Source: Arcobacter lacus
GTDB lineage: Bacteria; Campylobacterota; Campylobacteria; Campylobacterales; Arcobacteraceae
NCBI RefSeq assembly: GCF_003063295.1
Contig: NZ_MUXF01000010.1
Span: 62,001 to 126,000, forward strand
Direction: 5' to 3'
DNA: 64,000 bases
This document shows, piece after piece, positions 1 to 64,000 of this stretch. Under the pieces are notes generated by a model. The model was not told where the DNA came from, ran no database searches, and worked only from the letters and a program-made list of their open reading frames with translations. Each line of letters begins with the position of its first letter. Position 1 is the first letter of the stretch. The position numbers and the translations under genes are program-made.

Positions 1-80
1 TAGAAGAGAAATACTATACTAAAAAACCAAGAGATTTTTTTGGAATAGCTGGAATATCTTATGTGAGTTGTTCGTCATAA
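1..80 (+). CDS. C-terminal fragment of an unidentified protein
   Basis: An open frame entering from the window edge ends at a TAA and encodes about 25 residues ending FFGIAGISYVSCSS. The composition looks coding and a small hairpin lies over the stop codon, which fits a gene end. It converges on the next gene. The fragment is too short to assign a family, and whether it is a real gene depends on sequence outside the window. Confidence 0.35.
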   Translation, partial: EEKYYTKKPRDFFGIAGISYVSCSS

Positions 81-101
81 GTTATATTTTAAATAACTTT
101 T
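79..101 (+). terminator. Weak hairpin after the left-edge gene fragment
   Basis: The arms AAGTTAT and ATAACTT pair perfectly around an AT loop and are followed by a short T run. The left arm overlaps the stop codon of the partial gene. The stem has only two G/C pairs, so it would be weak. From here to position 237 I see no gene or recognisable signal. Confidence 0.35.
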
Positions 102-237
102 GGGAGTATAAAATAAACTGTGTGAACAACCTTTAGCCTATTCTCTTATTTTGTGTATTTTTCCATAATTTCACTGAAAAGTATACAAAGTTGAGAATAA
201 ATTTCACTTTAATTCCTCAAACTAGTTCTTTCCTATT

Positions 238-960
238 CTATTTAAATTGTAAGATATAATTATAATCATTAGTCTGTATTGCAAATACTTTTGCTAGAAA
301 AGTATCATGTTGAAACTTTCCATTATTATCAAATATTGTTATTCCATCTGATAGTTTTACTTTATGCTCTTTAATAAGCTTTTTATATCCAGTAAATAAT
401 TGTATTTCAATCTCTGAATTCTGATATATTTTTTTCAATTCATAATTAAAATAATCATTAATTTCTATATTGTGTAATAAATAATTACCATTATTTAAAT
501 TAGAATAAATAGAGTTTTTAAATTTATCTGTATAAAAGAATGGTATGACATCTTTTAAAGACAAACTTTTTGATAAATAAAAAGTTTTTTCTTCACCAGG
601 TTCAATAAATATTGAACTGGATTCTTTTGGATCAGTATCAAGTATTCTTTCTCCTTTAGCATATGATTTTGCTTCTAGCTTCTTATTACTATTGATATTT
701 AATGTATAAGATGTTATATGAATCTTGGTATTTCCAAAGTTTTTTGCTGTTATGGCAATATTGGTATTTCCATAAAAATCAAACTCTTTATTTAAAAAGT
801 GCATGCTTGGTATTAGTTTCATATTTATAATTTGTATATTATTGTCATCAGAACCAAAAATCTCAGAATATTTTTGGTCTGAAAATAAATAAACTGCAAT
901 AACTCCAGACAAAAGAGTAAAAAGAGCGATTATAAATGCTGTTATCTTTTTTATATACAT
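238..960 (-). CDS. Hypothetical membrane-anchored protein
   Basis: A 240-residue protein with one N-terminal membrane segment (about residues 5-26) followed by a soluble, probably periplasmic, domain of alternating beta-type segments without cysteines or a recognisable catalytic motif. An in-frame TTG nine codons upstream exists, but the ATG used here is preceded by AAGGA at good spacing and begins directly before the hydrophobic segment. It lies downstream of guaA on the same strand with a short gap, so it may be read through from guaA. I do not recognise the family. The segment after residue 35 (NxxIAITAKNFGNTKI) resembles an Ig-like beta-sandwich strand pair, which is only an impression. 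Confidence 0.7.
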   Translation of the reverse strand: MYIKKITAFIIALFTLLSGVIAVYLFSDQKYSEIFGSDDNNIQIINMKLIPSMHFLNKEFDFYGNTNIAITAKNFGNTKIHITSYTLNINSNKKLEAKSYAKGERILDTDPKESSSIFIEPGEEKTFYLSKSLSLKDVIPFFYTDKFKNSIYSNLNNGNYLLHNIEINDYFNYELKKIYQNSEIEIQLFTGYKKLIKEHKVKLSDGITIFDNNGKFQHDTFLAKVFAIQTNDYNYILQFK

Positions 961-1008
961 TGATATCCTTATTTGACACAATATCAAGCAAAAAGATAAT
1001 GCTCTATT

Positions 1009-2544
1009 TTATTCCCACTCAATAGTTGCTGGTGGTTTTGATGAGATATCATAAACTACTCTATTGATTCCATCAACTTCATTGATAATTCTTCTTGAGA
1101 TAGTTTCAAGTATTTCATGTGGAATATGTGCAAAAGTTGCTGTCATACCATCTGTTGCATCTACTATTCTTACACAAACTGTATTATCATAAGTTCTATT
1201 ATCACCCATAACTCCAACAGATTTTACATTTAATAATACTGTAAATGCTTGCCAAGTTTTATCATAATATCCAGTTGAATGTAATACATCAAGCATGATA
1301 ACATCAGCTTTTCTTAAAAGTTCCAAATCAGGTTTATTTACTTCACCCATGATTCTAATAGCAAGACCAGGACCAGGGAATGGATGTCTGCTTATCATAC
1401 TTTTTGGAAGACCAAGTTCTAATCCTAAAGCTCTAACTTCATCTTTGAAGATTTCTCTTAGAGGTTCAATTAGTTCAAATTTCATCCAATCAGGAAGACC
1501 ACCAACATTATGGTGAGACTTGATAGTTTTACTTGGACCTTTTACAGAAACTGATTCGATAACATCTGTATATAAAGTTCCTTGTGCTAAAAACTCAATT
1601 CCAGAGTGTTTTTTTGCTTCTACATCAAATACTTCGATAAATGTTTCACCAATGATTTTTCTTTTTTTCTCTGGATCTGTAACTCCAGCTAGTTTTGATA
1701 AGAAAGTTTCACTTGCATCAACAGTGATCAAATTTACACCTCTACTTTTGAACATAGTTTCAACTTGTTCTCTTTCATTTGCTCTTAAAAGTCCATTGTC
1801 TACAAATACAGGAATTACTTGCTCTCCAATAGCTTCTGCTAATAAAGTTGCTACAACTGAGCTATCAACTCCACCTGAAACTGCACATAATACTTTTTTA
1901 TTTCCAACTTTATCTTGGATTTGTTTTATTTGTTCTTTTGCAAAACTTCCCATATTCCAAGTAGATTCACAACCACAAATATGTTTAGCAAAGTTTTTAA
2001 GAAGTTTGCTTCCTTCTTGTGAGTGATAAACTTCTGGGTGAAATTGGAATGCATAAATATTTCTATTTATATCAGCAATAGCTGCAAATGGAGAATTTTC
2101 ACTTGTTGCGATTTTTTCAAATCCAGCAGGGATATTTTCAACTCTATCTCCGTGGCTCATCCAAACAATTTGACCATCTTGTGTATCTTTGAAAATTGGA
2201 TTTTCAACTTCAAATTGTAATTTAGCTTTTCCATATTCGTGATGACTTGCTGGAATTACACTTCCACCAAAGTGTTGAGAGATTAGTTGCATTCCATAAC
2301 AAATACCTAAAATTGGAAGACCCAATTCAAATATTGTAGTATCTGGATGATAAGCATCAACAGCATAAACAGATGCTGGTCCACCTGATAGAATAATTCC
2401 TTTTGGAGTTCTAGCTACTATATCTCCAATAGGTTCATTATAAGGAACTATTTCAGAGTAAACACCTGCTTCTCTAAGTTTTCTAGCAATGATTTGAGTA
2501 TATTGACTACCGAAATCTAAGACTACTATTGGTACATGTTTCAT
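1009..2544 (-). CDS. guaA: GMP synthase (glutamine-hydrolysing)
   Basis: Converts XMP to GMP with ATP and glutamine in cytosolic purine synthesis. The 511-residue length is typical of the single-chain enzyme. The N-terminal class I glutaminase has the nucleophile Cys82 in GICYGMQ and the His169/Glu171 pair in FHPE. The ATP pyrophosphatase P-loop SGGVDSS is at 223-229, and the C-terminal dimerisation domain ends in the conserved PPATIEWE. The ATG is preceded by AAGGA. nadB lies upstream on the same strand with a roughly 65-base gap. Identification is secure. Confidence 0.98.
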
Positions 2545-2608
2545 ATGATATTTTCCTTTTTTGTGTTTAACTCTTAATTTTTAATCGTAAATTTTATCTA
2601 AACTCGTT

Positions 2609-4060
2609 TTAATCTTCTTTTATAAAGTGAGCGCCAAGCGATTTTTTTCTATTCAAAGCAGCTTTTAAAATAGATTTTGCTGTTAAAAGTCTAAGATATA
2701 ATAGCCGTCCAACATCTTTTTTTAGATACTCTTCAATTTTTTCTAAAGATTTTTTAAGTTCACTAGGAATTCTTACAATTCCTGCATTTACCCACATGAT
2801 TTTTCTTAAATCATCTTTTATATCTTTGTCTATTTCTTTATTTCTAACAAAGTTTATGATAGGTTTATCATAATTTGAAGGATCGATTTTAAAGTTTTCT
2901 TTCATTGAAGTTTCAACAGCAATTTCAGAAAAAACTAAACCTTCTAAAAGTGAATTTGAAGCTAATCTATTTGCTCCATGAACTCCTGTACAAGCAAGTT
3001 CACCTATTGCATAAAGATTTTTCATTCCTTTTATTTTTCCTTGCATTGTTACTTTAACTCCACCCATAGAGTAGTGAAAAGCTGGACTTATAGGAACTCT
3101 TTCAAAAGGAAGTTCATAACCTAAATCTTTTAAGTTTGCATAAATATTTGGAAATCTTTGTTTAAATGCCTTTTTCTCAAAAGTTTCAAAAGATAAAAAT
3201 ATTTTTAATCCAGTTTTTTTATGATAATCAAAAATAGAACGGCTAACTACATCTCTAGGAGCTAGTTCTCCATCTTTATGATAATCAAATAAAAACCTAT
3301 ATCCGTTTTCATCTACAATATGCGCGCCTTCACCTCTTAAAGCTTCACTTAAAAGAGGTTTTCTTGCAAAAGATGTTCCTTTTACAACTGTTGGGTGAAA
3401 TTGCATCATCTCCATATCTTTTAAAGGAAGATTTTTTTCAGAAATAATTCCTTGTACTTCACCTGCATTTGCTGTTGAATTTGTATGATATTTATAGATA
3501 GAACCAACTCCACCACTTGCAAGTATTGTTGTATGTGCGAAAGCAACTTTTTGTTCAGTTTCACTTACAAAATATTGAACACCATAACAAATGTCATCTT
3601 TTATTAGTAAATCACAAACAACAGCTTGAGTTACAATTTCATGTTGGCAATGTTCAAGCAAAAAGATATGAATCATTCTTCCAGTTGCATCACCATCTGC
3701 GTGTAAAATACGATTTCTACTATGAGCAGCTTCTTTTGTATAAGCTAGTTTTCCTTCTTTATTTAAATCAAACTTCATTCCATCATGGATTAAATTTTTG
3801 ATTGTAGAAATAGATTTATGACTTAAAAGCTCAACAGCTTCTTTGTCATTGTAGTTTACACCAGCTTCTAAAGTATCTTTTATGTGAGTTGGAATATCAC
3901 TTTCATCAACTGCACTTGCTATTCCACCTTGTGCCCAAAAAGTATTACAATTCCAAGTAGACATTTTACAAAGAATTAAAACTCTTTTATCTTTAGGAAT
4001 TAGTCTAGCTGCATTTAGTCCTGCAACTCCAGTTCCAACTATTATATAATCGTAAATCAT
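2609..4060 (-). CDS. nadB: L-aspartate oxidase
   Basis: A flavoenzyme that oxidises L-aspartate to iminoaspartate, the first step of de novo NAD synthesis, using fumarate or oxygen. The N-terminal FAD-binding motif GTGVAGLNAA (8-17), the NTFWAQGGIAS segment and the HADGDATGR loop are all present, as are the C-terminal helices of the succinate dehydrogenase flavoprotein superfamily. At 483 residues it is shorter than the E. coli enzyme (about 540), mostly at the C-terminus. Its ATG overlaps the stop of a tiny upstream lipoprotein gene (ATGA), so the two are probably co-translated. nadA and nadC are not in this window. Confidence 0.96.
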   Translation of the reverse strand: MIYDYIIVGTGVAGLNAARLIPKDKRVLILCKMSTWNCNTFWAQGGIASAVDESDIPTHIKDTLEAGVNYNDKEAVELLSHKSISTIKNLIHDGMKFDLNKEGKLAYTKEAAHSRNRILHADGDATGRMIHIFLLEHCQHEIVTQAVVCDLLIKDDICYGVQYFVSETEQKVAFAHTTILASGGVGSIYKYHTNSTANAGEVQGIISEKNLPLKDMEMMQFHPTVVKGTSFARKPLLSEALRGEGAHIVDENGYRFLFDYHKDGELAPRDVVSRSIFDYHKKTGLKIFLSFETFEKKAFKQRFPNIYANLKDLGYELPFERVPISPAFHYSMGGVKVTMQGKIKGMKNLYAIGELACTGVHGANRLASNSLLEGLVFSEIAVETSMKENFKIDPSNYDKPIINFVRNKEIDKDIKDDLRKIMWVNAGIVRIPSELKKSLEKIEEYLKKDVGRLLYLRLLTAKSILKAALNRKKSLGAHFIKED

Positions 4061-4188
4061 TTGTTTGTTTGTTCTTGTTTATCAGAAGAAACATAAATTG
4101 GGTCAGCTTTATAACCACAACCACTAAATGATAATATAAAACTCGCTATAATTAGCGTATGAAAAAAATTAGTGAAATACTTAGTCAT
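4057..4188 (-). CDS. Small LptM-like lipoprotein
   Basis: A 43-residue ORF with a hydrophobic signal (residues about 11-22), a lipobox ending SFSGC, and a mature N-terminus CGYKADPIYV followed by a short polar tail. This matches the LptM/YifL pattern (lipidated Cys, then G-x-K-x-P-x-Y), a family in which E. coli LptM helps LptD assembly. Its stop overlaps the nadB start by four bases. The start codon lies inside the divergent gene on the other strand, so the two genes overlap antiparallel by 30 bases. It is short enough that automatic gene callers may miss it. The lipoprotein call is firm; the LptM function is inferred. Confidence 0.75.
   Translation of the reverse strand: MTKYFTNFFHTLIIASFILSFSGCGYKADPIYVSSDKQEQTNK
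4144..4157 (+). promoter_or_regulatory. Palindromic -10 region; transcript probably leaderless
   Basis: TATAAT sits at 4147-4152 between the inverted arms CGCTA and TAGCG. The downstream ATG begins seven bases after the -10 box and has no Shine-Dalgarno sequence, so the mRNA would start at or within a base or two of the start codon. The palindrome over the -10 could be an operator. Confidence 0.5.
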
Positions 4189-4575
4189 CTTAAAAATTAT
4201 CCTGAATTCAAGAAGTTTAATACATATTCTTTAATTGTAAAGTTTATTGATGTGCTTCCTTTAAAACTAAAAAAAGGTGTAAAGTTTGCTTATATTAAAA
4301 ATCAAACTTTATATTTCGTATTAACTCATCCTGTTTATAAAATGGAGTTTGAGTATAACAAAGCAGATATAAAATCATTATTAAAAAATTTTAAAATTGC
4401 AAATGTTGAAGAGATAGCTTTTTTTGTGACGAATGTAGTAGAAAAAAAAGAAAAAGAGCTTGAACAAAAACCTTTTTATGAAGAGAAAAGTTATGGGATT
4501 TTTGAAAATAAAGCAAAAGATGAAAAGATTTTTAAAAAATTTGAAAATATTAGAGATATTATAAAAAATTCTTAA
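4159..4575 (+). CDS. DciA-like (DUF721) protein
   Basis: A 138-residue basic protein. Residues 40-95 (a GVKFAYIKNQTLYFVLTHP strand pair, then a long helix and IANVEEIAFFVTN) follow the DUF721 layout: a strand pair after a Gly turn, a helix, and a final IxxIxF-type strand. DUF721 proteins (DciA) bind DnaB and help load the replicative helicase in bacteria lacking DnaC, which includes Campylobacterota. The C-terminal 45 residues are a charged, probably disordered tail. It starts at the first ATG after a -10 box and its last 17 bases overlap the convergent metallopeptidase gene. The similarity is by pattern only; a generic conserved hypothetical protein is the alternative. Confidence 0.6.
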   Translation: MKKISEILSHLKNYPEFKKFNTYSLIVKFIDVLPLKLKKGVKFAYIKNQTLYFVLTHPVYKMEFEYNKADIKSLLKNFKIANVEEIAFFVTNVVEKKEKELEQKPFYEEKSYGIFENKAKDEKIFKKFENIRDIIKNS

Positions 4576-5152
4576 ACTCTTTTTCTATTTGTTTGTAGTT
4601 TGGACAATACTTTTCTACTAAATTCCAAAAGTTTTTTGAGTGATTTTTATGTTTTATATGAGAAAGCTCGTGAATTACGACATATTGCATAATTTCAAGT
4701 GGAAATTTCATAAGTAAAATATTGAAATTTAGACCATTTTTGAAGTTACATGAACCCCAAGTTCTTTTATTTTTTCTATAACTAATTGAAGTTGGATATA
4801 AATCCATTTTTTTAGAAAATGTTTCAACTATATTTGGCAAAATTTTTTCTATCTCATTTTTATAAAATTTATCTAAATTTTTTATATTAAAATCTTGTAA
4901 TTTTTTTATTTCACCTAAATATAAAAATTCATCTTCTAAAAGTGCATTTTTTGAAACTTTTTTTATAGCATTTTCAAGCCAATTTTTTCTTTTTTCTACT
5001 AAAATTTTTGCATCATATAGCGAAAAATAGATGTTTGATTTTATTTCTATTAAATCTTCTTTTAAAACTCTGATATAACAATGTTTTACATTTTTTTTAT
5101 TTACAAGTTTGACTGTTACTTGTTTTTCGTTTAGTTCTATTTGAAAACTCAA
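4559..5152 (-). CDS. YgjP-like zinc metallopeptidase (DUF45)
   Basis: A 197-residue soluble protein with the zinc motif HELSH at 161-165 followed by HKNHSKNFW, which supplies the third ligand (His171). The RTWGSC motif upstream (about 130) is also typical of the YgjP/WLM (DUF45) family. Such proteins are often found near restriction or repair genes, but their substrate is generally unknown. Here it stands alone, convergent with and overlapping the DciA-like gene by 17 bases. Family assignment is confident; function is not. Confidence 0.88.
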   Translation of the reverse strand: MSFQIELNEKQVTVKLVNKKNVKHCYIRVLKEDLIEIKSNIYFSLYDAKILVEKRKNWLENAIKKVSKNALLEDEFLYLGEIKKLQDFNIKNLDKFYKNEIEKILPNIVETFSKKMDLYPTSISYRKNKRTWGSCNFKNGLNFNILLMKFPLEIMQYVVIHELSHIKHKNHSKNFWNLVEKYCPNYKQIEKEFKNFL

Positions 5153-5203
5153 GTTTATCCTTAAGGAATGATTAGATAAAATCCAGCACTATTATATACA
5201 AAA

Positions 5204-5209
5204 TATAAT
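5204..5209 (+). promoter_or_regulatory. -10 box of the aminotransferase gene
   Basis: TATAAT 25 bases before the start codon, with AT-rich DNA instead of a defined -35, as usual for vegetative promoters in Campylobacterota. A GAGGA Shine-Dalgarno lies just before the ATG. Confidence 0.6.
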
Positions 5210-5233
5210 GATAATTTGATTTGAGGAAAAATA

Positions 5234-6400
5234 ATGAAAATTGCAAACAGAATGGAGCAACTATCTCCATCACTTACTTTGGCAATTACAGCCTTAGGAA
5301 GAGAGCTAAAAGCTCAAGGTAAAGATATACTAAGTTTTAGTGCAGGTGAACCTGACTTTGATACGCCACAAATTGTAAAAGATGCAGCAATAAAAGCTAT
5401 TAATGAAGGACAAACTAAATACACGGCAGTAGAAGGTATTATCAAAACTAAGCAAGCAATTATTAACAAATTAAAAAAAGACCACAATTTAGATTATAAG
5501 TTAGAGGGAATTGTAATAAGTAATGGAGCAAAACACTCGTTATTTAATCTTTGTCAAGTATTAATTGATAATGGTGATGAAGTGATTATTCCAAGCCCTT
5601 ATTGGGTTACATATCCTGAACAAGTAAAATATTCTGGTGGAGTTCCTGTATTTATTGAAACAGATGAAACAACAAACTTTAAAATTACACCAGAGCAATT
5701 AAAAAAAGCTATTACGCCAAAAACAAAAATTTTGATGTTAAATACTCCTTCAAACCCAACAGGTTCGATTTATTCTAAAGAAGAATTAACAGCTATTGGA
5801 AAAGTTTTAGAAGGAACAGATATTATCGTTTTCTCTGATGAAATGTATGAAAAAATCATCTTCAATGGGAAAAAATTTACTGCCGCAGCTGAAGTTAGTG
5901 CTGATATGTACAATAGAACAGTTACAATAAATGGTTTAAGTAAAGCTGTTGCGATGACTGGATGGAGATTTGGTTATGTTGCAACACCAAATGTTGCATT
6001 AGCAAAAGCTATGACAAAACTTCAAGGTCAAGTAACATCAAATATTAATACTATGACTCAATATGCTGCTATTCCAGCACTTGAAGGTGAAGCAGATAAA
6101 GACATAGAAATGATGAGAGCTGAATTTGAAAAAAGAAAAGATTATATTGTAAAAGCAATAAATGAAATAGATGGTTTATCTTGTTATGAACCTGATGGAG
6201 CATTTTATGTTTTCATAAATATCAAAAAAATAAGCAATGATTCGATGAAATTTTGTGCAGATTTATTAGAGCAAAAAGGTGTTGCACTGGTTCCTGGACT
6301 TGCATTTGGTATGGAAGGTTATGCTAGACTTTCATTTGCTACAAGTTTAGATGTAATTAAAGAAGGTGTAAAAAGAATTAAAGAATTTACTCAAAAGTAA
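5234..6400 (+). CDS. Aspartate aminotransferase (PLP, class I)
   Basis: Transfers the amino group between aspartate and 2-oxoglutarate, joining the TCA cycle to amino-acid synthesis. The 388 residues carry all fold-type I landmarks: the N-terminal FSAGEPDFDTP, the PSNPTGSIYS motif, the PLP-binding Lys237 in NGLSKAVAMTGWR, and the substrate carboxylate Arg in YARLSFATS near the C-terminus. The length and GEPDFDTP motif place it in the I-gamma subgroup (aspB/aatA type), so prephenate or other keto acids are possible extra substrates. The CDF transporter follows with no intergenic base. Confidence 0.93.
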   Translation: MKIANRMEQLSPSLTLAITALGRELKAQGKDILSFSAGEPDFDTPQIVKDAAIKAINEGQTKYTAVEGIIKTKQAIINKLKKDHNLDYKLEGIVISNGAKHSLFNLCQVLIDNGDEVIIPSPYWVTYPEQVKYSGGVPVFIETDETTNFKITPEQLKKAITPKTKILMLNTPSNPTGSIYSKEELTAIGKVLEGTDIIVFSDEMYEKIIFNGKKFTAAAEVSADMYNRTVTINGLSKAVAMTGWRFGYVATPNVALAKAMTKLQGQVTSNINTMTQYAAIPALEGEADKDIEMMRAEFEKRKDYIVKAINEIDGLSCYEPDGAFYVFINIKKISNDSMKFCADLLEQKGVALVPGLAFGMEGYARLSFATSLDVIKEGVKRIKEFTQK

Positions 6401-7297
6401 ATGATGTCTCCACAAAAAAAGGCTACTGCTGTTTCATCTAGTGTTGCAGCAGTTCTTACTCTACTCAAACTTATACTTGGAATTGCAAGTGGATCTGTTG
6501 CTGTTTTAGCTTCAGCAATAGATTCTGTTTTAGATATGTTTGTATCTATTTTTAACTATTTTGCAATTTCAAAGTCTGAAAAACCTGCTGATGAACGATT
6601 TAATTATGGAAGAGGAAAAATTGAAGCTTTAGCTTCTGTAATTGAAGGAACGATTATTTCTATTTCAGGATTGTTTCTTCTTTATCAAGCATTTCTAAAA
6701 GCATATACAGGGGAAACTTCTTCTTATTTAGGTATTTCTATTTTAGTGATGATTATCTCTTTATCTATTACAATTATTTTAGTTTTATATCTAAATTATA
6801 TTGCAAAAAAGACAAATAGTATGGTTATAAAAGCAGATGCATTGCATTATAAAACTGATGTTTTTAGTACTTTAGCAGTTTTAATTTCTCTTTTACTTGT
6901 TTATTTTACAGGTTATGAAATTATTGATGCACTTATTGGTGCAGGAATTGCTATATACATAATCTTTTCTGCTTATAAATTAATCTATGATGGAGTTATG
7001 GTTTTACTTGACAGTGCAGTTGATGAAAAAGTTGTACAAGAAATAATAACAATAATAAAAGAAAATAAAAAAGTTCATAGTTTCCATTTATTAAAAACAA
7101 GAGAAGCTGCAAATCAAACTTTTGTTGAAGTGCATTTAGTTTTTGATAGTTTAATTTCTTTATTAGAGGCTCATAAAGTTAGTGATTCAATAGAATCAAA
7201 AATAAGAAAGCTAGATAAAAAAAGAGATTGGAATATTACTATTCATCTTGATCCTTATGATGATTTAAAAGTAGATAAATTTATTATTAATAACTAA
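6401..7297 (+). CDS. Cation diffusion facilitator (FieF-like metal exporter)
   Basis: A 298-residue inner-membrane proton-coupled exporter of divalent metals (zinc, iron, cobalt or manganese in this family). Six membrane segments fill residues 10-205. The transport site is visible as Asp-x3-Asp in the second helix (AIDSVLDMF) and in ADALHYKTD of the fifth, where the His-x3-Asp form points to zinc/cadmium-type specificity. A cytosolic ferredoxin-like domain (210-298) contains HLLKTREA and the terminal TIHLDP motif. The gene starts with ATGATG immediately after the aminotransferase stop, so either Met may be used and translation is probably coupled. Confidence 0.92.
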   Translation: MMSPQKKATAVSSSVAAVLTLLKLILGIASGSVAVLASAIDSVLDMFVSIFNYFAISKSEKPADERFNYGRGKIEALASVIEGTIISISGLFLLYQAFLKAYTGETSSYLGISILVMIISLSITIILVLYLNYIAKKTNSMVIKADALHYKTDVFSTLAVLISLLLVYFTGYEIIDALIGAGIAIYIIFSAYKLIYDGVMVLLDSAVDEKVVQEIITIIKENKKVHSFHLLKTREAANQTFVEVHLVFDSLISLLEAHKVSDSIESKIRKLDKKRDWNITIHLDPYDDLKVDKFIINN

Positions 7298-7315
7298 AAA
7301 ATAAATTATTTTTGT

Positions 7316-7321
7316 TATAAT
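7316..7321 (+). promoter_or_regulatory. -10 box before the phosphodiesterase-cyclase operon
   Basis: TATAAT 35 bases before the start, followed by AAGGA near the start codon. It is the only evident promoter for the two-gene cyclic-nucleotide signalling unit. Confidence 0.55.
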
Positions 7322-7355
7322 CTTATATTATGAACGACTTAAGGAAATGAAATAG

Positions 7356-9689
7356 ATGAATTATATAAAAATATTAGGCTCAAGTGGAAGTAAATCAAAG
7401 AACTTAGGAACAACATCATTCCAAATATCAAAAGATATTATTATTGATACAGGAAATGTTATTAATATTTTAGGTGATAAATCTTCACTAATAAATCATA
7501 TATTTTTAACTCATTCACATTCTGACCACATAGTCGATTTACCTTTTTTATTAGATAGTTTTTTTGAAAACAGAAAAGAAACTCTTACTATTTATGCTTC
7601 AAAAGAAACGATTGAAGTTTTAAAAGAACATACTTTTAATGATAAAGTTTGGCCTGATTTTTCTAAAATAAATTTAATTGGAAGTGAAAAGAAATCCTTA
7701 GCTTTCAAGGAAATAAAAGAAAATGAAGAAACTATTATTGATAACTATAGAATAAAAGCTATAAATGCAATACATATTGAAGGTTCATTTGGATTTGTTA
7801 TTACAAAAGATGAAAAAGAGGCTTATATTATAAGTGGTGACACATATATAAATGAAAAAATAGTTGAGGAGATAAATTTAAATCAAAAAATAAAATTGTT
7901 GATTATTGAGTGTTCTTTTCCAAATAGAATGGAAAAACTTGCATTTGATAGTAAACATTTAACGCCAAATACATTAAAAGAGATGTTAAATAAAATAAAT
8001 AGAGATATTCAAATATTTATTTACCATATTAAACATTTATATTTAGAAGAGATAAAAACTCAATTAAATGAAATAAAAGTTTTTAAAAATGGTGGAAAAA
8101 TTTTAGAAGATGGAGATATTATTCATATAAATAGTGGGAAAATAGATTATGAATTATTGGACCATACAATATTTGAAAGAATTATGAATATAAATTTAGA
8201 ATTATCAAGTGAATTGGATAAAGATAAATTATACGAAATGATTTTAACTTTAACTAGAGAACTAACTCATAGTGATGGAGGAACTTTATATATAAAATCT
8301 GATGATAAAAAATATTTAGATTTTAAAATAGTTCAAAATGATAGTTTGAACATTTATTTGGGAGGAAAAGAGAAAATTTCTTGGAACTCTTTACCTTTAT
8401 ACTTGGAAGATGGAGAAGAAAATAAATCTATGGTTGCTGTTGTTTCTGCTTTAGAAAATAGAATTATTAATATTCCAGATGTTTATGAGTGCGAAAACTA
8501 TAACTTTGAAGGTACAAAAAACTTTGATAAGTCAACGGGGTATCGATCAAAATCGATGTTAGTTATTCCTTTAATAAACCATGAAAAAGATGTAATAGGA
8601 GTAATACAACTAATAAATAAAAATATAAATCAAACAGAAACAATTTCGTATAATGAATATGATGAAAAAATAATAAAAGCATTATCTTCTCAAGCTGCGA
8701 TGGCTTTAACAAATAGTCAATTAATACTTAGTTTAGAAAAGTTTTTAGAATCTTTTGTTTCTACAATAGCAAGTGCAATAGATGCAAAATCAAAACATAC
8801 TTTAAATCATATTACTAAAATGGCAAAATTAGCACCATTAATTGCACAATCAATCTCTTTAGATGAAACTGTTTATAACAATGTAAAATATTCAAAAAAC
8901 AATTTAAAAGAGATAGAATTAGCAGCAAAACTTCATGATATTGGTAAAATTTCAATGCCAGAATGGATTATTGATAAAGCTACAAAACTACAACATGTGG
9001 TTGATGGAATAGAAATAATCAAAGAGAGAATAGAAATTTTAAAAAGAGATTTTGAAATAGAATATCTAAAAAATATTATTACAAAAGAAGAATATGAAGT
9101 TAAGATTTCTAATTTAGAAGATGATTTTAGATTTATTGAAAAATCTAATATTGGTTCAGAATTTATGAAAAAAGAAGATTTGGAAAAAATTGAAAAAATA
9201 TCTTCATACAAATATTTAAAAAATGGTGAATTAATTTCTTTAATAAATGAAAGAGAAAAATATAATCTATCAATTCAAAAAGGTACTTTGACAAATGAAG
9301 AGAAAGATAAGATGAACTCTCATGCACAACTTTCTTATGATATGTTATCAGTCTTGCCTTTCCCTAAAAAATATGAAAATGTAATGCATATTGCTGTAAA
9401 TCATCATGAAAAATTAAATGGAAAAGGTTATCCAAGAGGATTAAGTGAAGAAGAGCTGGTTTTAGAAGATAGAATTATGATTTTAGCTGATATTTTTGAA
9501 GCTTTGACATCAAATGATAGACCATATAAAGAGACTAAAAAACTTTCAGAAGTATTTAGAATTTTGGATTTTATGGTAAAAGATGGAGAAATTGATGGAA
9601 AATTATTAGCTTTTTTTAAAGATAGTGAAGCTTTAAAAACTTATATAGATGAAGAGTTATTAAAAGAGCAAATAGATGATTTTAAATAA
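7356..9689 (+). CDS. Class II cAMP phosphodiesterase-like / GAF / HD-GYP fusion
   Basis: A 777-residue cytosolic protein with three parts. Residues 1-265 form a metallo-beta-lactamase fold with H53-S-H55-S-D57-H58; the WPDF segment, the HLTP segment and the late FIYHIKH resemble class II cAMP phosphodiesterases. Residues about 285-455 are a GAF domain (ITKEL-type start, MLVIPLIN and IGVIQLINK strands). Residues 480-770 are an HD-GYP phosphodiesterase with HDIGK (H527, D528), HHE (683-685) and GYP (691-693), the family that hydrolyses c-di-GMP. About 100 helical, charged residues are inserted between the first HD-GYP helices and the later conserved His, which is unusual. The gene overlaps the cyclase gene by 14 bases. 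The metal ligands look intact in both catalytic domains. Confidence 0.88.
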   Translation: MNYIKILGSSGSKSKNLGTTSFQISKDIIIDTGNVINILGDKSSLINHIFLTHSHSDHIVDLPFLLDSFFENRKETLTIYASKETIEVLKEHTFNDKVWPDFSKINLIGSEKKSLAFKEIKENEETIIDNYRIKAINAIHIEGSFGFVITKDEKEAYIISGDTYINEKIVEEINLNQKIKLLIIECSFPNRMEKLAFDSKHLTPNTLKEMLNKINRDIQIFIYHIKHLYLEEIKTQLNEIKVFKNGGKILEDGDIIHINSGKIDYELLDHTIFERIMNINLELSSELDKDKLYEMILTLTRELTHSDGGTLYIKSDDKKYLDFKIVQNDSLNIYLGGKEKISWNSLPLYLEDGEENKSMVAVVSALENRIINIPDVYECENYNFEGTKNFDKSTGYRSKSMLVIPLINHEKDVIGVIQLINKNINQTETISYNEYDEKIIKALSSQAAMALTNSQLILSLEKFLESFVSTIASAIDAKSKHTLNHITKMAKLAPLIAQSISLDETVYNNVKYSKNNLKEIELAAKLHDIGKISMPEWIIDKATKLQHVVDGIEIIKERIEILKRDFEIEYLKNIITKEEYEVKISNLEDDFRFIEKSNIGSEFMKKEDLEKIEKISSYKYLKNGELISLINEREKYNLSIQKGTLTNEEKDKMNSHAQLSYDMLSVLPFPKKYENVMHIAVNHHEKLNGKGYPRGLSEEELVLEDRIMILADIFEALTSNDRPYKETKKLSEVFRILDFMVKDGEIDGKLLAFFKDSEALKTYIDEELLKEQIDDFK

Positions 9690-11847
9690 AAAAATAAAAA
9701 AGTTTTCAATATATTTTACTTTATCTTTATCTTTATCACTGTTTCTTTCAGCTTTTTATATATTTTTCCCTGCCTTGCCTGATTCTTTAGATAATAGATT
9801 AAGAGATTATTTATTTACAATTAGAGGAGAACTTCCTAATAATGAAAATATAGTTATAGTTGATATCGATGAAGATTCGATTAAAAATTTAGGACAATGG
9901 CCTTGGAGTAGGGATAAACTAGCCAAAATCTTAGAAAATTTAACTTTAGCTAATGTTGGAATAGTTGGATTTGATATTGTTTTTGCAGAAGAAGATAGAA
10001 CTTCTCCACATAAAATTTTACAAGATTTAAAAATTGTAAAAAAAGATGCTTCTAATTATGATTTGGAGTTTGCAAATGCAGTTGAGAATTCGCCAGTTAT
10101 CTTAGGTTATCAGTTTGATTTAGTAAAAAAAGATAATTCAAATGTTAAAGTTCCTCAAATTCCAGCAATATTTATAGAAAAAGACAAACCTCAAGATAAA
10201 AACTATTTAATAGAAGCTTATAATACTATTTTAAATATACCTCAAATTCAAAATAAAGGTTACTCAAGCGGTTTTTTCAATAATATTCCAGATGATACAG
10301 GAATTATAAGAAGTGTTCCATTGATTATTTCATATGATGAAAATATTTATCCTTCTTTAGCTTTGGAAGTTATTAGAGTTATAAACAATGTACAAAAAGT
10401 TGTAGTTCAATATGATGAAAATGGAATATCAAATATTGTTTTGGATGATATTTCAATCCCAACTGATAGATATGGAAGAATGTTAATAAACTTTAGAGGT
10501 GCTGAAAGAAGTTTTAAATATATTAGTGCAGTTGATGTTTATAATAATAGTTTTGATAAAAATGATATAGATGGAAAAATTGTGCTTATAGGAACTAGTG
10601 CAGCTGGACTTTTTGATTTAAGAGCAACCCCATTTGATTCTATTTTTCCTGGAGTTGAAGTTCATGCAAATATAATAGATAATATTTTAATGCAAGATTT
10701 TATTTATAAAGCATCATGGCTTGATGGTACAAATATTTTAATAATATTTATTTTATCTTTTATAGTAGTAATGTTTACAACTTATACTGCTTTTTGGGCA
10801 AATCCTGTAATTTTTGTCTCTTTTACTATAAGTTATCTTTTTTTAGTTTATAACTTATTATTTGACTATGGAATTGTTTTAAATATACTTTTTCCTATAG
10901 CTACAGTTTTAATTGCATCTATTATGACTACTTTATTTGATTATTTTTATAATATAAAAAAAGAAGAGGCTATAAAAGCAAAATTTGCCTCAAAAGTTTC
11001 AAAAAATGTTATGGATGATATTTTAAAAAATATTGATAAAAATGAGTTTAGTGCAAAAAGTAAAGAAGTAACAATATTTTTTAGTGATATTAGAGGATTT
11101 ACAAATATTTCGGAAAAACTTGATGCAAAAGAGTTAATAAGTTTTTTAAATAGATATATGCAACCTATGAGTGAAATTATTATCAAATATCAAGGAACTA
11201 TTGATAAATTTATTGGTGATGCCATTATGGCTTATTGGAATGCTCCAATTGATATAAAAAATCATTGTGATTTAGCTTTAAAAGCAAGTCTTGAACAACT
11301 TGAAGTATTAGAAAAGTTAAATGTTGAACTTCAAAAAGAGAATTTACCAAAAATAGATATAGGAATAGGTCTAAATACAGGAACTGTTATCGTTGGTGAA
11401 ATGGGAAGTAGTTTAAGAAGTGATTATACAGTTATAGGAGATACAATAAATCTTGGTTCAAGAGTTGAATCTTTATGTAAATATTATGATTCTAAGTTAA
11501 ATATTTCAAACTTTACGAAAGATAAATTACAAGAAAAATATATATTTAGATTTTTAGATTTGGTAAAAGTAAAAGGAAAAAATGAACCAGTTGAAATCTG
11601 GCAAGTTTTAGGAAAAGGTGAAGCAAAAGAAAGTTTAAAAGAAGAGTTAGACTTATATCATAAAGCAATAGAGTTTTACAAAAATAGTGATTTTATAAAT
11701 GCATTAGAAATATTTGAAAGTTTAGAAAACAATGAAAATAAAACAAATAAAAATATTTATAAGATTTATATAACTAGATGTAAAGAGTTTATAAAAACAC
11801 CACCAAAGAATTTTGATGGTGTTTATGAGCATACAACAAAAGCTTAG
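9676..11847 (+). CDS. CHASE2-containing adenylate cyclase (class III)
   Basis: A 723-residue inner-membrane enzyme. After an N-terminal membrane segment (12-32), a periplasmic CHASE2 sensor domain (35-345) carries the typical IVIVDIDEDSIKNLGQWPW and GVEVHANIIDN segments. Three membrane helices (350-440) lead to a class III cyclase domain (462-640). The metal-binding Asp471 (FFSDIRGF) and Asp515 (KFIGDAIMAYW) are present, and the pair Lys512 with Asp583 (SDYTVIGDTINL) predicts ATP rather than GTP as substrate. A short TPR-like tail follows. It starts inside the end of the phosphodiesterase gene, so the two are translationally coupled. Its stop overlaps the convergent barrel-protein gene by four bases. 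Confidence 0.93.
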   Translation: MILNKKIKKFSIYFTLSLSLSLFLSAFYIFFPALPDSLDNRLRDYLFTIRGELPNNENIVIVDIDEDSIKNLGQWPWSRDKLAKILENLTLANVGIVGFDIVFAEEDRTSPHKILQDLKIVKKDASNYDLEFANAVENSPVILGYQFDLVKKDNSNVKVPQIPAIFIEKDKPQDKNYLIEAYNTILNIPQIQNKGYSSGFFNNIPDDTGIIRSVPLIISYDENIYPSLALEVIRVINNVQKVVVQYDENGISNIVLDDISIPTDRYGRMLINFRGAERSFKYISAVDVYNNSFDKNDIDGKIVLIGTSAAGLFDLRATPFDSIFPGVEVHANIIDNILMQDFIYKASWLDGTNILIIFILSFIVVMFTTYTAFWANPVIFVSFTISYLFLVYNLLFDYGIVLNILFPIATVLIASIMTTLFDYFYNIKKEEAIKAKFASKVSKNVMDDILKNIDKNEFSAKSKEVTIFFSDIRGFTNISEKLDAKELISFLNRYMQPMSEIIIKYQGTIDKFIGDAIMAYWNAPIDIKNHCDLALKASLEQLEVLEKLNVELQKENLPKIDIGIGLNTGTVIVGEMGSSLRSDYTVIGDTINLGSRVESLCKYYDSKLNISNFTKDKLQEKYIFRFLDLVKVKGKNEPVEIWQVLGKGEAKESLKEELDLYHKAIEFYKNSDFINALEIFESLENNENKTNKNIYKIYITRCKEFIKTPPKNFDGVYEHTTKA

Positions 11848-13157
11848 AAAGAGTAGTAAATATTTGATTTTACTACATATTTATCATATTCATAGATATT
11901 TTGATTAGAGTCATTATTTATATATCTAAAAGTTGCTCCTAAAGAGAGATTTTTATTTATAGATTGAATAACTCCTAAATCATAAATAACTTTGTCATTT
12001 TTTCTTTTGTTTCCATATAAAAACTCTTCATTTTCTTTATAAATATCTTTATATAGTTCAATGCCATTTGTTAAGATTGTACTTTTTGTAAGTGGATACA
12101 TATTTTCATATCTTAAACTTGCAAAGTCATAATCCACATTATAGTGGCTTCCTTTATCTTTATTATCTGTTCCAAATGTAAAACTAAATGTATTTATTCC
12201 AAAATCTTGTGTTAAGAATGCAAGACTATTTTGTAATTCATAATATGTTGAATCTCTAAATTCATATTGCGTTTGTTTAAAATCTTTTTTGATTAATTTT
12301 AGTTTAGTTTTATACATCAAATTTGCATCAATTTGATAGTCAAATGATGGAGTTAGAATATAATTATTCAAATAAGTGCTATTGTCTAACCAAACATAAT
12401 TATAATCAAATGCTAAAGATAGTTTCGATTTTTGCGTATAGTAAGACAATCCAGTTCCAAAAACAGTAAGACTTAAATCATTATCATATTCGTTGTTATA
12501 TTTTTGAATATAACCAACAAATCTATTATCAATAGTTAAATCATCTTTTAGTTTGTATGTATGATTTAAAGCAAGAATATACTCTGTAACGTGATCACTT
12601 TTTTTATCTTCTATACTTAAAGGAATATTTCCCCAATATGCATAATCATCACTTGAATTATTATCTACATTTGAGTCAAATCCATATCCAAAACCTAAAG
12701 TTGTTTTTATAAAATTTTTTTGAGATTTTTTGTCAAGTGAATTTAAAGTAAATTCGATATTTTTTCTAACATTTTGGGGTAAATCAGGCTCTTTTAAAAC
12801 CTCTTCATATAAAGCTTTTGCTTCATCGTATTGTTTTAGTTGAAAATATGTTTGAGCAAGTTCTAGTTTTACTCTATTGTTATTTGGATTCTCTTTTAAC
12901 ATACTTTTGTATAAATTTAAAGCTTCACTAAATTTACCTATTTCATAAGCGCTTCTTGCAAGCATAAAAGTTGTATCAGATGATAATTTATTTTCTTTTG
13001 TATATTGTTGAAGAAGGATATAACTATCTTGAAATAATCTATTTTGATAACTCTCAATAGCCTTTTGAAAATGCTCATTTGAGTAATTCTCATTTGCTAA
13101 AACTGAAGTTAAAGAAACAGTACTTAAAATGAAAGATGATAATAATTTTTTATTCAT
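11844..13157 (-). CDS. TPR plus outer-membrane barrel protein, Slam-like
   Basis: 437 residues: a Sec signal peptide (about 1-21, ending SVLAN), TPR helices from 25 to 150 (GKFSEALNLYKSMLKENPNN, then QLKQYDEAKALYEEVL), and about 280 residues of alternating beta strands ending in aromatic YYSF, as in outer-membrane barrels. TPR followed by a 14-strand-sized barrel is the architecture of Slam proteins (DUF560, type XI secretion), which move TbpB-like lipoproteins or haemophores across the outer membrane. I chose the ATG with AAGG before it rather than an in-frame TTG ten codons upstream. It follows the FecR-domain gene by four bases. A generic TPR-porin is the alternative. Confidence 0.72.
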   Translation of the reverse strand: MNKKLLSSFILSTVSLTSVLANENYSNEHFQKAIESYQNRLFQDSYILLQQYTKENKLSSDTTFMLARSAYEIGKFSEALNLYKSMLKENPNNNRVKLELAQTYFQLKQYDEAKALYEEVLKEPDLPQNVRKNIEFTLNSLDKKSQKNFIKTTLGFGYGFDSNVDNNSSDDYAYWGNIPLSIEDKKSDHVTEYILALNHTYKLKDDLTIDNRFVGYIQKYNNEYDNDLSLTVFGTGLSYYTQKSKLSLAFDYNYVWLDNSTYLNNYILTPSFDYQIDANLMYKTKLKLIKKDFKQTQYEFRDSTYYELQNSLAFLTQDFGINTFSFTFGTDNKDKGSHYNVDYDFASLRYENMYPLTKSTILTNGIELYKDIYKENEEFLYGNKRKNDKVIYDLGVIQSINKNLSLGATFRYINNDSNQNIYEYDKYVVKSNIYYSF

Positions 13158-13161
13158 AGTT

Positions 13162-14331
13162 TTACCTTGTTGCTGAGAATGTTCCACTTAGTGATGAAAC
13201 ACCTGGATCTTGCATATTTATAGTACCACTTACACTACTAATGTTTTGACCATAAAATTTCCCATTTATGTAGCTATCACTATAATCTGAAGCCGAAAAT
13301 CCATCTTTATCTATAGTGCTAGTGAAAAAAGTACCGCTATAATTTCTTAATTGGTTCGTACTAAAAGTATAATTTCCATCTATATAATTACTACCTCCTC
13401 CCAAATAAATATTAAGAAAAATAGAGTTACTTACAATAGTTTCCCCTGGATTTAAGTTTGTCGAAGAGATTGTTCCTGAAAAAGATAGTTGAGTAGAATT
13501 TGCTGCATCTATTAAACTTTGAACATAAGAAGGATCAGTTACACTGAGTACACTATTATTAGTTGCATCTTGAATCGAATTATTTAAAGCTGCATTATTC
13601 TTTTCATCTAGCAAAGCTTGTAAATCTTCATTCCAATCTCCCCAAGAGTTTTGATTATCAACATTTTCTTGATTATTTAAACCTGGATTTTCTAAGGCTA
13701 AAGGAGAACTTGGATTGTTATTGAAGTTATTAGTATTAGAATTATTATTTTGATTATTTACATTTAATCTTTCATCTATATCATTTAAAGTATCATTTTG
13801 AAGAGGTAAAGCAACAGATGGTCTTTGATTTGCAAATATATTTATATAATTTCCAGCAGGAACATCTACTGAAATACCATTTGAAAGAACAACGATTCTT
13901 CCTTGTGTACAAACTATTCTATTTTCATCACCATAAAATTCAGTTCCTCTAATACCAATTGAAGCAGATTTTGTTTTTAGTTTAAATTTATCTGGATTAA
14001 CTTTTCCAATTTGTCCAGTTATTGTATGGAAAGCTCCTTTTAAGACATTTAATTCTGTTTTAGCTTCTTTTGAGTTAAATATATACTCTTCTATATTTAA
14101 ACTAGACTCTTTTCCTATAGTAACAATAGTGTTGTCAATAAAAGTAATTTTTATTTTTGAGTTTACTTGAGTAGAAATAATATCTTTATTCTCTACTTTA
14201 TCACCCATATTTGCATTAAGAGTTTGTCCATTCCTTAGAATAGTAGCTTTCCCTTCAACTAAAGAAACTGTTCCTACATTTGCAAATAAAAAAGAAGCAA
14301 ATAAAAGCAGTAATGTAAATATTTTTAGCAT
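13162..14331 (-). CDS. Secreted FecR-domain protein with TbpB-like C-terminus
   Basis: 389 residues with a cleavable signal peptide (1-17, no lipobox Cys). Residues 25-165 are a FecR-type beta domain (VSLVEGKATILRNG, DNTIVTIGKESSLNI, KTKSASIGIRGTEF), but there is no DUF4880 or membrane helix, so it is not an anti-sigma factor. An Asn-rich linker (about 185-225) leads to a Ser/Gly/Thr-rich beta region ending with GKFYG (357-361), SSVSGTI and a final SGTFSATR. FxYG, a Gly/Ser-rich strand and a terminal G-x-F-x-A-x-R is the ending seen in TbpB-type barrels (TbpB_B_D) carried by Slam substrates. A Slam-like gene follows at once. The FecR domain is certain; the TbpB-like end is pattern recognition. 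Confidence 0.75.
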   Translation of the reverse strand: MLKIFTLLLLFASFLFANVGTVSLVEGKATILRNGQTLNANMGDKVENKDIISTQVNSKIKITFIDNTIVTIGKESSLNIEEYIFNSKEAKTELNVLKGAFHTITGQIGKVNPDKFKLKTKSASIGIRGTEFYGDENRIVCTQGRIVVLSNGISVDVPAGNYINIFANQRPSVALPLQNDTLNDIDERLNVNNQNNNSNTNNFNNNPSSPLALENPGLNNQENVDNQNSWGDWNEDLQALLDEKNNAALNNSIQDATNNSVLSVTDPSYVQSLIDAANSTQLSFSGTISSTNLNPGETIVSNSIFLNIYLGGGSNYIDGNYTFSTNQLRNYSGTFFTSTIDKDGFSASDYSDSYINGKFYGQNISSVSGTINMQDPGVSSLSGTFSATR

Positions 14332-14352
14332 GATTTTCCCTTGTGCTTTTTA

Positions 14353-14367
14353 TAATAATAATAATAA
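14353..14367. repeat. Five TAA trinucleotide repeats
   Basis: A (TAA)5 tract lies about 20 bases upstream of the FecR-domain gene in the 185-base divergent promoter region. The surrounding DNA is nearly all A/T. Length variation here would change promoter spacing, but the tract is short and nothing shows that it varies. Confidence 0.6.
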
Positions 14368-14469
14368 AAGATATTTATAATAATATCAAAATAATTTTTT
14401 TATAATCTTAAAATATTATTAAATAGGTAAAAAATTATTTTTCTTATTAAATTGTAATCGACTTTAGGC

Positions 14470-14475
14470 TATAAT
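14470..14475 (+). promoter_or_regulatory. -10 box of the acyltransferase gene
   Basis: TATAAT 41 bases before the acyltransferase start, preceded by AT-rich DNA. A GGGAGG Shine-Dalgarno (near 14500) lies upstream of the ATG. Confidence 0.6.
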
Positions 14476-14516
14476 CCGCCGATTTTAAAAAAAACAATAG
14501 GGAGGTTGCATAACTT

Positions 14517-15704
14517 ATGGGTCCAATTACTCTTACAGATGATACGATATTATCTACAAATATAGTTATTGCAGTTGTATTACTAGTTTTATTTCTTACT
14601 TTTAAGAAATCTCAACATACAGATGTTTTTCCAATATCAGTTACAAATGAGTTAAAAGGTTTAGGAATATTAACAGTTGTATTTGCACACTTTGCATATA
14701 TGAAAGTTACAAATGCTGACTTTTTATTTCCATTGTCAATTATAGCTGGAGTTGGAGTTGATCTATTCTTATTTATGTCAGGATATGGACTAAGTGTTGG
14801 AATGCTTAAAAGACCTATGAAAACTCTTGATTTTTATAAAAAAAGAGTAATAAAAATCTTTATTCCATTTTGGGTAGCTTTAATCATCATTTTTGCAGCA
14901 GATGCAATATTTTTAAAAGAGTATTATATGGCTACATCTTTAACTACAACAGGTGAAGGTGGTTCAATTGCTCTTTATATATTTAGATCAATGTTAGGAT
15001 TTTTCCCAACTGCATTAGGTTTTGGAGATGTTAACTCACCATTTTGGTATATTACATGGATGATAATGTTTTATTTATTATTTCCAATCGTATTTTTCAA
15101 AGAGAAACCATGGTTGACAGCTCTTATATTAGCTGTTATTGCAACAATTATTGGAACATTTAATCCTGGAGATTTAGGAGATAATTGGCTTCATAGATTA
15201 CACACTTTAGCGTTTCCTATGGGAATAATCGCTGCTTGGTTACTTCAAGTAAAAGAGGGTGAAGAAAACAAGTTTGTTACTTTTATAAAAGAGTTTAGAC
15301 TAAAAAAAGTTGGATTAGTAAGATATTTAATCATTGCTTTAATGTTTGTAGTTGTTTATTATGTATCACTACATACAACAGCAAATTCTTGGCCAACACT
15401 AAGTGCAATTTTTGTAAAAGGTTTCTATGTTGAACAATTAATGTCTTTAGTTATTATGATGGCATTTATTGTGATTTTTGTACTTAAAAAAGTTGATAAT
15501 AAATTTTTAGCAATTTATGGAGTTTATTCTTACGAAGTATATTTAATCCACTGGCCTTTAATTGGAAGATATGATTTCTTCTTTGACTATTTACCATCTT
15601 GGGCTGCTGTTATTTGTTGGTTAGTTGCATTTATTTTAGTAAGTATGTTATTAAATAAAATTGTTAAACCAATCAGCGCTTGGGTTGATAAAATAGCAAA
15701 ATAA
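14517..15704 (+). CDS. Acyltransferase family 3 membrane protein
   Basis: 395 residues with about ten membrane helices. The family signature appears early: ELKGLGILTVVFAHF contains the conserved His on the first core helix, and GVGVDLFLFMSGYGL matches the F-x-F-x-x-S-G motif. The C-terminus carries the usual EVYLIHWPL. Members O-acetylate or succinylate surface glycans, LPS or peptidoglycan. No glycan-synthesis genes adjoin, so the substrate cannot be named. It is a single-gene unit with its own promoter and a clear terminator after it. Confidence 0.9.
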   Translation: MGPITLTDDTILSTNIVIAVVLLVLFLTFKKSQHTDVFPISVTNELKGLGILTVVFAHFAYMKVTNADFLFPLSIIAGVGVDLFLFMSGYGLSVGMLKRPMKTLDFYKKRVIKIFIPFWVALIIIFAADAIFLKEYYMATSLTTTGEGGSIALYIFRSMLGFFPTALGFGDVNSPFWYITWMIMFYLLFPIVFFKEKPWLTALILAVIATIIGTFNPGDLGDNWLHRLHTLAFPMGIIAAWLLQVKEGEENKFVTFIKEFRLKKVGLVRYLIIALMFVVVYYVSLHTTANSWPTLSAIFVKGFYVEQLMSLVIMMAFIVIFVLKKVDNKFLAIYGVYSYEVYLIHWPLIGRYDFFFDYLPSWAAVICWLVAFILVSMLLNKIVKPISAWVDKIAK

Positions 15705-15710
15705 TCTTTT

Positions 15711-15738
15711 AAAAGTAAGCTTTTAAGCTTACTTTTTT
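15711..15738 (+). terminator. Rho-independent terminator after the acyltransferase gene
   Basis: The arms AAAAGTAAGC and GCTTACTTTT pair around a TTTTAA loop and the right arm runs into seven T residues. The next gene begins just downstream. Confidence 0.8.
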
Positions 15739-15746
15739 TATAACAT

Positions 15747-16661
15747 ATGAAAATAGAAAACTTAAAAAAACTTATACAAAATAATCTCGAAAATAAAACA
15801 TTTGAAATCAAAAGAGTTTTTCACGGACGTGGCAATTTTTACGAAGATTTTAATTATTTAACAGTTGATAGTTTAAATGAGATTTTATTTGCTACCTTTT
15901 TTGAAGAAAGTAGCGATGAAAATGAAATCATAAAAGCTTTAAAAGATATTGCAAATGCTTATAACTATAAAACATTTATTGTGCAAAAAAAATATAAAAA
16001 AGATGAATTAAATGAAGCTATTATTGGAGAAATTCCTCCTTTTTATATCGTGGTTGAGAATGGTTTAAAATATAAAATTAACTTTTTTAACAAAAATATC
16101 GGAATTTTTTTAGATATGAAAATAGGGCGTGAATATATAAGTTCTATTTGTAATGATAAAAATATTCTAAATCTTTTTTCTTATACTTGTGCCTTTTGTG
16201 TCGTTGCAATAAATGCAAAAGCAAAACAAGTTGTAAATGTAGATATGGCAAAAGGTGCTTTAACAACTGGAAGAGAAAATCATCATCTAAATAACCTTGA
16301 TACTAAAAAAGTAAAATTTATGCCTTATGATATTTTAAAATCATGGAATAGAATAAAAAAAGAAGGACCTTATGATATTATCATAATTGATCCTCCATCT
16401 TTTCAAAAAGGAAGTTTTGCAGCAACAAAAGATTATGAAAAAATCATAAAAAAACTTCCTGAACTTGCAAGCGAAAACTGTATAGTTTTATCGTGTTTAA
16501 ATGCTCCTGAACTTGATAGTGATTTTATAAAACAGAAATTTGAAGAGTTTGCTCCTACTTTTAAATTTGAAAAAAGACTAGAAAATTTAAAAGAATTTAT
16601 CACAAATAATGAAGAAAAATCATTAAAGAATCTTATATTTAAAAAACAGAACTCTAATTAA
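15747..16661 (+). CDS. RlmI/RlmK-like SAM-dependent methyltransferase
   Basis: 304 residues. The N-terminal part (about 1-110) is a small RNA-binding-type domain, and the rest is a Rossmann methyltransferase. NLFSYTCAF is the motif I region, VNVDMAKGAL the SAM-ribose acidic strand, and IIDPPSFQKG motif IV, in the DPPSF form typical of the 23S rRNA methyltransferases RlmI/RlmK. LSCLNAPEL places a Cys at motif VI. It lacks the N-terminal PUA domain of E. coli RlmI. The likely role is rRNA base methylation in the cytosol; the exact base cannot be told from sequence. Confidence 0.82.
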   Translation: MKIENLKKLIQNNLENKTFEIKRVFHGRGNFYEDFNYLTVDSLNEILFATFFEESSDENEIIKALKDIANAYNYKTFIVQKKYKKDELNEAIIGEIPPFYIVVENGLKYKINFFNKNIGIFLDMKIGREYISSICNDKNILNLFSYTCAFCVVAINAKAKQVVNVDMAKGALTTGRENHHLNNLDTKKVKFMPYDILKSWNRIKKEGPYDIIIIDPPSFQKGSFAATKDYEKIIKKLPELASENCIVLSCLNAPELDSDFIKQKFEEFAPTFKFEKRLENLKEFITNNEEKSLKNLIFKKQNSN

Positions 16662-16700
16662 TTTTTAGTTAAAATCTTAGCTTTATTTTAGGGAGACAAA

Positions 16701-17948
16701 ATGATAGAAAAAAATCGTTGGCTTATGGCATTAAGTGCTGTAGGAGTACATATTTGTATAGGTTCAGTATATGCTTGGAGTGTTTATGTAAAACCAATCC
16801 AAACTCAAATGCAATGGGATTTAACAGATGTTACTATTGCATTTAGTATTGCTATTTTCTTTTTAGGACTTAGTGCTGCACTTATGGGAAAATTTGTTGA
16901 AAAAAATGGTCCAAGAGTTTCAGCAATCATCGCAGCTTCACTTTTTGGTTTAGGAACTATGGGTTCTGGACTTGCAATAATGATGGAATCAAAGATGCTT
17001 TTATACTTTTTTTATGGAGTATTGGGTGGTTGTGGTTTAGGAATAGGATATATTTCACCAGTTTCAACACTTGTAAAATGGTTTCCAGATAAAAGAGGTA
17101 TGGCAACTGGACTTGCTATTATGGGATTTGGATTTGCTTCTGCTGTTTGGGGACCAGCAATCAAAATCTTAATTGAAGCAGTTGGAATAGCTGGAACATT
17201 TTTTATTTTAGGTGCTATTTATTTTGTGGTTATGTTTTCATCGGCACTTTATTTAGAAAAACCACATGATGAGTATTTACCTAAAAAATTTGAGCAAAAA
17301 ATCAAAGAGGGTAAGAAAAAACTAAAAGAGGATTTAGAAAATCTATCTTTAGCACAAGCTATTAAAACACCAAGATTTTATGGTCTTTGGGTGATGCTAT
17401 TTATAAATATTACTTGTGGTATTGCTATTATTGGAGTTGCATCTCCTTTATTACAAGAAGTTTTAGGAATATCTGCTATTGCAGCAGCTGCAGCTGTTGG
17501 TTTAATGGGAATTTTTAATGGAGCAGGAAGACTTGTTTGGGCAGCAATAAGTGATTATATCACTCGTCCTGTTGTTTATGTAATATTTTTTGCTACTCAA
17601 ATAGTAGCTTTTTATATGTTGCCATCGATTACTGAAATCGTAGTATTTCAAGTTGTTTTATATTTCATAATGACTTGTTATGGTGGAGGATTTGCTTCAA
17701 TTCCTGCATATATTGGAGATATTTTTGGTACAAAAGAGCTTGGTGCAATTCATGGTTATATTTTAACAGCTTGGGCGGCAGCTGGACTTGTTGGACCACT
17801 TATTATTTCAATAGTAAAAGATAGAACTGGAAGTTATTCTGAAACACTTTATGTTTTTGCAGGATTTTTTATAATTGCATTTATTGTTTCAATAGCAATG
17901 ATTATAAATATTAAGTCAATAAAAAGAAAAAAAGCAAATAAACACTAA
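16701..17948 (+). CDS. MFS transporter, oxalate:formate antiporter (OFA) family
   Basis: 415 residues and 12 membrane helices with a charged cytosolic loop in the middle (about 195-225). The start WLMALSAVGVHICIGSVYAWSVY and the GGCGLGIGYISPVSTLVKWFPDKRG motif are characteristic of the OFA family, which includes OxlT and the pyruvate/lactate-related YhjX. It is probably an inner-membrane carrier for a small carboxylate. The basic residue on helix 11 that OxlT uses for oxalate is not obvious, so oxalate is unlikely. It is a stand-alone gene with GGGAG before the ATG. Confidence 0.88.
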   Translation: MIEKNRWLMALSAVGVHICIGSVYAWSVYVKPIQTQMQWDLTDVTIAFSIAIFFLGLSAALMGKFVEKNGPRVSAIIAASLFGLGTMGSGLAIMMESKMLLYFFYGVLGGCGLGIGYISPVSTLVKWFPDKRGMATGLAIMGFGFASAVWGPAIKILIEAVGIAGTFFILGAIYFVVMFSSALYLEKPHDEYLPKKFEQKIKEGKKKLKEDLENLSLAQAIKTPRFYGLWVMLFINITCGIAIIGVASPLLQEVLGISAIAAAAAVGLMGIFNGAGRLVWAAISDYITRPVVYVIFFATQIVAFYMLPSITEIVVFQVVLYFIMTCYGGGFASIPAYIGDIFGTKELGAIHGYILTAWAAAGLVGPLIISIVKDRTGSYSETLYVFAGFFIIAFIVSIAMIINIKSIKRKKANKH

Positions 17949-18000
17949 AAGTTGTTCCAAAAGTATATAAGAATTGTCAATTTTTATATTTATATAAAAG

Positions 18001-18037
18001 CCTTATAAATATAATCTGAAGCAATTTTTATATAAGG
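18001..18037 (+). promoter_or_regulatory. Promoter and inverted repeat before the nickel importer genes
   Basis: A -10 box TATAAT (18010-18015) lies inside the inverted repeat CCTTATA ... TATAAGG, 23 bases apart, and the right arm contains the AAGG of the ribosome binding site. The repeat could fold in the 5' leader or bind a regulator. It does not match the NikR site spacing I know from E. coli or Helicobacter. Confidence 0.45.
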
Positions 18038-18045
18038 ATAACACT

Positions 18046-18771
18046 ATGAAAAAGACAATATTTTCTTTTTTTGTTGCTGCTGCTATTGCAAATGCACACT
18101 TTTTAACAACAATTTCAAGTACAGATAATGTAAATGATAAAAAAGAGGCAAATATCAAAATAGATGCTATGTTTATTCATCCATTTGAACAAACTGGTAT
18201 GACTATGGAAAAACCAGTTGGTATTTATTTAGAATCAACAAAAAATGCTTTACCTTTAACTCAAACAAAAAAGTTTGATCATAAAGCTTGGGCTACAAAT
18301 TATGAGATTAAAAAACCAGGTGTTTATAAATTTTTTGTTGAACCACAACCATATTTTGAACCAGCAGAAGAAAAATATATTTCTCATGTTCCAAAAATAA
18401 TAGTTAGTGCTTTTGGAGTTGAAGATGGTTGGGATGAGCCATTAGGTTTAAAATATGAGATTATTCCTATGGTAAAACCTTTTGCTTTATATTCTGGAAA
18501 TCTTTTTCAAGGAAAAGTTTTACATGATGGAAAACCAGCATCAAATGTAGAAGTGGAAGTTGAATTATATAATGAATTTGGACTAAAAGCTCCAAGTGAT
18601 GCTCATATAACACAAGTTGTAAAAACTGATGACAATGGAGTTTTTTCATTTGTTATGAATCACAAAGGTTGGTGGGGATTTGCAGCACTAATTGAAGAAG
18701 GTGAAAAAGATTTTGAAGGTAAAAAATATCCAATTGAAAATGGTGCATTACTTTGGATAAAAGCATACTAA
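18046..18771 (+). CDS. nikK: NikK-type periplasmic component of Ni/Co importer (DUF4198)
   Basis: 241 residues with a signal peptide ending at ANA, so the mature protein begins with His (HFLTT), a feature of the family that probably helps bind metal. The body is DUF4198: IDAMFIHPFEQTGMTMEKP, then an Ig-like C-terminal half (GKVLHDGKPASNVEVEVEL, VVKTDDNGVFSFVMNHKGWWGF). NikK proteins accompany ECF nickel or cobalt transporters as auxiliary periplasmic or membrane-attached factors. It is the first gene of a five-gene operon, one base before nikM. Function follows mainly from family and context. Confidence 0.88.
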   Translation: MKKTIFSFFVAAAIANAHFLTTISSTDNVNDKKEANIKIDAMFIHPFEQTGMTMEKPVGIYLESTKNALPLTQTKKFDHKAWATNYEIKKPGVYKFFVEPQPYFEPAEEKYISHVPKIIVSAFGVEDGWDEPLGLKYEIIPMVKPFALYSGNLFQGKVLHDGKPASNVEVEVELYNEFGLKAPSDAHITQVVKTDDNGVFSFVMNHKGWWGFAALIEEGEKDFEGKKYPIENGALLWIKAY

Positions 18772-18772
18772 A

Positions 18773-19375
18773 ATGCATATAAGCGATGGAATAATCAGTA
18801 TTGAAGTAGCAACTGTTAGTGCAGTTGCTACTTTAGCTTTTTGCGTTTACTCATTTAAAAACTTAACAAATGAAAAAATAGCTTTAGTTGCTTCAATGAG
18901 TGCTTTGTTTTTTGTAACTTCATTTATTCACATTCCTTTTGGAGTTACTCAAATACATCTTATGCTTATAGGTTTTATTGGTATTTTTTTAGGAAGTTTA
19001 GCTTTTATTAGTATTGCTATTGCTTTGATACTTCAAGCTTTACTTTTAGGTTTTGGAGGAATTAGCTCTCTTGGAGCAAATATTTTAGTTATGGCACTTC
19101 CAGCGTATTTAGTATATTTGATATTTAAACTAGAAATTTTAAAAAAATTAAATGAAAAAGTTAAATTCTTTTTAGTTGGATTTTTAGGAGTTTTTATCTC
19201 AAGTTTACTTTTATTTACTGTTTTAGTTTTTTCAAAAGATGAATATCTAGCTGTTGCTTATTCTATAATTGCAGTAAATATTCCTACTATGATTTTAGAA
19301 GGAATAGTAACTATGTTTTTACTACTTTATATCAAAAAAAGTATGCCAAAACTTTTAAAGGAAACAAGTTTATGA
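18773..19375 (+). CDS. nikM: ECF transporter substrate-binding subunit NikM/CbiM
   Basis: 200 residues, about six membrane helices. The N-terminus MHISDGIIS is the diagnostic metal-binding sequence of CbiM/NikM, where the amino group and His2 chelate Ni2+ or Co2+ inside the membrane. The family motifs FVTSFIHIPFGVTQIHL and GGISSLGANILVMALPAY supply further ligands (HIP, THxH-like QIHL). Start choice is fixed because Met1-His2 must be terminal. It overlaps nikL by four bases (ATGA). Absence of nearby cobalamin genes favours nickel over cobalt, which is inference. Confidence 0.95.
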   Translation: MHISDGIISIEVATVSAVATLAFCVYSFKNLTNEKIALVASMSALFFVTSFIHIPFGVTQIHLMLIGFIGIFLGSLAFISIAIALILQALLLGFGGISSLGANILVMALPAYLVYLIFKLEILKKLNEKVKFFLVGFLGVFISSLLLFTVLVFSKDEYLAVAYSIIAVNIPTMILEGIVTMFLLLYIKKSMPKLLKETSL

Positions 19376-19848
19376 AGAAGTTTTTATTAATATCAATCAT
19401 TCCTATTTTTCTATTTGCACATAAAATAAATCTATTTTTAGATTATGAAAATGGAAATCTATTTATCAATTCATATTTTGCAAATGCAAAAGGTTGTATA
19501 AACTGTAAGTTTGAGATAAAAGATAAAGATGGAAATCTTATATTTTCTGATGTTTTAAATGAAAATGGCGAGTACAATTACAAAACAAATATCGAAGAAC
19601 TTACTGTTTTAGTTGATGCAGGAGCAGGGCATATAGTTTCAAAAGAGGTAAAAGAGACTATAAAAGATGAAAAAGTTGAAGTTAATAGCAATGATGAAAT
19701 AAATAAACTTCAAGAAGAGAATAGACAACTAAAAAATCATATCAAAGTTTTAGAAGAACAACTAAACTATTTTGAGATTTTTAAAGTTATTTTTGGGCTT
19801 ATTTTAATAGCATTAATTTTTATTTTTCTAAAAAGAGTTAAACGTTGA
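19372..19848 (+). CDS. nikL: NikL-type accessory subunit of Ni/Co importer
   Basis: 158 residues: a signal segment ending LFA, then His (HKINLFLDYENG) at the mature N-terminus as in NikK, a small beta domain with CINC, a coiled coil (about 110-133, INKLQEENRQLKNHIKVLEEQ) and a C-terminal membrane helix followed by KRVKR. This matches NikL, which with NikM forms the metal-recognition unit in NikKMLQO systems. It is coupled by overlap to nikM upstream and nikQ downstream. Confidence 0.82.
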   Translation: MKKFLLISIIPIFLFAHKINLFLDYENGNLFINSYFANAKGCINCKFEIKDKDGNLIFSDVLNENGEYNYKTNIEELTVLVDAGAGHIVSKEVKETIKDEKVEVNSNDEINKLQEENRQLKNHIKVLEEQLNYFEIFKVIFGLILIALIFIFLKRVKR

Positions 19849-20489
19849 GATTTAATCCTGCTATTTCACTTATTTGTGCTTTTATTTTTACTTTAGGTGC
19901 AAGTTTTTCTAACTTTAATATATATTTTTTATTACCTATAATTTTTTTAGTAGCTGTTAATTTTTCTAACTCTTTAGAAGTTTTAAAAAAGCTACTATTT
20001 TTAAATCTATTTATTTTTACAATTTTTATTTTTGTTTGGTTTCAAGCTGATTTTTATGAAGCTATAAATATCTATTTACGAACAAATATCATCATATTTT
20101 TTAACTTATTGCTGTTTTTTGACTCAAAAGGTTTGGATATTATAAGAGGATTCTTTTTACTTAAATTTCCAAAAAAATTCATAAGTGCATTTTATTTTAC
20201 TTGGAAGATGATAATAGAACTTCAAAATGAGTTCAAAAATATCAAAATATCTTTGGTTTCAAGAAATTTTAGTAATAAAACTAGCCTTTTTACCTATCAA
20301 ACTTATGGTAATATTTTGGGCTTACTTTTTATAAAATCTATGCAAAAAGCACAAAATCTAAAAGATAGTTTTGATTTAAGAGGTTTTAATGGAGAGATTT
20401 ATCTAAATAGTGATTTTTCTTTGTCAAAATATGACTATGTTTTACTATTTATTACAATATTTACTTTAATTTTAAAGGTTTTTTTATGA
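19845..20489 (+). CDS. nikQ: ECF transporter T component NikQ/CbiQ
   Basis: 214 residues with several membrane helices and, between them, the coupling region that contacts the ATPases (LVSRNF and a second AQNLKDSFDLRGF motif; the A-x3-R-G-type charged helices of T components). It begins at a TTG that overlaps the nikL stop (TTGA), which keeps the operon tightly coupled, and it overlaps nikO by four bases. Sequence conservation is low, as is normal in this family, so context contributes to the call. Confidence 0.85.
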   Translation: MRFNPAISLICAFIFTLGASFSNFNIYFLLPIIFLVAVNFSNSLEVLKKLLFLNLFIFTIFIFVWFQADFYEAINIYLRTNIIIFFNLLLFFDSKGLDIIRGFFLLKFPKKFISAFYFTWKMIIELQNEFKNIKISLVSRNFSNKTSLFTYQTYGNILGLLFIKSMQKAQNLKDSFDLRGFNGEIYLNSDFSLSKYDYVLLFITIFTLILKVFL

Positions 20490-21136
20490 GTTGTTCAATC
20501 ACACTTAAAAATGTTTCATATAAAAATGAAAATACTATTTTATTTGAAAATATAAATCTAAATGTAGGACACGAAGAAAAAATAGCAATCATAGGCTCAA
20601 ATGGAGTTGGCAAAAGTACACTTTTAAAAATCATCGCAGGAATTGAAAGCTGTTTTGATGGAACTTTAGAACTTTTTCACAATCCTATAAAATCAAAAAA
20701 TGACTATAAAAAGTTTCGTTTTGAAGTTGGATATTTACCTCAAGATATTAGTAGCTTTTTTTTATGTCCAACTGTTATTGAAGATGTGATGTTTAGCTTA
20801 AGAACTTTAGGAACTTGCAAAGATGAAGCAAGAACAAAAGCTTTAGAAATATTAAAAGAGTTAGATATTTTACACTTAGAAAATAGGGTTATTTACGAGT
20901 TAAGTGGAGGTGAACAAAAGATAGTTGCACTTGCTGGAATACTTATAAAAAATCCAAAAATCTTGCTTTTAGATGAACCTACAAATGCTTTAGATGAACA
21001 AACTCAAAATAAAATAATAGATATTTTAAACTCACAAAAAAAATCTATGATTATCATCTCTCATCATAAATCTTTTATAGAAAAACTTGCTCCTACTATT
21101 TATAAACTTGAAAATGAGTTGTTACACAAAATTTAA
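20486..21136 (+). CDS. nikO: ECF transporter ATPase NikO/CbiO
   Basis: 216 residues, a single ABC ATPase domain that powers Ni/Co uptake. Walker A GSNGVGKST (about 38-46), Q-loop YLPQD, signature LSGGEQK, Walker B ILLLDEPT and the switch His (IISHH) are all present. As only one ATPase gene is in the operon, it should work as a homodimer. It is the last gene of nikKMLQO, which together encode a complete importer. Confidence 0.95.
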   Translation: MSCSITLKNVSYKNENTILFENINLNVGHEEKIAIIGSNGVGKSTLLKIIAGIESCFDGTLELFHNPIKSKNDYKKFRFEVGYLPQDISSFFLCPTVIEDVMFSLRTLGTCKDEARTKALEILKELDILHLENRVIYELSGGEQKIVALAGILIKNPKILLLDEPTNALDEQTQNKIIDILNSQKKSMIIISHHKSFIEKLAPTIYKLENELLHKI

Positions 21137-21157
21137 TAAAAATAAACTACTCTTAAT

Positions 21158-21163
21158 TATAAT
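21158..21163 (+). promoter_or_regulatory. -10 box of the glutamine amidotransferase gene
   Basis: TATAAT 47 bases before the start codon, in the 74-base gap after nikO. An AAGGGAA Shine-Dalgarno precedes the ATG. Confidence 0.5.
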
Positions 21164-21210
21164 CAAAGTATTATTTTTTCATACTCAAAAATTAAAATTA
21201 TAAGGGAATT

Positions 21211-21912
21211 ATGAAAAAATTATATATTATAAAATGTGGTTCAACTTTTGAATCTATAAAAAGTGAGTTTTATGATTTTGAAGATTGGATTATAAATAAG
21301 TTTGAAAATAAAAATATAGATGTATCAGTTATTGATGCTCAAAAAAGTGCTATTTTACCAACTCTTACTAAAACAGATGCAGTTATTTTAACAGGTTCTC
21401 ATAGTATGGTTACAGATGAAGAAACTTGGAGTTTAGAACTTGAAAAATGGTTAGAAGATGTGGTAAATAAAGAAATCCCACTTTTAGCTATTTGTTATGG
21501 ACACCAACTTCTAGCAAAAAGTTTAGGAGGAGTTTCTGGTTATCATAAAGCTGGTATGGAGATTGGAACAGTTGAGATAAACTTAGATGAAAATGCTAAA
21601 AATGACACTATTTTTTCAAAACTTGAAAATAGTTTCAAAGCTCATACTATACATTCTCAAACAGTTTTAGAACTTCCAAAAGGTGCTATTAGATTGGCTT
21701 CAAATAGCCATGATAAAAATCATAGTTTTAAAGTTGGAAGTTGTGCTTGGGGAGTTCAGTTTCATCCTGAATTTGATAAAAATGTTATGAGTTTATATAT
21801 AAAAGAAGTTTCTAAAAAAAAGGATATCAATAGTGAAAAACTTTTAAATCAAGTAGATGATACTTATATTGCAACTTCTATATTAAAAGAGTTTGAAAAA
21901 CTATTTTTATGA
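21211..21912 (+). CDS. Stand-alone class I glutamine amidotransferase
   Basis: 233 residues. The catalytic triad is visible: Cys in LLAICYGHQLLAKSLGG (about 94), and His/Glu in WGVQFHPEFDK. The domain resembles the glutaminase half of GuaA, and such free-standing proteins include gamma-glutamyl hydrolases of polyamine or amino-acid derivatives and amidotransferases of unknown acceptors. No synthetase partner gene is adjacent. It lies convergent to the two-component genes. Fold and catalysis are clear; the substrate is not. Confidence 0.85.
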   Translation: MKKLYIIKCGSTFESIKSEFYDFEDWIINKFENKNIDVSVIDAQKSAILPTLTKTDAVILTGSHSMVTDEETWSLELEKWLEDVVNKEIPLLAICYGHQLLAKSLGGVSGYHKAGMEIGTVEINLDENAKNDTIFSKLENSFKAHTIHSQTVLELPKGAIRLASNSHDKNHSFKVGSCAWGVQFHPEFDKNVMSLYIKEVSKKKDINSEKLLNQVDDTYIATSILKEFEKLFL

Positions 21913-21922
21913 TAAAACTCTT

Positions 21923-22630
21923 CTAATTAGTTTTTAATATATATCCATAATTTACGATATTTTCAATATTCAAATTAGGAACTTTATTTTTAAGTCTAGA
22001 AACTATATCTCTTATAGTTGATGATGATACATTTGTTGAATGCCAAATATATTCTCTCATAACATCATAAGAGACATTTTGATTTAAGTTATGGCAAAAA
22101 AAGTCTAATAAAACTAGCTCTTTTTTTGTCAAATCAAAAACTTTACCATTTCTTGTGAGTGTTTTTGTATCAAAGTTATAAGAATAATCTTCATTTATTC
22201 GTACTATACTTGATTTGTCATCTATGCTTTTATTAGTTTTTTCATTAAATCGACTTAAGATTTTTATAGCTACATTTATTGTAGCTTCAACTTCTTGAGA
22301 ACTAAAAGGTTTAACTAAATATCCAAAAACATTACTCTCTTTTGCTTCATTTATGGTATCTGCATCTGCGTAAGCAGTAGTGTAAACTATCGGTATAAAA
22401 GAGTTTTTATTTATCAATTTAGCTAGTTTTATACCATCTAAATTACCTTCTATATTTATATCCATTAAAATTAAATCAATTTTATTATTTTTTACACTTT
22501 CTAAACAACCTTGCGAATTTTTAGCTTCAAAAATATTTTTAAAATTTAGTGAAATAAGAATATTTTTTAAATATTCAGAAGCTATGATTTCATCTTCTAC
22601 AATCAATATATTATAATTCTCAAATTTCAT
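21923..22630 (-). CDS. OmpR-family response regulator
   Basis: 235 residues. The receiver domain (about 5-120) has the acidic pair in VEDE, the phospho-acceptor Asp in LILMDINIEG, the Thr in IVYTTAYAD and Lys in LVKPFSS. A winged-helix domain (about 148-235) ends with the recognition helix SSTIRDIVSRLKNKV. A shorter linker than usual links them. It overlaps the histidine kinase gene by 11 bases, so the two are a cognate pair. The divergent autotransporter promoter carries a repeat of the type OmpR proteins bind. Confidence 0.92.
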   Translation of the reverse strand: MKFENYNILIVEDEIIASEYLKNILISLNFKNIFEAKNSQGCLESVKNNKIDLILMDINIEGNLDGIKLAKLINKNSFIPIVYTTAYADADTINEAKESNVFGYLVKPFSSQEVEATINVAIKILSRFNEKTNKSIDDKSSIVRINEDYSYNFDTKTLTRNGKVFDLTKKELVLLDFFCHNLNQNVSYDVMREYIWHSTNVSSSTIRDIVSRLKNKVPNLNIENIVNYGYILKTN

Positions 22631-24485
22631 AATTTCCTCTTATTTCAAATGATAACATAAAAATATTTCCTTCATTAAAGTAGTTTTCATATTTGCAATT
22701 AGCCAATTTAGAAGCAAAGTCTTTCACAAGCTTCAATCCCAAACCTTCTTCTACTTCTTGAAGATTAAAACCTGCACCATTATCTTTTATCTCAAGAACA
22801 TATTTGTTATTTTGTTTTTTTAAAGACAAAGAAATAACTATATCTTCCGAGTTCTTATGATGTTTTATACTATTGTTTATTATTTCATTTATTATGATAC
22901 TCAAAGAGATTATTTCGTCAAGTTCTAGGTGTAAATCTTCGATAATAGAACTGATATTTATTTTACTATTTGTGTAGGAGTGACTTATATTTTGGATAAT
23001 GTCTTTTAAATAGTCTTTTACTTTTATTTTTTTCAAATCTTTTGAAGTATATAAAAGATATTCGTGAATTTTTGACATAGATTTTATACGATTCATTAGT
23101 TCTGAAAATATATCTGTATTTTTGTGTTTTTGACTTTCAAAATGCAAAATACCAATAATCATATGAAAGTTATTTTTTACTCTATGTAAAATCTCTTTTA
23201 GTAAAAGTTCTCTTTCCTTTAAAAGATTTGAAAGTTTGTTATTTGTAAGTGTTAGTTCATCTGTTCTTTTTATAACTTCATTTTTTAAGATATTTTCTTG
23301 ATTGATTTTGATATTTATAAGTTCTTCTTGCGATTGTATTTCTTTATTTTTCATATCGTTATATCTACTTATTATCATAATAGAAAAGATTATATTTTCC
23401 AAAGTTGTAGCAAAAACTAAACCATATCTAGTTAGATTTGTATATCCAAGTTTTCCTTGTATCATAAGTAAAAATAGCATTGCTAAACAAAAATATAAAA
23501 GTAGAGCCAAAGTATAGTAAACACTTTTTTTGTGTCCTTTAAAATAAAGATATATAGATAAAGGTAAAAAAACAACGATTATTAGTAATGACATTATATT
23601 TAAGATTTGATTCCAAGGTTGATAATCAAAAATAAGTATAAAACCTATTAAAAAATATGGAATAGAAAACAGTCTTAAATATTTATGATATTTACTTAAG
23701 TATTTTTTAGTATTTAGATATTCAAGCGAAAAAAGGATCAAAAAACCTTCTAAAAATGCCGCAGATGATTGAAGAACATAGATATACTCTTCAAGATTTA
23801 CAAAAGATAACAAACCACTCATTTTGATTAGATATATAATATTGAAAAATGTATATCCTGAATAATAGTAATAAATCTTTTCTCTTAAAGATATCCATAA
23901 TCCTAGACTAAAAATAAGTATTATAGATGTTGTGCCAAATATAAGTAAATAAATATTATTCATATCAAGAAAGCTGTTTATTTTAAAATAGTTCTCTTTT
24001 AAAATTGAAACTTTTCCAAAATATGAATATTTTCCATTTAATAAAATAAAAATCTCATATTTACTATTTTTTTCAAGATTTAGTTTAAATGATAGTTTGT
24101 TGTATCTAACTTCTCTTTTTTCAAGTGGTAAAAATAAACCATTATTTATTTCTATCAATTTTCCGTCTTTTTTATAATATAAATTTGCTTTTTCATAAAA
24201 AGTTTCATTTAATGTCAAAATAAAATCTTCATTATCACTTTGATTAAATAAGTTTATTTTTAGCCAAACATTTTGTTTTGAATAGCCCAAAGAAAAACTA
24301 TTTTTAGAGACATTTTCAAACTCTTTTTTTTCTAAATCATTGATGGTTAGAAGTTCCGTTTTATCGAAGAAATACTCTATTTTAAAATTGTCATAAACAG
24401 CTGTTTGATTATCTAAGTTAAGTGTTAAATCTTTTGCATACAAAAAAGACAAGAATATAAAAAAAATAATAAAAAATTTACGCAT
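22620..24485 (-). CDS. 7TM-DISM sensor histidine kinase (HisKA_2 type)
   Basis: 621 residues. A signal peptide is followed by a periplasmic 7TMR-DISMED2 beta domain (about 30-160; FSLGYSKQNVWLKINLFNQS), a known carbohydrate-type binding module, seven membrane helices (175-375), a coiled coil, and a HisKA_2 domain with phospho-accepting His434 in EILHRVKNNFHMIIGIL. The ATPase domain has NEIINNSIKHH (N box), DNGAGF (G1) and GLGLKLV (G2). It probably senses an extracytoplasmic ligand and phosphorylates the adjoining regulator. The pair is divergent from the autotransporter gene. Confidence 0.93.
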   Translation of the reverse strand: MRKFFIIFFIFLSFLYAKDLTLNLDNQTAVYDNFKIEYFFDKTELLTINDLEKKEFENVSKNSFSLGYSKQNVWLKINLFNQSDNEDFILTLNETFYEKANLYYKKDGKLIEINNGLFLPLEKREVRYNKLSFKLNLEKNSKYEIFILLNGKYSYFGKVSILKENYFKINSFLDMNNIYLLIFGTTSIILIFSLGLWISLREKIYYYYSGYTFFNIIYLIKMSGLLSFVNLEEYIYVLQSSAAFLEGFLILFSLEYLNTKKYLSKYHKYLRLFSIPYFLIGFILIFDYQPWNQILNIMSLLIIVVFLPLSIYLYFKGHKKSVYYTLALLLYFCLAMLFLLMIQGKLGYTNLTRYGLVFATTLENIIFSIMIISRYNDMKNKEIQSQEELINIKINQENILKNEVIKRTDELTLTNNKLSNLLKERELLLKEILHRVKNNFHMIIGILHFESQKHKNTDIFSELMNRIKSMSKIHEYLLYTSKDLKKIKVKDYLKDIIQNISHSYTNSKINISSIIEDLHLELDEIISLSIIINEIINNSIKHHKNSEDIVISLSLKKQNNKYVLEIKDNGAGFNLQEVEEGLGLKLVKDFASKLANCKYENYFNEGNIFMLSFEIRGNYEI

Positions 24486-24528
24486 AAAAACTCCAAAATG
24501 TGATTATATCATAAAAATATATTTCAAA

Positions 24529-24546
24529 TCCGTCAGCATTCCGACA
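24529..24546 (+). promoter_or_regulatory. Tandem direct repeat, candidate OmpR-type operator
   Basis: Two half-sites, TCCGTCA and TCCGACA, start exactly 11 bases apart, and the 11-base units agree at 8 positions. They end ten bases before the -10 box of the autotransporter gene, where a -35 element would be. This is the usual placement for an activating OmpR-family dimer, and a regulator of that family is encoded next door. Confidence 0.5.
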
Positions 24547-24555
24547 ACTTTTTTT

Positions 24556-24561
24556 TATAAT
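24556..24561 (+). promoter_or_regulatory. -10 box of the autotransporter gene
   Basis: TATAAT 30 bases before the start, flanked by near-inverted arms TCCGACAA and TTGTTGGA (one mismatch, 24540-24568). No -35 element is seen; the direct repeat occupies its place. An AAGGAG Shine-Dalgarno follows. Confidence 0.6.
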
Positions 24562-24590
24562 TGTTGGAAATAAAAAACAAGGAGAAAATA

Positions 24591-26087
24591 ATGAAAAAGA
24601 ATAGAGTTTCATTTTTAGTTAGTAGTTTACTTTTAAGTGGTGCATTTAGTTTTGCAAATGCAGCTGGTCCAGAGTATTTTACAAGTTCAGATCAATTTGA
24701 TGTTTGGGTTTATGGTGATCAAAATGGTTTATTCGCAGCTCTCTATGACCTTCCAGCAGTATCATTTTCAGGTGAAGCAATCAATGTATTGGTTGATTCT
24801 AATGCTGATAATTTAAAATATGTGGGAAATACTCTTTGGATTCTATCTGCTGATAGTATTATGGTTAATAATTTAACAATAAAAGATAATTCAGCACTTT
24901 TAGATTTTGAATATTCTCTTTATAATGGTACTAGAGATGAATTGTCTTTAACAGCAATTCAAGCACAAACAATATCACAATCAGTAAATACACTATCAAG
25001 TGATAATAAAAATGCAGGGAATGCAGCAAGAGTTCTACAAAAACTATATGATACAAATAGTGATGTACAAGGTGCATTAAATAAATTAGGAACAGATAAA
25101 GATGTAGCAAGAGCAGTAGATAGTACAACACCACAAACAACAACTTCAAGCTTTACAGCAGCAACACAAATCTCAAATAATGTAAGTAATATAATCACAC
25201 AAAGACAAAATGTAAACCTAAATGGAACAGGATTGAACTCAGGTGATGATATGATAAATGAGAAGAATGTATGGATAAAAACATATGGATCTTATGGAGA
25301 GCAAAATAATAAAGATAATATCAATGGATTTGATATAAAAACATATGGATTGGGATTTGGAGTAGATGGTGAGTACGCAACAAACCAAAAGATAGGATTA
25401 GGATTTTTCTATACAAATGCAGATGTAGATGTAAATAATGTATCTCAAAAATCAGATATAGATGTGTATAGCTTAATTGTATATGGGAATGTACCAGTAA
25501 TAGATGATAAAACAAACTTCTTGTATCAAGTAGGATACTCTTGGCAAAAGACAGATACAAATAGAGATATCGAATTTGTAAACCAAACAGCAAAAGCAGA
25601 TTATACTTCAAAAATAGCATCAGTAGACTTGAAATTAGTAAGAGATTTTAGAGTAAATGAAGAAATTTTATTGCAACCATATGTTTCGACGTTGTATAGA
25701 CACTTTGAAACACCAAGTTATACAGAGACAGGAGCAGATGCTCTTAACCTAAATGTAAATAAATTTAGTTCGAGTGAATTTGTAGTAGGATTGGGAACAA
25801 TGGGATATTATAAAATAGATGAAGAGTCAAGATTAACAGGAAGTGTAGGATTAGGATATGACTTGAGAGATGATAATAATATCGTAAGTTCTTCTTATCA
25901 AGGAGCAAGTGGATTGTCGTTTGATACAGAAGGAATAGATAATGGAAGATGGAGTTATGATGTAGGAGTAGGGTATGAGAATGATTTGAGTAAATTGTCA
26001 AATGTAAGCTTGAATTATAACCTACAAGGACAAGGTGAAGACTATTTGAACCATGTAGTTTCACTAAAATATACATATAAATTCTAA
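24591..26087 (+). CDS. Short autotransporter (type Va)
   Basis: 498 residues. The ATG after AAGGAG gives a standard signal peptide (MKKNRVSF ... ANA); a TTG ten codons upstream overlaps the -10 box and is not used here. The passenger is only about 80 residues of beta strands (VDSNADNLKYVGNTLWILS). It is followed by a helical linker with QTISQSVNTL and a C-terminal barrel of about 280 residues starting at WIKTYGSYGEQ and ending YTYKF, the usual terminal-aromatic signature. Typical passengers are many hundreds of residues long. From about 24950 onwards codon choice shifts to more ATA, GGA and ACA than in the 5' third, suggesting the barrel has a different history. It probably remains a surface protein of unknown function. 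Confidence 0.88.
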   Translation: MKKNRVSFLVSSLLLSGAFSFANAAGPEYFTSSDQFDVWVYGDQNGLFAALYDLPAVSFSGEAINVLVDSNADNLKYVGNTLWILSADSIMVNNLTIKDNSALLDFEYSLYNGTRDELSLTAIQAQTISQSVNTLSSDNKNAGNAARVLQKLYDTNSDVQGALNKLGTDKDVARAVDSTTPQTTTSSFTAATQISNNVSNIITQRQNVNLNGTGLNSGDDMINEKNVWIKTYGSYGEQNNKDNINGFDIKTYGLGFGVDGEYATNQKIGLGFFYTNADVDVNNVSQKSDIDVYSLIVYGNVPVIDDKTNFLYQVGYSWQKTDTNRDIEFVNQTAKADYTSKIASVDLKLVRDFRVNEEILLQPYVSTLYRHFETPSYTETGADALNLNVNKFSSSEFVVGLGTMGYYKIDEESRLTGSVGLGYDLRDDNNIVSSSYQGASGLSFDTEGIDNGRWSYDVGVGYENDLSKLSNVSLNYNLQGQGEDYLNHVVSLKYTYKF

Positions 26088-26101
26088 AATAAAAAAGAGA
26101 G

Positions 26102-26131
26102 TTTTACTACATAGCTTTGTAGTAAAATCTT
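26102..26131. terminator. Bidirectional terminator after the autotransporter gene
   Basis: The 10-bp perfect stem TTTTACTACA / TGTAGTAAAA with a TAGCTT loop is followed by TCTTTTCTT. On the other strand it is followed by an AT-rich run, so it can serve the convergent membrane-protein gene too. Confidence 0.75.
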
Positions 26132-26134
26132 TTC

Positions 26135-26953
26135 TTATAAAATAATCTTTCTAGCTAAAATATACAAAATATATAAAAAAACTATTGGCAATAAAATAGT
26201 TTGGAATATAAAAACTATAATCAAATCTATCATATATTCACTTGAGTTATCAACTGCATTTTTATACTCATCAACTTTCTTTTCATAAAAGCTTAAATCA
26301 AATTTTTCAGTTATTTTTCCAAAAAATGAACTCTCTTCTTTTTGTTCTATTGCATTTTGGTTGATTTTACTTACATCATCTGTTACTTTTAAAATATTGT
26401 CATTTAAAACTTCTATGTTGTATTGTGGTTTTACAAAATAGTTATAGGTAAAGTCATTTACATAACTAATCATAGGAATAGAAAATCTCAAAAAGATAAA
26501 AATAAATGTAATTTTGAAAAAAAGAGTTCTTAGTTTATCATCATTTGTAAATCGTTTGAAAAGCCAAATATTAAAGATGATAATAAAAGTAAATAATATG
26601 TAGTTAAATATCTCATTTGTTACAAAATTTAGTAAGATTTTTTGAATACCAAGTGAAACTAAACTAGCGAGCATTATAAGAGAAAATTGCTCTACTAAGT
26701 CATTTATTGGGTCAAGTATTTGCCCAATAGCTACAACCACAAAAGGCAGATTTATTTGCGTTCCTTGAGCTAGAGAAATCACACCATTTAAAGCTTTTGC
26801 ACTTCCAAATACAATAACAGCTTGTTTAAATGATTCATCGACCATCTTTTTTGCACTTTCATCAATAGTAAAAGAACTAGCAAGAAATAAAACAATCAAA
26901 GAAAAAAGTAGTAAAATAAGCTTGTTTATGTTATTTAAAATAAATGTTTTCAT
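26135..26953 (-). CDS. Hypothetical multi-pass membrane protein
   Basis: 272 residues with about five hydrophobic segments: near 12-30, a re-entrant-like stretch 58-105, 115-135, 140-165, and a C-terminal helix 240-265. A polar, probably coiled-coil loop (about 180-238) contains charged residues and TDDVSKINQN. No motif identifies a transport or enzyme family. It converges on the autotransporter and is divergent from a tiny membrane-peptide gene. The sequence around QGTQINLPFVVVAIGQILDP resembles conserved hypothetical inner-membrane proteins, but I cannot name it. Confidence 0.75.
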   Translation of the reverse strand: MKTFILNNINKLILLLFSLIVLFLASSFTIDESAKKMVDESFKQAVIVFGSAKALNGVISLAQGTQINLPFVVVAIGQILDPINDLVEQFSLIMLASLVSLGIQKILLNFVTNEIFNYILFTFIIIFNIWLFKRFTNDDKLRTLFFKITFIFIFLRFSIPMISYVNDFTYNYFVKPQYNIEVLNDNILKVTDDVSKINQNAIEQKEESSFFGKITEKFDLSFYEKKVDEYKNAVDNSSEYMIDLIIVFIFQTILLPIVFLYILYILARKIIL

Positions 26954-26985
26954 AAAATAGATTATACAAGATAAAAGGAAAAAAT

Positions 26986-27138
26986 ATGCAAACGGTTGTG
27001 ATATTGATGTATGTTGTTTTTTTTATTTTAGCTTTGTTTTTGAGTTTTGCAAGTGTGAAGTATTTTATTACTATGTGGAAATTTAAAAATAGAAAAAAAG
27101 ATGGAAGTGAAGATGATGATTTTAAAAGGTTTGATTAG
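26986..27138 (+). CDS. 50-residue single-pass membrane protein
   Basis: A short ORF with AAAAGGAA seven bases before its ATG. It encodes one membrane helix (about 4-29, VVILMYVVFFILALFLSF) followed by a basic stretch (KFKNRKKDG) and an acidic tail (EDDDFKRFD). The positive-inside rule puts the C-terminus in the cytosol. The good ribosome binding site and clean helix/charge pattern argue that it is a real gene. It could be a small regulatory membrane protein; no family is recognised. Confidence 0.6.
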   Translation: MQTVVILMYVVFFILALFLSFASVKYFITMWKFKNRKKDGSEDDDFKRFD

Positions 27139-27160
27139 AACTTAATAATATTTCAATTTG

Positions 27161-28042
27161 TTATTTCAATCTCTCCAAAATCTTTAAATTTTCTATTTCA
27201 AATTTTGAAAAAGCAAACCATTTTTTACCTAAATCTTTAATACTTGCTCCTAGATGATAAACTTCTTTTTTATCAATAATTAAAAATCTATCATGGGAGT
27301 TTCTGAACTCAAAAAGTTCCGTATTTTTGTATTGAGTTTGATATTTTTGGAAATCTAGTTTAATTTGTTTTGTGATATTTGATGTATAGATTTTTATTTT
27401 AATATTTGGATATTTTGAAAAAAGAGTAAAAACTGTGTCATCTACATAATTATCTATCAAAATTACTTCTTCAACTGCATTTTTTAGCAAATCATTTACA
27501 AAAACATAAGCATCAAATATTTGCCCATCGTAGAATATCCCTTGTTTAGGTTTGAGAGATTTATCTTCTAATGCATTTAATATTTGGTTTATTTTAGTAT
27601 CTGTTTTTAGTTCATAGGAAATTTGTCTTTTTTCTAAAAAATCAATTTTATAAAATAAAGCATTATCTGAATTAATCATCTTTCTCATTTCCACAAATGC
27701 TCTTATGATTTTGACACTTATATCAATTGCTATATCACTTTTTAAAACAGCACTTAACATAGAAACACCTTGTTCTGTAAAAGCATAAGGTGGTCTTCTT
27801 AGTCCCATCTTATCAGAATTGGAAGTCACAAATTGTGACCTCCAATTTTCAAATTCTTCTTTTGAGAGTTGAAACATAAAATCATTTGGAAATCTTGCTT
27901 CATTTCTTTTTACTGCTTGATTTAAAACTTTTGTTTCCACTCCATAAAGTTCTGCTAAATCTCTATCTAAAATTACTTGTTGGTTTCTTATTGTATGAAT
28001 TTTATCTTTTATATTGTTTTCATTTATTATAAGTTCTTGCAT
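27161..28042 (-). CDS. ORF6N-domain protein with PLD-like C-terminus
   Basis: 293 residues. The N-terminus (about 8-115) is an ORF6N domain, a DNA-binding type common in phage anti-repressors: IRNQQVILDRDLAELYGVETKVLNQAVKRN and PYAFTEQGVSMLSAVLKS. The C-terminus (about 175-293) resembles a phospholipase D-like fold: VILIDNYVD, then HDRFLIID (250-257) and HLGASIKDLGKKW. The usual HxKx4D is HxRx4D here and only one copy exists, so activity would need a dimer and may be reduced. Such genes are scattered on mobile or defence-rich regions. It stands 177 bases downstream of the R-M operon with its own promoter region. Confidence 0.82.
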   Translation of the reverse strand: MQELIINENNIKDKIHTIRNQQVILDRDLAELYGVETKVLNQAVKRNEARFPNDFMFQLSKEEFENWRSQFVTSNSDKMGLRRPPYAFTEQGVSMLSAVLKSDIAIDISVKIIRAFVEMRKMINSDNALFYKIDFLEKRQISYELKTDTKINQILNALEDKSLKPKQGIFYDGQIFDAYVFVNDLLKNAVEEVILIDNYVDDTVFTLFSKYPNIKIKIYTSNITKQIKLDFQKYQTQYKNTELFEFRNSHDRFLIIDKKEVYHLGASIKDLGKKWFAFSKFEIENLKILERLK

Positions 28043-28166
28043 TTTTTAGCCTTTTGAATTTATGCAAGAATTATATAAATTTTTTAAAGTAATAATTAAA
28101 AATATTACAATTTGTTATTTTTTTAATATTTTTGTTTAGCACGAAACAAGTTTCAGTCAAGAGTTG

Positions 28167-28188
28167 AAAAAAAGCAAAAAGTTGCTTC
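28167..28188 (-). terminator. Terminator after the R-M/DUF2971 operon
   Basis: Read on the minus strand, AAGCAA and TTGCTT pair around a CTTT loop and run into seven T residues. It lies about 30 bases after the stop of the TPR-DUF2971 gene, closing that operon. Confidence 0.65.
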
Positions 28189-28219
28189 TTTTATTTTTAT
28201 TCTTGTATCTATTATCATT

Positions 28220-30574
28220 TTATTTTTTCTCATTTACTTCTTCTAATACCAACTTTTGCTTTCTTTGATTTGCTTTAAAAAGATTTATTTTTTTCTTTTG
28301 CTTTTTTTCAATTTCTAAAATTATAGGTTTTATACTAGCTTCATATTGAAATTTTAAACCAAAAATTATAGATTCTATTTGTAATGCTATTATATTTTTT
28401 TCAATAGCTTCACTAACATCAAAAGTATAATGTATCTTTTGTTTATCACCATAATGTAATAATCTTACTTCCTGCTCGTATTCCCAATCTTCCGATTTAA
28501 TAGTCCAATAATCTAAAATACCATTAAATATATCTTTTTCAACTAAATTAGTATTTTGATATTTAACCTTAGATTTTCCAACATAATTTGGCAAATATAA
28601 AAATTTATATCCAACACATATTCCACTATGCTCTTGTGTATAATGCGACCACATCAATTTATTATCATTAATTTGTGACAAAGAACATAGTTTAAAATCA
28701 CTTTTATTTAATTTCAAATTTTTAAACTGTTTCTCTAAAGATTCTGATGCAACATCAAAAGGGTCATTAAGTTGTTCGGGAGTTGGAAAATATAAATAAT
28801 TCTCCGATAAACTTGATAAGGCATTTAAAGAGAAACTTTGATATTTATATAAAGTTTGTTCAAAAAATATTGTGTAAATGTCTTTTTGAAAAGAGTTATA
28901 AAATAAATAGTCTTTAATACTTTTATCAAAATAACTCTTTTTTTCTCCTTTTGATTTTTTGATTTTCACCAATAATAATTCAGATTCACCATCAAGATTT
29001 ACAAAATATTTATTTGCTAATTCTATAGATTTTTCAAGAGATTTGACGGCTTTTTTATACTTTTTGTCTGTTTTTTTTGATTTTTGATATTCTAACTTTC
29101 CAAGTTCTAAAAAATATTTAGGATTATCGGGTTCTATTTTAATTTTATTTTTATAAATATCAATTCTTTCTTTTATTGCTTTTGTATTTATAAAAGCAGA
29201 GAGATAATAAAGCTTTCTATCATCACTAAGTTTAATATTTTGTTTTTTAGATTCCTTATAAATCATTCTTATTTTTTTGATATATAACTTACGAATTTTA
29301 TCAAGGTATGATTTAGCTTCTTTTCTAAACTCATTTTTATATTCTATGTTAAGCTTTTTTATATATTTTTTCATCTCGTTAAAAGTTGATAAAATAGAAT
29401 AACTTAATCCAAATATATCATCTGCTTCAAAATCTTTTTCATCAATTATTCTCTGGTATGATTTTTCAATGTAATCCAATGTTAGTTCATAATTATTTTG
29501 TATATACAAAAAATAAATATCTTTTTTCAAGTCATCGTGATGATTTTGTAATTTATGAGTTAAACTGCTAAGATGATTTATGCTATTTGTATATTGTTTT
29601 TCAATATTTAATATCTTAGCTTCAAAAAAAGTTTTTTCTATCTCATGTAGACTAGATTTTTCTTTTTTTAGTATATCTTTTATTTCATCATAAGCGTGAA
29701 GTTCAAATAATTTATTAATACCATTTTTCCAATAGCCTGAACGAAAATTGTTGTAATAATTTTTATAACACTGAATTGCTTTTCTTTTGTTATCTATTCT
29801 TTCATAACATTCACCAAGTATAAAAAAATCATTACTACTCTTATCTTTTTTGTTCTCATTATATTCTATTGCTTCCTCGTACTTTTGTAATTCAAAACAA
29901 ACTTTTCCATAAGTTATAATATGTAAATATTTATTTTTTCTTTCTTTATATTTATTGAAATAACAATATAAACCCTCATAGTCTTTTTTTTCTTTTTTAT
30001 AAAATAACTCACTTTGTTCTGTAGTAAGATTGTATTTTTCCCTAAGTTTTTGAATATCATCTAAATATTCATCTTTGTACCGAAGATTATCTATAAATTT
30101 TTGTACAATTTGAGTATCTAATATATTTTTCATCAAAAAATCAAAGCACTTTTTATTTTCTTTATCAATAAAAAGCAAATAAAATTGTGCATCAAGATTT
30201 TTAGGGTTTTCTTGTAATACGTGATTTAATAAATCTTTCTCTTTTTCATATTTTCTAAACCATATAAAACGGTTAAATATTGTAAAATTTTCTTTTAAAA
30301 ATAAATATAATTGAAGATAACTTTGTGATTTATCATTTCCATTTTTTTGTATTATTTTTTCAAAATATTTATTTTTAGATTTTTCTATTTCATCAAATGA
30401 AGCATTCTGTTTATTTCTACTAATCCAGTACATCAAATCATATAAATAATAGTAAAAAAATAGTATTTCTTCTTTATTTGGAAAATTATTTTCTAATTGT
30501 TTAATATTTTTCAATGCTTCATAAAAGTTTGTTTTATATAAATTATCTAGTATTGCTTTTTTTAATTCTTCCAT
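28220..30574 (-). CDS. TPR-DUF2971 protein
   Basis: 784 residues. About the first 560 are helical repeats of TPR type (KYEEAIEYNENKKDKSSNDFFILGECYERIDN; KAVKSLEKSIELANKYF). The C-terminal 200 are DUF2971: YKYQSFS, LYFPTPEQLNDPFD, KLMWSHYTQEHSGICVGY and the EDWEYEQEVRLL signature. DUF2971 is widespread and of unknown biochemistry, with a strongly conserved LMWSHY core that suggests an enzyme. The gene begins 5 bases after the type IIG R-M gene and ends at a terminator, so the two form one unit. That supports a defence or accessory role, which is inference. Codon use is extremely A/T-rich with many Lys and Tyr. Confidence 0.82.
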   Translation of the reverse strand: MEELKKAILDNLYKTNFYEALKNIKQLENNFPNKEEILFFYYYLYDLMYWISRNKQNASFDEIEKSKNKYFEKIIQKNGNDKSQSYLQLYLFLKENFTIFNRFIWFRKYEKEKDLLNHVLQENPKNLDAQFYLLFIDKENKKCFDFLMKNILDTQIVQKFIDNLRYKDEYLDDIQKLREKYNLTTEQSELFYKKEKKDYEGLYCYFNKYKERKNKYLHIITYGKVCFELQKYEEAIEYNENKKDKSSNDFFILGECYERIDNKRKAIQCYKNYYNNFRSGYWKNGINKLFELHAYDEIKDILKKEKSSLHEIEKTFFEAKILNIEKQYTNSINHLSSLTHKLQNHHDDLKKDIYFLYIQNNYELTLDYIEKSYQRIIDEKDFEADDIFGLSYSILSTFNEMKKYIKKLNIEYKNEFRKEAKSYLDKIRKLYIKKIRMIYKESKKQNIKLSDDRKLYYLSAFINTKAIKERIDIYKNKIKIEPDNPKYFLELGKLEYQKSKKTDKKYKKAVKSLEKSIELANKYFVNLDGESELLLVKIKKSKGEKKSYFDKSIKDYLFYNSFQKDIYTIFFEQTLYKYQSFSLNALSSLSENYLYFPTPEQLNDPFDVASESLEKQFKNLKLNKSDFKLCSLSQINDNKLMWSHYTQEHSGICVGYKFLYLPNYVGKSKVKYQNTNLVEKDIFNGILDYWTIKSEDWEYEQEVRLLHYGDKQKIHYTFDVSEAIEKNIIALQIESIIFGLKFQYEASIKPIILEIEKKQKKKINLFKANQRKQKLVLEEVNEKK

Positions 30575-30579
30575 AGCAA

Positions 30580-33474
30580 CTAATTTCCCTCAACAATCTT
30601 AATCTCATCTTCTGTTAAATCATAAAGTTTATAAACCATTTGGTCGATTTCTTTATCTGTTTTATTGATTTGATTTTGGATTTCTAGGACTTCTTTTTTA
30701 TCATTTTCAAAAAGGGCTTTCCAAGCGTTTTTGAAATTTCTTTCTTCTAGTTTATCGGCGAATTTTATTTTTTTTGATTTTGTGTATTCTTTTATAAAAT
30801 CATCAAACTCTAATTCTTCAAATTTTTGTAGTTTGGTTGTAAGTTTTTCAAGTTTTAATTCATCATAAAAGTTTTGTTTTGTTTCTTGCAATTTTTTATT
30901 TAATTCAAGCATTAAGTTAGCTTTTTGGATAAATGGCTTTTGATTATTTATATCAATTTTTGGAATATTGAAATTTTTAAAATCATTAAGACTAAATGCA
31001 GGAAAATCATCTCTTTGTAAAGATGTATTAAAGTTAATTTGAACAAAACTAAATAATGTACTATTTAAAATAGAAAGTATATATAAATATTTATAATCTG
31101 AATTTAGATTATAAATAGCATATAAATTCTTTTTAAATGCGACTTCCTCATTTAAATATGTAATATTCATTCTAAATTGTCTGCTCATAAGTTGTCTTGC
31201 CAATAATTTTTCAGCTTTGTATAATTCTATTGGTTTATTTTCTCGTAAATTATTATAATTTACATAAGAAATTAAATTAGATTTTTCAATGGTGTATCTA
31301 AAAACTTGTTCTTCAAACCATCTTAAATCATATTCATCAGATTTAATAAATTTTTCATCTTCTTTTGGTGGTAAACAACCTCTATTTATAAAAGAAATTT
31401 CACCTAATTTAACATTTTTTTCTGAAAATAATACCTTTTCTCCTATTTTCAATAATTGATTATTTAAAAAAACTTTACCATATCTTATCCATTCTTTATT
31501 TGGAAAAGAAAATAAATTTTCAATAGAAATTTCATTTTGATAATTTCTAATATCATATTTATAACATTTTGTATAATCTGTATTTTTATTTTTTGAAACT
31601 AATACAATAGAAGTATCAATATAAGCTTCAAAAATATCATAAGGTAATTGAATGATTTCATCTAAACTAAATTCGTTAATTATATGATTTCTAAAATCTA
31701 AATAATTATCTCCTGAAAACCAAGTATTAGGAATTATAAAACCTAAATATCTTTCTTCTTTTAATAATTTTAATGATTTTTCAACAAATGCTATATAAGT
31801 ATTATAATTTCCTTTTACAAAATTATAATCTTTTAGTAATTCAGGATTTAAAACCACATAAGGTGGATTTCCAATAACTACATCAAAACTATTTTCTTCA
31901 AATGGCATTTCTAAAAGAGAATTTGCACAAATAATCTTATCATTTAAATTAGTTAAAGCTCTTCCTCTTTGAGCAGTTCTAAGCCATAATGAGAGTTTTG
32001 CTATTTCAACAGCATCTTCATTTATGTCCACTCCATAAAGATTATGTTCAAGTACGCTTTCTTCAACTGTATAAGATGAGAATAAATCTCCCATAAGTGC
32101 TAAATCATTTTGTAGTTGTTTATGTTCTTTTATCAGATACTCTAACGCTTGATTTAAAAATGCTCCACTTCCACACGCTGGGTCAAGGATTTTTAGATTA
32201 AAAAGCCAATCTTTATATATTTCAAGATTATCTTTTATTTGTTGTTCTACTTTTGTAAGTTTTTTTGGATTTGTTGGTGCTGTTACATTTGATAAGTTTA
32301 ACTCTTCTCTTTTTTGTGTACACATCTTGCCTAAAGTATTATCAACAATATATTTTGTGATATATTCAGGAGTATAAAAAACTCCATCTTTTTTTCTTTT
32401 TGATTTTGTTTTGTCAAAATCTGTATTGTTTATATTTGCTTGTATCTCTTCTAAATCTGTTAAAGATTGTTCAAATATATGTCCTAAAATATTTACTGAT
32501 ACTTCACTAGCAAAATCATAATCACTTAATTTTTGTGCTTCCATATTAAGAACATTATCATCTATTTTTAAACTATCGAGTAATTCATCTTTTGAAAATA
32601 AACCACCATTGTATTTTGGAATATTTAATCTTTCATTTCCTTGATTTATAGCATCAAAATAGATTTTATAGTATTCATACATAGGATTACCAAAAACATC
32701 TTGACTGTGTCGTTCTCTGATTTGTTTTATAGTATTTGGAGTTAAAAGTCCTCTATCTTCTGCAAAAAGTATGAAGATTATTCTATCACACAGTTTTTGA
32801 GTAAGTCGCAGAAGCGTTGATTTATCTATGTTTTCATTGTTTGTTATAATATTTTCGAAAAGATGATTTCTAAAATGTGAGAAATCTTTATAAAGTTCTT
32901 TTGAAATATTTTGCTCAAAACTTGCTGTTTTTTCTTTGATTTTTAGAGGAATATCATTTTTAATACTTTCAAAAGAAATTAGAAGATGAAGCTTTTTAAA
33001 CTCTTCATAATCAAGATTAAAAAGAGAAAATTTCTCATAAGCTGTTTTTTTATCTATGTAAAATCTTAGTTCATCAAAATTTGAGATAATAATATATTTT
33101 GAGTTTGAGTGTGATGCATGATAATTAAAAGCTTGGGCTTCAATCTTATCAAGATTTTTTGTATCTTGTGCTTTTAGTTCGATAACACCAACTATTTTTT
33201 CATCTACATAAATAACACCATCGGCTTTTTTGCCATCTGTTTCATTTTTCTTTTCACGCTCTAAATTAAAATTAGACGGATTAGTCATATCAAGTGTATA
33301 ACCCAAACAACTTTCAAAAACATCTTTTAAAAATCCATCTTGGTATTTTTCTTCTTTTACTGTTTTTATATAATCAACTTTTGATAAAAATTCTTGAAAT
33401 TTTGCCCATCGTAGAGCCACCAAACTTTCATCTTGTTTGATACTATTTATTACTGATTTTTGAAACATAGACAT
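30580..33474 (-). CDS. Type IIG restriction-modification enzyme (Eco57I-like)
   Basis: 964 residues combining nuclease, methyltransferase and target recognition. The N-terminal nuclease shows Asp85 ... Glu99-Leu-Lys101 (GVIELKA), a PD-(D/E)xK arrangement. An alpha-helical connector follows. The N6-adenine methyltransferase has motif I DPACGSGAFLNQAL (about 429) and catalytic NPPY (about 536-539). A target-recognition region (about 690-870; EKLLARQLMSRQF, LYILSILNSTLFSF) and C-terminal coiled coil end the protein. All key residues are intact, so both cutting and protection are expected from one polypeptide. It is the first gene of the operon with TPR-DUF2971. Specificity cannot be read from sequence. 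Confidence 0.93.
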   Translation of the reverse strand: MSMFQKSVINSIKQDESLVALRWAKFQEFLSKVDYIKTVKEEKYQDGFLKDVFESCLGYTLDMTNPSNFNLEREKKNETDGKKADGVIYVDEKIVGVIELKAQDTKNLDKIEAQAFNYHASHSNSKYIIISNFDELRFYIDKKTAYEKFSLFNLDYEEFKKLHLLISFESIKNDIPLKIKEKTASFEQNISKELYKDFSHFRNHLFENIITNNENIDKSTLLRLTQKLCDRIIFILFAEDRGLLTPNTIKQIRERHSQDVFGNPMYEYYKIYFDAINQGNERLNIPKYNGGLFSKDELLDSLKIDDNVLNMEAQKLSDYDFASEVSVNILGHIFEQSLTDLEEIQANINNTDFDKTKSKRKKDGVFYTPEYITKYIVDNTLGKMCTQKREELNLSNVTAPTNPKKLTKVEQQIKDNLEIYKDWLFNLKILDPACGSGAFLNQALEYLIKEHKQLQNDLALMGDLFSSYTVEESVLEHNLYGVDINEDAVEIAKLSLWLRTAQRGRALTNLNDKIICANSLLEMPFEENSFDVVIGNPPYVVLNPELLKDYNFVKGNYNTYIAFVEKSLKLLKEERYLGFIIPNTWFSGDNYLDFRNHIINEFSLDEIIQLPYDIFEAYIDTSIVLVSKNKNTDYTKCYKYDIRNYQNEISIENLFSFPNKEWIRYGKVFLNNQLLKIGEKVLFSEKNVKLGEISFINRGCLPPKEDEKFIKSDEYDLRWFEEQVFRYTIEKSNLISYVNYNNLRENKPIELYKAEKLLARQLMSRQFRMNITYLNEEVAFKKNLYAIYNLNSDYKYLYILSILNSTLFSFVQINFNTSLQRDDFPAFSLNDFKNFNIPKIDINNQKPFIQKANLMLELNKKLQETKQNFYDELKLEKLTTKLQKFEELEFDDFIKEYTKSKKIKFADKLEERNFKNAWKALFENDKKEVLEIQNQINKTDKEIDQMVYKLYDLTEDEIKIVEGN

Positions 33475-33586
33475 AAAAATAAAACCTTTACTCGTTTTTA
33501 ATTGTTTTATTTATTCTATCAAAATGCAATAAAAAAATAACTTGATAATAAGATTTTTGATGTTATGAAAAATAAGTTTTTTTAGA

Positions 33587-33592
33587 TATAAT
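33587..33592 (+). promoter_or_regulatory. -10 box in the divergent R-M promoter region
   Basis: TATAAT 36 bases before the plus-strand gene start. The 154-base divergent region otherwise shows only AT-rich DNA; no clear C-box or R-M operator palindrome was seen. Confidence 0.5.
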
Positions 33593-33628
33593 CGAAAAGA
33601 CTTAAATATAGATTTTAGAAGAGAAAAC

Positions 33629-34759
33629 TTGAAATTAGAAATTACAGATAAAATAAAACAACTAGAAATAGAAGATATAAAAGAAAATCTTTTTCATTAC
33701 TCTTATGATAATAAAAGTTTAAAAGCTTTAGTAAAAAACAACACTTCAAAAGATGATATTTCATATATAACTGCATATAGCAGTTTTATTGGAGAGATTT
33801 ATGAAAATATCATTTATGAGTTATTACTAAAGTATGTTTTAACTCAAGATGAAATTACAAGGTTTGTATTAAAAGGACCATATCAAGCTAAAGAAAATCA
33901 CTTTATAAAAAGTGGACTTTTAATAGATAGTAGTTCACAAATAGTATATAAATCAGCATATAAAGATATAAGCGAATTTGACGCACTATTTTTTACAAAA
34001 GATAGTTTATATTTTGTAGAGATGAGCACATCGAAAAAAACAGCAAGTTTAAATAAAAGATTAGTTAAAAAGTATGCTTTACTTAAGATGATTTTTCCAA
34101 CTTTAAATATCAAAGCTTTGATAGTTGTAACACAAGGTTCAGTTGGACTTAAAAATTTTCCATCTTATGCGACTATTTGGGTTACAAAAGATTTGGAAGA
34201 TAAAGAACTAATAGAAAAAATCATTTTCGCAAAAAAAGTAAAAAACGATGTTCAAACTTTAGAAGTTCCAAAAAATGATAAATATATTGAAGCTTATAAA
34301 ATAAAATATAAAAAATTCCCATATTTTCCTACTTTAGAATGGATATTAAATACTTCAAGACAAAATCCAAGATTTGTGGTTGATTTGAGATTTTTTTCAT
34401 CAGCAAAGATGTCTTTATATTTTGATATATACACAAAATTATATATTGGATATACAACAAGTGAAGAGTTCAAAGTTTTATATGAAGAGTTTGATTTAGA
34501 AGCAAGGTCAAATAGGATTATTGTAACTTTAGAAAAAGTAAATCAAACACAAATTGATATAGTTTATTATGTAAAAGAGACAAATGATAAATTGAAAAGA
34601 GTAAGACTTCAAGAAAATGAAGTTTCTATAAAAGACAAAGAACTTGATGGATTTACAAATGCAGAAGTTAGATTTTTTATGAAAATTTTAGAAGAAAAAC
34701 ACCATTTAACAGTTGATAATATAAAACATATCTTAAAATATATTTCGCTTATTAAATAA
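33629..34759 (+). CDS. Hypothetical protein, possible PD-(D/E)xK-like fold
   Basis: 376 residues, soluble. The middle part has a helix rich in acidic residues (GEIYENIIYELLLKYV), then Asp118 in SEFDALFF, a strand ending Glu131 (LYFVEMSTSKK), a helix and a strand KALIVVTQG. This helix-strand-strand-helix-strand order resembles restriction-endonuclease-like folds, with the catalytic Lys shifted to 136/137. The C-terminal 170 residues (NTSRQNPRFVVDLRFFSSAKMSL onward) form a mixed domain I do not recognise. Start is a TTG with AGAAGAG before it. It is divergent from the R-M operon and 34 bases upstream of the AI-2E-type permease. Confidence 0.65.
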   Translation: MKLEITDKIKQLEIEDIKENLFHYSYDNKSLKALVKNNTSKDDISYITAYSSFIGEIYENIIYELLLKYVLTQDEITRFVLKGPYQAKENHFIKSGLLIDSSSQIVYKSAYKDISEFDALFFTKDSLYFVEMSTSKKTASLNKRLVKKYALLKMIFPTLNIKALIVVTQGSVGLKNFPSYATIWVTKDLEDKELIEKIIFAKKVKNDVQTLEVPKNDKYIEAYKIKYKKFPYFPTLEWILNTSRQNPRFVVDLRFFSSAKMSLYFDIYTKLYIGYTTSEEFKVLYEEFDLEARSNRIIVTLEKVNQTQIDIVYYVKETNDKLKRVRLQENEVSIKDKELDGFTNAEVRFFMKILEEKHHLTVDNIKHILKYISLIK

Positions 34760-34793
34760 AATATTATATTTATTTTAAGATAAAGGAGTTATT

Positions 34794-35879
34794 TTGGAAA
34801 ACTTAAAAAATGATACAAATTTTGCAAAAGCATTTTATTTTTTTGCTTTTATGTTTTTGGTGATTTACTCTTTTAACAGTTTAAGTAGTATTTTAACTCC
34901 TATTGCAATAGCGTTTTTTATTTGGTTTTTGATAAATGCTTTAGCAAATGAGATAAAAAAAGTTCCTTTTATAAAACAAAAGATATTAAATATAATTGCA
35001 ATTCCTTTGTCTTTATTTATAATCATCTATTTTATGATTAAAGTTGGAGCATTTATAACTTCAAGTATGATGGAGTTGAGTTCTATTGTTTCTCAACTTG
35101 ATTCAAAAATAAATATAGTTATTGAAAAAGTATCTATAATGACTTCTATTGATTTAAAAAATCCATTAGAAAAGTTTTTTCAAGAGTTTAATTTATCAAG
35201 TGCTTTAAACAAAATTTTTATAGCTTTTAGTTCAATTTTTAGTAATTTAGTACAAATATTTTTATATGTGTTATTTTTACTTATTGACCAACAGTTTTTT
35301 AATCAAAAACTAAATGCACTTTTTAATAAAGAAGAAAATAGACAAAAAGCAGAACATATTTTAACTTCTGTTTCAAAAGGTGTTAGAACTTATATTTTGA
35401 TAACAACAATAGTAAGTTTAGTAACAGGATTTTTAACTTTTATAATTTGTCAATATTTTTCTTTGCAAGGTGCTGTTTTATGGGGATTTATTGCTTTTAT
35501 TTTAAATTTCATTCCAACTATTGGAAGTATAATTGCAGTTTTAATACCTACAATATTTGCTTTAATTCAATTTACAGATTATTCTGATATAGTGGGATTA
35601 TTTACGGCTTTAGTTATTATCCAATTTGTAGTAGGGAACATAATTTATCCAAAGCTTATGGGAAATAAATTAAACATATCTCAATTTGTAGTGATTTTAT
35701 CTTTAGTTATTTGGGGAGCGATGTGGGGAACAATTGGTATGTTCTTAGCTGTTCCAATAATGATGATTCTATTGATTATTCTTTCTCAATTTGAAAGTAC
35801 AAAAACTTTGGCTATTTTATTATCAGAAGATGGAAAAATATTCGATAAAAAAGAAGATAATTTAAAAAAGTTATTATAA
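34794..35879 (+). CDS. AI-2E family transporter (PF01594)
   Basis: 361 residues, about eight membrane helices: a pair near 14-50, one near 58-80, a long amphipathic cytoplasmic/periplasmic section (85-145), then five more. Family landmarks are the central FIAFILNFIPTIGSIIAVLIP and late GAMWGTIGMFLAVPIM. Members include TqsA and the Na+/H+ antiporters of extremophiles; true AI-2 transport is shown for few, so the name is only a family name. Start is TTG after AAAGGAG. The next gene follows by 19 bases. Confidence 0.88.
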   Translation: MENLKNDTNFAKAFYFFAFMFLVIYSFNSLSSILTPIAIAFFIWFLINALANEIKKVPFIKQKILNIIAIPLSLFIIIYFMIKVGAFITSSMMELSSIVSQLDSKINIVIEKVSIMTSIDLKNPLEKFFQEFNLSSALNKIFIAFSSIFSNLVQIFLYVLFLLIDQQFFNQKLNALFNKEENRQKAEHILTSVSKGVRTYILITTIVSLVTGFLTFIICQYFSLQGAVLWGFIAFILNFIPTIGSIIAVLIPTIFALIQFTDYSDIVGLFTALVIIQFVVGNIIYPKLMGNKLNISQFVVILSLVIWGAMWGTIGMFLAVPIMMILLIILSQFESTKTLAILLSEDGKIFDKKEDNLKKLL

Positions 35880-35898
35880 AATACAGGAAAATAAAATA

Positions 35899-36474
35899 AT
35901 GGTAGTTAGACTTTTTGCATTAGTAGTTTTATTTTTTGCAGCAATTTATCAATTAAACCAATTTATGCATTCAGATAAATATAAAAATATAAATGAAGAT
36001 GCAAAATTATCAGCTAAACTTCAAAATGGTGATATTATCTTTAGAAAAAAAGATGATGATGTTATCGATAAATCTTTTAGTATTGATAATTTGGGTTATT
36101 CTCAAGTTGGAATAGTTGTAACAAGTGGTGATGATGCAGTTGTTTTTTATCTAAAAAGTGGTGAAAAACAAAGCTTTCTTAAGGCTCAAAAAGTCGAAGA
36201 TTTTGTAAAATCTTCAGATAAAATAGCTGTTTATAAATATTTTACAGATATTGATAAAAATGTTTTATTGGCTATTCTTGAATTTTATAAAAATAACCAT
36301 GATAAGCTTTATAATACAGAATTTATTAATGAAGTTTTTTTTAAACTACATGGTGAAAATTTATATACAGATTTACAAAATATAGATAACAAAAAAATTA
36401 TTACAGTAGATAGTATAATCAAAAATAGTAAATTGAAAAAAAGATATGAGATAGATTTTAAGGAAAAAATATGA
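35899..36474 (+). CDS. YiiX/YebB-like protein, catalytically degenerate
   Basis: 191 residues: an N-terminal membrane segment (3-20), then a domain starting LQNGDIIFRK and continuing NLGYSQVGIVV, which matches the opening of the permuted NlpC/P60 (YiiX/YebB) cysteine hydrolases (GDIIF ... YSHxGI). The His of that motif is Gln here. Further on, LYNTEFINEVFF aligns with the YCSEL segment that carries the nucleophile, where Cys is Asn; the protein has no cysteine at all. It is therefore probably a non-enzymatic relative that binds the same ligand. It overlaps the following lipoprotein gene by four bases. Confidence 0.65.
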   Translation: MVVRLFALVVLFFAAIYQLNQFMHSDKYKNINEDAKLSAKLQNGDIIFRKKDDDVIDKSFSIDNLGYSQVGIVVTSGDDAVVFYLKSGEKQSFLKAQKVEDFVKSSDKIAVYKYFTDIDKNVLLAILEFYKNNHDKLYNTEFINEVFFKLHGENLYTDLQNIDNKKIITVDSIIKNSKLKKRYEIDFKEKI

Positions 36475-36875
36475 AAAACTTTATAAAAATAATTTTTTTA
36501 AGCTTAGTGAGTTTAACTTTTTTTAGTGGTTGTTTTGAAGAAACAGCAGCTGATGCAACTGAAAACTTTTTTTATTCTGTAAAAGAGGGAAATGTAGAAG
36601 ATTATCACAAGTATTCAACAGAATCAACTCAAGATATTATGAATATATCTTTTGCAAAATGTACTAAAGATTTATCAGATTGTATGAAAGATAGTTTTCA
36701 AAAATTTTCAAAGTTTAAAGTTGTTGATAGTTTAGAAGTTGATCCAACAACAACAGTTGTAACAGTTGAAGAGTACACAAAAGATGGAAAAATTATAAGA
36801 GAAAAAATTCATGTAAGTAAAATAGAAGAACAATGGAAAGTAAACTTAAATCTAAAGTCTTTTTATAGCAGATAA
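36471..36875 (+). CDS. Small lipoprotein (DUF4878-like)
   Basis: 134 residues with a signal peptide and lipobox ending FFSGC (Cys21). The mature part (ADATENFFYSVKEGNVEDYHKYSTES ... KIEEQWKVNLNL) follows the NTF2-like DUF4878 pattern: two helices packed on a curved sheet. Two further Cys (CTKDLSDC) could form a disulfide in the periplasm. Its start overlaps the YiiX-like gene, and a terminator covers its stop, so it ends the operon. Function unknown. Confidence 0.75.
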   Translation: MKNFIKIIFLSLVSLTFFSGCFEETAADATENFFYSVKEGNVEDYHKYSTESTQDIMNISFAKCTKDLSDCMKDSFQKFSKFKVVDSLEVDPTTTVVTVEEYTKDGKIIREKIHVSKIEEQWKVNLNLKSFYSR

Positions 36876-36894
36876 AAAGAGATTCTCTTTTTAT
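36872..36894. terminator. Bidirectional terminator between convergent genes
   Basis: An almost perfect palindrome, ATAAAAAGAGA / TCTCTTTTTAT, includes the stop codons of both converging genes and gives T runs on each strand. It serves the lipoprotein gene and the HerA-like gene. Confidence 0.7.
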
Positions 36895-39254
36895 TGCTCC
36901 TGCCATAAAAGTGCAAGTTTCGTATTATAAATATCACTTCTTTTTGGTTTTATAAATATCTCTTCAATAGAAAAGTTTGAGATTTGATTTGCTGAGTTGA
37001 TTTTCTCAATTTCATTTTCAAGAACACTTTTTAAATTATCTCTTTGTTCTTGAAGTTGTAATATTTCATTTTCAACTTGTTTTACATCATTTCTTTCTTT
37101 TAGTATTTTTGAAGCACCTTTTGCACTAGTTGCAACTTTCCCAATGTTTGTTTTATTTATAACTGATTTCCCAAAAAAAGCTCCTAAAAGAGAAGTTCCT
37201 ATCGAAATAATTGTATCTGTTGTAGTAGATGTTGCTTGAAGTTCCTCTTTTTGCAATTTTTCATAAAGTTTTGAAAGTTTAGTTTCTAAAGAATCATTTT
37301 CTTTTACAAATTTTATTTTTAGTTTTTCAACTTCTAAGTCTATTTTTTCATTTAGTCTATCTTGAAGTCTAATTTTGAAGTCATTTAAACTTTCACTTTG
37401 TTTTGAAGTTATTTTCAAAAATTCATTTTTATACAAAGCAATTTTTGAATTTCTATAAATATAATCCATAAAATCTTTTTCTATTACTTTTAAATCTTTC
37501 TCTTTTTGTACAAAACTAGGTAGCTCATAATAAAAAGAATTTGGTTTTTCTTTTTCTTCAAAAGAGTTATTTTCTAGTTCTTCTTTTTCTTCAAAATCAA
37601 TATTTTTCATATTTTCATCTAAATATATTTTATATGATATTTTTTCTTCAACATCAATATTTTTTGGTGCATCAATATAATGAACATCACAAGAACAAAT
37701 CAAATAAGGTTGTAAATAATAAGCACTATTTTGTGAACTATATAGGTATCTTTCAGTTACATTAGAAGTTATTATAGGTTTTGGAATACCTTTTTCTATA
37801 TTTATTTGCGTTGTTTGGTTTTCATTTTCTACTTTTTGAGTTGGAATATTTTGTTTTTTCTTTTCACTCATAAGTTTTTTTATGCCATCTTTTGAAATTG
37901 GACCTTTTAAATATGATAAAGCCCATCTTGTTTCAAATATTTTTATGCCATCTTCATTTATATTTTTAAGAATAAAGTTTCTTTTTTCTAAATTTGATAT
38001 TAGATTCATAACTTCATCTTTATTTAGATTTCCTTCATTTGCACTACTTAAACCATCAATTACTTTTTCTTTATCTTGTTTTGTTTGAAGTCTTCCTATA
38101 AACCAAGTTCCAATATTTGCTAAACCTTTGTAGTCTATATCAACTGGATTTTGAGTAGATAAAATAATTCCAATTCCAAAACTTCTTGCTTGTTTTAAAA
38201 GTGTTAGCATAGGTTGTTTTGATGGTGGATTTGAGTTTGGTGGAAAATATCCAAATATTTCATCCATATAAAGTAGGGCTTTTAAAGAAGTTGTTCCTTC
38301 TTGTCTTCTCATCCATGCAACCATTTGATTTAAAAGTAAAGTTACAAAAAACATTCTTTGAGAGTCATTTAGATGCGCTATTGAAAAAATCGAAACTTTT
38401 GCTTTTCCTGTTTCATCATAAAGAAGATTTGAAATATCTAAGTTTTCACCTTCAATCCAAGTTTTAAAAGATGGATTTGCAATAATATTATTTAATTTTA
38501 AAGCAAGTTTGAGTCTTTCACTTTGAGCAAAAAATGTTTCTAAATCAAAAACTCCAATTTTTGAAAAAGGAGGAGTAACAATCAATGTAATTAACTCTTC
38601 TAAAGTTAAATCTTTATTTTCTCTAAAATAGTTCATAAAAATTGAAGAGATTAAAATAGACTCTTTTGAAGTAGTATCACTTTTTTCTTCAATCAAAGAT
38701 AAAATTGATGAAACAGTCGAGTTTACCAAAGAAACTAGTAAATCATTATCTTCAATAACTTCTTTATTTGGAGCTTTAAATGATGATAAAATTGATATTT
38801 GAACTCCAGCATCACTTCCTGGTGTATAAATAGTAAAATCAGCGCAGTTTTTTAGTTTTTCTATTCTAGAAGCACTTTGAAAATCTTTTTCTAATCCATT
38901 TTTCCACAAATTTGCAGTGTTTTGTGCAAATTCTTTTACTGATAAACCATTATTTGAAGCATCTTGTTCTTCTATCCAAGGTTCAAAATCACTTCCTTGT
39001 AAAGAGGGAAATGTTAAAAGTAAATTTGTCATATCACCTTTTGGATCAATTATAATTGATGGAATATTATCAATTGCTGCTTCTTCCAAAAGTGAAATTC
39101 CAAGTCCTGTTTTTCCACTTCCCGTCATTCCTATAATTGCTGCATGAGTTAATAAATCTTTATTTTTATAAACTAAAGGAACAAATTTATCATCTATTTT
39201 TTCCTTTCCTATATAAAAAAGTTTTAATTTTTCATAGTCAAATGAGTCAGTCAT
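36891..39254 (-). CDS. HerA-like ATPase (DUF87/DUF853 type)
   Basis: 787 residues. The N-terminal 450 are a HerA/FtsK-superfamily ATPase: Walker A GMTGSGKTGLG (about 42-52), IIIDPKGDM, Walker B ALLYMDEIFGYFPP, sensor ILSTQNPVDIDYK and the arginine region FIGRLQTKQDKEK. The C-terminal half has a long charged region, a coiled coil (about 640-680), a hydrophobic glycine-rich patch (TIISIGTSLLGAFFG) and a second coiled coil (about 735-765). The layout suggests a hexameric DNA- or protein-moving motor with a scaffold tail. No NurA nuclease is adjacent. Related stand-alone proteins are common in bacteria and largely unstudied. Confidence 0.82.
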   Translation of the reverse strand: MTDSFDYEKLKLFYIGKEKIDDKFVPLVYKNKDLLTHAAIIGMTGSGKTGLGISLLEEAAIDNIPSIIIDPKGDMTNLLLTFPSLQGSDFEPWIEEQDASNNGLSVKEFAQNTANLWKNGLEKDFQSASRIEKLKNCADFTIYTPGSDAGVQISILSSFKAPNKEVIEDNDLLVSLVNSTVSSILSLIEEKSDTTSKESILISSIFMNYFRENKDLTLEELITLIVTPPFSKIGVFDLETFFAQSERLKLALKLNNIIANPSFKTWIEGENLDISNLLYDETGKAKVSIFSIAHLNDSQRMFFVTLLLNQMVAWMRRQEGTTSLKALLYMDEIFGYFPPNSNPPSKQPMLTLLKQARSFGIGIILSTQNPVDIDYKGLANIGTWFIGRLQTKQDKEKVIDGLSSANEGNLNKDEVMNLISNLEKRNFILKNINEDGIKIFETRWALSYLKGPISKDGIKKLMSEKKKQNIPTQKVENENQTTQINIEKGIPKPIITSNVTERYLYSSQNSAYYLQPYLICSCDVHYIDAPKNIDVEEKISYKIYLDENMKNIDFEEKEELENNSFEEKEKPNSFYYELPSFVQKEKDLKVIEKDFMDYIYRNSKIALYKNEFLKITSKQSESLNDFKIRLQDRLNEKIDLEVEKLKIKFVKENDSLETKLSKLYEKLQKEELQATSTTTDTIISIGTSLLGAFFGKSVINKTNIGKVATSAKGASKILKERNDVKQVENEILQLQEQRDNLKSVLENEIEKINSANQISNFSIEEIFIKPKRSDIYNTKLALLWQEQ

Positions 39255-39338
39255 AATAAACCTTTAGTAGTTGATGTATTTATTATAATATATATTTGTT
39301 AATAATAAATTTTATTTGTAAAAATTATTTTTTTTTAG

Positions 39339-39344
39339 TATAAT
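39339..39344 (+). promoter_or_regulatory. -10 box before the FlaG-like gene
   Basis: TATAAT 40 bases before the start. The ribosome binding site AAAGGAGGG (39368-39376) is nearly the full anti-SD complement, one of the strongest in the window, so high expression is expected. No sigma-28 or sigma-54 motif was recognised. Confidence 0.5.
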
Positions 39345-39383
39345 TTTATATCTAATCTAATATTAAGAAAGGAGGGCTTAAAT

Positions 39384-39755
39384 ATGGACTATGGAATGGT
39401 ACCTAAACTAAATCAGTTTACAGATAACCAAGCTTTGGAAGTACAAAAAGTACAAACATCATCTCAATCGGCTGAAATAAAAAATAAGCAGAATTTAGAG
39501 AGTATTCAGCAAAAAGCAATAGAAAAAACAAAAGAGAGTTCAGCAGCACAACAAGTGCAAAATCAACAGCCATCAACAGCTAGTAAATACGAAGTTCTTA
39601 TATCAAATACAAATTTTGGATATAACTCTAGTTCAAGAGATTTTTATGTAAAAGTTGAAAGAGGAAGTGTTGAAAATCAATATCCAACTGAACAAATGAT
39701 GAAAGTAAAAGCTAATATGCAAGCTTTACAAGAGAGCTTAAATTCACAAGCATAG
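39384..39755 (+). CDS. FlaG-like small protein
   Basis: 123 residues: a Gln/Ser/Lys-rich, probably disordered N-terminal half (to about residue 70), then a compact C-terminal part YEVLISNTNFGYNSSSRDFYVKVERG ... NQYPTEQMMKVKANMQ. FlaG proteins have the same plan, a disordered N-terminus and a short domain with two strands (nxxFxYxxxxxxxVKVxxxxxxxxxxIPxexxL). FlaG influences flagellar filament length. The match is by pattern and no flagellar gene is adjacent, so 'hypothetical' is a fair alternative. Confidence 0.5.
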   Translation: MDYGMVPKLNQFTDNQALEVQKVQTSSQSAEIKNKQNLESIQQKAIEKTKESSAAQQVQNQQPSTASKYEVLISNTNFGYNSSSRDFYVKVERGSVENQYPTEQMMKVKANMQALQESLNSQA

Positions 39756-39774
39756 AATTTTTGAGTAAAAAGTA

Positions 39775-39808
39775 AAAAAGGATAAAGTTTTAATACTTTA
39801 TCCTTTTT
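39775..39808. terminator. Bidirectional terminator between FlaG-like gene and uvrA
   Basis: The 14-base arms AAAAAGGATAAAGT / ACTTTATCCTTTTT with a TTTAAT loop are perfect and flanked by A and T runs, so they work in both directions. Confidence 0.85.
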
Positions 39809-39813
39809 TTATT

Positions 39814-42627
39814 TTAATTATTTATTTCTTTATCAAGATAATAACCTGTATATGATCCAGAATTTTTGTGGTTTTGTGCTAAAAATTCAGGAGTTCCCTC
39901 ATCTACAATTTTACCACCTTTACTTCCACCTTCTGGTCCAATATCAATAACCCAATCAGAGTTTTTAATAACATCAAGGTTATGTTCAATCACAAGTACA
40001 GAGTTTCCAAGTTCAACTAAGTGATGTAAAACTTTTGTTAATCTATCAACATCAGCAAAGTGTAAACCAGTTGTTGGTTCATCTAAAACATATAAAGTAT
40101 TTCCAGTATCTTTTTTACTTAATTCTTTACTCAGTTTTATTCTTTGTGCTTCTCCACCACTGAGTGTAATAGCATTTTGTCCTAAAGTTATATAGCCTAG
40201 ACCTACATCACTTAATGTTTGAAGTTTTGCTTTTAGTTTTGGTACTTTTGCAAAAAATTCTAAAGCTTCATCAACACTCATATTAAGTACATCAGAGATA
40301 TTTTTCCCTTTATACATAATTTCTAGAGTTTGAGCATTATATCGTTGTCCTTGACAAGCATCACATTTCACCATAATATCAGGTAAGAAGTGCATTTCTA
40401 TTTTTATTTCACCTTCACCTTGACATTTTTCACATCTTCCACCTTTTACATTGAAAGAAAATCTTCCTATTTTATAACCTCTAAGCATTGCTTCTTTTGT
40501 TTTAGCAAACAGATCTCTAATATCATCCATAAGTCCAGTATAAGTTGCTGGATTACTTCGTGGAGTTCTTCCTATTGGACTTTGGTCAAGATAGATTACT
40601 TTATCAAGTTTTTCTAAACCTTCAATCTCAACTCCATCTACTTTTTTTACTTTTTTAGCTCTATTTAAAAGCTCTTTTGCAACTGGAAGTAGAGTTTGTA
40701 AAATTAAAGATGATTTTCCACTTCCACTAACTCCTGTTATTGAAACAAGATTTTTAAGTGGAATTTGAACATCAAGATTTTTTATATTATTGATAGTTAC
40801 ATTTTTTATTTCTATAAACTCTTCTTGAGGTCTGTTGTGAACATAGTCGATTTTTTTTGCTCCAGTTACATATTGTGCAGTTAAAGTTTTTGCTTTATTC
40901 ATCTGTTTTAATGTTCCAGCAAATACAATTTCCCCTCCAAATTTACCTGCTTTTGGTCCAATATCAACAATAAAATCTGCTGCTTGAATAGTCTCTTTAT
41001 CATGTTCAACAACTATTACAGTATTTCCTTTTTCTTGTAATGCTCTTAAAGTTTTGATTAGCTTGTTTGTATCTCTTTCGTGAAGTCCAATAGATGGTTC
41101 ATCAAGTACATACATAACTCCTGTTAATCCACTTCCTATTTGTGAAGCAACTCTTATTCTTTGAGCTTCTCCACCACTTATAGTTCGTGCATCTCTTCCT
41201 AAAGTTATATATCCAAGTCCTACATCAAATAAAAAGAAGATTCTTTCACGTATTTCTTTTAAAATAGGTGTTGCAATCATCCTATTTTGTTCGCTTAAAT
41301 AAGAGAAGTTTTTTTCATCTTGGAAAAAAGTATGGGCATCTTCAATAGGAATATTTAAAATATCAGGAATTGTTCTATTTGCTACAAAAACACTTTGAGA
41401 TGATGGTTTTAGTCTATTTCCATTACAAGCGTCACACTTCTTTTCAGTCATAAACTCAGCCATCTCTTTTTCATCTTTTATCATATCATAGGCTAATTTT
41501 ACTATTCCATCCCATTTTCTTACTAACTTATGTTTTTTCCAAAAGAATGTTACTTCATCAACAGTTCCATGAAGTATTGCTTTTTTTTGATGTTCTTCCA
41601 AATCACCAAAAGGGATTTTTATATTTATATCATTTTGTTCACAAAAGGCAATCAGCATTTTAAAGTAGAAACCTTTGTTAAATCCATAGATGATTTTGAT
41701 AGCTCCATCTTCGATAGTTAAATCTTCATCTATTACTTTTTTCATATCAAGTGTATATCGAATACCTAGTCCATCACATGCAGGACAAGCACCTTTGGGT
41801 GAGTTAAATGAAAATGATAGAGGTTCAAGAGGTTCAAAAGAAATTTTACAGTCAAAACAAGCCATATGTTCAGAGTAGTGGATTAATTTTTCAGTTCCAA
41901 CTTCTTCAAAGTTTGCTATTTCAACTTCAAGTTCTCCAAAGCTCTCTTTTAGACCTTTTTCAACATCTTGTGCAATTCTATCTTTGTTTTCTTCTTTTAC
42001 TGTAACTCTATCTATTACAACTTTGATTGTGTGCATTTGAGTTTTTGCTAGTTCAATATCTTCATCAAGTCTAACCATAACACCATCAATCATCGCTCTT
42101 ACATAACCTTTGCTTCTAAGACTTTCTAAAAGGTCAGCAAATGTTCCTTTTTTTCTATTTACCAAAGGAGCAAGAATTACTATTTTTGATTCTTCAGGAA
42201 GTGTTAGAACTTGATTTATAACATCACTAGCACTCATTTGAGAGATAGGTTTTCCACATTGATGACAGTGTTGTTTACCAATTCTTGCAAATAAAAGTCT
42301 AAAATAGTCATAAACTTCAGTTATTGTTCCAACAGTTGAACGAGGGTTTTTTGATGTTGTTTTTTGATCAATTGCAATTGCAGGAGTTAAACCTTCTATT
42401 CTTTCAACATCAGGTTTTCCAACCTTATCTAAGAATTGTCTGGCATAAGATGATAAAGATTCAATATATCTTCTTTGCCCTTCTGCATAAAGTGTATCAA
42501 AAGCTAGTGTTGATTTTCCACTTCCACTAAGTCCAGTGAAAACTATAAGTTGATTTTTTGGAATTTCAAGATTTATATTTTTTAAATTATTTTCTTTAGC
42601 ATTAAAAATTTTTATTGTATCGTTCAT
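39814..42627 (-). CDS. uvrA: Excinuclease ABC subunit A
   Basis: 937 residues, the damage-recognition ATPase of nucleotide excision repair. Two ABC modules are present with Walker A GLSGSGKST (about 32-40) and GVSGSGKSS (about 630), each with its LSGGEAQR signature (the first ISGGEAQR) and DEPSIGLH / DEPTTGLH Walker B. Zinc ligands appear as CHQC, CDAC..CNG, CEKC and CDAC pairs. Length and order are standard. It is a single-gene unit. Secure. Confidence 0.98.
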   Translation of the reverse strand: MNDTIKIFNAKENNLKNINLEIPKNQLIVFTGLSGSGKSTLAFDTLYAEGQRRYIESLSSYARQFLDKVGKPDVERIEGLTPAIAIDQKTTSKNPRSTVGTITEVYDYFRLLFARIGKQHCHQCGKPISQMSASDVINQVLTLPEESKIVILAPLVNRKKGTFADLLESLRSKGYVRAMIDGVMVRLDEDIELAKTQMHTIKVVIDRVTVKEENKDRIAQDVEKGLKESFGELEVEIANFEEVGTEKLIHYSEHMACFDCKISFEPLEPLSFSFNSPKGACPACDGLGIRYTLDMKKVIDEDLTIEDGAIKIIYGFNKGFYFKMLIAFCEQNDINIKIPFGDLEEHQKKAILHGTVDEVTFFWKKHKLVRKWDGIVKLAYDMIKDEKEMAEFMTEKKCDACNGNRLKPSSQSVFVANRTIPDILNIPIEDAHTFFQDEKNFSYLSEQNRMIATPILKEIRERIFFLFDVGLGYITLGRDARTISGGEAQRIRVASQIGSGLTGVMYVLDEPSIGLHERDTNKLIKTLRALQEKGNTVIVVEHDKETIQAADFIVDIGPKAGKFGGEIVFAGTLKQMNKAKTLTAQYVTGAKKIDYVHNRPQEEFIEIKNVTINNIKNLDVQIPLKNLVSITGVSGSGKSSLILQTLLPVAKELLNRAKKVKKVDGVEIEGLEKLDKVIYLDQSPIGRTPRSNPATYTGLMDDIRDLFAKTKEAMLRGYKIGRFSFNVKGGRCEKCQGEGEIKIEMHFLPDIMVKCDACQGQRYNAQTLEIMYKGKNISDVLNMSVDEALEFFAKVPKLKAKLQTLSDVGLGYITLGQNAITLSGGEAQRIKLSKELSKKDTGNTLYVLDEPTTGLHFADVDRLTKVLHHLVELGNSVLVIEHNLDVIKNSDWVIDIGPEGGSKGGKIVDEGTPEFLAQNHKNSGSYTGYYLDKEINN

Positions 42628-42728
42628 ATTTTGCCTTTAAAATTTTGAAGCTGATATTATAAGATAGATATATATAATTGTCTATTAATAGATATTTTAA
42701 ATTTTAAAAAAACAAAATCTAAAATGTC

Positions 42729-43280
42729 TTAGATTTTGTATTCTTGTGTTCTAATTCGTCTTTGAATTTCTCTTTTTACAGTATTAATAGCATATTTTTT
42801 ATTTCCACCATGAATACTTGTTATTATTTGTGAGTCACATTTTTCGCAAATAAAATCTGTTTTTATAACATCTGTATATCTCGTGTGGCAAGAACTTTCA
42901 TCATATATTAGCATTGAGTCACATTTTGGACAATAACATTGCAAATCAACTATACCATCTTTTTTCCAGTTCCATCTCCAAGTTGCATCATAGATAGAAT
43001 CTTTTACATACTTAGTATATTCTGCTTTTTTATTATTTGTAAATAACAATAAAAATTTTATTACACTAATAAAAGCTAAAATAGAGATAATTAATAATAA
43101 CCATATAGGAAGTGGATATGGAGTTAACAATGTATTATAAATCCAAATAGTACTAGTGTAAATTAATACAAATGAATAAACTACATGCTCTTGCGTTTGA
43201 GGAATGAAGAATAAACTAATTATTCCTACAATAAGTAAAAAAAGTAAAATAAGGACTATTTTTATTTTTGAATTTTTTAT
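42729..43280 (-). CDS. Membrane protein with zinc ribbons, rare start codon likely
   Basis: From the first canonical start (TTG at 43130) the product is 133 residues: one membrane helix, then CYCPKC ... CEKC zinc-ribbon pairs and a basic tail. The same frame stays open 50 more codons upstream and encodes a lysine-rich start and two further hydrophobic helices (KIVLILLFLLIVGIISLFF, VVYSFVLIYTSTIWIY), clearly coding in style. No ATG, GTG or TTG occurs there before the upstream stop. AAGG lies seven bases before an ATA (43280); an ATT (43286) is the other candidate. I give the longer form. Function unknown. Confidence 0.6.
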   Translation of the reverse strand: MKNSKIKIVLILLFLLIVGIISLFFIPQTQEHVVYSFVLIYTSTIWIYNTLLTPYPLPIWLLLIISILAFISVIKFLLLFTNNKKAEYTKYVKDSIYDATWRWNWKKDGIVDLQCYCPKCDSMLIYDESSCHTRYTDVIKTDFICEKCDSQIITSIHGGNKKYAINTVKREIQRRIRTQEYKI

Positions 43281-43295
43281 CTGAATACCTTTTTA

Positions 43296-43554
43296 GGTTT
43301 AATTTTTCCGAATTATATAGTATAGAGACTAAAATTTAGGAGAAAAAAAGAAAATATTTTGATGAAACTAATTTTTAACAAAGAAAATAAATTATAAAAT
43401 AAATAAAAATTTGAATGAATATTCATAAAATGTTAAAAATTATACAATTTAAAAGGGTGTTATTAATTATTTTTTATATAATAATTCAATAATTTATAAA
43501 GTAGCTAATCTGTAATTTTGTTAGGTTAAAATAAAAAATTCTAAGGAGTTCAAT
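43296..43554. other. AT-rich divergent intergenic region
   Basis: About 260 bases between the zinc-ribbon membrane gene and the PAS gene. It is over 80% A/T with several TATAAT-like words but no convincing promoter, hairpin, RNA gene or conserved short ORF. It ends in the AAGGAG ribosome binding site of the PAS gene. Confidence 0.6.
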
Positions 43555-43962
43555 GTGGTTGCGCAAAAAGAAACGGTATTAGATGATTATGCATTTTTAG
43601 TTAGTGAAACGGATGAAGAGGGTGTTATATTATTTGCAAATAGTGATTTTTGTAAAATAGCAGAATATGGAATAGATGAGTTAATAGGACAACCTCATAG
43701 TATTGTAAGACATCCAGATATGCCAAAAGTTGCTTTTCAAGATTTATGGGATACTGTAAAAAGTGGTAAAGTATGGACAGGATATGTAAAAAATGCTACA
43801 AAATCTGGAGGATTTTATTGGGTTTATGCTACTGTTTATCCTTTTATTACTCAAAATGGAGCAAATGGTTATTTATCTTGTAGAAGAAAAGCTTCAAGAG
43901 ATGAAATAGAAAGAGCCGAATATTTATATAAAGGTTGGATGAAAGAAGAGAAAGCTTCTTAA
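43555..43962 (+). CDS. Single PAS-domain protein, Aer/CetB-like
   Basis: 135 residues made of one PAS domain. It shows the Aer-type redox-sensor pattern: GVILFANSDFCKIAEYGIDELIGQPHSIVRHPDMPKVAFQDLW, then GKVWTGYVKNATKSGGFYWV. In Campylobacter the similar CetB binds FAD and signals to a separate membrane transducer CetA for energy taxis. No CetA-like gene is adjacent. The start is GTG with AAGGAG six bases before it; the ATG overlapping it is out of frame. An FAD-binding energy-taxis sensor is likely; haem or other ligands are possible. Confidence 0.85.
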   Translation: MVAQKETVLDDYAFLVSETDEEGVILFANSDFCKIAEYGIDELIGQPHSIVRHPDMPKVAFQDLWDTVKSGKVWTGYVKNATKSGGFYWVYATVYPFITQNGANGYLSCRRKASRDEIERAEYLYKGWMKEEKAS

Positions 43963-43978
43963 AAATTTTTTAGTTAAA

Positions 43979-44018
43979 AGAAGAATTAATAAAAAATTAT
44001 AAAATAATTAATTCTTCT
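43979..44018. repeat. Long inverted repeat after the PAS gene
   Basis: The 12-base arms AGAAGAATTAAT and ATTAATTCTTCT flank a 16-base A/T loop. There is no T run after the plus-strand stem, so it is not a standard terminator. It may stabilise the PAS mRNA end or act as a regulator site for the following XRE gene, which starts 38 bases downstream. Confidence 0.5.
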
Positions 44019-44055
44019 GCTTCGTGTAAATAATATCTTTGAAAATAGGAATAAT

Positions 44056-44310
44056 ATGATAAATTTACCAGAGATAGTAACAGAAAAAGAGATTGAAGAT
44101 TTTTTTGAATTGATATCTAAAAATGTTAAAAGATTGAGAACAGAAAGAAATTTAAGTCAGTTGGAAGTTGCTTTATCTATTGGACAAAAATCCTCAGGAT
44201 TTTATGCAAACACTGAAAATAATGCACATGGAAAGCATTTTAATTTGCTTCATTTACTTAAATTATCTAAGTTATTTGATGTAAAAATGGAAGAATTTTT
44301 TAAAGAATGA
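44056..44310 (+). CDS. XRE-family DNA-binding protein
   Basis: 84 residues with a helix-turn-helix from about residue 18 to 75 (VKRLRTERNLSQLEVALSIGQKSSGFYANTENN and LLHLLKLSKLFDVKMEEFF), the usual five-helix lambda-repressor-like fold. The turn between the recognition helices contains the less common GQKSSGFYANTE. It has its own AATAGGA ribosome site. It is probably a small regulator; the target is unknown but the upstream inverted repeat is a candidate. Confidence 0.88.
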   Translation: MINLPEIVTEKEIEDFFELISKNVKRLRTERNLSQLEVALSIGQKSSGFYANTENNAHGKHFNLLHLLKLSKLFDVKMEEFFKE

Positions 44311-44318
44311 ATAGTGCT

Positions 44319-44349
44319 AAAACATTCTTTTGAATTAAAAGAATGTTTT
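44319..44349. terminator. Bidirectional terminator between XRE and TauE/SafE genes
   Basis: A 13-base perfect stem, AAAACATTCTTTT / AAAAGAATGTTTT, with a GAATT loop. It contains the stop codon of the minus-strand transporter gene and sits eight bases after the XRE stop. Confidence 0.75.
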
Positions 44350-45078
44350 ATAAATTGTTACAGTTAAAACTAGAAGGTTTAGAAGTAAAACATATTTTTT
44401 ATATGAAGTTGATTTTACTCTGTCCTTTACTTTGATTCCAAAGTAAACTCCAATAAGTGAACCAATACCAACCATTGCTCCTTCTAAATAAAGCATATTT
44501 CCAAAGATTGAAGTTGAAATAAATCCACCAATAGATGAGAAAATTACAAAAAATAGTCCTAAAGCCGTTGCAACTTTTAAGTCATATTTTAAAAATCCAA
44601 CTAAAATTGGAAGAAGTAATAAAGAACCACCAATCCCAATACTCATAGCCATAACTCCAACAAACATACCAATAAGAAGTAAAACTAAAAAGCTTTTATC
44701 ATCTTGTTCTATGCTTTGTGAAGCTGGAGCTTTGAATATTGTATAAACTGTATAAAGTAAAGAAGCTATAAAAAGATATTGTAAATAGATATCTGGAACA
44801 GCAGGTAAAAAATATCCACTTACTATTCCTCCAATACTTGCTCCAACTCCTAAAATAGTTCCATCTCTTAAAAGCCCTTTAGTTTTTTTCGCATTTATGA
44901 TTGAACCATAAATTGATGAAAAAACCATTTGCATAATAGATATTGCAACAGCTTCTTTCATCATAAATCCATAAACTAAAAGCATAGGAATTAATATACT
45001 TCCTCCACCAATTCCAAAAAAACCAGAAGTAAATCCAGTAATTAACCCTAAAATAACTAATGTATAATCCAAAATCAC
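44335..45078 (-). CDS. TauE/SafE family sulfite exporter-like permease
   Basis: 247 residues and about eight membrane helices in two similar halves, each starting with the family glycine motif: GFTSGFFGIGGGSILIP near the N-terminus and GVMAMSIGIGGSLLLLP in the middle. Family members export sulfite, sulfoacetate or related anions. It overlaps cysE by four bases, which suggests a role in sulfur metabolism (removing excess sulfite or organosulfonate), though that is inferred from position. Confidence 0.9.
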   Translation of the reverse strand: MILDYTLVILGLITGFTSGFFGIGGGSILIPMLLVYGFMMKEAVAISIMQMVFSSIYGSIINAKKTKGLLRDGTILGVGASIGGIVSGYFLPAVPDIYLQYLFIASLLYTVYTIFKAPASQSIEQDDKSFLVLLLIGMFVGVMAMSIGIGGSLLLLPILVGFLKYDLKVATALGLFFVIFSSIGGFISTSIFGNMLYLEGAMVGIGSLIGVYFGIKVKDRVKSTSYKKYVLLLNLLVLTVTIYKTFF

Positions 45079-45809
45079 GCCTTTTTAGTAGAGTTTAAAG
45101 TTTCTATAAAAGAGTTATACTCTTTTTCAAGTTTTGCATCTTTTTCACTCACATCAATTCCCTCTTGTTCTTTTAGTGCTACTTCAAGAATAGAGATTCT
45201 TTCTATTAAATATTTAAACATCTCTTTATTTATATCTGGAAGTTCATTATGTGCAAGTTTACAAATCTTTTTATCTTTTCTAATAATTCTTGCAGGAACT
45301 CCAACTGCAGTTGAATTATCAGGAACATCTACCACAACAACAGAGTTTGCTCCAATTTTTGAGTTTTGCCCAACTGTAATATTTCCTAATATTTTCGCAC
45401 CACTTCCAATAACTACATTTGATTTAATAGTAGGGTGTCGTTTACCTTTATCAAGACTTACTCCACCTAAAGTTACACCTTGATAAATCAAAACATCATC
45501 TTCAACAATAGTAGTAGATCCAATAACAACACCAATAGCATGATCAATAAAAACTCTTCTGCCAATAGTTGCAGCTGGATGAATATCTGTTTTTGTGCAA
45601 ATAGAGCAAATACCAGTCATCATTCTTGCTAGTTTTTTGAACCCTTTTTTATATAGTCTATTAGCAATTCTATGATTTATTATTGCCCAAACTCCAGGAT
45701 AGTTAAAAAATATCTCAAAGTTTGAGTCAAATGCAGGGTCATTTAGTTTTGGAACACTAAAATCCTCTTTTATTTGTTGCCATAAAGTTAAGTCTTTTTT
45801 ATTCGTCAT
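45075..45809 (-). CDS. cysE: Serine O-acetyltransferase
   Basis: 244 residues. Acetylates serine with acetyl-CoA for cysteine synthesis. An N-terminal helical part (to about 75) precedes hexapeptide repeats of a left-handed beta helix (HPAATIGRRVFIDHAIGVVIG, LIYQGVTLGGVSLDKGKRHPTI, KILGNITVGQNSKIGANSVV), including catalytic His in DHAIG and the CoA-loop GGVS. A C-terminal coiled tail is longer than in E. coli and lacks the usual terminal Ile, so complex formation with CysK is uncertain. It overlaps speA by 11 bases. Confidence 0.95.
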   Translation of the reverse strand: MTNKKDLTLWQQIKEDFSVPKLNDPAFDSNFEIFFNYPGVWAIINHRIANRLYKKGFKKLARMMTGICSICTKTDIHPAATIGRRVFIDHAIGVVIGSTTIVEDDVLIYQGVTLGGVSLDKGKRHPTIKSNVVIGSGAKILGNITVGQNSKIGANSVVVVDVPDNSTAVGVPARIIRKDKKICKLAHNELPDINKEMFKYLIERISILEVALKEQEGIDVSEKDAKLEKEYNSFIETLNSTKKA

Positions 45810-47610
45810 AATAGCTCCAAATAGTTTTTAAATAACTATTTTGATTTAAATATTTTTCTAATTCTGTATATATTTCAGGAGCTAGATTTTTATTTAAAAT
45901 CATTTTTATTTCATCTGTATCATAATCTATATCTTCAAGAATATCGATGATTTTTTGTGATTCTAAAATCTTTTCAAGCTGAACTTCTCCCTCTTTAAAT
46001 ACAACATTTACTTCTGTTGGATGTGAAAAAAGATTATGTTTCATTCCTAAAGTATCTTGATATGCTCCAACATTGAAAAATCCTAAGAAATAATCCTCTT
46101 TATTTAGATTTACATCATGTAAATATAGAGGTTTTTTCATATCAAAAGGAATTTCTCCATCACTATCACAAGTAATATCCCATAACGAAGCACTTCTTGT
46201 TGGTTTTTTATCCAAATGAGTTATTGGCATGATAGGAAACTCTTGATTTATTCCCCAATAATCAGGCAATGATTGAAATAATGAAAAATTCAATAGATAT
46301 TTTTCTTGAATATTTTTATCAAATTTTTTAAGTTCTTCATAATCATCTATTTGAAGTAATGAAATAGCTTTTTTTATAATTTGATGAGTTAAAATTTCAG
46401 CGTTTGATCTATCTTGTAAATCAATATATCCTAAATCAAATAGAGTTAAAAGTGATTCCATGTGGTCGATACTATCGTGCATAAACTCATAAGCTGTTTT
46501 TTTAGTCATATCTTTAAATAACTCATGTAATTCTGCAATTAAAGGAGGATTTACTTTTTTTAATTTCAAGTGACTTAATTCATATTCTGCTGAAAATAGT
46601 TCAAGAACTGGAGTTATAAGTACAGTTGAAGCCGCACTTATAAATCTTCCAGATTCTGTAAAAATATTTGGTTCATCAACACCTTTTTGTTTAGCAATCT
46701 CTTTTAATGTAAAAACAACATCATTTGCAAACTCTGAAAGAGAGTAGAATCTTGTTCTTTCATAAGCACTATATTCTACTGCTAATCCTCCACCAATATT
46801 TATTGATGATAGATTAATCGCTCCTAAGTTTTTAAGTTCTGCGTAAATATGACCAGATTCTCTTAAAGCTTTTTTTAGTGGTTTGATTGAATTCATAGCT
46901 GAACCAATATGGAAGTGAATCATAGTTAAATAGTCTACTAAATCATTCTCTTCCATAAGTTCATAAGCTTCTAAAATTTCAGTAGAAGTTAATCCAAATT
47001 TAGAATTTATACCTCCACTTTTTGCCCATAAACCACTTCCTCCACTATGAAGTCTTACTCTTAATCCAATATTTGGAGATTCTAATTTTGTTTCATTTAA
47101 AACTTCAATTATCATTTCTAGTTCATTTAAACCTTCAATAATAATAGTGATATTATGTCCCATACTTTTTGCAATAAAACATAAATGGATCATCTCTTTA
47201 TCTTTAAATCCATTTATTGTAATTGGACTTCCTAAATTATTGTAAGTCATAGCTATGATTAATTCAGCTTTACTTCCAGCTTCTAATCCATAATTGTATT
47301 TTTTACCAGCGCTTGCAAGTGGATGAACAAAGTTTGGTAATTGATTAACTTTTAGAGGAAAAACAGCATTAAATTTTCCTTTATAATCATACTCTTTGAT
47401 ACTTGAATTAAATGTGGTATAAAGTGTTTTTATCTGCTTTTTTGTAATATGTGGAAATCTAAGAAGTAAAGGACCTTTAAACCCTTGTTTTCTTATCTTT
47501 TTTACAATTGAAATAATCGAAGGTTTGCAATCATGATTTATTTTTGCAACACCATCTTCGATAAAAAAGTTACCATCACTCCAGATGTCTATACCATATT
47601 TACTATTCAC
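45799..47610 (-). CDS. speA: Biosynthetic arginine decarboxylase
   Basis: 603 residues, a PLP fold-III enzyme making agmatine for polyamine synthesis. PLP-binding FPLKVNQLPNFV (Lys about 92), the phosphate-binding INIGGGLAVEYSAY, and EFPIMPITHLD and C-terminal GAYQDTLGMKHNLF segments are present. It starts directly after hisS with no spacer base. SpeB is not in this window; Campylobacterota usually continue through agmatine deiminase and N-carbamoylputrescine amidase. Secure. Confidence 0.97.
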   Translation of the reverse strand: MNSKYGIDIWSDGNFFIEDGVAKINHDCKPSIISIVKKIRKQGFKGPLLLRFPHITKKQIKTLYTTFNSSIKEYDYKGKFNAVFPLKVNQLPNFVHPLASAGKKYNYGLEAGSKAELIIAMTYNNLGSPITINGFKDKEMIHLCFIAKSMGHNITIIIEGLNELEMIIEVLNETKLESPNIGLRVRLHSGGSGLWAKSGGINSKFGLTSTEILEAYELMEENDLVDYLTMIHFHIGSAMNSIKPLKKALRESGHIYAELKNLGAINLSSINIGGGLAVEYSAYERTRFYSLSEFANDVVFTLKEIAKQKGVDEPNIFTESGRFISAASTVLITPVLELFSAEYELSHLKLKKVNPPLIAELHELFKDMTKKTAYEFMHDSIDHMESLLTLFDLGYIDLQDRSNAEILTHQIIKKAISLLQIDDYEELKKFDKNIQEKYLLNFSLFQSLPDYWGINQEFPIMPITHLDKKPTRSASLWDITCDSDGEIPFDMKKPLYLHDVNLNKEDYFLGFFNVGAYQDTLGMKHNLFSHPTEVNVVFKEGEVQLEKILESQKIIDILEDIDYDTDEIKMILNKNLAPEIYTELEKYLNQNSYLKTIWSYYDE

Positions 47611-48852
47611 TTAAAATTCCTCTAACTTTTTATTTGTTTGTTCTTGTGTTTTTATATTTTTTATATAAATTGTTCCACTATTAAGTTCATTTTCACCAAT
47701 TAAAGCAACAATATTTGCTCCTAGCTTTTCAGCTATTCCAAAATGTTTTCCAAAGCTTCGTGGCGTGTATTCTACTAAAGTTTTTGTTGTTTTTCTCTTT
47801 TTTGTTGCAGTTTTTATTACTGTATTTAAAGATTTCTCATCAAGCGCACCAAGATAAACTATATCCTCTTCTATTTTTGGCATTTTTATTAATTCTAATA
47901 ATCTTTCAATACCAATAGCAAATCCAATTCCAGCTGTTGATTTTCCACCTAAAAACTCAACCAATCTATCATATCTTCCACCACCAGCTATTGCACTTTG
48001 AGCACCAATTTCATTGCTTACAAACTCAAAAGCTGTTTTGTTATAGTAGTCAAGTCCTCTTACTAAATTTGAATCAATTTCATAAGAGATATTATTAAAA
48101 TCTAAAATCTCTTTTAATTTTTCAAAATCATCATTACAAGAATTACATAAATTATTTGTAATTTTTGGAGCATTTACCAATAATGATTGACATTTTTCAT
48201 TTTTACAGTCTAAAACTCTGATTGGATTTGTCAAAATCCTTCTATTACAGTCTTCACAAAGTTCATCTTTAAAAGATGTTAAATGTTTTACTAAGCTCTC
48301 TTTATATGGAGGCATACACTCTTTACAACCCAGTGAGTTTAACTTTAAAATAAAACCTATACCAAAGAAGTCTAAAATTTCTTTTATCATAATAATTATA
48401 TTTGCATCTTCGTAAACTGAGTCTATTCCAAATACTTCACAACCAAATTGGTGAAACTCTCTTAGTCTTCCTTTTTGAGGTCTTTCATATCTGAACATAG
48501 CCCCATAATAGTACCATTTATAGTTTCCACCAGCACGATCAAGTTTTTTTTCTACAAAGTGTCTTACAACTCCTGCTGTTCCTTCTGGTCGTAAACAAAC
48601 ATCATTTTCACCTTTATCTATGAATTGATACATCTCTTTATTTACGATATCGCTACTTTCTCCTACACTTCTTTTAAATAAAGCTGTCTCTTCTAAAAGT
48701 GGAGTTTCAAGATATGAAAATCCATAATTTTTAGCAATTTTTGAAGCATTTTCAATAAAATAAGTAAATAAAGTGCTTTCTTCATTTACTATATCTTTCA
48801 TACCTCTTAAACTTTGAATAGTTTTTGTACTCTTTTGTTCACTATTTGACAT
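47611..48852 (-). CDS. hisS: Histidyl-tRNA synthetase
   Basis: 413 residues, class II aminoacyl-tRNA synthetase. Motif 1 is around FSYLETPLLEETALFKRS, motif 2 is FRYERPQKGRLREFHQFGCEVFG, the histidine-specific loop LVRGLDYYNKTAFEF is present, and motif 3 is GIGFAIGIERLLEL. The C-terminal anticodon domain follows. An internal cluster of Cys (CKEC ... CEDC ... CKNEKC ... CNSC) in the insertion domain looks like a zinc site, seen in some bacterial HisRS. It overlaps tmk by 11 bases. Confidence 0.97.
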   Translation of the reverse strand: MSNSEQKSTKTIQSLRGMKDIVNEESTLFTYFIENASKIAKNYGFSYLETPLLEETALFKRSVGESSDIVNKEMYQFIDKGENDVCLRPEGTAGVVRHFVEKKLDRAGGNYKWYYYGAMFRYERPQKGRLREFHQFGCEVFGIDSVYEDANIIIMIKEILDFFGIGFILKLNSLGCKECMPPYKESLVKHLTSFKDELCEDCNRRILTNPIRVLDCKNEKCQSLLVNAPKITNNLCNSCNDDFEKLKEILDFNNISYEIDSNLVRGLDYYNKTAFEFVSNEIGAQSAIAGGGRYDRLVEFLGGKSTAGIGFAIGIERLLELIKMPKIEEDIVYLGALDEKSLNTVIKTATKKRKTTKTLVEYTPRSFGKHFGIAEKLGANIVALIGENELNSGTIYIKNIKTQEQTNKKLEEF

Positions 48853-49411
48853 TTAAAAAATCCTCTATTGTTTTTGCTATATCTTCTATTTTTAAACTTG
48901 CATCTATAAAAATATGATTAACATTTAATTTTTTTATTGTTTCTTTCATTCTATTTTGAATATTTATTAAATAATCAATTCCTCTTAATTCTATTGAATC
49001 ATTTGCTTTTTGTGAAAGTCTAAATTTAAGCTCTTCTGGTGTTAATTCAAGTAAAATTATATGTGTTGGTAAAATATTTGAAGTTGCTATTAAATTTAAT
49101 TCTACTAATTTATCTATTTCAAATTGATTTGCATAAGCAATTCCAGAAACTACCGATCTATCAGAAATAACCAAACTATTTTTATTTGGTTTTATAACTT
49201 CTTCAATATGTTCAGCACGATCAGCTAAAAATAAAAACATCTCTGCAATACTTGATTTTGCTTCACCACCAAGTGCCATCGCTCTTAATTTTATACCTAA
49301 AGCTGTTCCTCCTGGCTCTTTTGTAAAAATTGCATTTGGAAACTTCTTTTCTAAGATATTTAATTGAGTTGATTTTCCAGCAGTATCAATTCCCTCGATA
49401 CTTACATACAT
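48842..49411 (-). CDS. tmk: Thymidylate kinase
   Basis: 189 residues, phosphorylates dTMP to dTDP. The P-loop is EGIDTAGKSTQL (7-18), the substrate motif SDRSVVSGIAYA carries the DR pair (about 88), and the LID region RLSQK follows. Slightly shorter than E. coli Tmk (213), as is usual in this phylum. It overlaps coaD by ten bases and hisS downstream by 11. Confidence 0.95.
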   Translation of the reverse strand: MYVSIEGIDTAGKSTQLNILEKKFPNAIFTKEPGGTALGIKLRAMALGGEAKSSIAEMFLFLADRAEHIEEVIKPNKNSLVISDRSVVSGIAYANQFEIDKLVELNLIATSNILPTHIILLELTPEELKFRLSQKANDSIELRGIDYLINIQNRMKETIKKLNVNHIFIDASLKIEDIAKTIEDFLNVK

Positions 49412-49896
49412 TGCACAACTCTTGCAGGAACCAAATGTTCAAATTTACCATTAAATCTTATGATTTCTCTTACTATTGTAGAACTAACAAAGGCATTTTC
49501 TAGTGTTGGCATAAGATATAAAGTTTCCAATTTTTTGTTTATTGATGAATTTGCATATCCCATTTGTAACTCAAATTCAAAATCAGAAACAGCTCTTAAT
49601 CCTCTAATAATTGTATTAATCTCTAAAGAAGCCGCCAAATCAACAAGCAAAGTATCAAAACCTAAAACTTTAACACCTTCTAAATGAGAAGTTGCAGCTT
49701 CTACAAATGCTACTCTTTGTTCATGCGAAAACATAGGTTTTTTTAATTCACTTTTTGCAACAGCAATAACTACTTCATCAAAAATATTTGTTGCTCTTTT
49801 TATAATATCTAAATGACCATTTGTAATTGGATCAAAAGTACCACTATAAATAGCTTTTTTATATGAGCCAATATTTGTATTTATCTCTTTTGACAT
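49402..49896 (-). CDS. coaD: Pantetheine-phosphate adenylyltransferase
   Basis: 164 residues, penultimate step of coenzyme A synthesis. The nucleotidyltransferase motifs are YSGTFDPITNGHLDII (T/HxGH type), RGLRAVSDFEFELQM and the C-terminal SSTIVREI. It lies 3 bases after ubiX on the same strand and overlaps tmk. About ten extra residues precede the usual start (YKKAIYSGTFDP); the TTTTG-free ATG was kept because an upstream GAGATAAATAC-like site is ambiguous. Confidence 0.95.
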   Translation of the reverse strand: MSKEINTNIGSYKKAIYSGTFDPITNGHLDIIKRATNIFDEVVIAVAKSELKKPMFSHEQRVAFVEAATSHLEGVKVLGFDTLLVDLAASLEINTIIRGLRAVSDFEFELQMGYANSSINKKLETLYLMPTLENAFVSSTIVREIIRFNGKFEHLVPARVVQCM

Positions 49897-49899
49897 AAT

Positions 49900-50454
49900 C
49901 TATTTCCATCTTTTGTATAAGGTATTATCTATTTTTAATAAATCAAACCATTTTCCAATCAAAAAATTTTCCATATCTTCTAAACTTTGTTGATTACTAT
50001 AATATCCTAAAATTGGAGGTGCAATTGTAACTCCTAATTTTGATAGTTTCAACATATTTTTTAATGAAATTGGATTAAATGGCATCTCTCTAGGAGCAAT
50101 TATAATCTCTCTTTTTTCTTTTAGCATTACTGTAAAAGCTCTAGTTATTAAACTATCTGCTATTCCAACTGCACATTTTGCTAAAGTATTTTGGCTACAT
50201 GGAAGAATAATCATTTTATCAACTTTAAAAGAACCAGATGCAATACTTGCACCAATATCAGAATCTTTAAATATTGTTATATTTTTTTCATCTTTAAATA
50301 GTTCTTTTGTTGATATATTATTTTCAAGTTTTAAAGCTCTTTTTGAACTTTTAGAAAATACTACAAATACCTCAAAATCTTTTGGAATTTGTTTTATAAA
50401 GTTTAAAGCAAGATTAACTCCACTAGCACCTGAAATTGCCACTGTTATTTTCAA
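49900..50454 (-). CDS. ubiX: Flavin prenyltransferase
   Basis: 184 residues. Makes prenylated FMN, the cofactor of UbiD-type decarboxylases. The FMN-binding ISGASGVNLALNFI (8-21), PCSQNTLAKCAVGIADSLITRA, and the AxRExPxNxISLxNML segment (APREMPFNPISLKNML) are clear. It heads the minus-strand run ubiX-coaD-tmk-hisS-speA-cysE-TauE. In Campylobacterota prenyl-FMN likely serves menaquinone (futalosine pathway MqnP-type) or UbiD-like steps; the partner gene is not here. Confidence 0.95.
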   Translation of the reverse strand: MKITVAISGASGVNLALNFIKQIPKDFEVFVVFSKSSKRALKLENNISTKELFKDEKNITIFKDSDIGASIASGSFKVDKMIILPCSQNTLAKCAVGIADSLITRAFTVMLKEKREIIIAPREMPFNPISLKNMLKLSKLGVTIAPPILGYYSNQQSLEDMENFLIGKWFDLLKIDNTLYKRWK

Positions 50455-50664
50455 TGAAAACCTTTGATTTTATATATGAAAGTTGATAGTATCAAAAAAC
50501 AACTTTGAATTCAATCGATTAAATTTCTTTAATTATAAAAGTAGTAATTTGTAAGTTTGAATTAATCTTATAAGTGCTAACATCTTGTATAAATTTTTGA
50601 TAAAAATTAAACATATTGTTTAATAAAAAATATTTTAAATTTACTTAATAAAAAAGGATTTATT

Positions 50665-51291
50665 ATGTCAAAAATCTTTACTTATATTAGAAATAATCAA
50701 AATAACGATAAATATACTCAAGAACAAAAAGAAGCAATTCAAGGGTATATTGTTAAACAAAATTTGCAAGTTTATAAAAATATTGAGATAAATATAGGCA
50801 CACCAGCTGAAGAAAAGAATATTTTACAATTATTAGAAAATTGTGAAAAAAACTCAATAATTGTAGTTGCAAATCTAAATGTTTTTGGACGAACAATAGA
50901 TACTATTTTAGAAATTGTAAAATTTTTGTTATCAAACAAAATTAGGATTTTAGTTGTGGAACAAAATCTTGATTTATTAGATGATAAAGATATGTTAACT
51001 CAGATGATTTTGGGCGTTATTTCTATGACTGTAACTTTAGAAAAAGAGTTGATGAGTCTACGAACAAAAGAGGCACTAACAGCCAAAAAACTAAATGGTA
51101 TGGCTTTAGGTAAACCAAAAGGAACAATTCAAAAATCTAAGTTTGATTTACAAAGAGATAAAATCGAAGAGCTTTTAGGTGTAGGATTAAGTGTAAGAAA
51201 AATATCAAAATTATTAGGTTATAACAATCATATTGGGCTTAATAATTATGTTAAAAAAAGAAAAATAAAAGATAAAGTAAATGATAAATAG
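50665..51291 (+). CDS. Serine-recombinase homologue lacking catalytic serine
   Basis: 208 residues with the resolvase/invertase layout: an N-terminal domain, the long helix E (ISMTVTLEKELMSLRTKEALTAKKLNG), a GKPKG linker and a C-terminal helix-turn-helix (about 160-205, GLSVRKISKLLGYNN). Aligned to gamma-delta resolvase, Y-x-R-V-S is Y-I-R-N-N, so the nucleophile Ser is Asn11. The DRLGR motif is NVFGR, losing the first Arg, and the Arg45 position is Glu/Lys. It should still dimerise and bind DNA but not cut it. It has its own promoter region upstream of rplI. A regulator or chromosome-structuring role is likely. Confidence 0.8.
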   Translation: MSKIFTYIRNNQNNDKYTQEQKEAIQGYIVKQNLQVYKNIEINIGTPAEEKNILQLLENCEKNSIIVVANLNVFGRTIDTILEIVKFLLSNKIRILVVEQNLDLLDDKDMLTQMILGVISMTVTLEKELMSLRTKEALTAKKLNGMALGKPKGTIQKSKFDLQRDKIEELLGVGLSVRKISKLLGYNNHIGLNNYVKKRKIKDKVNDK

Positions 51292-51364
51292 GTTAAAAAC
51301 CTCTTTATTATGATTTAAAAAAAATATAGTAAAATAAAAATTACTAACAAAAAATGGAGAATTT

Positions 51365-51811
51365 ATGAAAGTATTATTGATCAAAGATGTAAAAAGTTTA
51401 GGGAAAGCTGGTGAAATAAAAGAAGTAGCTGATGGATATGGAAAAAATTTTTTAATAGGAAAAGGTTTAGCGTTACACGCAACGACTGAAGTATTAAATA
51501 AACATAAAGCAGAACAAAAGAAATTAGCACTTAAAGAAGAACAAGAAATAGCACAAGCTAAAGAATTAGCTGAAAAATTAAATGCTACAAAATTAACAAT
51601 TAAACATAAAGTTGGAGCAAATGGGCATTTAATTGGAAGTGTAACAAATAAAGAAGTTAGTGATGCACTAGAGCAACAATTTTCAATTATGATTGATAAA
51701 AAAAATATTGCATTAGATAATAAAATAAAAACTATTGGAATTTATGAAGTTGATTGTAAATTAGGACATTCAATTCATGCAAAATTAAAAATTGATGTAA
51801 TTGCGGAGTAA
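51365..51811 (+). CDS. rplI: 50S ribosomal protein L9
   Basis: 148 residues. The N-terminal domain [31 protein letters not shown] is nearly invariant, followed by the long connecting helix and C-terminal domain ([16 protein letters not shown] ... HAKLKIDV). It is the first gene of rplI-hslV-hslU, with ATGGAG before the start and five bases to hslV. Confidence 0.98.
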
Positions 51812-51816
51812 TTTGT

Positions 51817-52353
51817 ATGTTTGATGCTACAACGATACTTGCATATAAAGGTAAAAACAAAGCAGTAATCGGAGGTGACGGTCAAGTTACTTTTGGAAAT
51901 ACTGTTTTAAAAGGAAACGCAACAAAAATTAGAACACTTTATAAAGACCAAATCTTAGCTGGATTTGCTGGAAGTACAGCTGATGCTTTTAATCTTTTTG
52001 ATATGTTTGAAGGACATTTAGAAGCTTGTAAAGGTGATTTATTAAAATCAGTTATTGCTTTTTCTAAAGAGTGGCGAAAAGATAAAGTTTTAAGAAGATT
52101 AGAAGCTATGATGATAGTTTTAAATAAAGAAAAAATATTTATTTTAAGTGGAAATGGTGATGTCGTTGAACCAGAAGATGGAGCAATTGCTAGTATTGGA
52201 AGTGGTGGAAACTTTGCTATTTCTGCAGCACGAGCTTTAGCAAAACACTCAAGTTTGGATGAAGAAGAATTAGTTAAAGAGTCACTTATGATTGCTGGAG
52301 AACTTTGTATTTATACAAATCAAAATATAAAAATATTAAAGTTAGAGGATTAA
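51817..52353 (+). CDS. hslV: ATP-dependent protease subunit HslV
   Basis: 178 residues, the proteolytic core of the HslUV protease. Proteasome-like N-terminal threonine after processing: the sequence starts [12 protein letters not shown], so Thr5 or Thr6 is the nucleophile after a propeptide longer than the single Met of E. coli (MTTIV). GGDGQVTFG and [15 protein letters not shown] are conserved. Co-transcribed with hslU (7 bases apart). Confidence 0.97.
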
Positions 52354-52360
52354 AAATAAT

Positions 52361-53689
52361 ATGGATATGACACCAAAGCAAATAGTTGCTTATTTAGATG
52401 ATTATATCATTGGGCAAAAAGATGCAAAAAAAACAATAGCATTAGCTTTAAGAAATAGATATAGAAGAATGAGAGTTGAGCCAAAACTTCAAGAAGAGAT
52501 AATGCCAAAAAATATTCTAATGATAGGGAATACTGGTGTTGGTAAAACTGAAATAGCAAGACGACTTGCTAAAATGATGGGATTACCTTTTGTAAAAGTG
52601 GAAGCGAGTAAATATACTGAAGTTGGATTTGTAGGTCGTGATGTTGAATCTATGATTAGAGATTTAGTATATGAAGGAATTAATCTAGTAACAAAAGAAT
52701 TTGAAGAAAAAATCAAAGATAAAATTGATGATGAAGTAAATAAAAAAATCATAGAAAAACTTGTTCCACCACTTCCTGATAGTGCGAGTGATAGTGCAAA
52801 AGAGGCTTTTATTAAAACATACAATACTATGGAAAAAAAGCTTCTTGATGGTTCTTTAGATGATAAGAAAATCGAGATAGAACTTCCTAAAAAAGCACAT
52901 GTTGAAATAATTGATTCAAGTTTACCTTTTGATATGAGCTCTATGCAAGAAAGTTTAAATAAAATGCTTGGTAGTTTAAATAAAGATAAAATCAAAAAAG
53001 AAGTTACAATCAAAGATGCCAAAATTTTATTAAGAAGTGTTGCAAGTGAAGGTTTACTTGACCAAGAAGCAATAAAAATTGAAGCTTTAAAAAGATGTGA
53101 AAACGGTGGAATAATCTTTTTAGATGAAATTGATAAAATCGCTTCTGGTAAAAAAAATAATGGACAAGATCCATCAAAAGAGGGCGTTCAAAGAGATTTA
53201 CTTCCAATAGTTGAAGGAAGTAGCGTTCAAACAAAATTTGGACAAATAAAAACAGATCATATTTTATTTATAGCAGCTGGTGCATTTCATGTATCAAAAC
53301 CAAGTGATTTGATTCCTGAACTTCAAGGAAGATTTCCTTTAAGAGTTGAACTTGAAGCTTTAGATGAAGAGGCATTGTATAAAATTTTAACAAATACAAA
53401 AAATTCACTTCTTAGACAGTATAAAGCACTTTTAGAAGTTGAAGGTGTTGAGTTAGAATTTGATGATGAAGCAATAAGAGCTTTTGCTAAATATTCAGTT
53501 ACAGCAAATGAAAAAACTGAAGATATAGGTGCTAGAAGACTTCATACAGTTATAGAAAAAGTTATTGAAGATATCTCTTTTGAAGCCGATGAAAAAAAAG
53601 GTACAAAAGTAGTTGTTACAAAAGAACTTGTTTCTGATAAACTAGATGATATTGTTGATAATGTAGATACGGCAAGATATATACTATAA
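52361..53689 (+). CDS. hslU: HslUV ATPase subunit HslU
   Basis: 442 residues, the AAA+ unfoldase of HslUV. Walker A GNTGVGKTEIARR (about 53-65), the GYVG-type pore loop as GFVGRDVESM, the intermediate domain (about 110-230), Walker B GIIFLDEIDKIA, and C-terminal sensor-2 GARRLHTVIE. The C-terminal IL that docks into HslV is ARYIL here. A second Met two codons in is also possible as start. Confidence 0.97.
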   Translation: MDMTPKQIVAYLDDYIIGQKDAKKTIALALRNRYRRMRVEPKLQEEIMPKNILMIGNTGVGKTEIARRLAKMMGLPFVKVEASKYTEVGFVGRDVESMIRDLVYEGINLVTKEFEEKIKDKIDDEVNKKIIEKLVPPLPDSASDSAKEAFIKTYNTMEKKLLDGSLDDKKIEIELPKKAHVEIIDSSLPFDMSSMQESLNKMLGSLNKDKIKKEVTIKDAKILLRSVASEGLLDQEAIKIEALKRCENGGIIFLDEIDKIASGKKNNGQDPSKEGVQRDLLPIVEGSSVQTKFGQIKTDHILFIAAGAFHVSKPSDLIPELQGRFPLRVELEALDEEALYKILTNTKNSLLRQYKALLEVEGVELEFDDEAIRAFAKYSVTANEKTEDIGARRLHTVIEKVIEDISFEADEKKGTKVVVTKELVSDKLDDIVDNVDTARYIL

Positions 53690-53704
53690 TTTAATAATAT
53701 TTTG

Positions 53705-53710
53705 ATACAA
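53705..53710 (+). promoter_or_regulatory. -10-like box before the pseudo-receiver gene
   Basis: TACAAT 32 bases before the start, followed by a strong AAAAAGGGG ribosome site. It may begin a long transcript through tatD and the LPS genes. Confidence 0.35.
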
Positions 53711-53741
53711 TAATTTTAACAACAAAAAAGGGGTTTTTTCT

Positions 53742-54047
53742 ATGAAAGTTATAACATTTTGCGAAATTGATGAATCTTTGTTTAATCCTGAGTTTAATGT
53801 GGAAAATTTTCACTCAAAAACTGGAGAATTGGCTGATATAGTTATTTTAGATATTCAAACAATTTTCGAATATGAAGAAAATAAACATCAAATTTCTAAA
53901 GAAAAATATGTTTCAATAGCGATAATTGAAGATGAAAGTGATTATGATGCTTTTAAAAATTTTGGAATTGATGCTTGGATAAAAATGTCAGATATTTCAC
54001 AAATAAATAATCTTATAAACCTGCTAAATAAGAGATTCTTATCTTAA
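53742..54047 (+). CDS. Small receiver-like protein (pseudo-receiver)
   Basis: 101 residues. The middle and C-terminal pattern ADIVILDIQT, VSIAIIEDES, FGIDAWIKMSDISQINNLINLL follows strands 3-5 and the last helix of response-regulator receivers, with Asp37 in the phosphosite position and Lys near 81. The acidic pair at the end of strand 1 is not evident (CEID) and helix 1 is very short. It is probably a non-phosphorylated receiver-like domain. It sits 13 bases before tatD. Conserved-hypothetical is the safe label. Confidence 0.6.
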   Translation: MKVITFCEIDESLFNPEFNVENFHSKTGELADIVILDIQTIFEYEENKHQISKEKYVSIAIIEDESDYDAFKNFGIDAWIKMSDISQINNLINLLNKRFLS

Positions 54048-54060
54048 CAAAGGAACTCTT

Positions 54061-54849
54061 ATAATTATAGATACTCATTGTCATTTAGACAACAAACAAT
54101 ACTATGAAGATATCGATAATGTTATATCAAATGCACTTCAGCATGGTGTAAAGGGATTTTTAATCCCTGGTGCTGATTTTAATGATTTACCACAAGCCGT
54201 TAAATTAGCTGAAAAATATAATGAAGTCTATTTTGCTGTTGGAATTCATCCTTATGATATAGATATGTATGATGAAAATATTATGGAAAAATATGTAAAT
54301 CATCCAAAATGTATAGCTATTGGTGAATGTGGTTTGGATTATTATAGACTTCCTGAAGATGAAGAAGAAAAACTTGCAAATATTAAAAAACAAAAAGAGA
54401 TATTTATATCTCAAATAGAGTTTGCAAAAAAATATAAAAAACCTTTAATAATACACATTAGAGAAGCTTCAAATGATTCAAGACAAATCTTGATTGATTA
54501 TAATGCAAAAGAAGTTGGTGGAGTTTTACACTGTTATAATGCAAGTGAACATTTACTACCTCTAGCTGAACATAATTTTTATTTTGGAATAGGTGGAGTA
54601 TTAACTTTTAAAAATGCAAAAAAACTTGTAGAAGTTTTACCAAAAATTCCTAAAGATAAATTATTGATAGAAACAGATGCTCCATATTTAACTCCTCATC
54701 CTCATAGAGGTGAAAGAAATGAGCCTTTTTATACTACATTCGTATCTTCTAAAATGTCAGAATTATTAAATATTAGTGATGAAGAGATTCAACAATTGAC
54801 TACAAATAATGCAAAAAAATTATTTAAAGAGTTTTCTAGCCTTTCTTAG
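54061..54849 (+). CDS. tatD: TatD-family metal-dependent hydrolase, non-canonical start
   Basis: 262 residues from an ATA codon. TatD proteins begin (M)IIDTHCHLD; exactly IIDTHCHLDN is encoded from 54064, and the HxH metal ligands (His6, His8) are there. AAAGGA lies six bases before the ATA that takes the Met place, while no ATG, GTG or TTG occurs between the upstream stop and codon 69 (ATG at 54265), which would remove HxH. Later motifs are intact: GIHPYD, GECGLDYY, HIREAS, GVLHCYNAS, IETDAPYLTP. The role is probably DNA quality control (3'-5' exonuclease). AUA initiation is inferred; a sequencing error at the start codon is the alternative. Confidence 0.85.
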   Translation: MIIDTHCHLDNKQYYEDIDNVISNALQHGVKGFLIPGADFNDLPQAVKLAEKYNEVYFAVGIHPYDIDMYDENIMEKYVNHPKCIAIGECGLDYYRLPEDEEEKLANIKKQKEIFISQIEFAKKYKKPLIIHIREASNDSRQILIDYNAKEVGGVLHCYNASEHLLPLAEHNFYFGIGGVLTFKNAKKLVEVLPKIPKDKLLIETDAPYLTPHPHRGERNEPFYTTFVSSKMSELLNISDEEIQQLTTNNAKKLFKEFSSLS

Positions 54850-54850
54850 A

Positions 54851-54856
54851 TATAAT
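54851..54856 (+). promoter_or_regulatory. -10 box before the MltD-like gene
   Basis: TATAAT immediately after the tatD stop and 34 bases before the TTG start, with AAGAGG before the start. It gives the cell-wall and LPS genes a promoter separate from tatD. Confidence 0.5.
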
Positions 54857-54884
54857 CTATACATCTTAAAATAAAGAGGTATTT

Positions 54885-56144
54885 TTGAAGAAGCTACTTT
54901 TTATATTACTCCTTTTACTCAATAATCTTTTTGCTGATAATCCTAGTGAATTAGATTTGGAAATATTGAAAGATTTAGGCATTGATAGTTCATTTTTAAA
55001 CGAACCATCTTTACAAAGAGCGTATAAAGAATATTCTAAAAGTAAAAATATTGCACATTACGATGGTTTATTTAAAAAATCTGCTTTAAACAGTAAAATA
55101 GTTAAAGATGAAATCGAAAAAGAAAATCTTCCTTTCTCTGCAATTTTTATTCCTCTAATTGAATCAAGTTTCGTAAACCAAATAAATAAAAAAGGACCTT
55201 CTGGACTTTGGCAATTTATGCCTCAAACTGCAAAAAATCTTAAACTAAAAAATGATGATTTTGTAGATGAAAGATTGGACTTGATAAAATCAACAGATGC
55301 TGCAAGTACATATTTAAGAAAATATTATAAAAGATTTGATAGATGGTATCTAGCTTTTTTAGCTTACAATGCAGGAGAAGGAAGAATAATAGATGGTATT
55401 GCAAGAGCATCTTTAGATAAATATTTAGAAGAGCATCCTACAATGGCGGATGACAAAGTTATAAAAATTTATAAAATTTATTTAGAAGATTATAAAAAGA
55501 ATAAAAAAGGGATAGATAATCTATATAATATCTATCGTTGGGTAGGTGAAAAAGAGAACTATTTTGATTTATCTTATTTATTAAGAAACAATGGAAAAAA
55601 AGATTATTTACCTAAAACAACTGTTGATTATCTTCACAAAGTTGTGGCTTTGTCTATGATTGCAAATAGAGATTTATTTAAAAATTTAGATAGAAAAAGT
55701 AAATATAATTTAGAAAAAGTAAAAGTCGATAAAAGTGTAAGATTAAAAGATATTTCTGATGCAATTGGTATGAATTATGCTGAATTTAAAGAGATAAATA
55801 AACACTTCAAAAAAGAAGTTTTACCTAAAAATGCAAAGGTGTATAATATTTACATCCCTCATACAAAATTAGATATTTATAATTCCGTAATAAATGATAT
55901 AAAAGCAACAACGGTAGTTGAAGTTCAAAAACAACCAACATCAAAAGCAAAAAATGAACCAGTAAAAAAAGCAGTTGAAAATAAAAAAATAGTACCAAAT
56001 AAAATTCAACATGTTGTAAAAGAAGGTGATACTTTAGATTCTATTTCAAAAAAATATAAAGTAAGTGTTGCAAAATTAAAAAAAGACAATAAGAAAAAAT
56101 CAAATTTTTTAAAAATAGGAGAAAAAATTGAAATTTATAAATAA
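54885..56144 (+). CDS. MltD-like lytic transglycosylase with LysM
   Basis: 419 residues with a signal peptide (1-18). The SLT domain (about 70-200) has the catalytic Glu93 in PLIESSF, then [13 protein letters not shown] and [11 protein letters not shown] linker is followed by one C-terminal LysM (about 372-418, [26 protein letters not shown]). This is the layout of E. coli MltD but with one LysM and no lipobox. It cuts peptidoglycan in the periplasm. Start is TTG. The stop overlaps rlpA by 17 bases. Confidence 0.92.
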
Positions 56145-57072
56145 TTTCAAAACTATTCTATTTTTCGTACTTTTTAGCATATTCTTATTTACAGGATGTT
56201 CTTCAAAAAGTACTACTTATGACTATTCAAGTTTTTATAAAGATACACATAATTCAAGTATAAATAATTCACTTGCTATGCATAGAGCAACAATGAGACC
56301 TTATACAGTTTTTGGTATAAAATATTATCCAGAAATCGCAAGAGTAGGTGACAGATTTAATGGTGTTGCTTCTTGGTATGGTCCTGATTTTCATGCAAAA
56401 AAAACATCAAATGGTGAAATTTATAATATGTACGCTATGACAGCAGCTCATAAAACTTTACCTATGAATACAGTTGTAAAAGTTGATAATTTAGATAATG
56501 GAAAATCAACAATAGTTAGGATAAATGATAGAGGTCCTTTTGTTAATGGAAGAATTATTGACTTATCAAATAAAGCAGCACATGAAATTGATATGGTACG
56601 AAAAGGTACAGCAAAAGTTCAAATAACAGTTCTTGGATATAACGGTGAAATAAACAATAATCAAGCACCAGATGTTTTAACAGAAAAATCACCAATAAAC
56701 TCTACAACAGCATTTAGTGGTGGAACAGAATCTTTAGATCTAAAAGATGATATTATTACAACAACGGAAGTATCAAATAATATTGGAAAAGCAGTTAATA
56801 CTGGTGTATCTAATACAGTTTCTTCAACTGTTAAAAATACACAAAAGGCAAATGTAAAAGGTAACTTTAGTGTTCAAGTTGGAGCATTTAGTTTAGTTTC
56901 AGGAGCTCAACAAACACAAAGTACTTATCAAAAGAAATTTCCTTCTAAAAAAGTTGAATATGTAGAAAATGGTGGTATATATAGAGTTTTCATAAGAGGA
57001 TTTAGTTCTTATGACGAAGCACAAAATTTTAAAAATAGTAATAATTTAACAAATGCAATGGTTGTTCAATAG
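56128..57072 (+). CDS. rlpA: RlpA septal lytic transglycosylase
   Basis: 314 residues. Lipobox LFTGC (Cys24) makes it an outer-membrane lipoprotein. The double-psi barrel RlpA domain (about 70-175) has [19 protein letters not shown], the catalytic-type His/Asp region [12 protein letters not shown] and [18 protein letters not shown] low-complexity linker leads to a SPOR domain (245-314, [11 protein letters not shown]) that binds denuded septal glycan. Starts at a TTG after AGGAG within the end of the preceding gene, so expression is coupled; both act on dividing cell wall. Confidence 0.93.
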
Positions 57073-57080
57073 GATAAAAA

Positions 57081-57653
57081 ATGGTAGAAATAAATAGAAA
57101 AACAAAAGAAACAGATATAAAATGTAAACTTAATTTAGATGGTTGTGGAAAAATCAACATTAATACTGGTGTTGGTTTTTTTGATCATATGCTAGAAGCT
57201 TTATCTAAACATAGTGGAATAGATATTGATTTAACTTGTAGTGGTGATTTACATATTGATGCGCATCATACAGTTGAAGACTGTGGAATAGTTTTAGGAC
57301 AAGCTTTAAAAAAAGCAATATTCCCAATTTCTGCAGTTGAAAGATATGGAAATGCAACAGTCGTTATGGATGAAGCAGCAACTACATGTGCATTAGATTT
57401 ATCAAATAGACCTTTTTTAGTTTATGAAGTAAATGTAAGTGGTAAAGTTGGTGATTTTGATGTAGAGCTTGTTGAAGAATTTTTTCATGCAGTTGCAGGA
57501 AATGCTGGTTTAACAGTTCATATTATTCAAGATAGAGGAAGAAACAAACACCATATTTTAGAAGCTAGTTTCAAAGCATTTGCTGTAGCTCTTAGACGGG
57601 CTTTAGTAAAAAATGAAAAATTAGGAATTCCTAGTACAAAAGGTGTTTTATGA
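57081..57653 (+). CDS. hisB: Imidazoleglycerol-phosphate dehydratase
   Basis: 190 residues, the monofunctional form of the sixth histidine-synthesis step. Manganese ligands are visible in GFFDHMLEALSKHS, HIDAHHTVEDCGI and HHILEASFKAFA. It lacks the phosphatase half found in E. coli HisB. It sits between cell-wall and LPS genes and overlaps kdsC by four bases, a grouping typical of Campylobacterota. Confidence 0.97.
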   Translation: MVEINRKTKETDIKCKLNLDGCGKININTGVGFFDHMLEALSKHSGIDIDLTCSGDLHIDAHHTVEDCGIVLGQALKKAIFPISAVERYGNATVVMDEAATTCALDLSNRPFLVYEVNVSGKVGDFDVELVEEFFHAVAGNAGLTVHIIQDRGRNKHHILEASFKAFAVALRRALVKNEKLGIPSTKGVL

Positions 57654-58147
57654 TTGAATTGATTGTTTTAGATGTTGATGGAACATTAACAGATGGTAAA
57701 ATTACATATTCAACAAGTGGTGAAGAACTAAAATCTTTTAGCGTTGCAGATGGTTTAGCAATAGCTTCTTGGGCAAAAGATTTAGGTAAAAAAGCTGCGA
57801 TAATTACAGGAAGAGATTCTTCAATTACTGAAAGAAGAGCAAAAGAACTTCATATTACGCATATTTATCAAGGTGTTGAAAATAAACAAGCAGTTTTAGA
57901 AAATATTTTAAAAGAAGAAAATTTATCTTGGAATCAAGTTGCAGCTATTGGTGATGATTTAAACGATTATAAAATGTTAAAAAAAGTAGGACTTTCTTTT
58001 ACTCCAGCAAATGGAAGCCATTATATAAAAAGTTTTGTAAATGTTGTTTGTCAAAATAAAGGTGGTAATGGTGCTGTTAGAGAGATGATTGAATATATTT
58101 TAAAAGAAGATAATTTAGAAGAGGAATTTTTAAGTTTATGGCAATAA
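57650..58147 (+). CDS. kdsC: KDO 8-phosphate phosphatase
   Basis: 165 residues of HAD superfamily subclass C0. DVDGTLTDGKI (8-18) carries the nucleophile and acid/base Asp pair, IITGRDS is motif 2, and AIGDDLNDYKML motif 4. Forms tetramers and releases phosphate from KDO-8-P in LPS core synthesis. It overlaps lptC by ten bases, so LPS sugar supply and export genes are coupled. Confidence 0.95.
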   Translation: MIELIVLDVDGTLTDGKITYSTSGEELKSFSVADGLAIASWAKDLGKKAAIITGRDSSITERRAKELHITHIYQGVENKQAVLENILKEENLSWNQVAAIGDDLNDYKMLKKVGLSFTPANGSHYIKSFVNVVCQNKGGNGAVREMIEYILKEDNLEEEFLSLWQ

Positions 58148-58680
58148 AATCTTTTATAACAACTCTTTTAGTTGTGGCATTTATTGTTTATTTTATTCCT
58201 ACAACTAACATAAATAAAAATCAAGATAACAAAGATATTCCTTTATTGATATTTGAAAAACCAGTTATGTATACATTAAATGAAAATAGCGTAAATAGAG
58301 TTGTAATTGCATCAAATGCAGTAAGATATGAAAATAGAGATGAAATGTTTAATGCAGATATAATATTAAAAAATCAAGATCCCTCACAAGATTTTAACAA
58401 TGAAAGATTAAATGCTGATAAAATAGTTAAAAGAGGTGGAATTTACACTTTAACTGATAATGTAAAATATAAAAGAGATGATTTTATAAAAATAAATACA
58501 AATTATTTGATATATGATGATATTAACAAAATTGCAAAAAATGATAAACCTTTTGAAAGTGTATATAATTCGCACTCATATAAAGGAACAAATTTATATT
58601 TAGATTTAAACAATAGCAATATAAAATCTAAAAATGCTCATTTTGAAATAGATTTAAACAAAACTAAAAAGGAAAAATAG
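58138..58680 (+). CDS. lptC: LPS export protein LptC
   Basis: 180 residues with one N-terminal membrane anchor (about 5-22) and a periplasmic beta-jellyroll (TLNENSVNRVVIASNAVRYENRDEMFNADIIL ... YKGTNLYLDLNNSNIKSKNAHFEID). It passes LPS from LptBFG to LptA. Sequence identity in this family is low, but topology, size and position directly before lptA support the call. Its stop shares one base with the lptA GTG start. Confidence 0.88.
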   Translation: MAIKSFITTLLVVAFIVYFIPTTNINKNQDNKDIPLLIFEKPVMYTLNENSVNRVVIASNAVRYENRDEMFNADIILKNQDPSQDFNNERLNADKIVKRGGIYTLTDNVKYKRDDFIKINTNYLIYDDINKIAKNDKPFESVYNSHSYKGTNLYLDLNNSNIKSKNAHFEIDLNKTKKEK

Positions 58681-59174
58681 TGAAAAAATATTTAATAGGG
58701 ATGGTTTTAACTTCTACATTTTTATTTGCACAAAGTGAAACTTTGATAATTGATGCACAAGATTTTCAAGCAGATGATAAAAAAGGAATTTCTATTTTTA
58801 CAGGTGATGTAAAAATAAAAATGGGTGAAGATAAATTGAATGCACAAAGAGTTGATGTATTTTTTGAAACTGATAAAAAAACAAATAATAAAACACCATT
58901 AAGATATGAAGCAACTGGAAAAGCTGATTTTGAAATTGTTACAAAAGACAAACATTACGTTGGAAATGGTGATAAAATAATCTATTCTCCACAAAAAGAA
59001 GAATATACAATTTTTGGAAATGGATTTATTCATGAAAAAAATGATGATAGAAAAATTTATGGTGATACAATTTATGTAAACCAATTAAGTGGTGAAGCAA
59101 AAGTAAAAGGTAGTGAAAATAAACCAGTTAAATTTATCATCAATGTTGAACGTGGTAATAAGGAAACAAAATAA
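58680..59174 (+). CDS. lptA: LPS transport periplasmic protein LptA
   Basis: 164 residues with a signal peptide (1-18). The OstA-like beta domain DAQDFQADDKKGISIFTGDVKIKMGEDKLNAQRVDVFFE and GDKIIYSPQKEEYTIFGNG are characteristic. It forms the LPS bridge across the periplasm between LptC and LptD. Start is GTG overlapping the lptC stop; its own stop shares one base with the ysxC start. LptM-like lipoprotein at 4.1 kb may serve the same pathway. Confidence 0.92.
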   Translation: MKKYLIGMVLTSTFLFAQSETLIIDAQDFQADDKKGISIFTGDVKIKMGEDKLNAQRVDVFFETDKKTNNKTPLRYEATGKADFEIVTKDKHYVGNGDKIIYSPQKEEYTIFGNGFIHEKNDDRKIYGDTIYVNQLSGEAKVKGSENKPVKFIINVERGNKETK

Positions 59175-59776
59175 TGACTATTGTTGATGCAAAGTTTTTG
59201 CAATCTGCACAAAGTGTAAATGATTCTCCTGCACCAAATGTTGCTGAAGTTGCATTTTTGGGTCGGTCAAATGTAGGAAAATCTTCAATGTTAAATAGTT
59301 TGACTTCTAGAAATGGTTTAGCAAAATCATCTTCAACTCCAGGGAAAACTCAACTTATAAACTATTTTGAGATTAAATTTAAAACAAAAAGTGAAGAAAC
59401 TCCATATTTATTTGCTAGATTTGTAGATTTACCAGGTTTTGGTTATGCAAAAGTGGCAAAAAGTTTAAAAGCAGAGTGGAATAGAAATCTAACAGGATAT
59501 TTGCAATTAAGACCAAATTTACAAATTTTTGTTCATCTAATAGATTCAAGACACCCTGAACTTGAAATTGATAAAAATGTTGATGAATTTTTAAAAGAGA
59601 TAAAAAGAGGCGATCAAATAATTATAAATGCTTTTACAAAGATTGATAAACTAAATAGCAGTGAGTTATCAAAACTAAAACGAGATTACCCTGATGGAAT
59701 TTTTTTATCAAATCTTAAAAAAAGAGGTATAATTGACCTTCAAGATAGAATAACAGGATATTTATTTGGAAATTAA
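59174..59776 (+). CDS. ysxC: Ribosome biogenesis GTPase YsxC/EngB
   Basis: 200 residues. G1 GRSNVGKSSMLN (31-42), G2 region KSSSTPGKTQLIN, G3 DLPGFGYA, G4 TKIDK and G5 SNLKKRG are all in place. Needed for 50S assembly and cell division in many bacteria. Starts one base into the end of lptA and overlaps the downstream acetyltransferase by 11 bases. Confidence 0.96.
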   Translation: MTIVDAKFLQSAQSVNDSPAPNVAEVAFLGRSNVGKSSMLNSLTSRNGLAKSSSTPGKTQLINYFEIKFKTKSEETPYLFARFVDLPGFGYAKVAKSLKAEWNRNLTGYLQLRPNLQIFVHLIDSRHPELEIDKNVDEFLKEIKRGDQIIINAFTKIDKLNSSELSKLKRDYPDGIFLSNLKKRGIIDLQDRITGYLFGN

Positions 59777-60227
59777 ATTTTATAAACCAACAGTTGCTGA
59801 TATTAAAGCTATGCAAGAGTTAGTAAAAGAAGAAGTAGAAAAAGGAAAAATTCTTTTAAGAACTGAAGATGAGATGGCTACAACAATTCGTTCTTATACT
59901 ATTGTTGAAGTTGATGGACAAATGGCTGGATTTACAGCTACTCATATTCATTCTCCAAGACTTGCAGAAGTAAGAAGTTTAGTTGTAGGTGAAAAATTTC
60001 GTGGTTTGAAATTGGGTAAAAAGCTTGTAGAAGCCTGTATTAACGAAGCAAAAGAGTATGGAATAAAACAAGTTTTATCTTTAACTTATGAAAAAGGTTT
60101 TTTTGAAAGTTGTGGTTTTAGAGAAATAGCAAAAGAAGATATTCCTGAACAAAAGATTTGGGCTGACTGCATAAGATGTAAGCTTTTTCCTATTTGCAAT
60201 GAAATAGCGATGGTAATTGATATTTAA
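59766..60227 (+). CDS. Short N-acetylglutamate synthase-like GNAT
   Basis: 153 residues, one GNAT domain. AEVRSLVVGEKFRGLKLGKKLVE holds the acetyl-CoA loop, LTYEKGFFESCGFREI the C-terminal core, and the terminal IWADCIRCKLFPICNE motif is the Cys-rich ending of short N-acetylglutamate synthases (ArgA without the kinase-like domain). It would acetylate glutamate to start arginine synthesis. Start is TTG with AGGA eight bases before it. The alternative is a different amino-acid acetyltransferase of COG1246. Confidence 0.8.
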   Translation: MEIKFYKPTVADIKAMQELVKEEVEKGKILLRTEDEMATTIRSYTIVEVDGQMAGFTATHIHSPRLAEVRSLVVGEKFRGLKLGKKLVEACINEAKEYGIKQVLSLTYEKGFFESCGFREIAKEDIPEQKIWADCIRCKLFPICNEIAMVIDI

Positions 60228-60292
60228 ACTTCTTTAAAGCAAAAATAGATTATAAGATTAATTCTCAAAATTATATAAAGGTTATAATCGTT

Positions 60293-60766
60293 TTGCTTCT
60301 TCAATATTATAAAGAGATAAGTCATTATATTTTTAAACTCACAGGCGATAAAGCTTTAGCAAAAGATTTAACACAAGAAACGTATGCAAAAGTTTTTGAA
60401 ATAGCAAAAAATTCTGATATTGAGATACAAAAAGCATATTTATATAAGATAGCTCAAAATCTAGTAATTGATAAAATAAGAAAAGATAAACTTTTATTAC
60501 AAACTTCTTTTGAAGAAAATGAACATTTTATTGATCTTGATGATTATACAGAAGAGTTGATACTCGATGAGATTAGAAAGAAAAAACTAAGAGAATGTAT
60601 AAAAAGTCTTCCTCCTCAACAAAAAAAAGCTTTTGTTTTTTATTATTACAAAGGTTATACAAGAAAAGAAATTGCTCAAATTTTAGATATAAGTGTAAAT
60701 GCTGTTGAAAAAAACATCTCAAGAGCTATTTTGAAAATCAAAGATGAAATGAAGAAAGACTACTAA
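60293..60766 (+). CDS. FecI-type ECF sigma factor
   Basis: 157 residues. Region 2 (about 1-70) has LTGDKALAKDLTQETYAKVFE and DKIRKDKLL; region 4 (about 95-155) has LPPQQKKAFVFYYYKGYTRKEIAQILDISVNAVEKNISRA, the FecI-like HTH. TTG is the only canonical start before region 2. It lies 12 bases after an AAAGG and directly after a TATAAT, so the 5' end is uncertain. It forms a sigma/anti-sigma/receptor set with the next two genes, the iron-siderophore surface signalling design. Confidence 0.92.
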   Translation: MLLQYYKEISHYIFKLTGDKALAKDLTQETYAKVFEIAKNSDIEIQKAYLYKIAQNLVIDKIRKDKLLLQTSFEENEHFIDLDDYTEELILDEIRKKKLRECIKSLPPQQKKAFVFYYYKGYTRKEIAQILDISVNAVEKNISRAILKIKDEMKKDY

Positions 60767-61734
60767 TGAATTTAAAAAATGAGATAGAAAAACAAGCAAA
60801 TTCTTGGCTTATAAGACAAAAAGAAGGTTTAACTTTTTTTGAACAAAAAGAGTTTGAACTTTGGCTTGAAAATAAACATCACAAAAAAATATATGAAGAA
60901 AATAGAAATTTAATAGATGATTGTTTATCTTTAGATGATGATTTTATAAAAGAGCTTGAAGATGAAGTTTTAAAAGATATAAAACAAAAATCATATTTTA
61001 ATTTTAAATATATTTCAGCTTCAGTTGCTATACTTTTTACTATCGTTTTTAGCGGTTATGAAATAAAAAGATATTTTATTCCAAATTTTACTCAAAGTTT
61101 TGTAAGTGCAAATGAAAAAATTTTGAATATTATACTTCCAGATAATTCTATAATAGATTTAGATAAAAAATCGCAAATAAAAATAAGTTATTTTGATACA
61201 AAAAGAGTCATAGATTTAGAAGATGGAAATGCTATGTTTTCTGTATCAAAAGATAAAGCTAAACCTTTTTTAATAAAAACTCAAAATACTTTGATTGAAG
61301 TTTTAGGAACAAAATTTGAAGTGATAAATTTTGATAATAAAACACTAATAAATGTTTTAGAAGGAGTTGTTCAGGTGAGTTATGTGGCAAATATTTTTAA
61401 AACTCAAACTTTAGCTAAACTTGAAAAATCTCAGTCTCTTATTTTAAATAATGAAAAAAAAGTTTATGTTCAAAATACAATAGATACAAATGAAATAGCA
61501 ACTTGGAAAAATGATTTAATAAAGTTTAATAAAACAAGTTTAGAAGATGCTAGTTCTATGTTTGAAAGATACTCAAATAATAAAATGATATTTGAAGATG
61601 AAAAATTATCACAATTAAAAATATCAGGAAAATTTTCAACTTTACACTATGATAGCTTTTTAAAATCAATAGAGATGATTTATCCAGTTAAAATGACAAA
61701 AGATGGAAATATAATAAAAATTAGTAAAAAATAA
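60766..61734 (+). CDS. FecR-type anti-sigma/sigma regulator
   Basis: 322 residues: cytosolic DUF4880 domain (about 5-50, NSWLIRQKEGLTFFEQKEFELWL), one membrane helix (about 83-100), the periplasmic FecR domain (110-215, VIDLEDGNAMFSV, LIEVLGTKFEV) and C-terminal STN-like DUF4974 domain (about 255-320, LEDASSMFERYSNNKMIFED). It relays occupancy of the outer-membrane receptor to the ECF sigma factor. The start overlaps the sigma gene stop (TAATG). Distinct from the secreted FecR-domain protein at 13-14 kb, which lacks DUF4880 and the membrane helix. Confidence 0.93.
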   Translation: MNLKNEIEKQANSWLIRQKEGLTFFEQKEFELWLENKHHKKIYEENRNLIDDCLSLDDDFIKELEDEVLKDIKQKSYFNFKYISASVAILFTIVFSGYEIKRYFIPNFTQSFVSANEKILNIILPDNSIIDLDKKSQIKISYFDTKRVIDLEDGNAMFSVSKDKAKPFLIKTQNTLIEVLGTKFEVINFDNKTLINVLEGVVQVSYVANIFKTQTLAKLEKSQSLILNNEKKVYVQNTIDTNEIATWKNDLIKFNKTSLEDASSMFERYSNNKMIFEDEKLSQLKISGKFSTLHYDSFLKSIEMIYPVKMTKDGNIIKISKK

Positions 61735-61772
61735 AGAATTTTTCTAATATTTTAAAGAATATAGATAAATTT

Positions 61773-61798
61773 CAAAATTCTTTTAAAAATGATGTCCG
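61773..61798 (+). promoter_or_regulatory. Candidate FecI-class promoter of the receptor gene
   Basis: TGTCCG (61793-61798) followed by a T run, with CAAAAT 14 bases upstream (61773-61778), resembles the E. coli fecA promoter as I recall it (GGAAAAT, TGTCCT, T run). It lies 73 bases before the receptor start. No TATAAT or Fur box stands out in this 136-base gap. Confidence 0.35.
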
Positions 61799-61870
61799 TT
61801 TTTTTGATTTCATTCGTTTAATATATTAGAGATACCAATTCTCAAAATATTTATTAAATAAAGGAAGAAA

Positions 61871-64000
61871 ATGAAGTTTTCAAAGCACGCATTAGTTGCC
61901 TCAAGTTTAGCTTTAGTTTTTGGTGTGAACTTATTTGCCGATGAAGTTTATACAATCCAAAATAAAACTCTAAAAGAGGCATTGGAGATTATATCGAAAA
62001 AATCAAACTTATCGTATATTGCAAATGATGAGATACTTGAAACAAAAAAAGTTAATAGTATAGAAAATATCGAGGGAACTCAAAAAGCTTTAGACAAAAT
62101 CTTAGAAGGAACTGGACTAAAAGCTATTATTCAAAATGAAGCTATTGTAATAATAAAAGAAAAAACTATAGGAAAAGGTACAGTTTTAGAGCCAATTTCA
62201 GTTAATAGTGGTAAAACTGGAACAGCTGAAAATGGATATTTAAGTGAAGATATAACAGGTGTTGGACTATGGGGAAAAAGAAGTTTACAAGATACACCTT
62301 ATTCTATGAGTGTAATACCTCAAGAACTTATTGAAAATGTTCAAGCCAATGATATGGCACAAATCTTTAAAATGAATCCTATTACTCAAGATGGTGGAGA
62401 CCAACCATCAGGAAACTATTATAATGTTATAAGAGGTTTCTCTTCAAATAGTAGTGTTGTTAATGGAATGCCATTGGCAGATTTTTATAGTTTTACAACA
62501 ATGGAAGATTTAGAAAGAGTTGAAACAATTAGTGGAGCAACTGGGTTTTTATATGGTGGCGGAAGAGTTGGAGGGGCTGTAAATTATGTAACAAAAAAAC
62601 CAACTTTGGAAGATAAAAGAAGTATAAAAATAGGAAACTACGGTGGTGAGCAATACTATGGACATGTAGATTTAAGTGGGCAAATAGATGAAAAAAAGAT
62701 TTTTGGATATAGAATCAATGCCTTATATCAAGATGGAGATAGTGTAGCAGATGTAGGAAAAGAGCAAAAATTTGTAAGTGTAGTTTTTGATTATAAACCA
62801 ACTGATGATTTTACTATAGATTTAAACTATGCTCATAGAGAATTAAAAAGAACAAATCAAAAGCTTATTATTAATGTTAGTTCTAATACTATTCGACCTA
62901 AAATTGATACTAGCAAAAGTTATACAGCAGATTGGGTTTCAGTGGATGAAGAAAATGATAGAGTAATGTCAAATTTAAAATGGAACATAAATGATACTTT
63001 TACTCTTCGAAGTTCACTTCTTTATGAGCAATCAGATAGAGGATTGATTGGAAATACAATTATATATACTAGAACAGATGGTTTATATGATGTTGATAAT
63101 TATAAATACCCTTCTCGTCCACAAGAAATTGAAAGTTATGCAGGAAATTTATATTTAGATAGTAAATTTGAAACTTTTGGAATAAATCATCTTTTAACTA
63201 CTGGTTATTCAGAAAATTATTATAAATATTCAAGAACTAGAAATTGGGCCGTTGGTACTAGTTTATCTGCAATTTCATTAAATGATATAAAGAATTTATC
63301 TATTCCTAATATAATTATTCCAAGTAGTGAAATGTTACCACTTTCAAAAACACAATATAAAAATATTCTTATTGGTGATGATATAGTATTTAATGATCAA
63401 TGGAGTGCTTTAGTTGGATTTAATTACGCTACAGTGGTAAATACAAGTTATAGTGCAGGTATACAAAGTTCAAAATATGATAAATCAGAACTTACTCCAA
63501 CTTTATCTTTGATGTATAAACCTCTTGAAGATTTAACAACTTATATAACTTATATGGAAAGTTTAGAAACGGGAGGAATTGTAGCAGATACATATTCAAA
63601 TGCAGGTGAAATCTTAGACCCACTTGTAAGTAAACAATATGAGATTGGAGCAAAATATTCAGTAAATGAAAGTATTTTATTAACTAGTGCTTTATTTAGA
63701 ATAGAAAAAGCAAATCAATATTCAGATTTGGCAACTCCTATGCCAAAATATGTTCAAGATGGTGAACAAATTCACCAAGGGTTAGAACTTACAGTAACAG
63801 GAAAAGTTACTGATAATCTAACTTTATTTGGTGGAGGAACTTTGATGGATATTGAAGTATCAGAATCAAATAATCCTGCATTAGAAGGTAAAAAGCCTAC
63901 AAATGCAGCATCGAAAATGGCAAAACTTTATGCAGAGTATAATATTCCTATAATTCAAGGCTTAACTGTAACTGGTGGAGCATATTATACTGGTGAAAAA
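61871..64000 (+). CDS. TonB-dependent siderophore receptor with STN domain (3' end cut)
   Basis: The first 710 codons of a FecA/FpvA-type outer-membrane receptor, open to the window edge. After a signal peptide (1-23) comes the STN signalling domain (about 25-95; VYTIQNKTLKEALEIISKKSNLSYIA). Next is the plug domain (about 125-240; LQDTPYSMSVIPQELIENVQ, NVIRGFSSN, VETISGATGFLYGGGRVGGAVNYVTKKP), then barrel strands. STN plus the preceding sigma/FecR genes means binding of the iron-siderophore induces its own operon. GGGRVGGAVN replaces the more usual G-x-P-G-G-x-V-N, with Pro lost. The ligand cannot be inferred. Confidence 0.93.
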   Translation, partial: MKFSKHALVASSLALVFGVNLFADEVYTIQNKTLKEALEIISKKSNLSYIANDEILETKKVNSIENIEGTQKALDKILEGTGLKAIIQNEAIVIIKEKTIGKGTVLEPISVNSGKTGTAENGYLSEDITGVGLWGKRSLQDTPYSMSVIPQELIENVQANDMAQIFKMNPITQDGGDQPSGNYYNVIRGFSSNSSVVNGMPLADFYSFTTMEDLERVETISGATGFLYGGGRVGGAVNYVTKKPTLEDKRSIKIGNYGGEQYYGHVDLSGQIDEKKIFGYRINALYQDGDSVADVGKEQKFVSVVFDYKPTDDFTIDLNYAHRELKRTNQKLIINVSSNTIRPKIDTSKSYTADWVSVDEENDRVMSNLKWNINDTFTLRSSLLYEQSDRGLIGNTIIYTRTDGLYDVDNYKYPSRPQEIESYAGNLYLDSKFETFGINHLLTTGYSENYYKYSRTRNWAVGTSLSAISLNDIKNLSIPNIIIPSSEMLPLSKTQYKNILIGDDIVFNDQWSALVGFNYATVVNTSYSAGIQSSKYDKSELTPTLSLMYKPLEDLTTYITYMESLETGGIVADTYSNAGEILDPLVSKQYEIGAKYSVNESILLTSALFRIEKANQYSDLATPMPKYVQDGEQIHQGLELTVTGKVTDNLTLFGGGTLMDIEVSESNNPALEGKKPTNAASKMAKLYAEYNIPIIQGLTVTGGAYYTGEK

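What the first reader, a model, noticed from the sequence alone, without database searches (positions are those of the whole stretch)
11844..14331. FecR-domain protein with TbpB-like tail beside a Slam-like outer-membrane protein: possible new type XI secretion cargo
The first gene encodes a signal peptide, a FecR beta domain, an Asn-rich linker and a C-terminus ending GKFYG ... SGTFSATR, close to the ending of TbpB-type barrels. Four bases later comes a TPR plus roughly 280-residue barrel protein with Slam (DUF560) layout. Known Slam cargoes pair a C-terminal TbpB barrel with an N-terminal binding domain (transferrin, haem). A FecR domain in that slot would be a different kind of cargo, perhaps a secreted sensor, adhesin or glycan binder. 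Domains and spacing are seen; the Slam/cargo link is inferred.
Basis: partly seen in the sequence, partly recalled or inferred. Interest (0 to 1): 0.72.

Follow-up and report, generated by a model that had tools for sequence, protein, structure and literature searches.

The report
Secreted sensor protein with its exporter
This gene pair from a relative of Arcobacter encodes an outer-membrane export pore of the type XI (Slam) kind and the protein it most likely exports, whose front half is a FecR sensor-type domain and whose tail is the export barrel known from meningococcal surface proteins; it sits in a conserved cyclic-AMP signalling cluster, which suggests an undescribed link between protein display at the surface and signalling inside the cell.

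Summary
The two genes are real, on the minus strand, 4 nt apart. The second encodes a Slam/T11SS-type pore: TPR_Slam and SlipAM both exceed their cut-offs, and the model has exactly 14 strands. The first encodes a protein with a signal peptide, no lipobox, a FecR domain, a disordered linker and a C-terminal 8-strand barrel of the TbpB/NHBA/fHbp cargo kind (profile to TbpB E=1.7e-12; NHBA Z=13.4). Of 90 distinct relatives across Campylobacterota, 80 sit directly beside such a pore on the same strand. Pore, cargo, CHASE2 adenylate cyclase and a phosphodiesterase form a cluster already noted in 2022 (PMC9239204), but only as 'TPR protein' and 'FecR outer membrane protein'. Most likely mechanism: the pore puts the C-terminal barrel on the surface while the FecR domain stays in the periplasm next to CHASE2, so surface events reach cAMP. 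Export, topology and signalling are inferred, not shown. Caveats: a few relatives have pore and FecR but no barrel; the retention-module resemblance belongs to FecR domains in general. New variant of a known kind.

The parts
13162..14331 (-). cargo gene, 389 aa: signal peptide, FecR N-domain, linker, C-terminal barrel
14281..14331 (-). Sec signal peptide (residues 1-17), no lipobox cysteine
   Evidence: by inspection; no signal-peptide predictor was run; lipobox in 1 of 90 relatives
13762..14277 (-). FecR N-domain (residues 19-190)
   Evidence: PF04773; fold of PupR Z 15.8 and anchoring domain 5ix9 Z 11.0
13552..13761 (-). Asn-rich linker, modelled as disordered (residues 191-260)
   Evidence: pLDDT under 50 at 193-260
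13165..13548 (-). C-terminal 8-strand barrel of TbpB/NHBA kind (residues 262-389)
11844..13157 (-). Slam/T11SS-type outer-membrane pore gene, 437 aa
12723..13079 (-). periplasmic TPR domain (residues 27-145)
   Evidence: PF24575 TPR_Slam 36.0 bits, cut-off 35.2; model
11847..12716 (-). 14-strand barrel (residues 148-437)
   Evidence: PF04575 SlipAM 24.2 bits, cut-off 22; model and 14-strand matches
9676..11847 (+). CHASE2 adenylate cyclase, convergent, overlaps the pore gene by 4 nt
   Evidence: PF05226 and PF00211; conserved neighbour
7356..9689 (+). metallo-beta-lactamase (class II cAMP phosphodiesterase-like) + GAF + HD-domain protein
   Evidence: PF02112, PF01590, PF13487; conserved neighbour

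Best explanation
The pair is a type XI (Slam-type) secretion unit built into a cAMP signalling cluster. The FecR protein crosses the inner membrane by Sec. The Slam-like 14-strand pore recognises its C-terminal TbpB/NHBA-type barrel and passes it, unfolded, to the cell surface. Because the protein has no lipid anchor and Slam carries only unfolded chains, the folded N-terminal FecR domain most likely stays in the periplasm, holds the protein in the outer membrane and contacts the CHASE2 sensor of the neighbouring adenylate cyclase, so that binding or loss of the surface domain changes cAMP; the neighbouring phosphodiesterase resets the signal. Shown by computation: both family assignments, folds, genetic linkage, co-occurrence with CHASE2. 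Inferred: export, two-sided topology, FecR-CHASE2 contact, the signal itself.
For: Pore: TPR_Slam and SlipAM over cut-off, 14 strands. Cargo barrel: PF01298 in 12 of 33 relatives, slam_lipo in 13 of 33, profile to TbpB 1.7e-12 and NHBA 3.6e-11, fold NHBA Z 13.4. Linkage: 80 of 90 cargos directly beside a pore, same strand. Signalling: FecR and CHASE2 co-occur in 57 of 104 genomes, neither in 44, one alone in 3; the pore occurs only where FecR occurs, 49 of 49. Topology: only unfolded TbpB passes Slam (PMC9090332); no lipobox in 89 of 90; a relative beside a pore carries a Pal peptidoglycan-binding domain in place of FecR; LysM-FecR pairs with a CHASE2 kinase in Burkholderia (PMC5192318). The C-domain changes fastest (34-72% identity against 73-98% for the pore).
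Against: No experiment shows export. Four relatives have pore and FecR but no C-barrel, and none is found elsewhere in their genomes. In Sinorhizobium a FecR gene next to a CHASE2 cyclase was not needed for signal perception (PMC5498481). The match to an adhesin retention domain is shared by FecR proteins without T11SS. Tree correlations do not single out the C-domain/pore pair.
Confidence: 0.55

Rival explanations
1. Ordinary soluble T11SS cargo: the whole FecR protein is secreted or sits on the surface, like hemophilin-type soluble cargos, and binds a ligand or a surface; the cAMP genes regulate it rather than read it.
For: Sec signal without lipobox, as in soluble TbpB-barrel cargos (PMC8406197); long variable linkers up to 2,991 aa and adhesin-like genes in some clusters; fast C-domain change; Sinorhizobium FecR gene dispensable for perception.
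Against: Near-perfect FecR-CHASE2 co-occurrence, also where no pore or C-barrel exists, points to a periplasmic role of FecR; Pal domain in the same slot in L131.
Confidence: 0.27
2. The pore is not a translocon for the C-barrel but an outer-membrane partner of FecR, a signalling receptor loosely like FecA-FecR; the C-barrel is a ligand-binding part that stays in the periplasm or the barrel.
For: 97 of 100 distinct pore genes have FecR within two genes, 82 a detectable C-barrel; four clusters with pore and FecR but no C-barrel; FecR distances track the pore at least as well as C-domain distances do.
Against: Pore over the SlipAM and TPR_Slam cut-offs; C-barrel homologous to known Slam cargos; pores beside C-barrel proteins that lack FecR, L131 and L141.
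Confidence: 0.1
3. A LapA-like retained adhesin without a signalling role: the N-domain works as a plug, a protease releases the protein, and the C-terminal part binds surfaces.
For: N-domain matches the anchoring domain 5ix9 (Z 11.0, rmsd 2.0, 74 residues; profile E=0.0043); retention modules rest in the periplasm in T1SS and T5b adhesins (PMC13090378); LapG-family proteases in 85 of 104 genomes.
Against: LapG-type cleavage motif in the linker of only 1 of 90; some genomes with the cargo have no LapG match (G045, G046, G050, G051); the resemblance is general to FecR domains; near-perfect FecR-CHASE2 co-occurrence.
Confidence: 0.05

Closest known systems
Slam1/Slam2, NilB, HrpB: type XI secretion (DUF560/SlipAM) outer-membrane proteins
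   Same: TPR domain plus 14-strand barrel, both Pfam models over cut-off, beside a gene for a TbpB-type barrel protein
   Different: Narrow margins for the single protein; Campylobacterota, whose neighbourhoods were left out of the Slam survey (PMC5449769); embedded in a CHASE2/cAMP cluster instead of iron or haem genes
NHBA (GNA2132), fHbp, TbpB and hemophilin: Slam-type cargo barrels
   Same: C-terminal 8-strand barrel; NHBA is the nearest fold (Z 13.4) and also has a disordered N-part before a single barrel
   Different: Not lipidated; FecR domain instead of a ligand-binding handle; no handle seen in the model
Four-gene cAMP cluster of Campylobacterota (PMC9239204)
   Same: The same cluster: CHASE2 adenylate cyclase, phosphodiesterase, FecR protein, TPR protein
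   Different: There the last two were not recognised as T11SS cargo and pore
LysM-FecR protein with CHASE2 histidine kinase in Burkholderia (PMC5192318)
   Same: FecR-domain protein next to a CHASE2 sensor
   Different: LysM instead of a C-barrel, kinase instead of cyclase, no pore
LapA/MpIBP-type retained adhesins
   Same: N-domain residues 16-109 fit the anchoring domain 5ix9
   Different: Other exporter, no LapG site (1 of 90); similarity general to FecR domains

Membership tests
T11SS outer-membrane protein (Slam/DUF560) | SlipAM/DUF560 barrel over curated cut-off | tested here: met
   24.2 bits against 22; narrow; 9 of 32 relatives match at E<=0.1
T11SS outer-membrane protein (Slam/DUF560) | N-terminal periplasmic TPR domain | tested here: met
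   TPR_Slam 36.0 against 35.2; 32 of 32 relatives match
T11SS outer-membrane protein (Slam/DUF560) | 14-strand barrel | tested here: met
   14 long strands at pLDDT 91.7; best matches are the 14-strand CymA and OmpG
T11SS outer-membrane protein (Slam/DUF560) | Genetic linkage to a TbpB-type barrel protein | tested here: met
   80 of 90 cargos adjacent; 82 of 100 pores with a C-barrel gene within two genes
T11SS outer-membrane protein (Slam/DUF560) | Moves cargo across the outer membrane | not testable with these tools
   needs a translocation assay
T11SS cargo (TbpB-type barrel protein) | 8-strand TbpB-type barrel at the extreme C-terminus | tested here: met
   barrel ends within 13 residues of the C-terminus in all 90
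T11SS cargo (TbpB-type barrel protein) | Recognised by PF01298 or slam_lipo as a single sequence | tested here: inconclusive
   window protein: no PF01298 hit, slam_lipo E=0.25; relatives 12 and 13 of 33
T11SS cargo (TbpB-type barrel protein) | Sec-type signal peptide | tested here: met
   by inspection only
T11SS cargo, lipoprotein subclass | Lipobox cysteine | tested here: not met
   none in the window protein, 1 of 90 relatives; so it resembles the soluble subclass (PMC8406197)
T11SS cargo (TbpB-type barrel protein) | Handle/pedestal domain before the barrel (PMC12282271) | tested here: inconclusive
   region 193-260 has pLDDT under 50
FecR-domain protein | FecR domain PF04773 | tested here: met
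   50.5 bits, cut-off 24; PupR fold Z 15.8
FecR-type anti-sigma factor | Cytoplasmic anti-sigma domain, with sigma factor and TonB receptor nearby | tested here: not met
   N-terminal signal peptide directly before FecR; neighbours are pore, cyclase and acyltransferase-like gene
LapA-type retained adhesin | Retention-module fold at the N-terminus | tested here: inconclusive
   5ix9 Z 11.0, but NF033682 is below cut-off and hits FecR proteins in general
LapA-type retained adhesin | LapG cleavage motif after the module | tested here: not met
   [T/A/P]AAG in the linker of 1 of 90

The most novel reading that the evidence does not exclude
A secretion system used as a trans-envelope receptor: the Slam pore threads the cargo's C-terminal barrel to the surface while its folded FecR domain stays in the periplasm, and a CHASE2 adenylate cyclase reads whether the cargo is threaded, bound or lost, turning a surface event into cAMP.
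Probability: 0.4. Interest if true: 0.85.

Novelty: new variant of a known kind. Interest (0 to 1): 0.68.

Why it matters
It extends type XI secretion with a cargo class (FecR domain, no lipid anchor) in a phylum whose Slam neighbourhoods were left out of a published survey. It gives two parts of an already noted cAMP cluster a concrete identity, and so a testable answer to what these CHASE2 sensors read. If the two-sided topology holds, it would be a new way for Gram-negative bacteria to signal across the outer membrane.

Tried and rejected
FecR-cyclase fusion in L192: an artefact of an N gap that shifts the frame. LapG control of the cargo: no cleavage motif, and no LapG match in some cargo-bearing genomes. 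Retention-module resemblance as special evidence: other FecR proteins match NF033682 equally well. Tree correlation as proof of C-domain/pore pairing: FecR tracks the pore at least as well, so inconclusive. Porin unrelated to DUF560: the fold search lists generic porins, no Slam structure appeared among the listed hits; the sequence cut-offs decide. Promoter scan: no excess over shuffles. FecR anti-sigma reading: no cytoplasmic domain, sigma factor or receptor next to it. A spread outside Campylobacterota could not be tested: the best 80 of 228 relatives in the genome collection are nearly all Campylobacterota by title.

Full report
What is there. On the minus strand, 13162-14331 encodes a 389-aa protein and, 4 nt further, 11844-13157 a 437-aa protein. 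The latter's end overlaps by 4 nt the convergent gene 9676-11847, a CHASE2 adenylate cyclase, which follows 7356-9689, a metallo-beta-lactamase (class II cAMP phosphodiesterase-like) + GAF + HD-domain protein. The genome is in the same genus as G030, whose contig has the same length as one of Aliarcobacter vitoriensis CECT 9230.

The pore. It passes the curated cut-offs of TPR_Slam (36.0 against 35.2 bits) and SlipAM/DUF560 (24.2 against 22), and 32 of 32 relatives match TPR_Slam. Margins are narrow for the single protein. The AlphaFold2 model (46 sequences, pLDDT 91.7) shows TPR helices 27-145 and exactly 14 long strands between 148 and 436, with a small extra hairpin at 172-181. The best solved matches are the 14-strand barrels CymA (Z 23.1) and OmpG (Z 22.2).

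The cargo. All 33 aligned relatives have FecR; 12 match TbpB_B_D (best 1.1e-12), 3 FHBP_C and 13 slam_lipo (best 3.9e-15). A profile of the last 132 residues finds, among all PDB sequences, TbpB (1.7e-12), NHBA (3.6e-11), LbpB, HpuA (0.0027) and, weakly, hemophilin (0.18). The model (pLDDT 82) has a FecR N-domain, a disordered linker 193-260, and a helix plus 8 strands at 267-388. The C-domain fits NHBA (Z 13.4, rmsd 2.6, 113 residues), fHbp (13.3), HphA (11.5), LbpB (11.1) and TbpB (10.8); the N-domain fits PupR (15.8) and an adhesin anchoring domain, 5ix9 (11.0).

Genetic linkage. Gene tables for 40 family regions, 20 order-level regions chosen only by the C-domain and 80 loci of the genome collection give 90 distinct FecR + C-barrel proteins. 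Eighty lie directly beside a pore gene on the same strand, 54 downstream and 26 upstream of it, median gap 9 nt; the other ten are second tandem cargos, contig ends or have one gene between. Cargo length runs from 366 to 2,991 aa through the linker. Two C-barrel proteins beside pores are not FecR: a Pal-type peptidoglycan-binding lipoprotein (L131) and a VWA protein (L141). The barrel is thus the constant and the N-domain the exchangeable part, as in known T11SS cargo (PMC12282271).

Signalling context. Of 104 Arcobacteraceae genomes, 57 have both FecR kin and CHASE2, 1 only FecR, 2 only CHASE2, 44 neither; in the window's genus 12 have both and 19 neither. The pore occurs in 49, all with FecR. 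Genomes are related, so the Fisher values (about 1e-25 and 1e-20) overstate independence, but the nested pattern is clear: FecR-CHASE2 is the core, pore plus C-barrel an addition. FecR-CHASE2 pairs without the pore include CHASE2-GGDEF proteins and, in Burkholderia, a LysM-FecR protein with a CHASE2 kinase (PMC5192318).

Evolution. Against six genus relatives the pore keeps 73-98% identity, the FecR domain 55-90%, and the C-domain 34-72%. In the nearest pair the cargo has dS 0.52 against 0.11-0.33 in the other genes, which suggests recombination at the cargo. Fast change of the C-domain fits exposure outside the cell (inference).

How it most likely works. Published work shows that Slam1 passes only unfolded TbpB and proposes recognition of a C-terminal motif (PMC9090332). 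A cargo with no lipid anchor (lipobox in 1 of 90), a C-terminal Slam-type barrel and an N-domain that pairs with a periplasm-facing sensor is best read as a protein that straddles the outer membrane: barrel outside, FecR inside, CHASE2 below. The Pal-barrel relative supports such a layout. Against it stand four relatives with pore and FecR but no C-barrel found in the genome, and Sinorhizobium, where the FecR gene next to a CHASE2 cyclase was dispensable for signal perception (PMC5498481). The retention-domain resemblance is real but general to FecR domains, so it is no special evidence.

What is known and what is new. The four-gene cluster was described for Campylobacterota in 2022, with a shared pathway proposed (PMC9239204). 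Slam-like sequences had been seen in epsilonproteobacteria, but the neighbourhood analysis excluded them and Slam was reported absent from Campylobacter (PMC5449769); a Campylobacter gastrosuis genome does carry the unit (L155, and L154 with a divergent end). No held paper found joins FecR with Slam/DUF560 in substance. New here: the TPR protein is a Slam-type pore, the FecR protein its barrel-tailed cargo, and this T11SS unit is part of the cAMP cluster.

Verdict. Export and signalling await experiment. It is a new variant of a known kind with an unusual signalling link.

Noticed in passing
L236:4474-5483, L237:4465-5327, L241:5816-6783, L242:4875-5740: Next to a CHASE2 cyclase, the FecR domain appears split into two overlapping ORFs, in L236, L237 and L241 broken right after the G(I/L)RG motif, the second half with its own signal-peptide-like start.
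   Followed up: partly
L131:3394-4833: Pal-type peptidoglycan-binding lipoprotein fused to a TbpB-type C-barrel, directly before a Slam-like pore gene.
   Followed up: partly
L141:6606-10103: VWA-domain protein of 1,165 aa ending in a TbpB-type barrel, next to a Slam-like pore.
   Followed up: partly
L094:3050-17775: Two tandem cargo/pore pairs, with cargos of 2,991 and 954 aa.
   Followed up: no
L159:7179-11345, L163:7155-12383: Very large Ig-like/FG-GAP/Lcl_C proteins lie between FecR cargo and pore in the same direction.
   Followed up: no
L179, L193, L215, L220: FecR gene and pore kept together although the FecR protein has no C-barrel and none is found elsewhere in the genome.
   Followed up: partly
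L235:3681-6595, L238:3888-6799: FecR protein paired with a CHASE2 protein of another kind; in L235 it is a CHASE2-GGDEF diguanylate cyclase.
   Followed up: partly
FecR domains in general (L235, L238, L239, L193): The N-terminal half of FecR domains resembles the LapA retention module (NF033682, down to 4.9e-9, below its cut-off), which hints at common descent.
   Followed up: partly
L081 against window 7356-16661: Cargo gene has dS 0.52 while neighbours have 0.11-0.33 in the nearest relative, as if the cargo were exchanged by recombination.
   Followed up: no
G071:C1:29691-30818, G001:C1:1140369-1141597, G093:C1:58951-61986: Pore copies with internal stops or split matches; G071 looks decayed.
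   Followed up: no
L093:6243-7058: Cargo reading frame ends after the linker (271 aa) directly before an intact pore; a frameshift, phase variation or assembly error.
   Followed up: no
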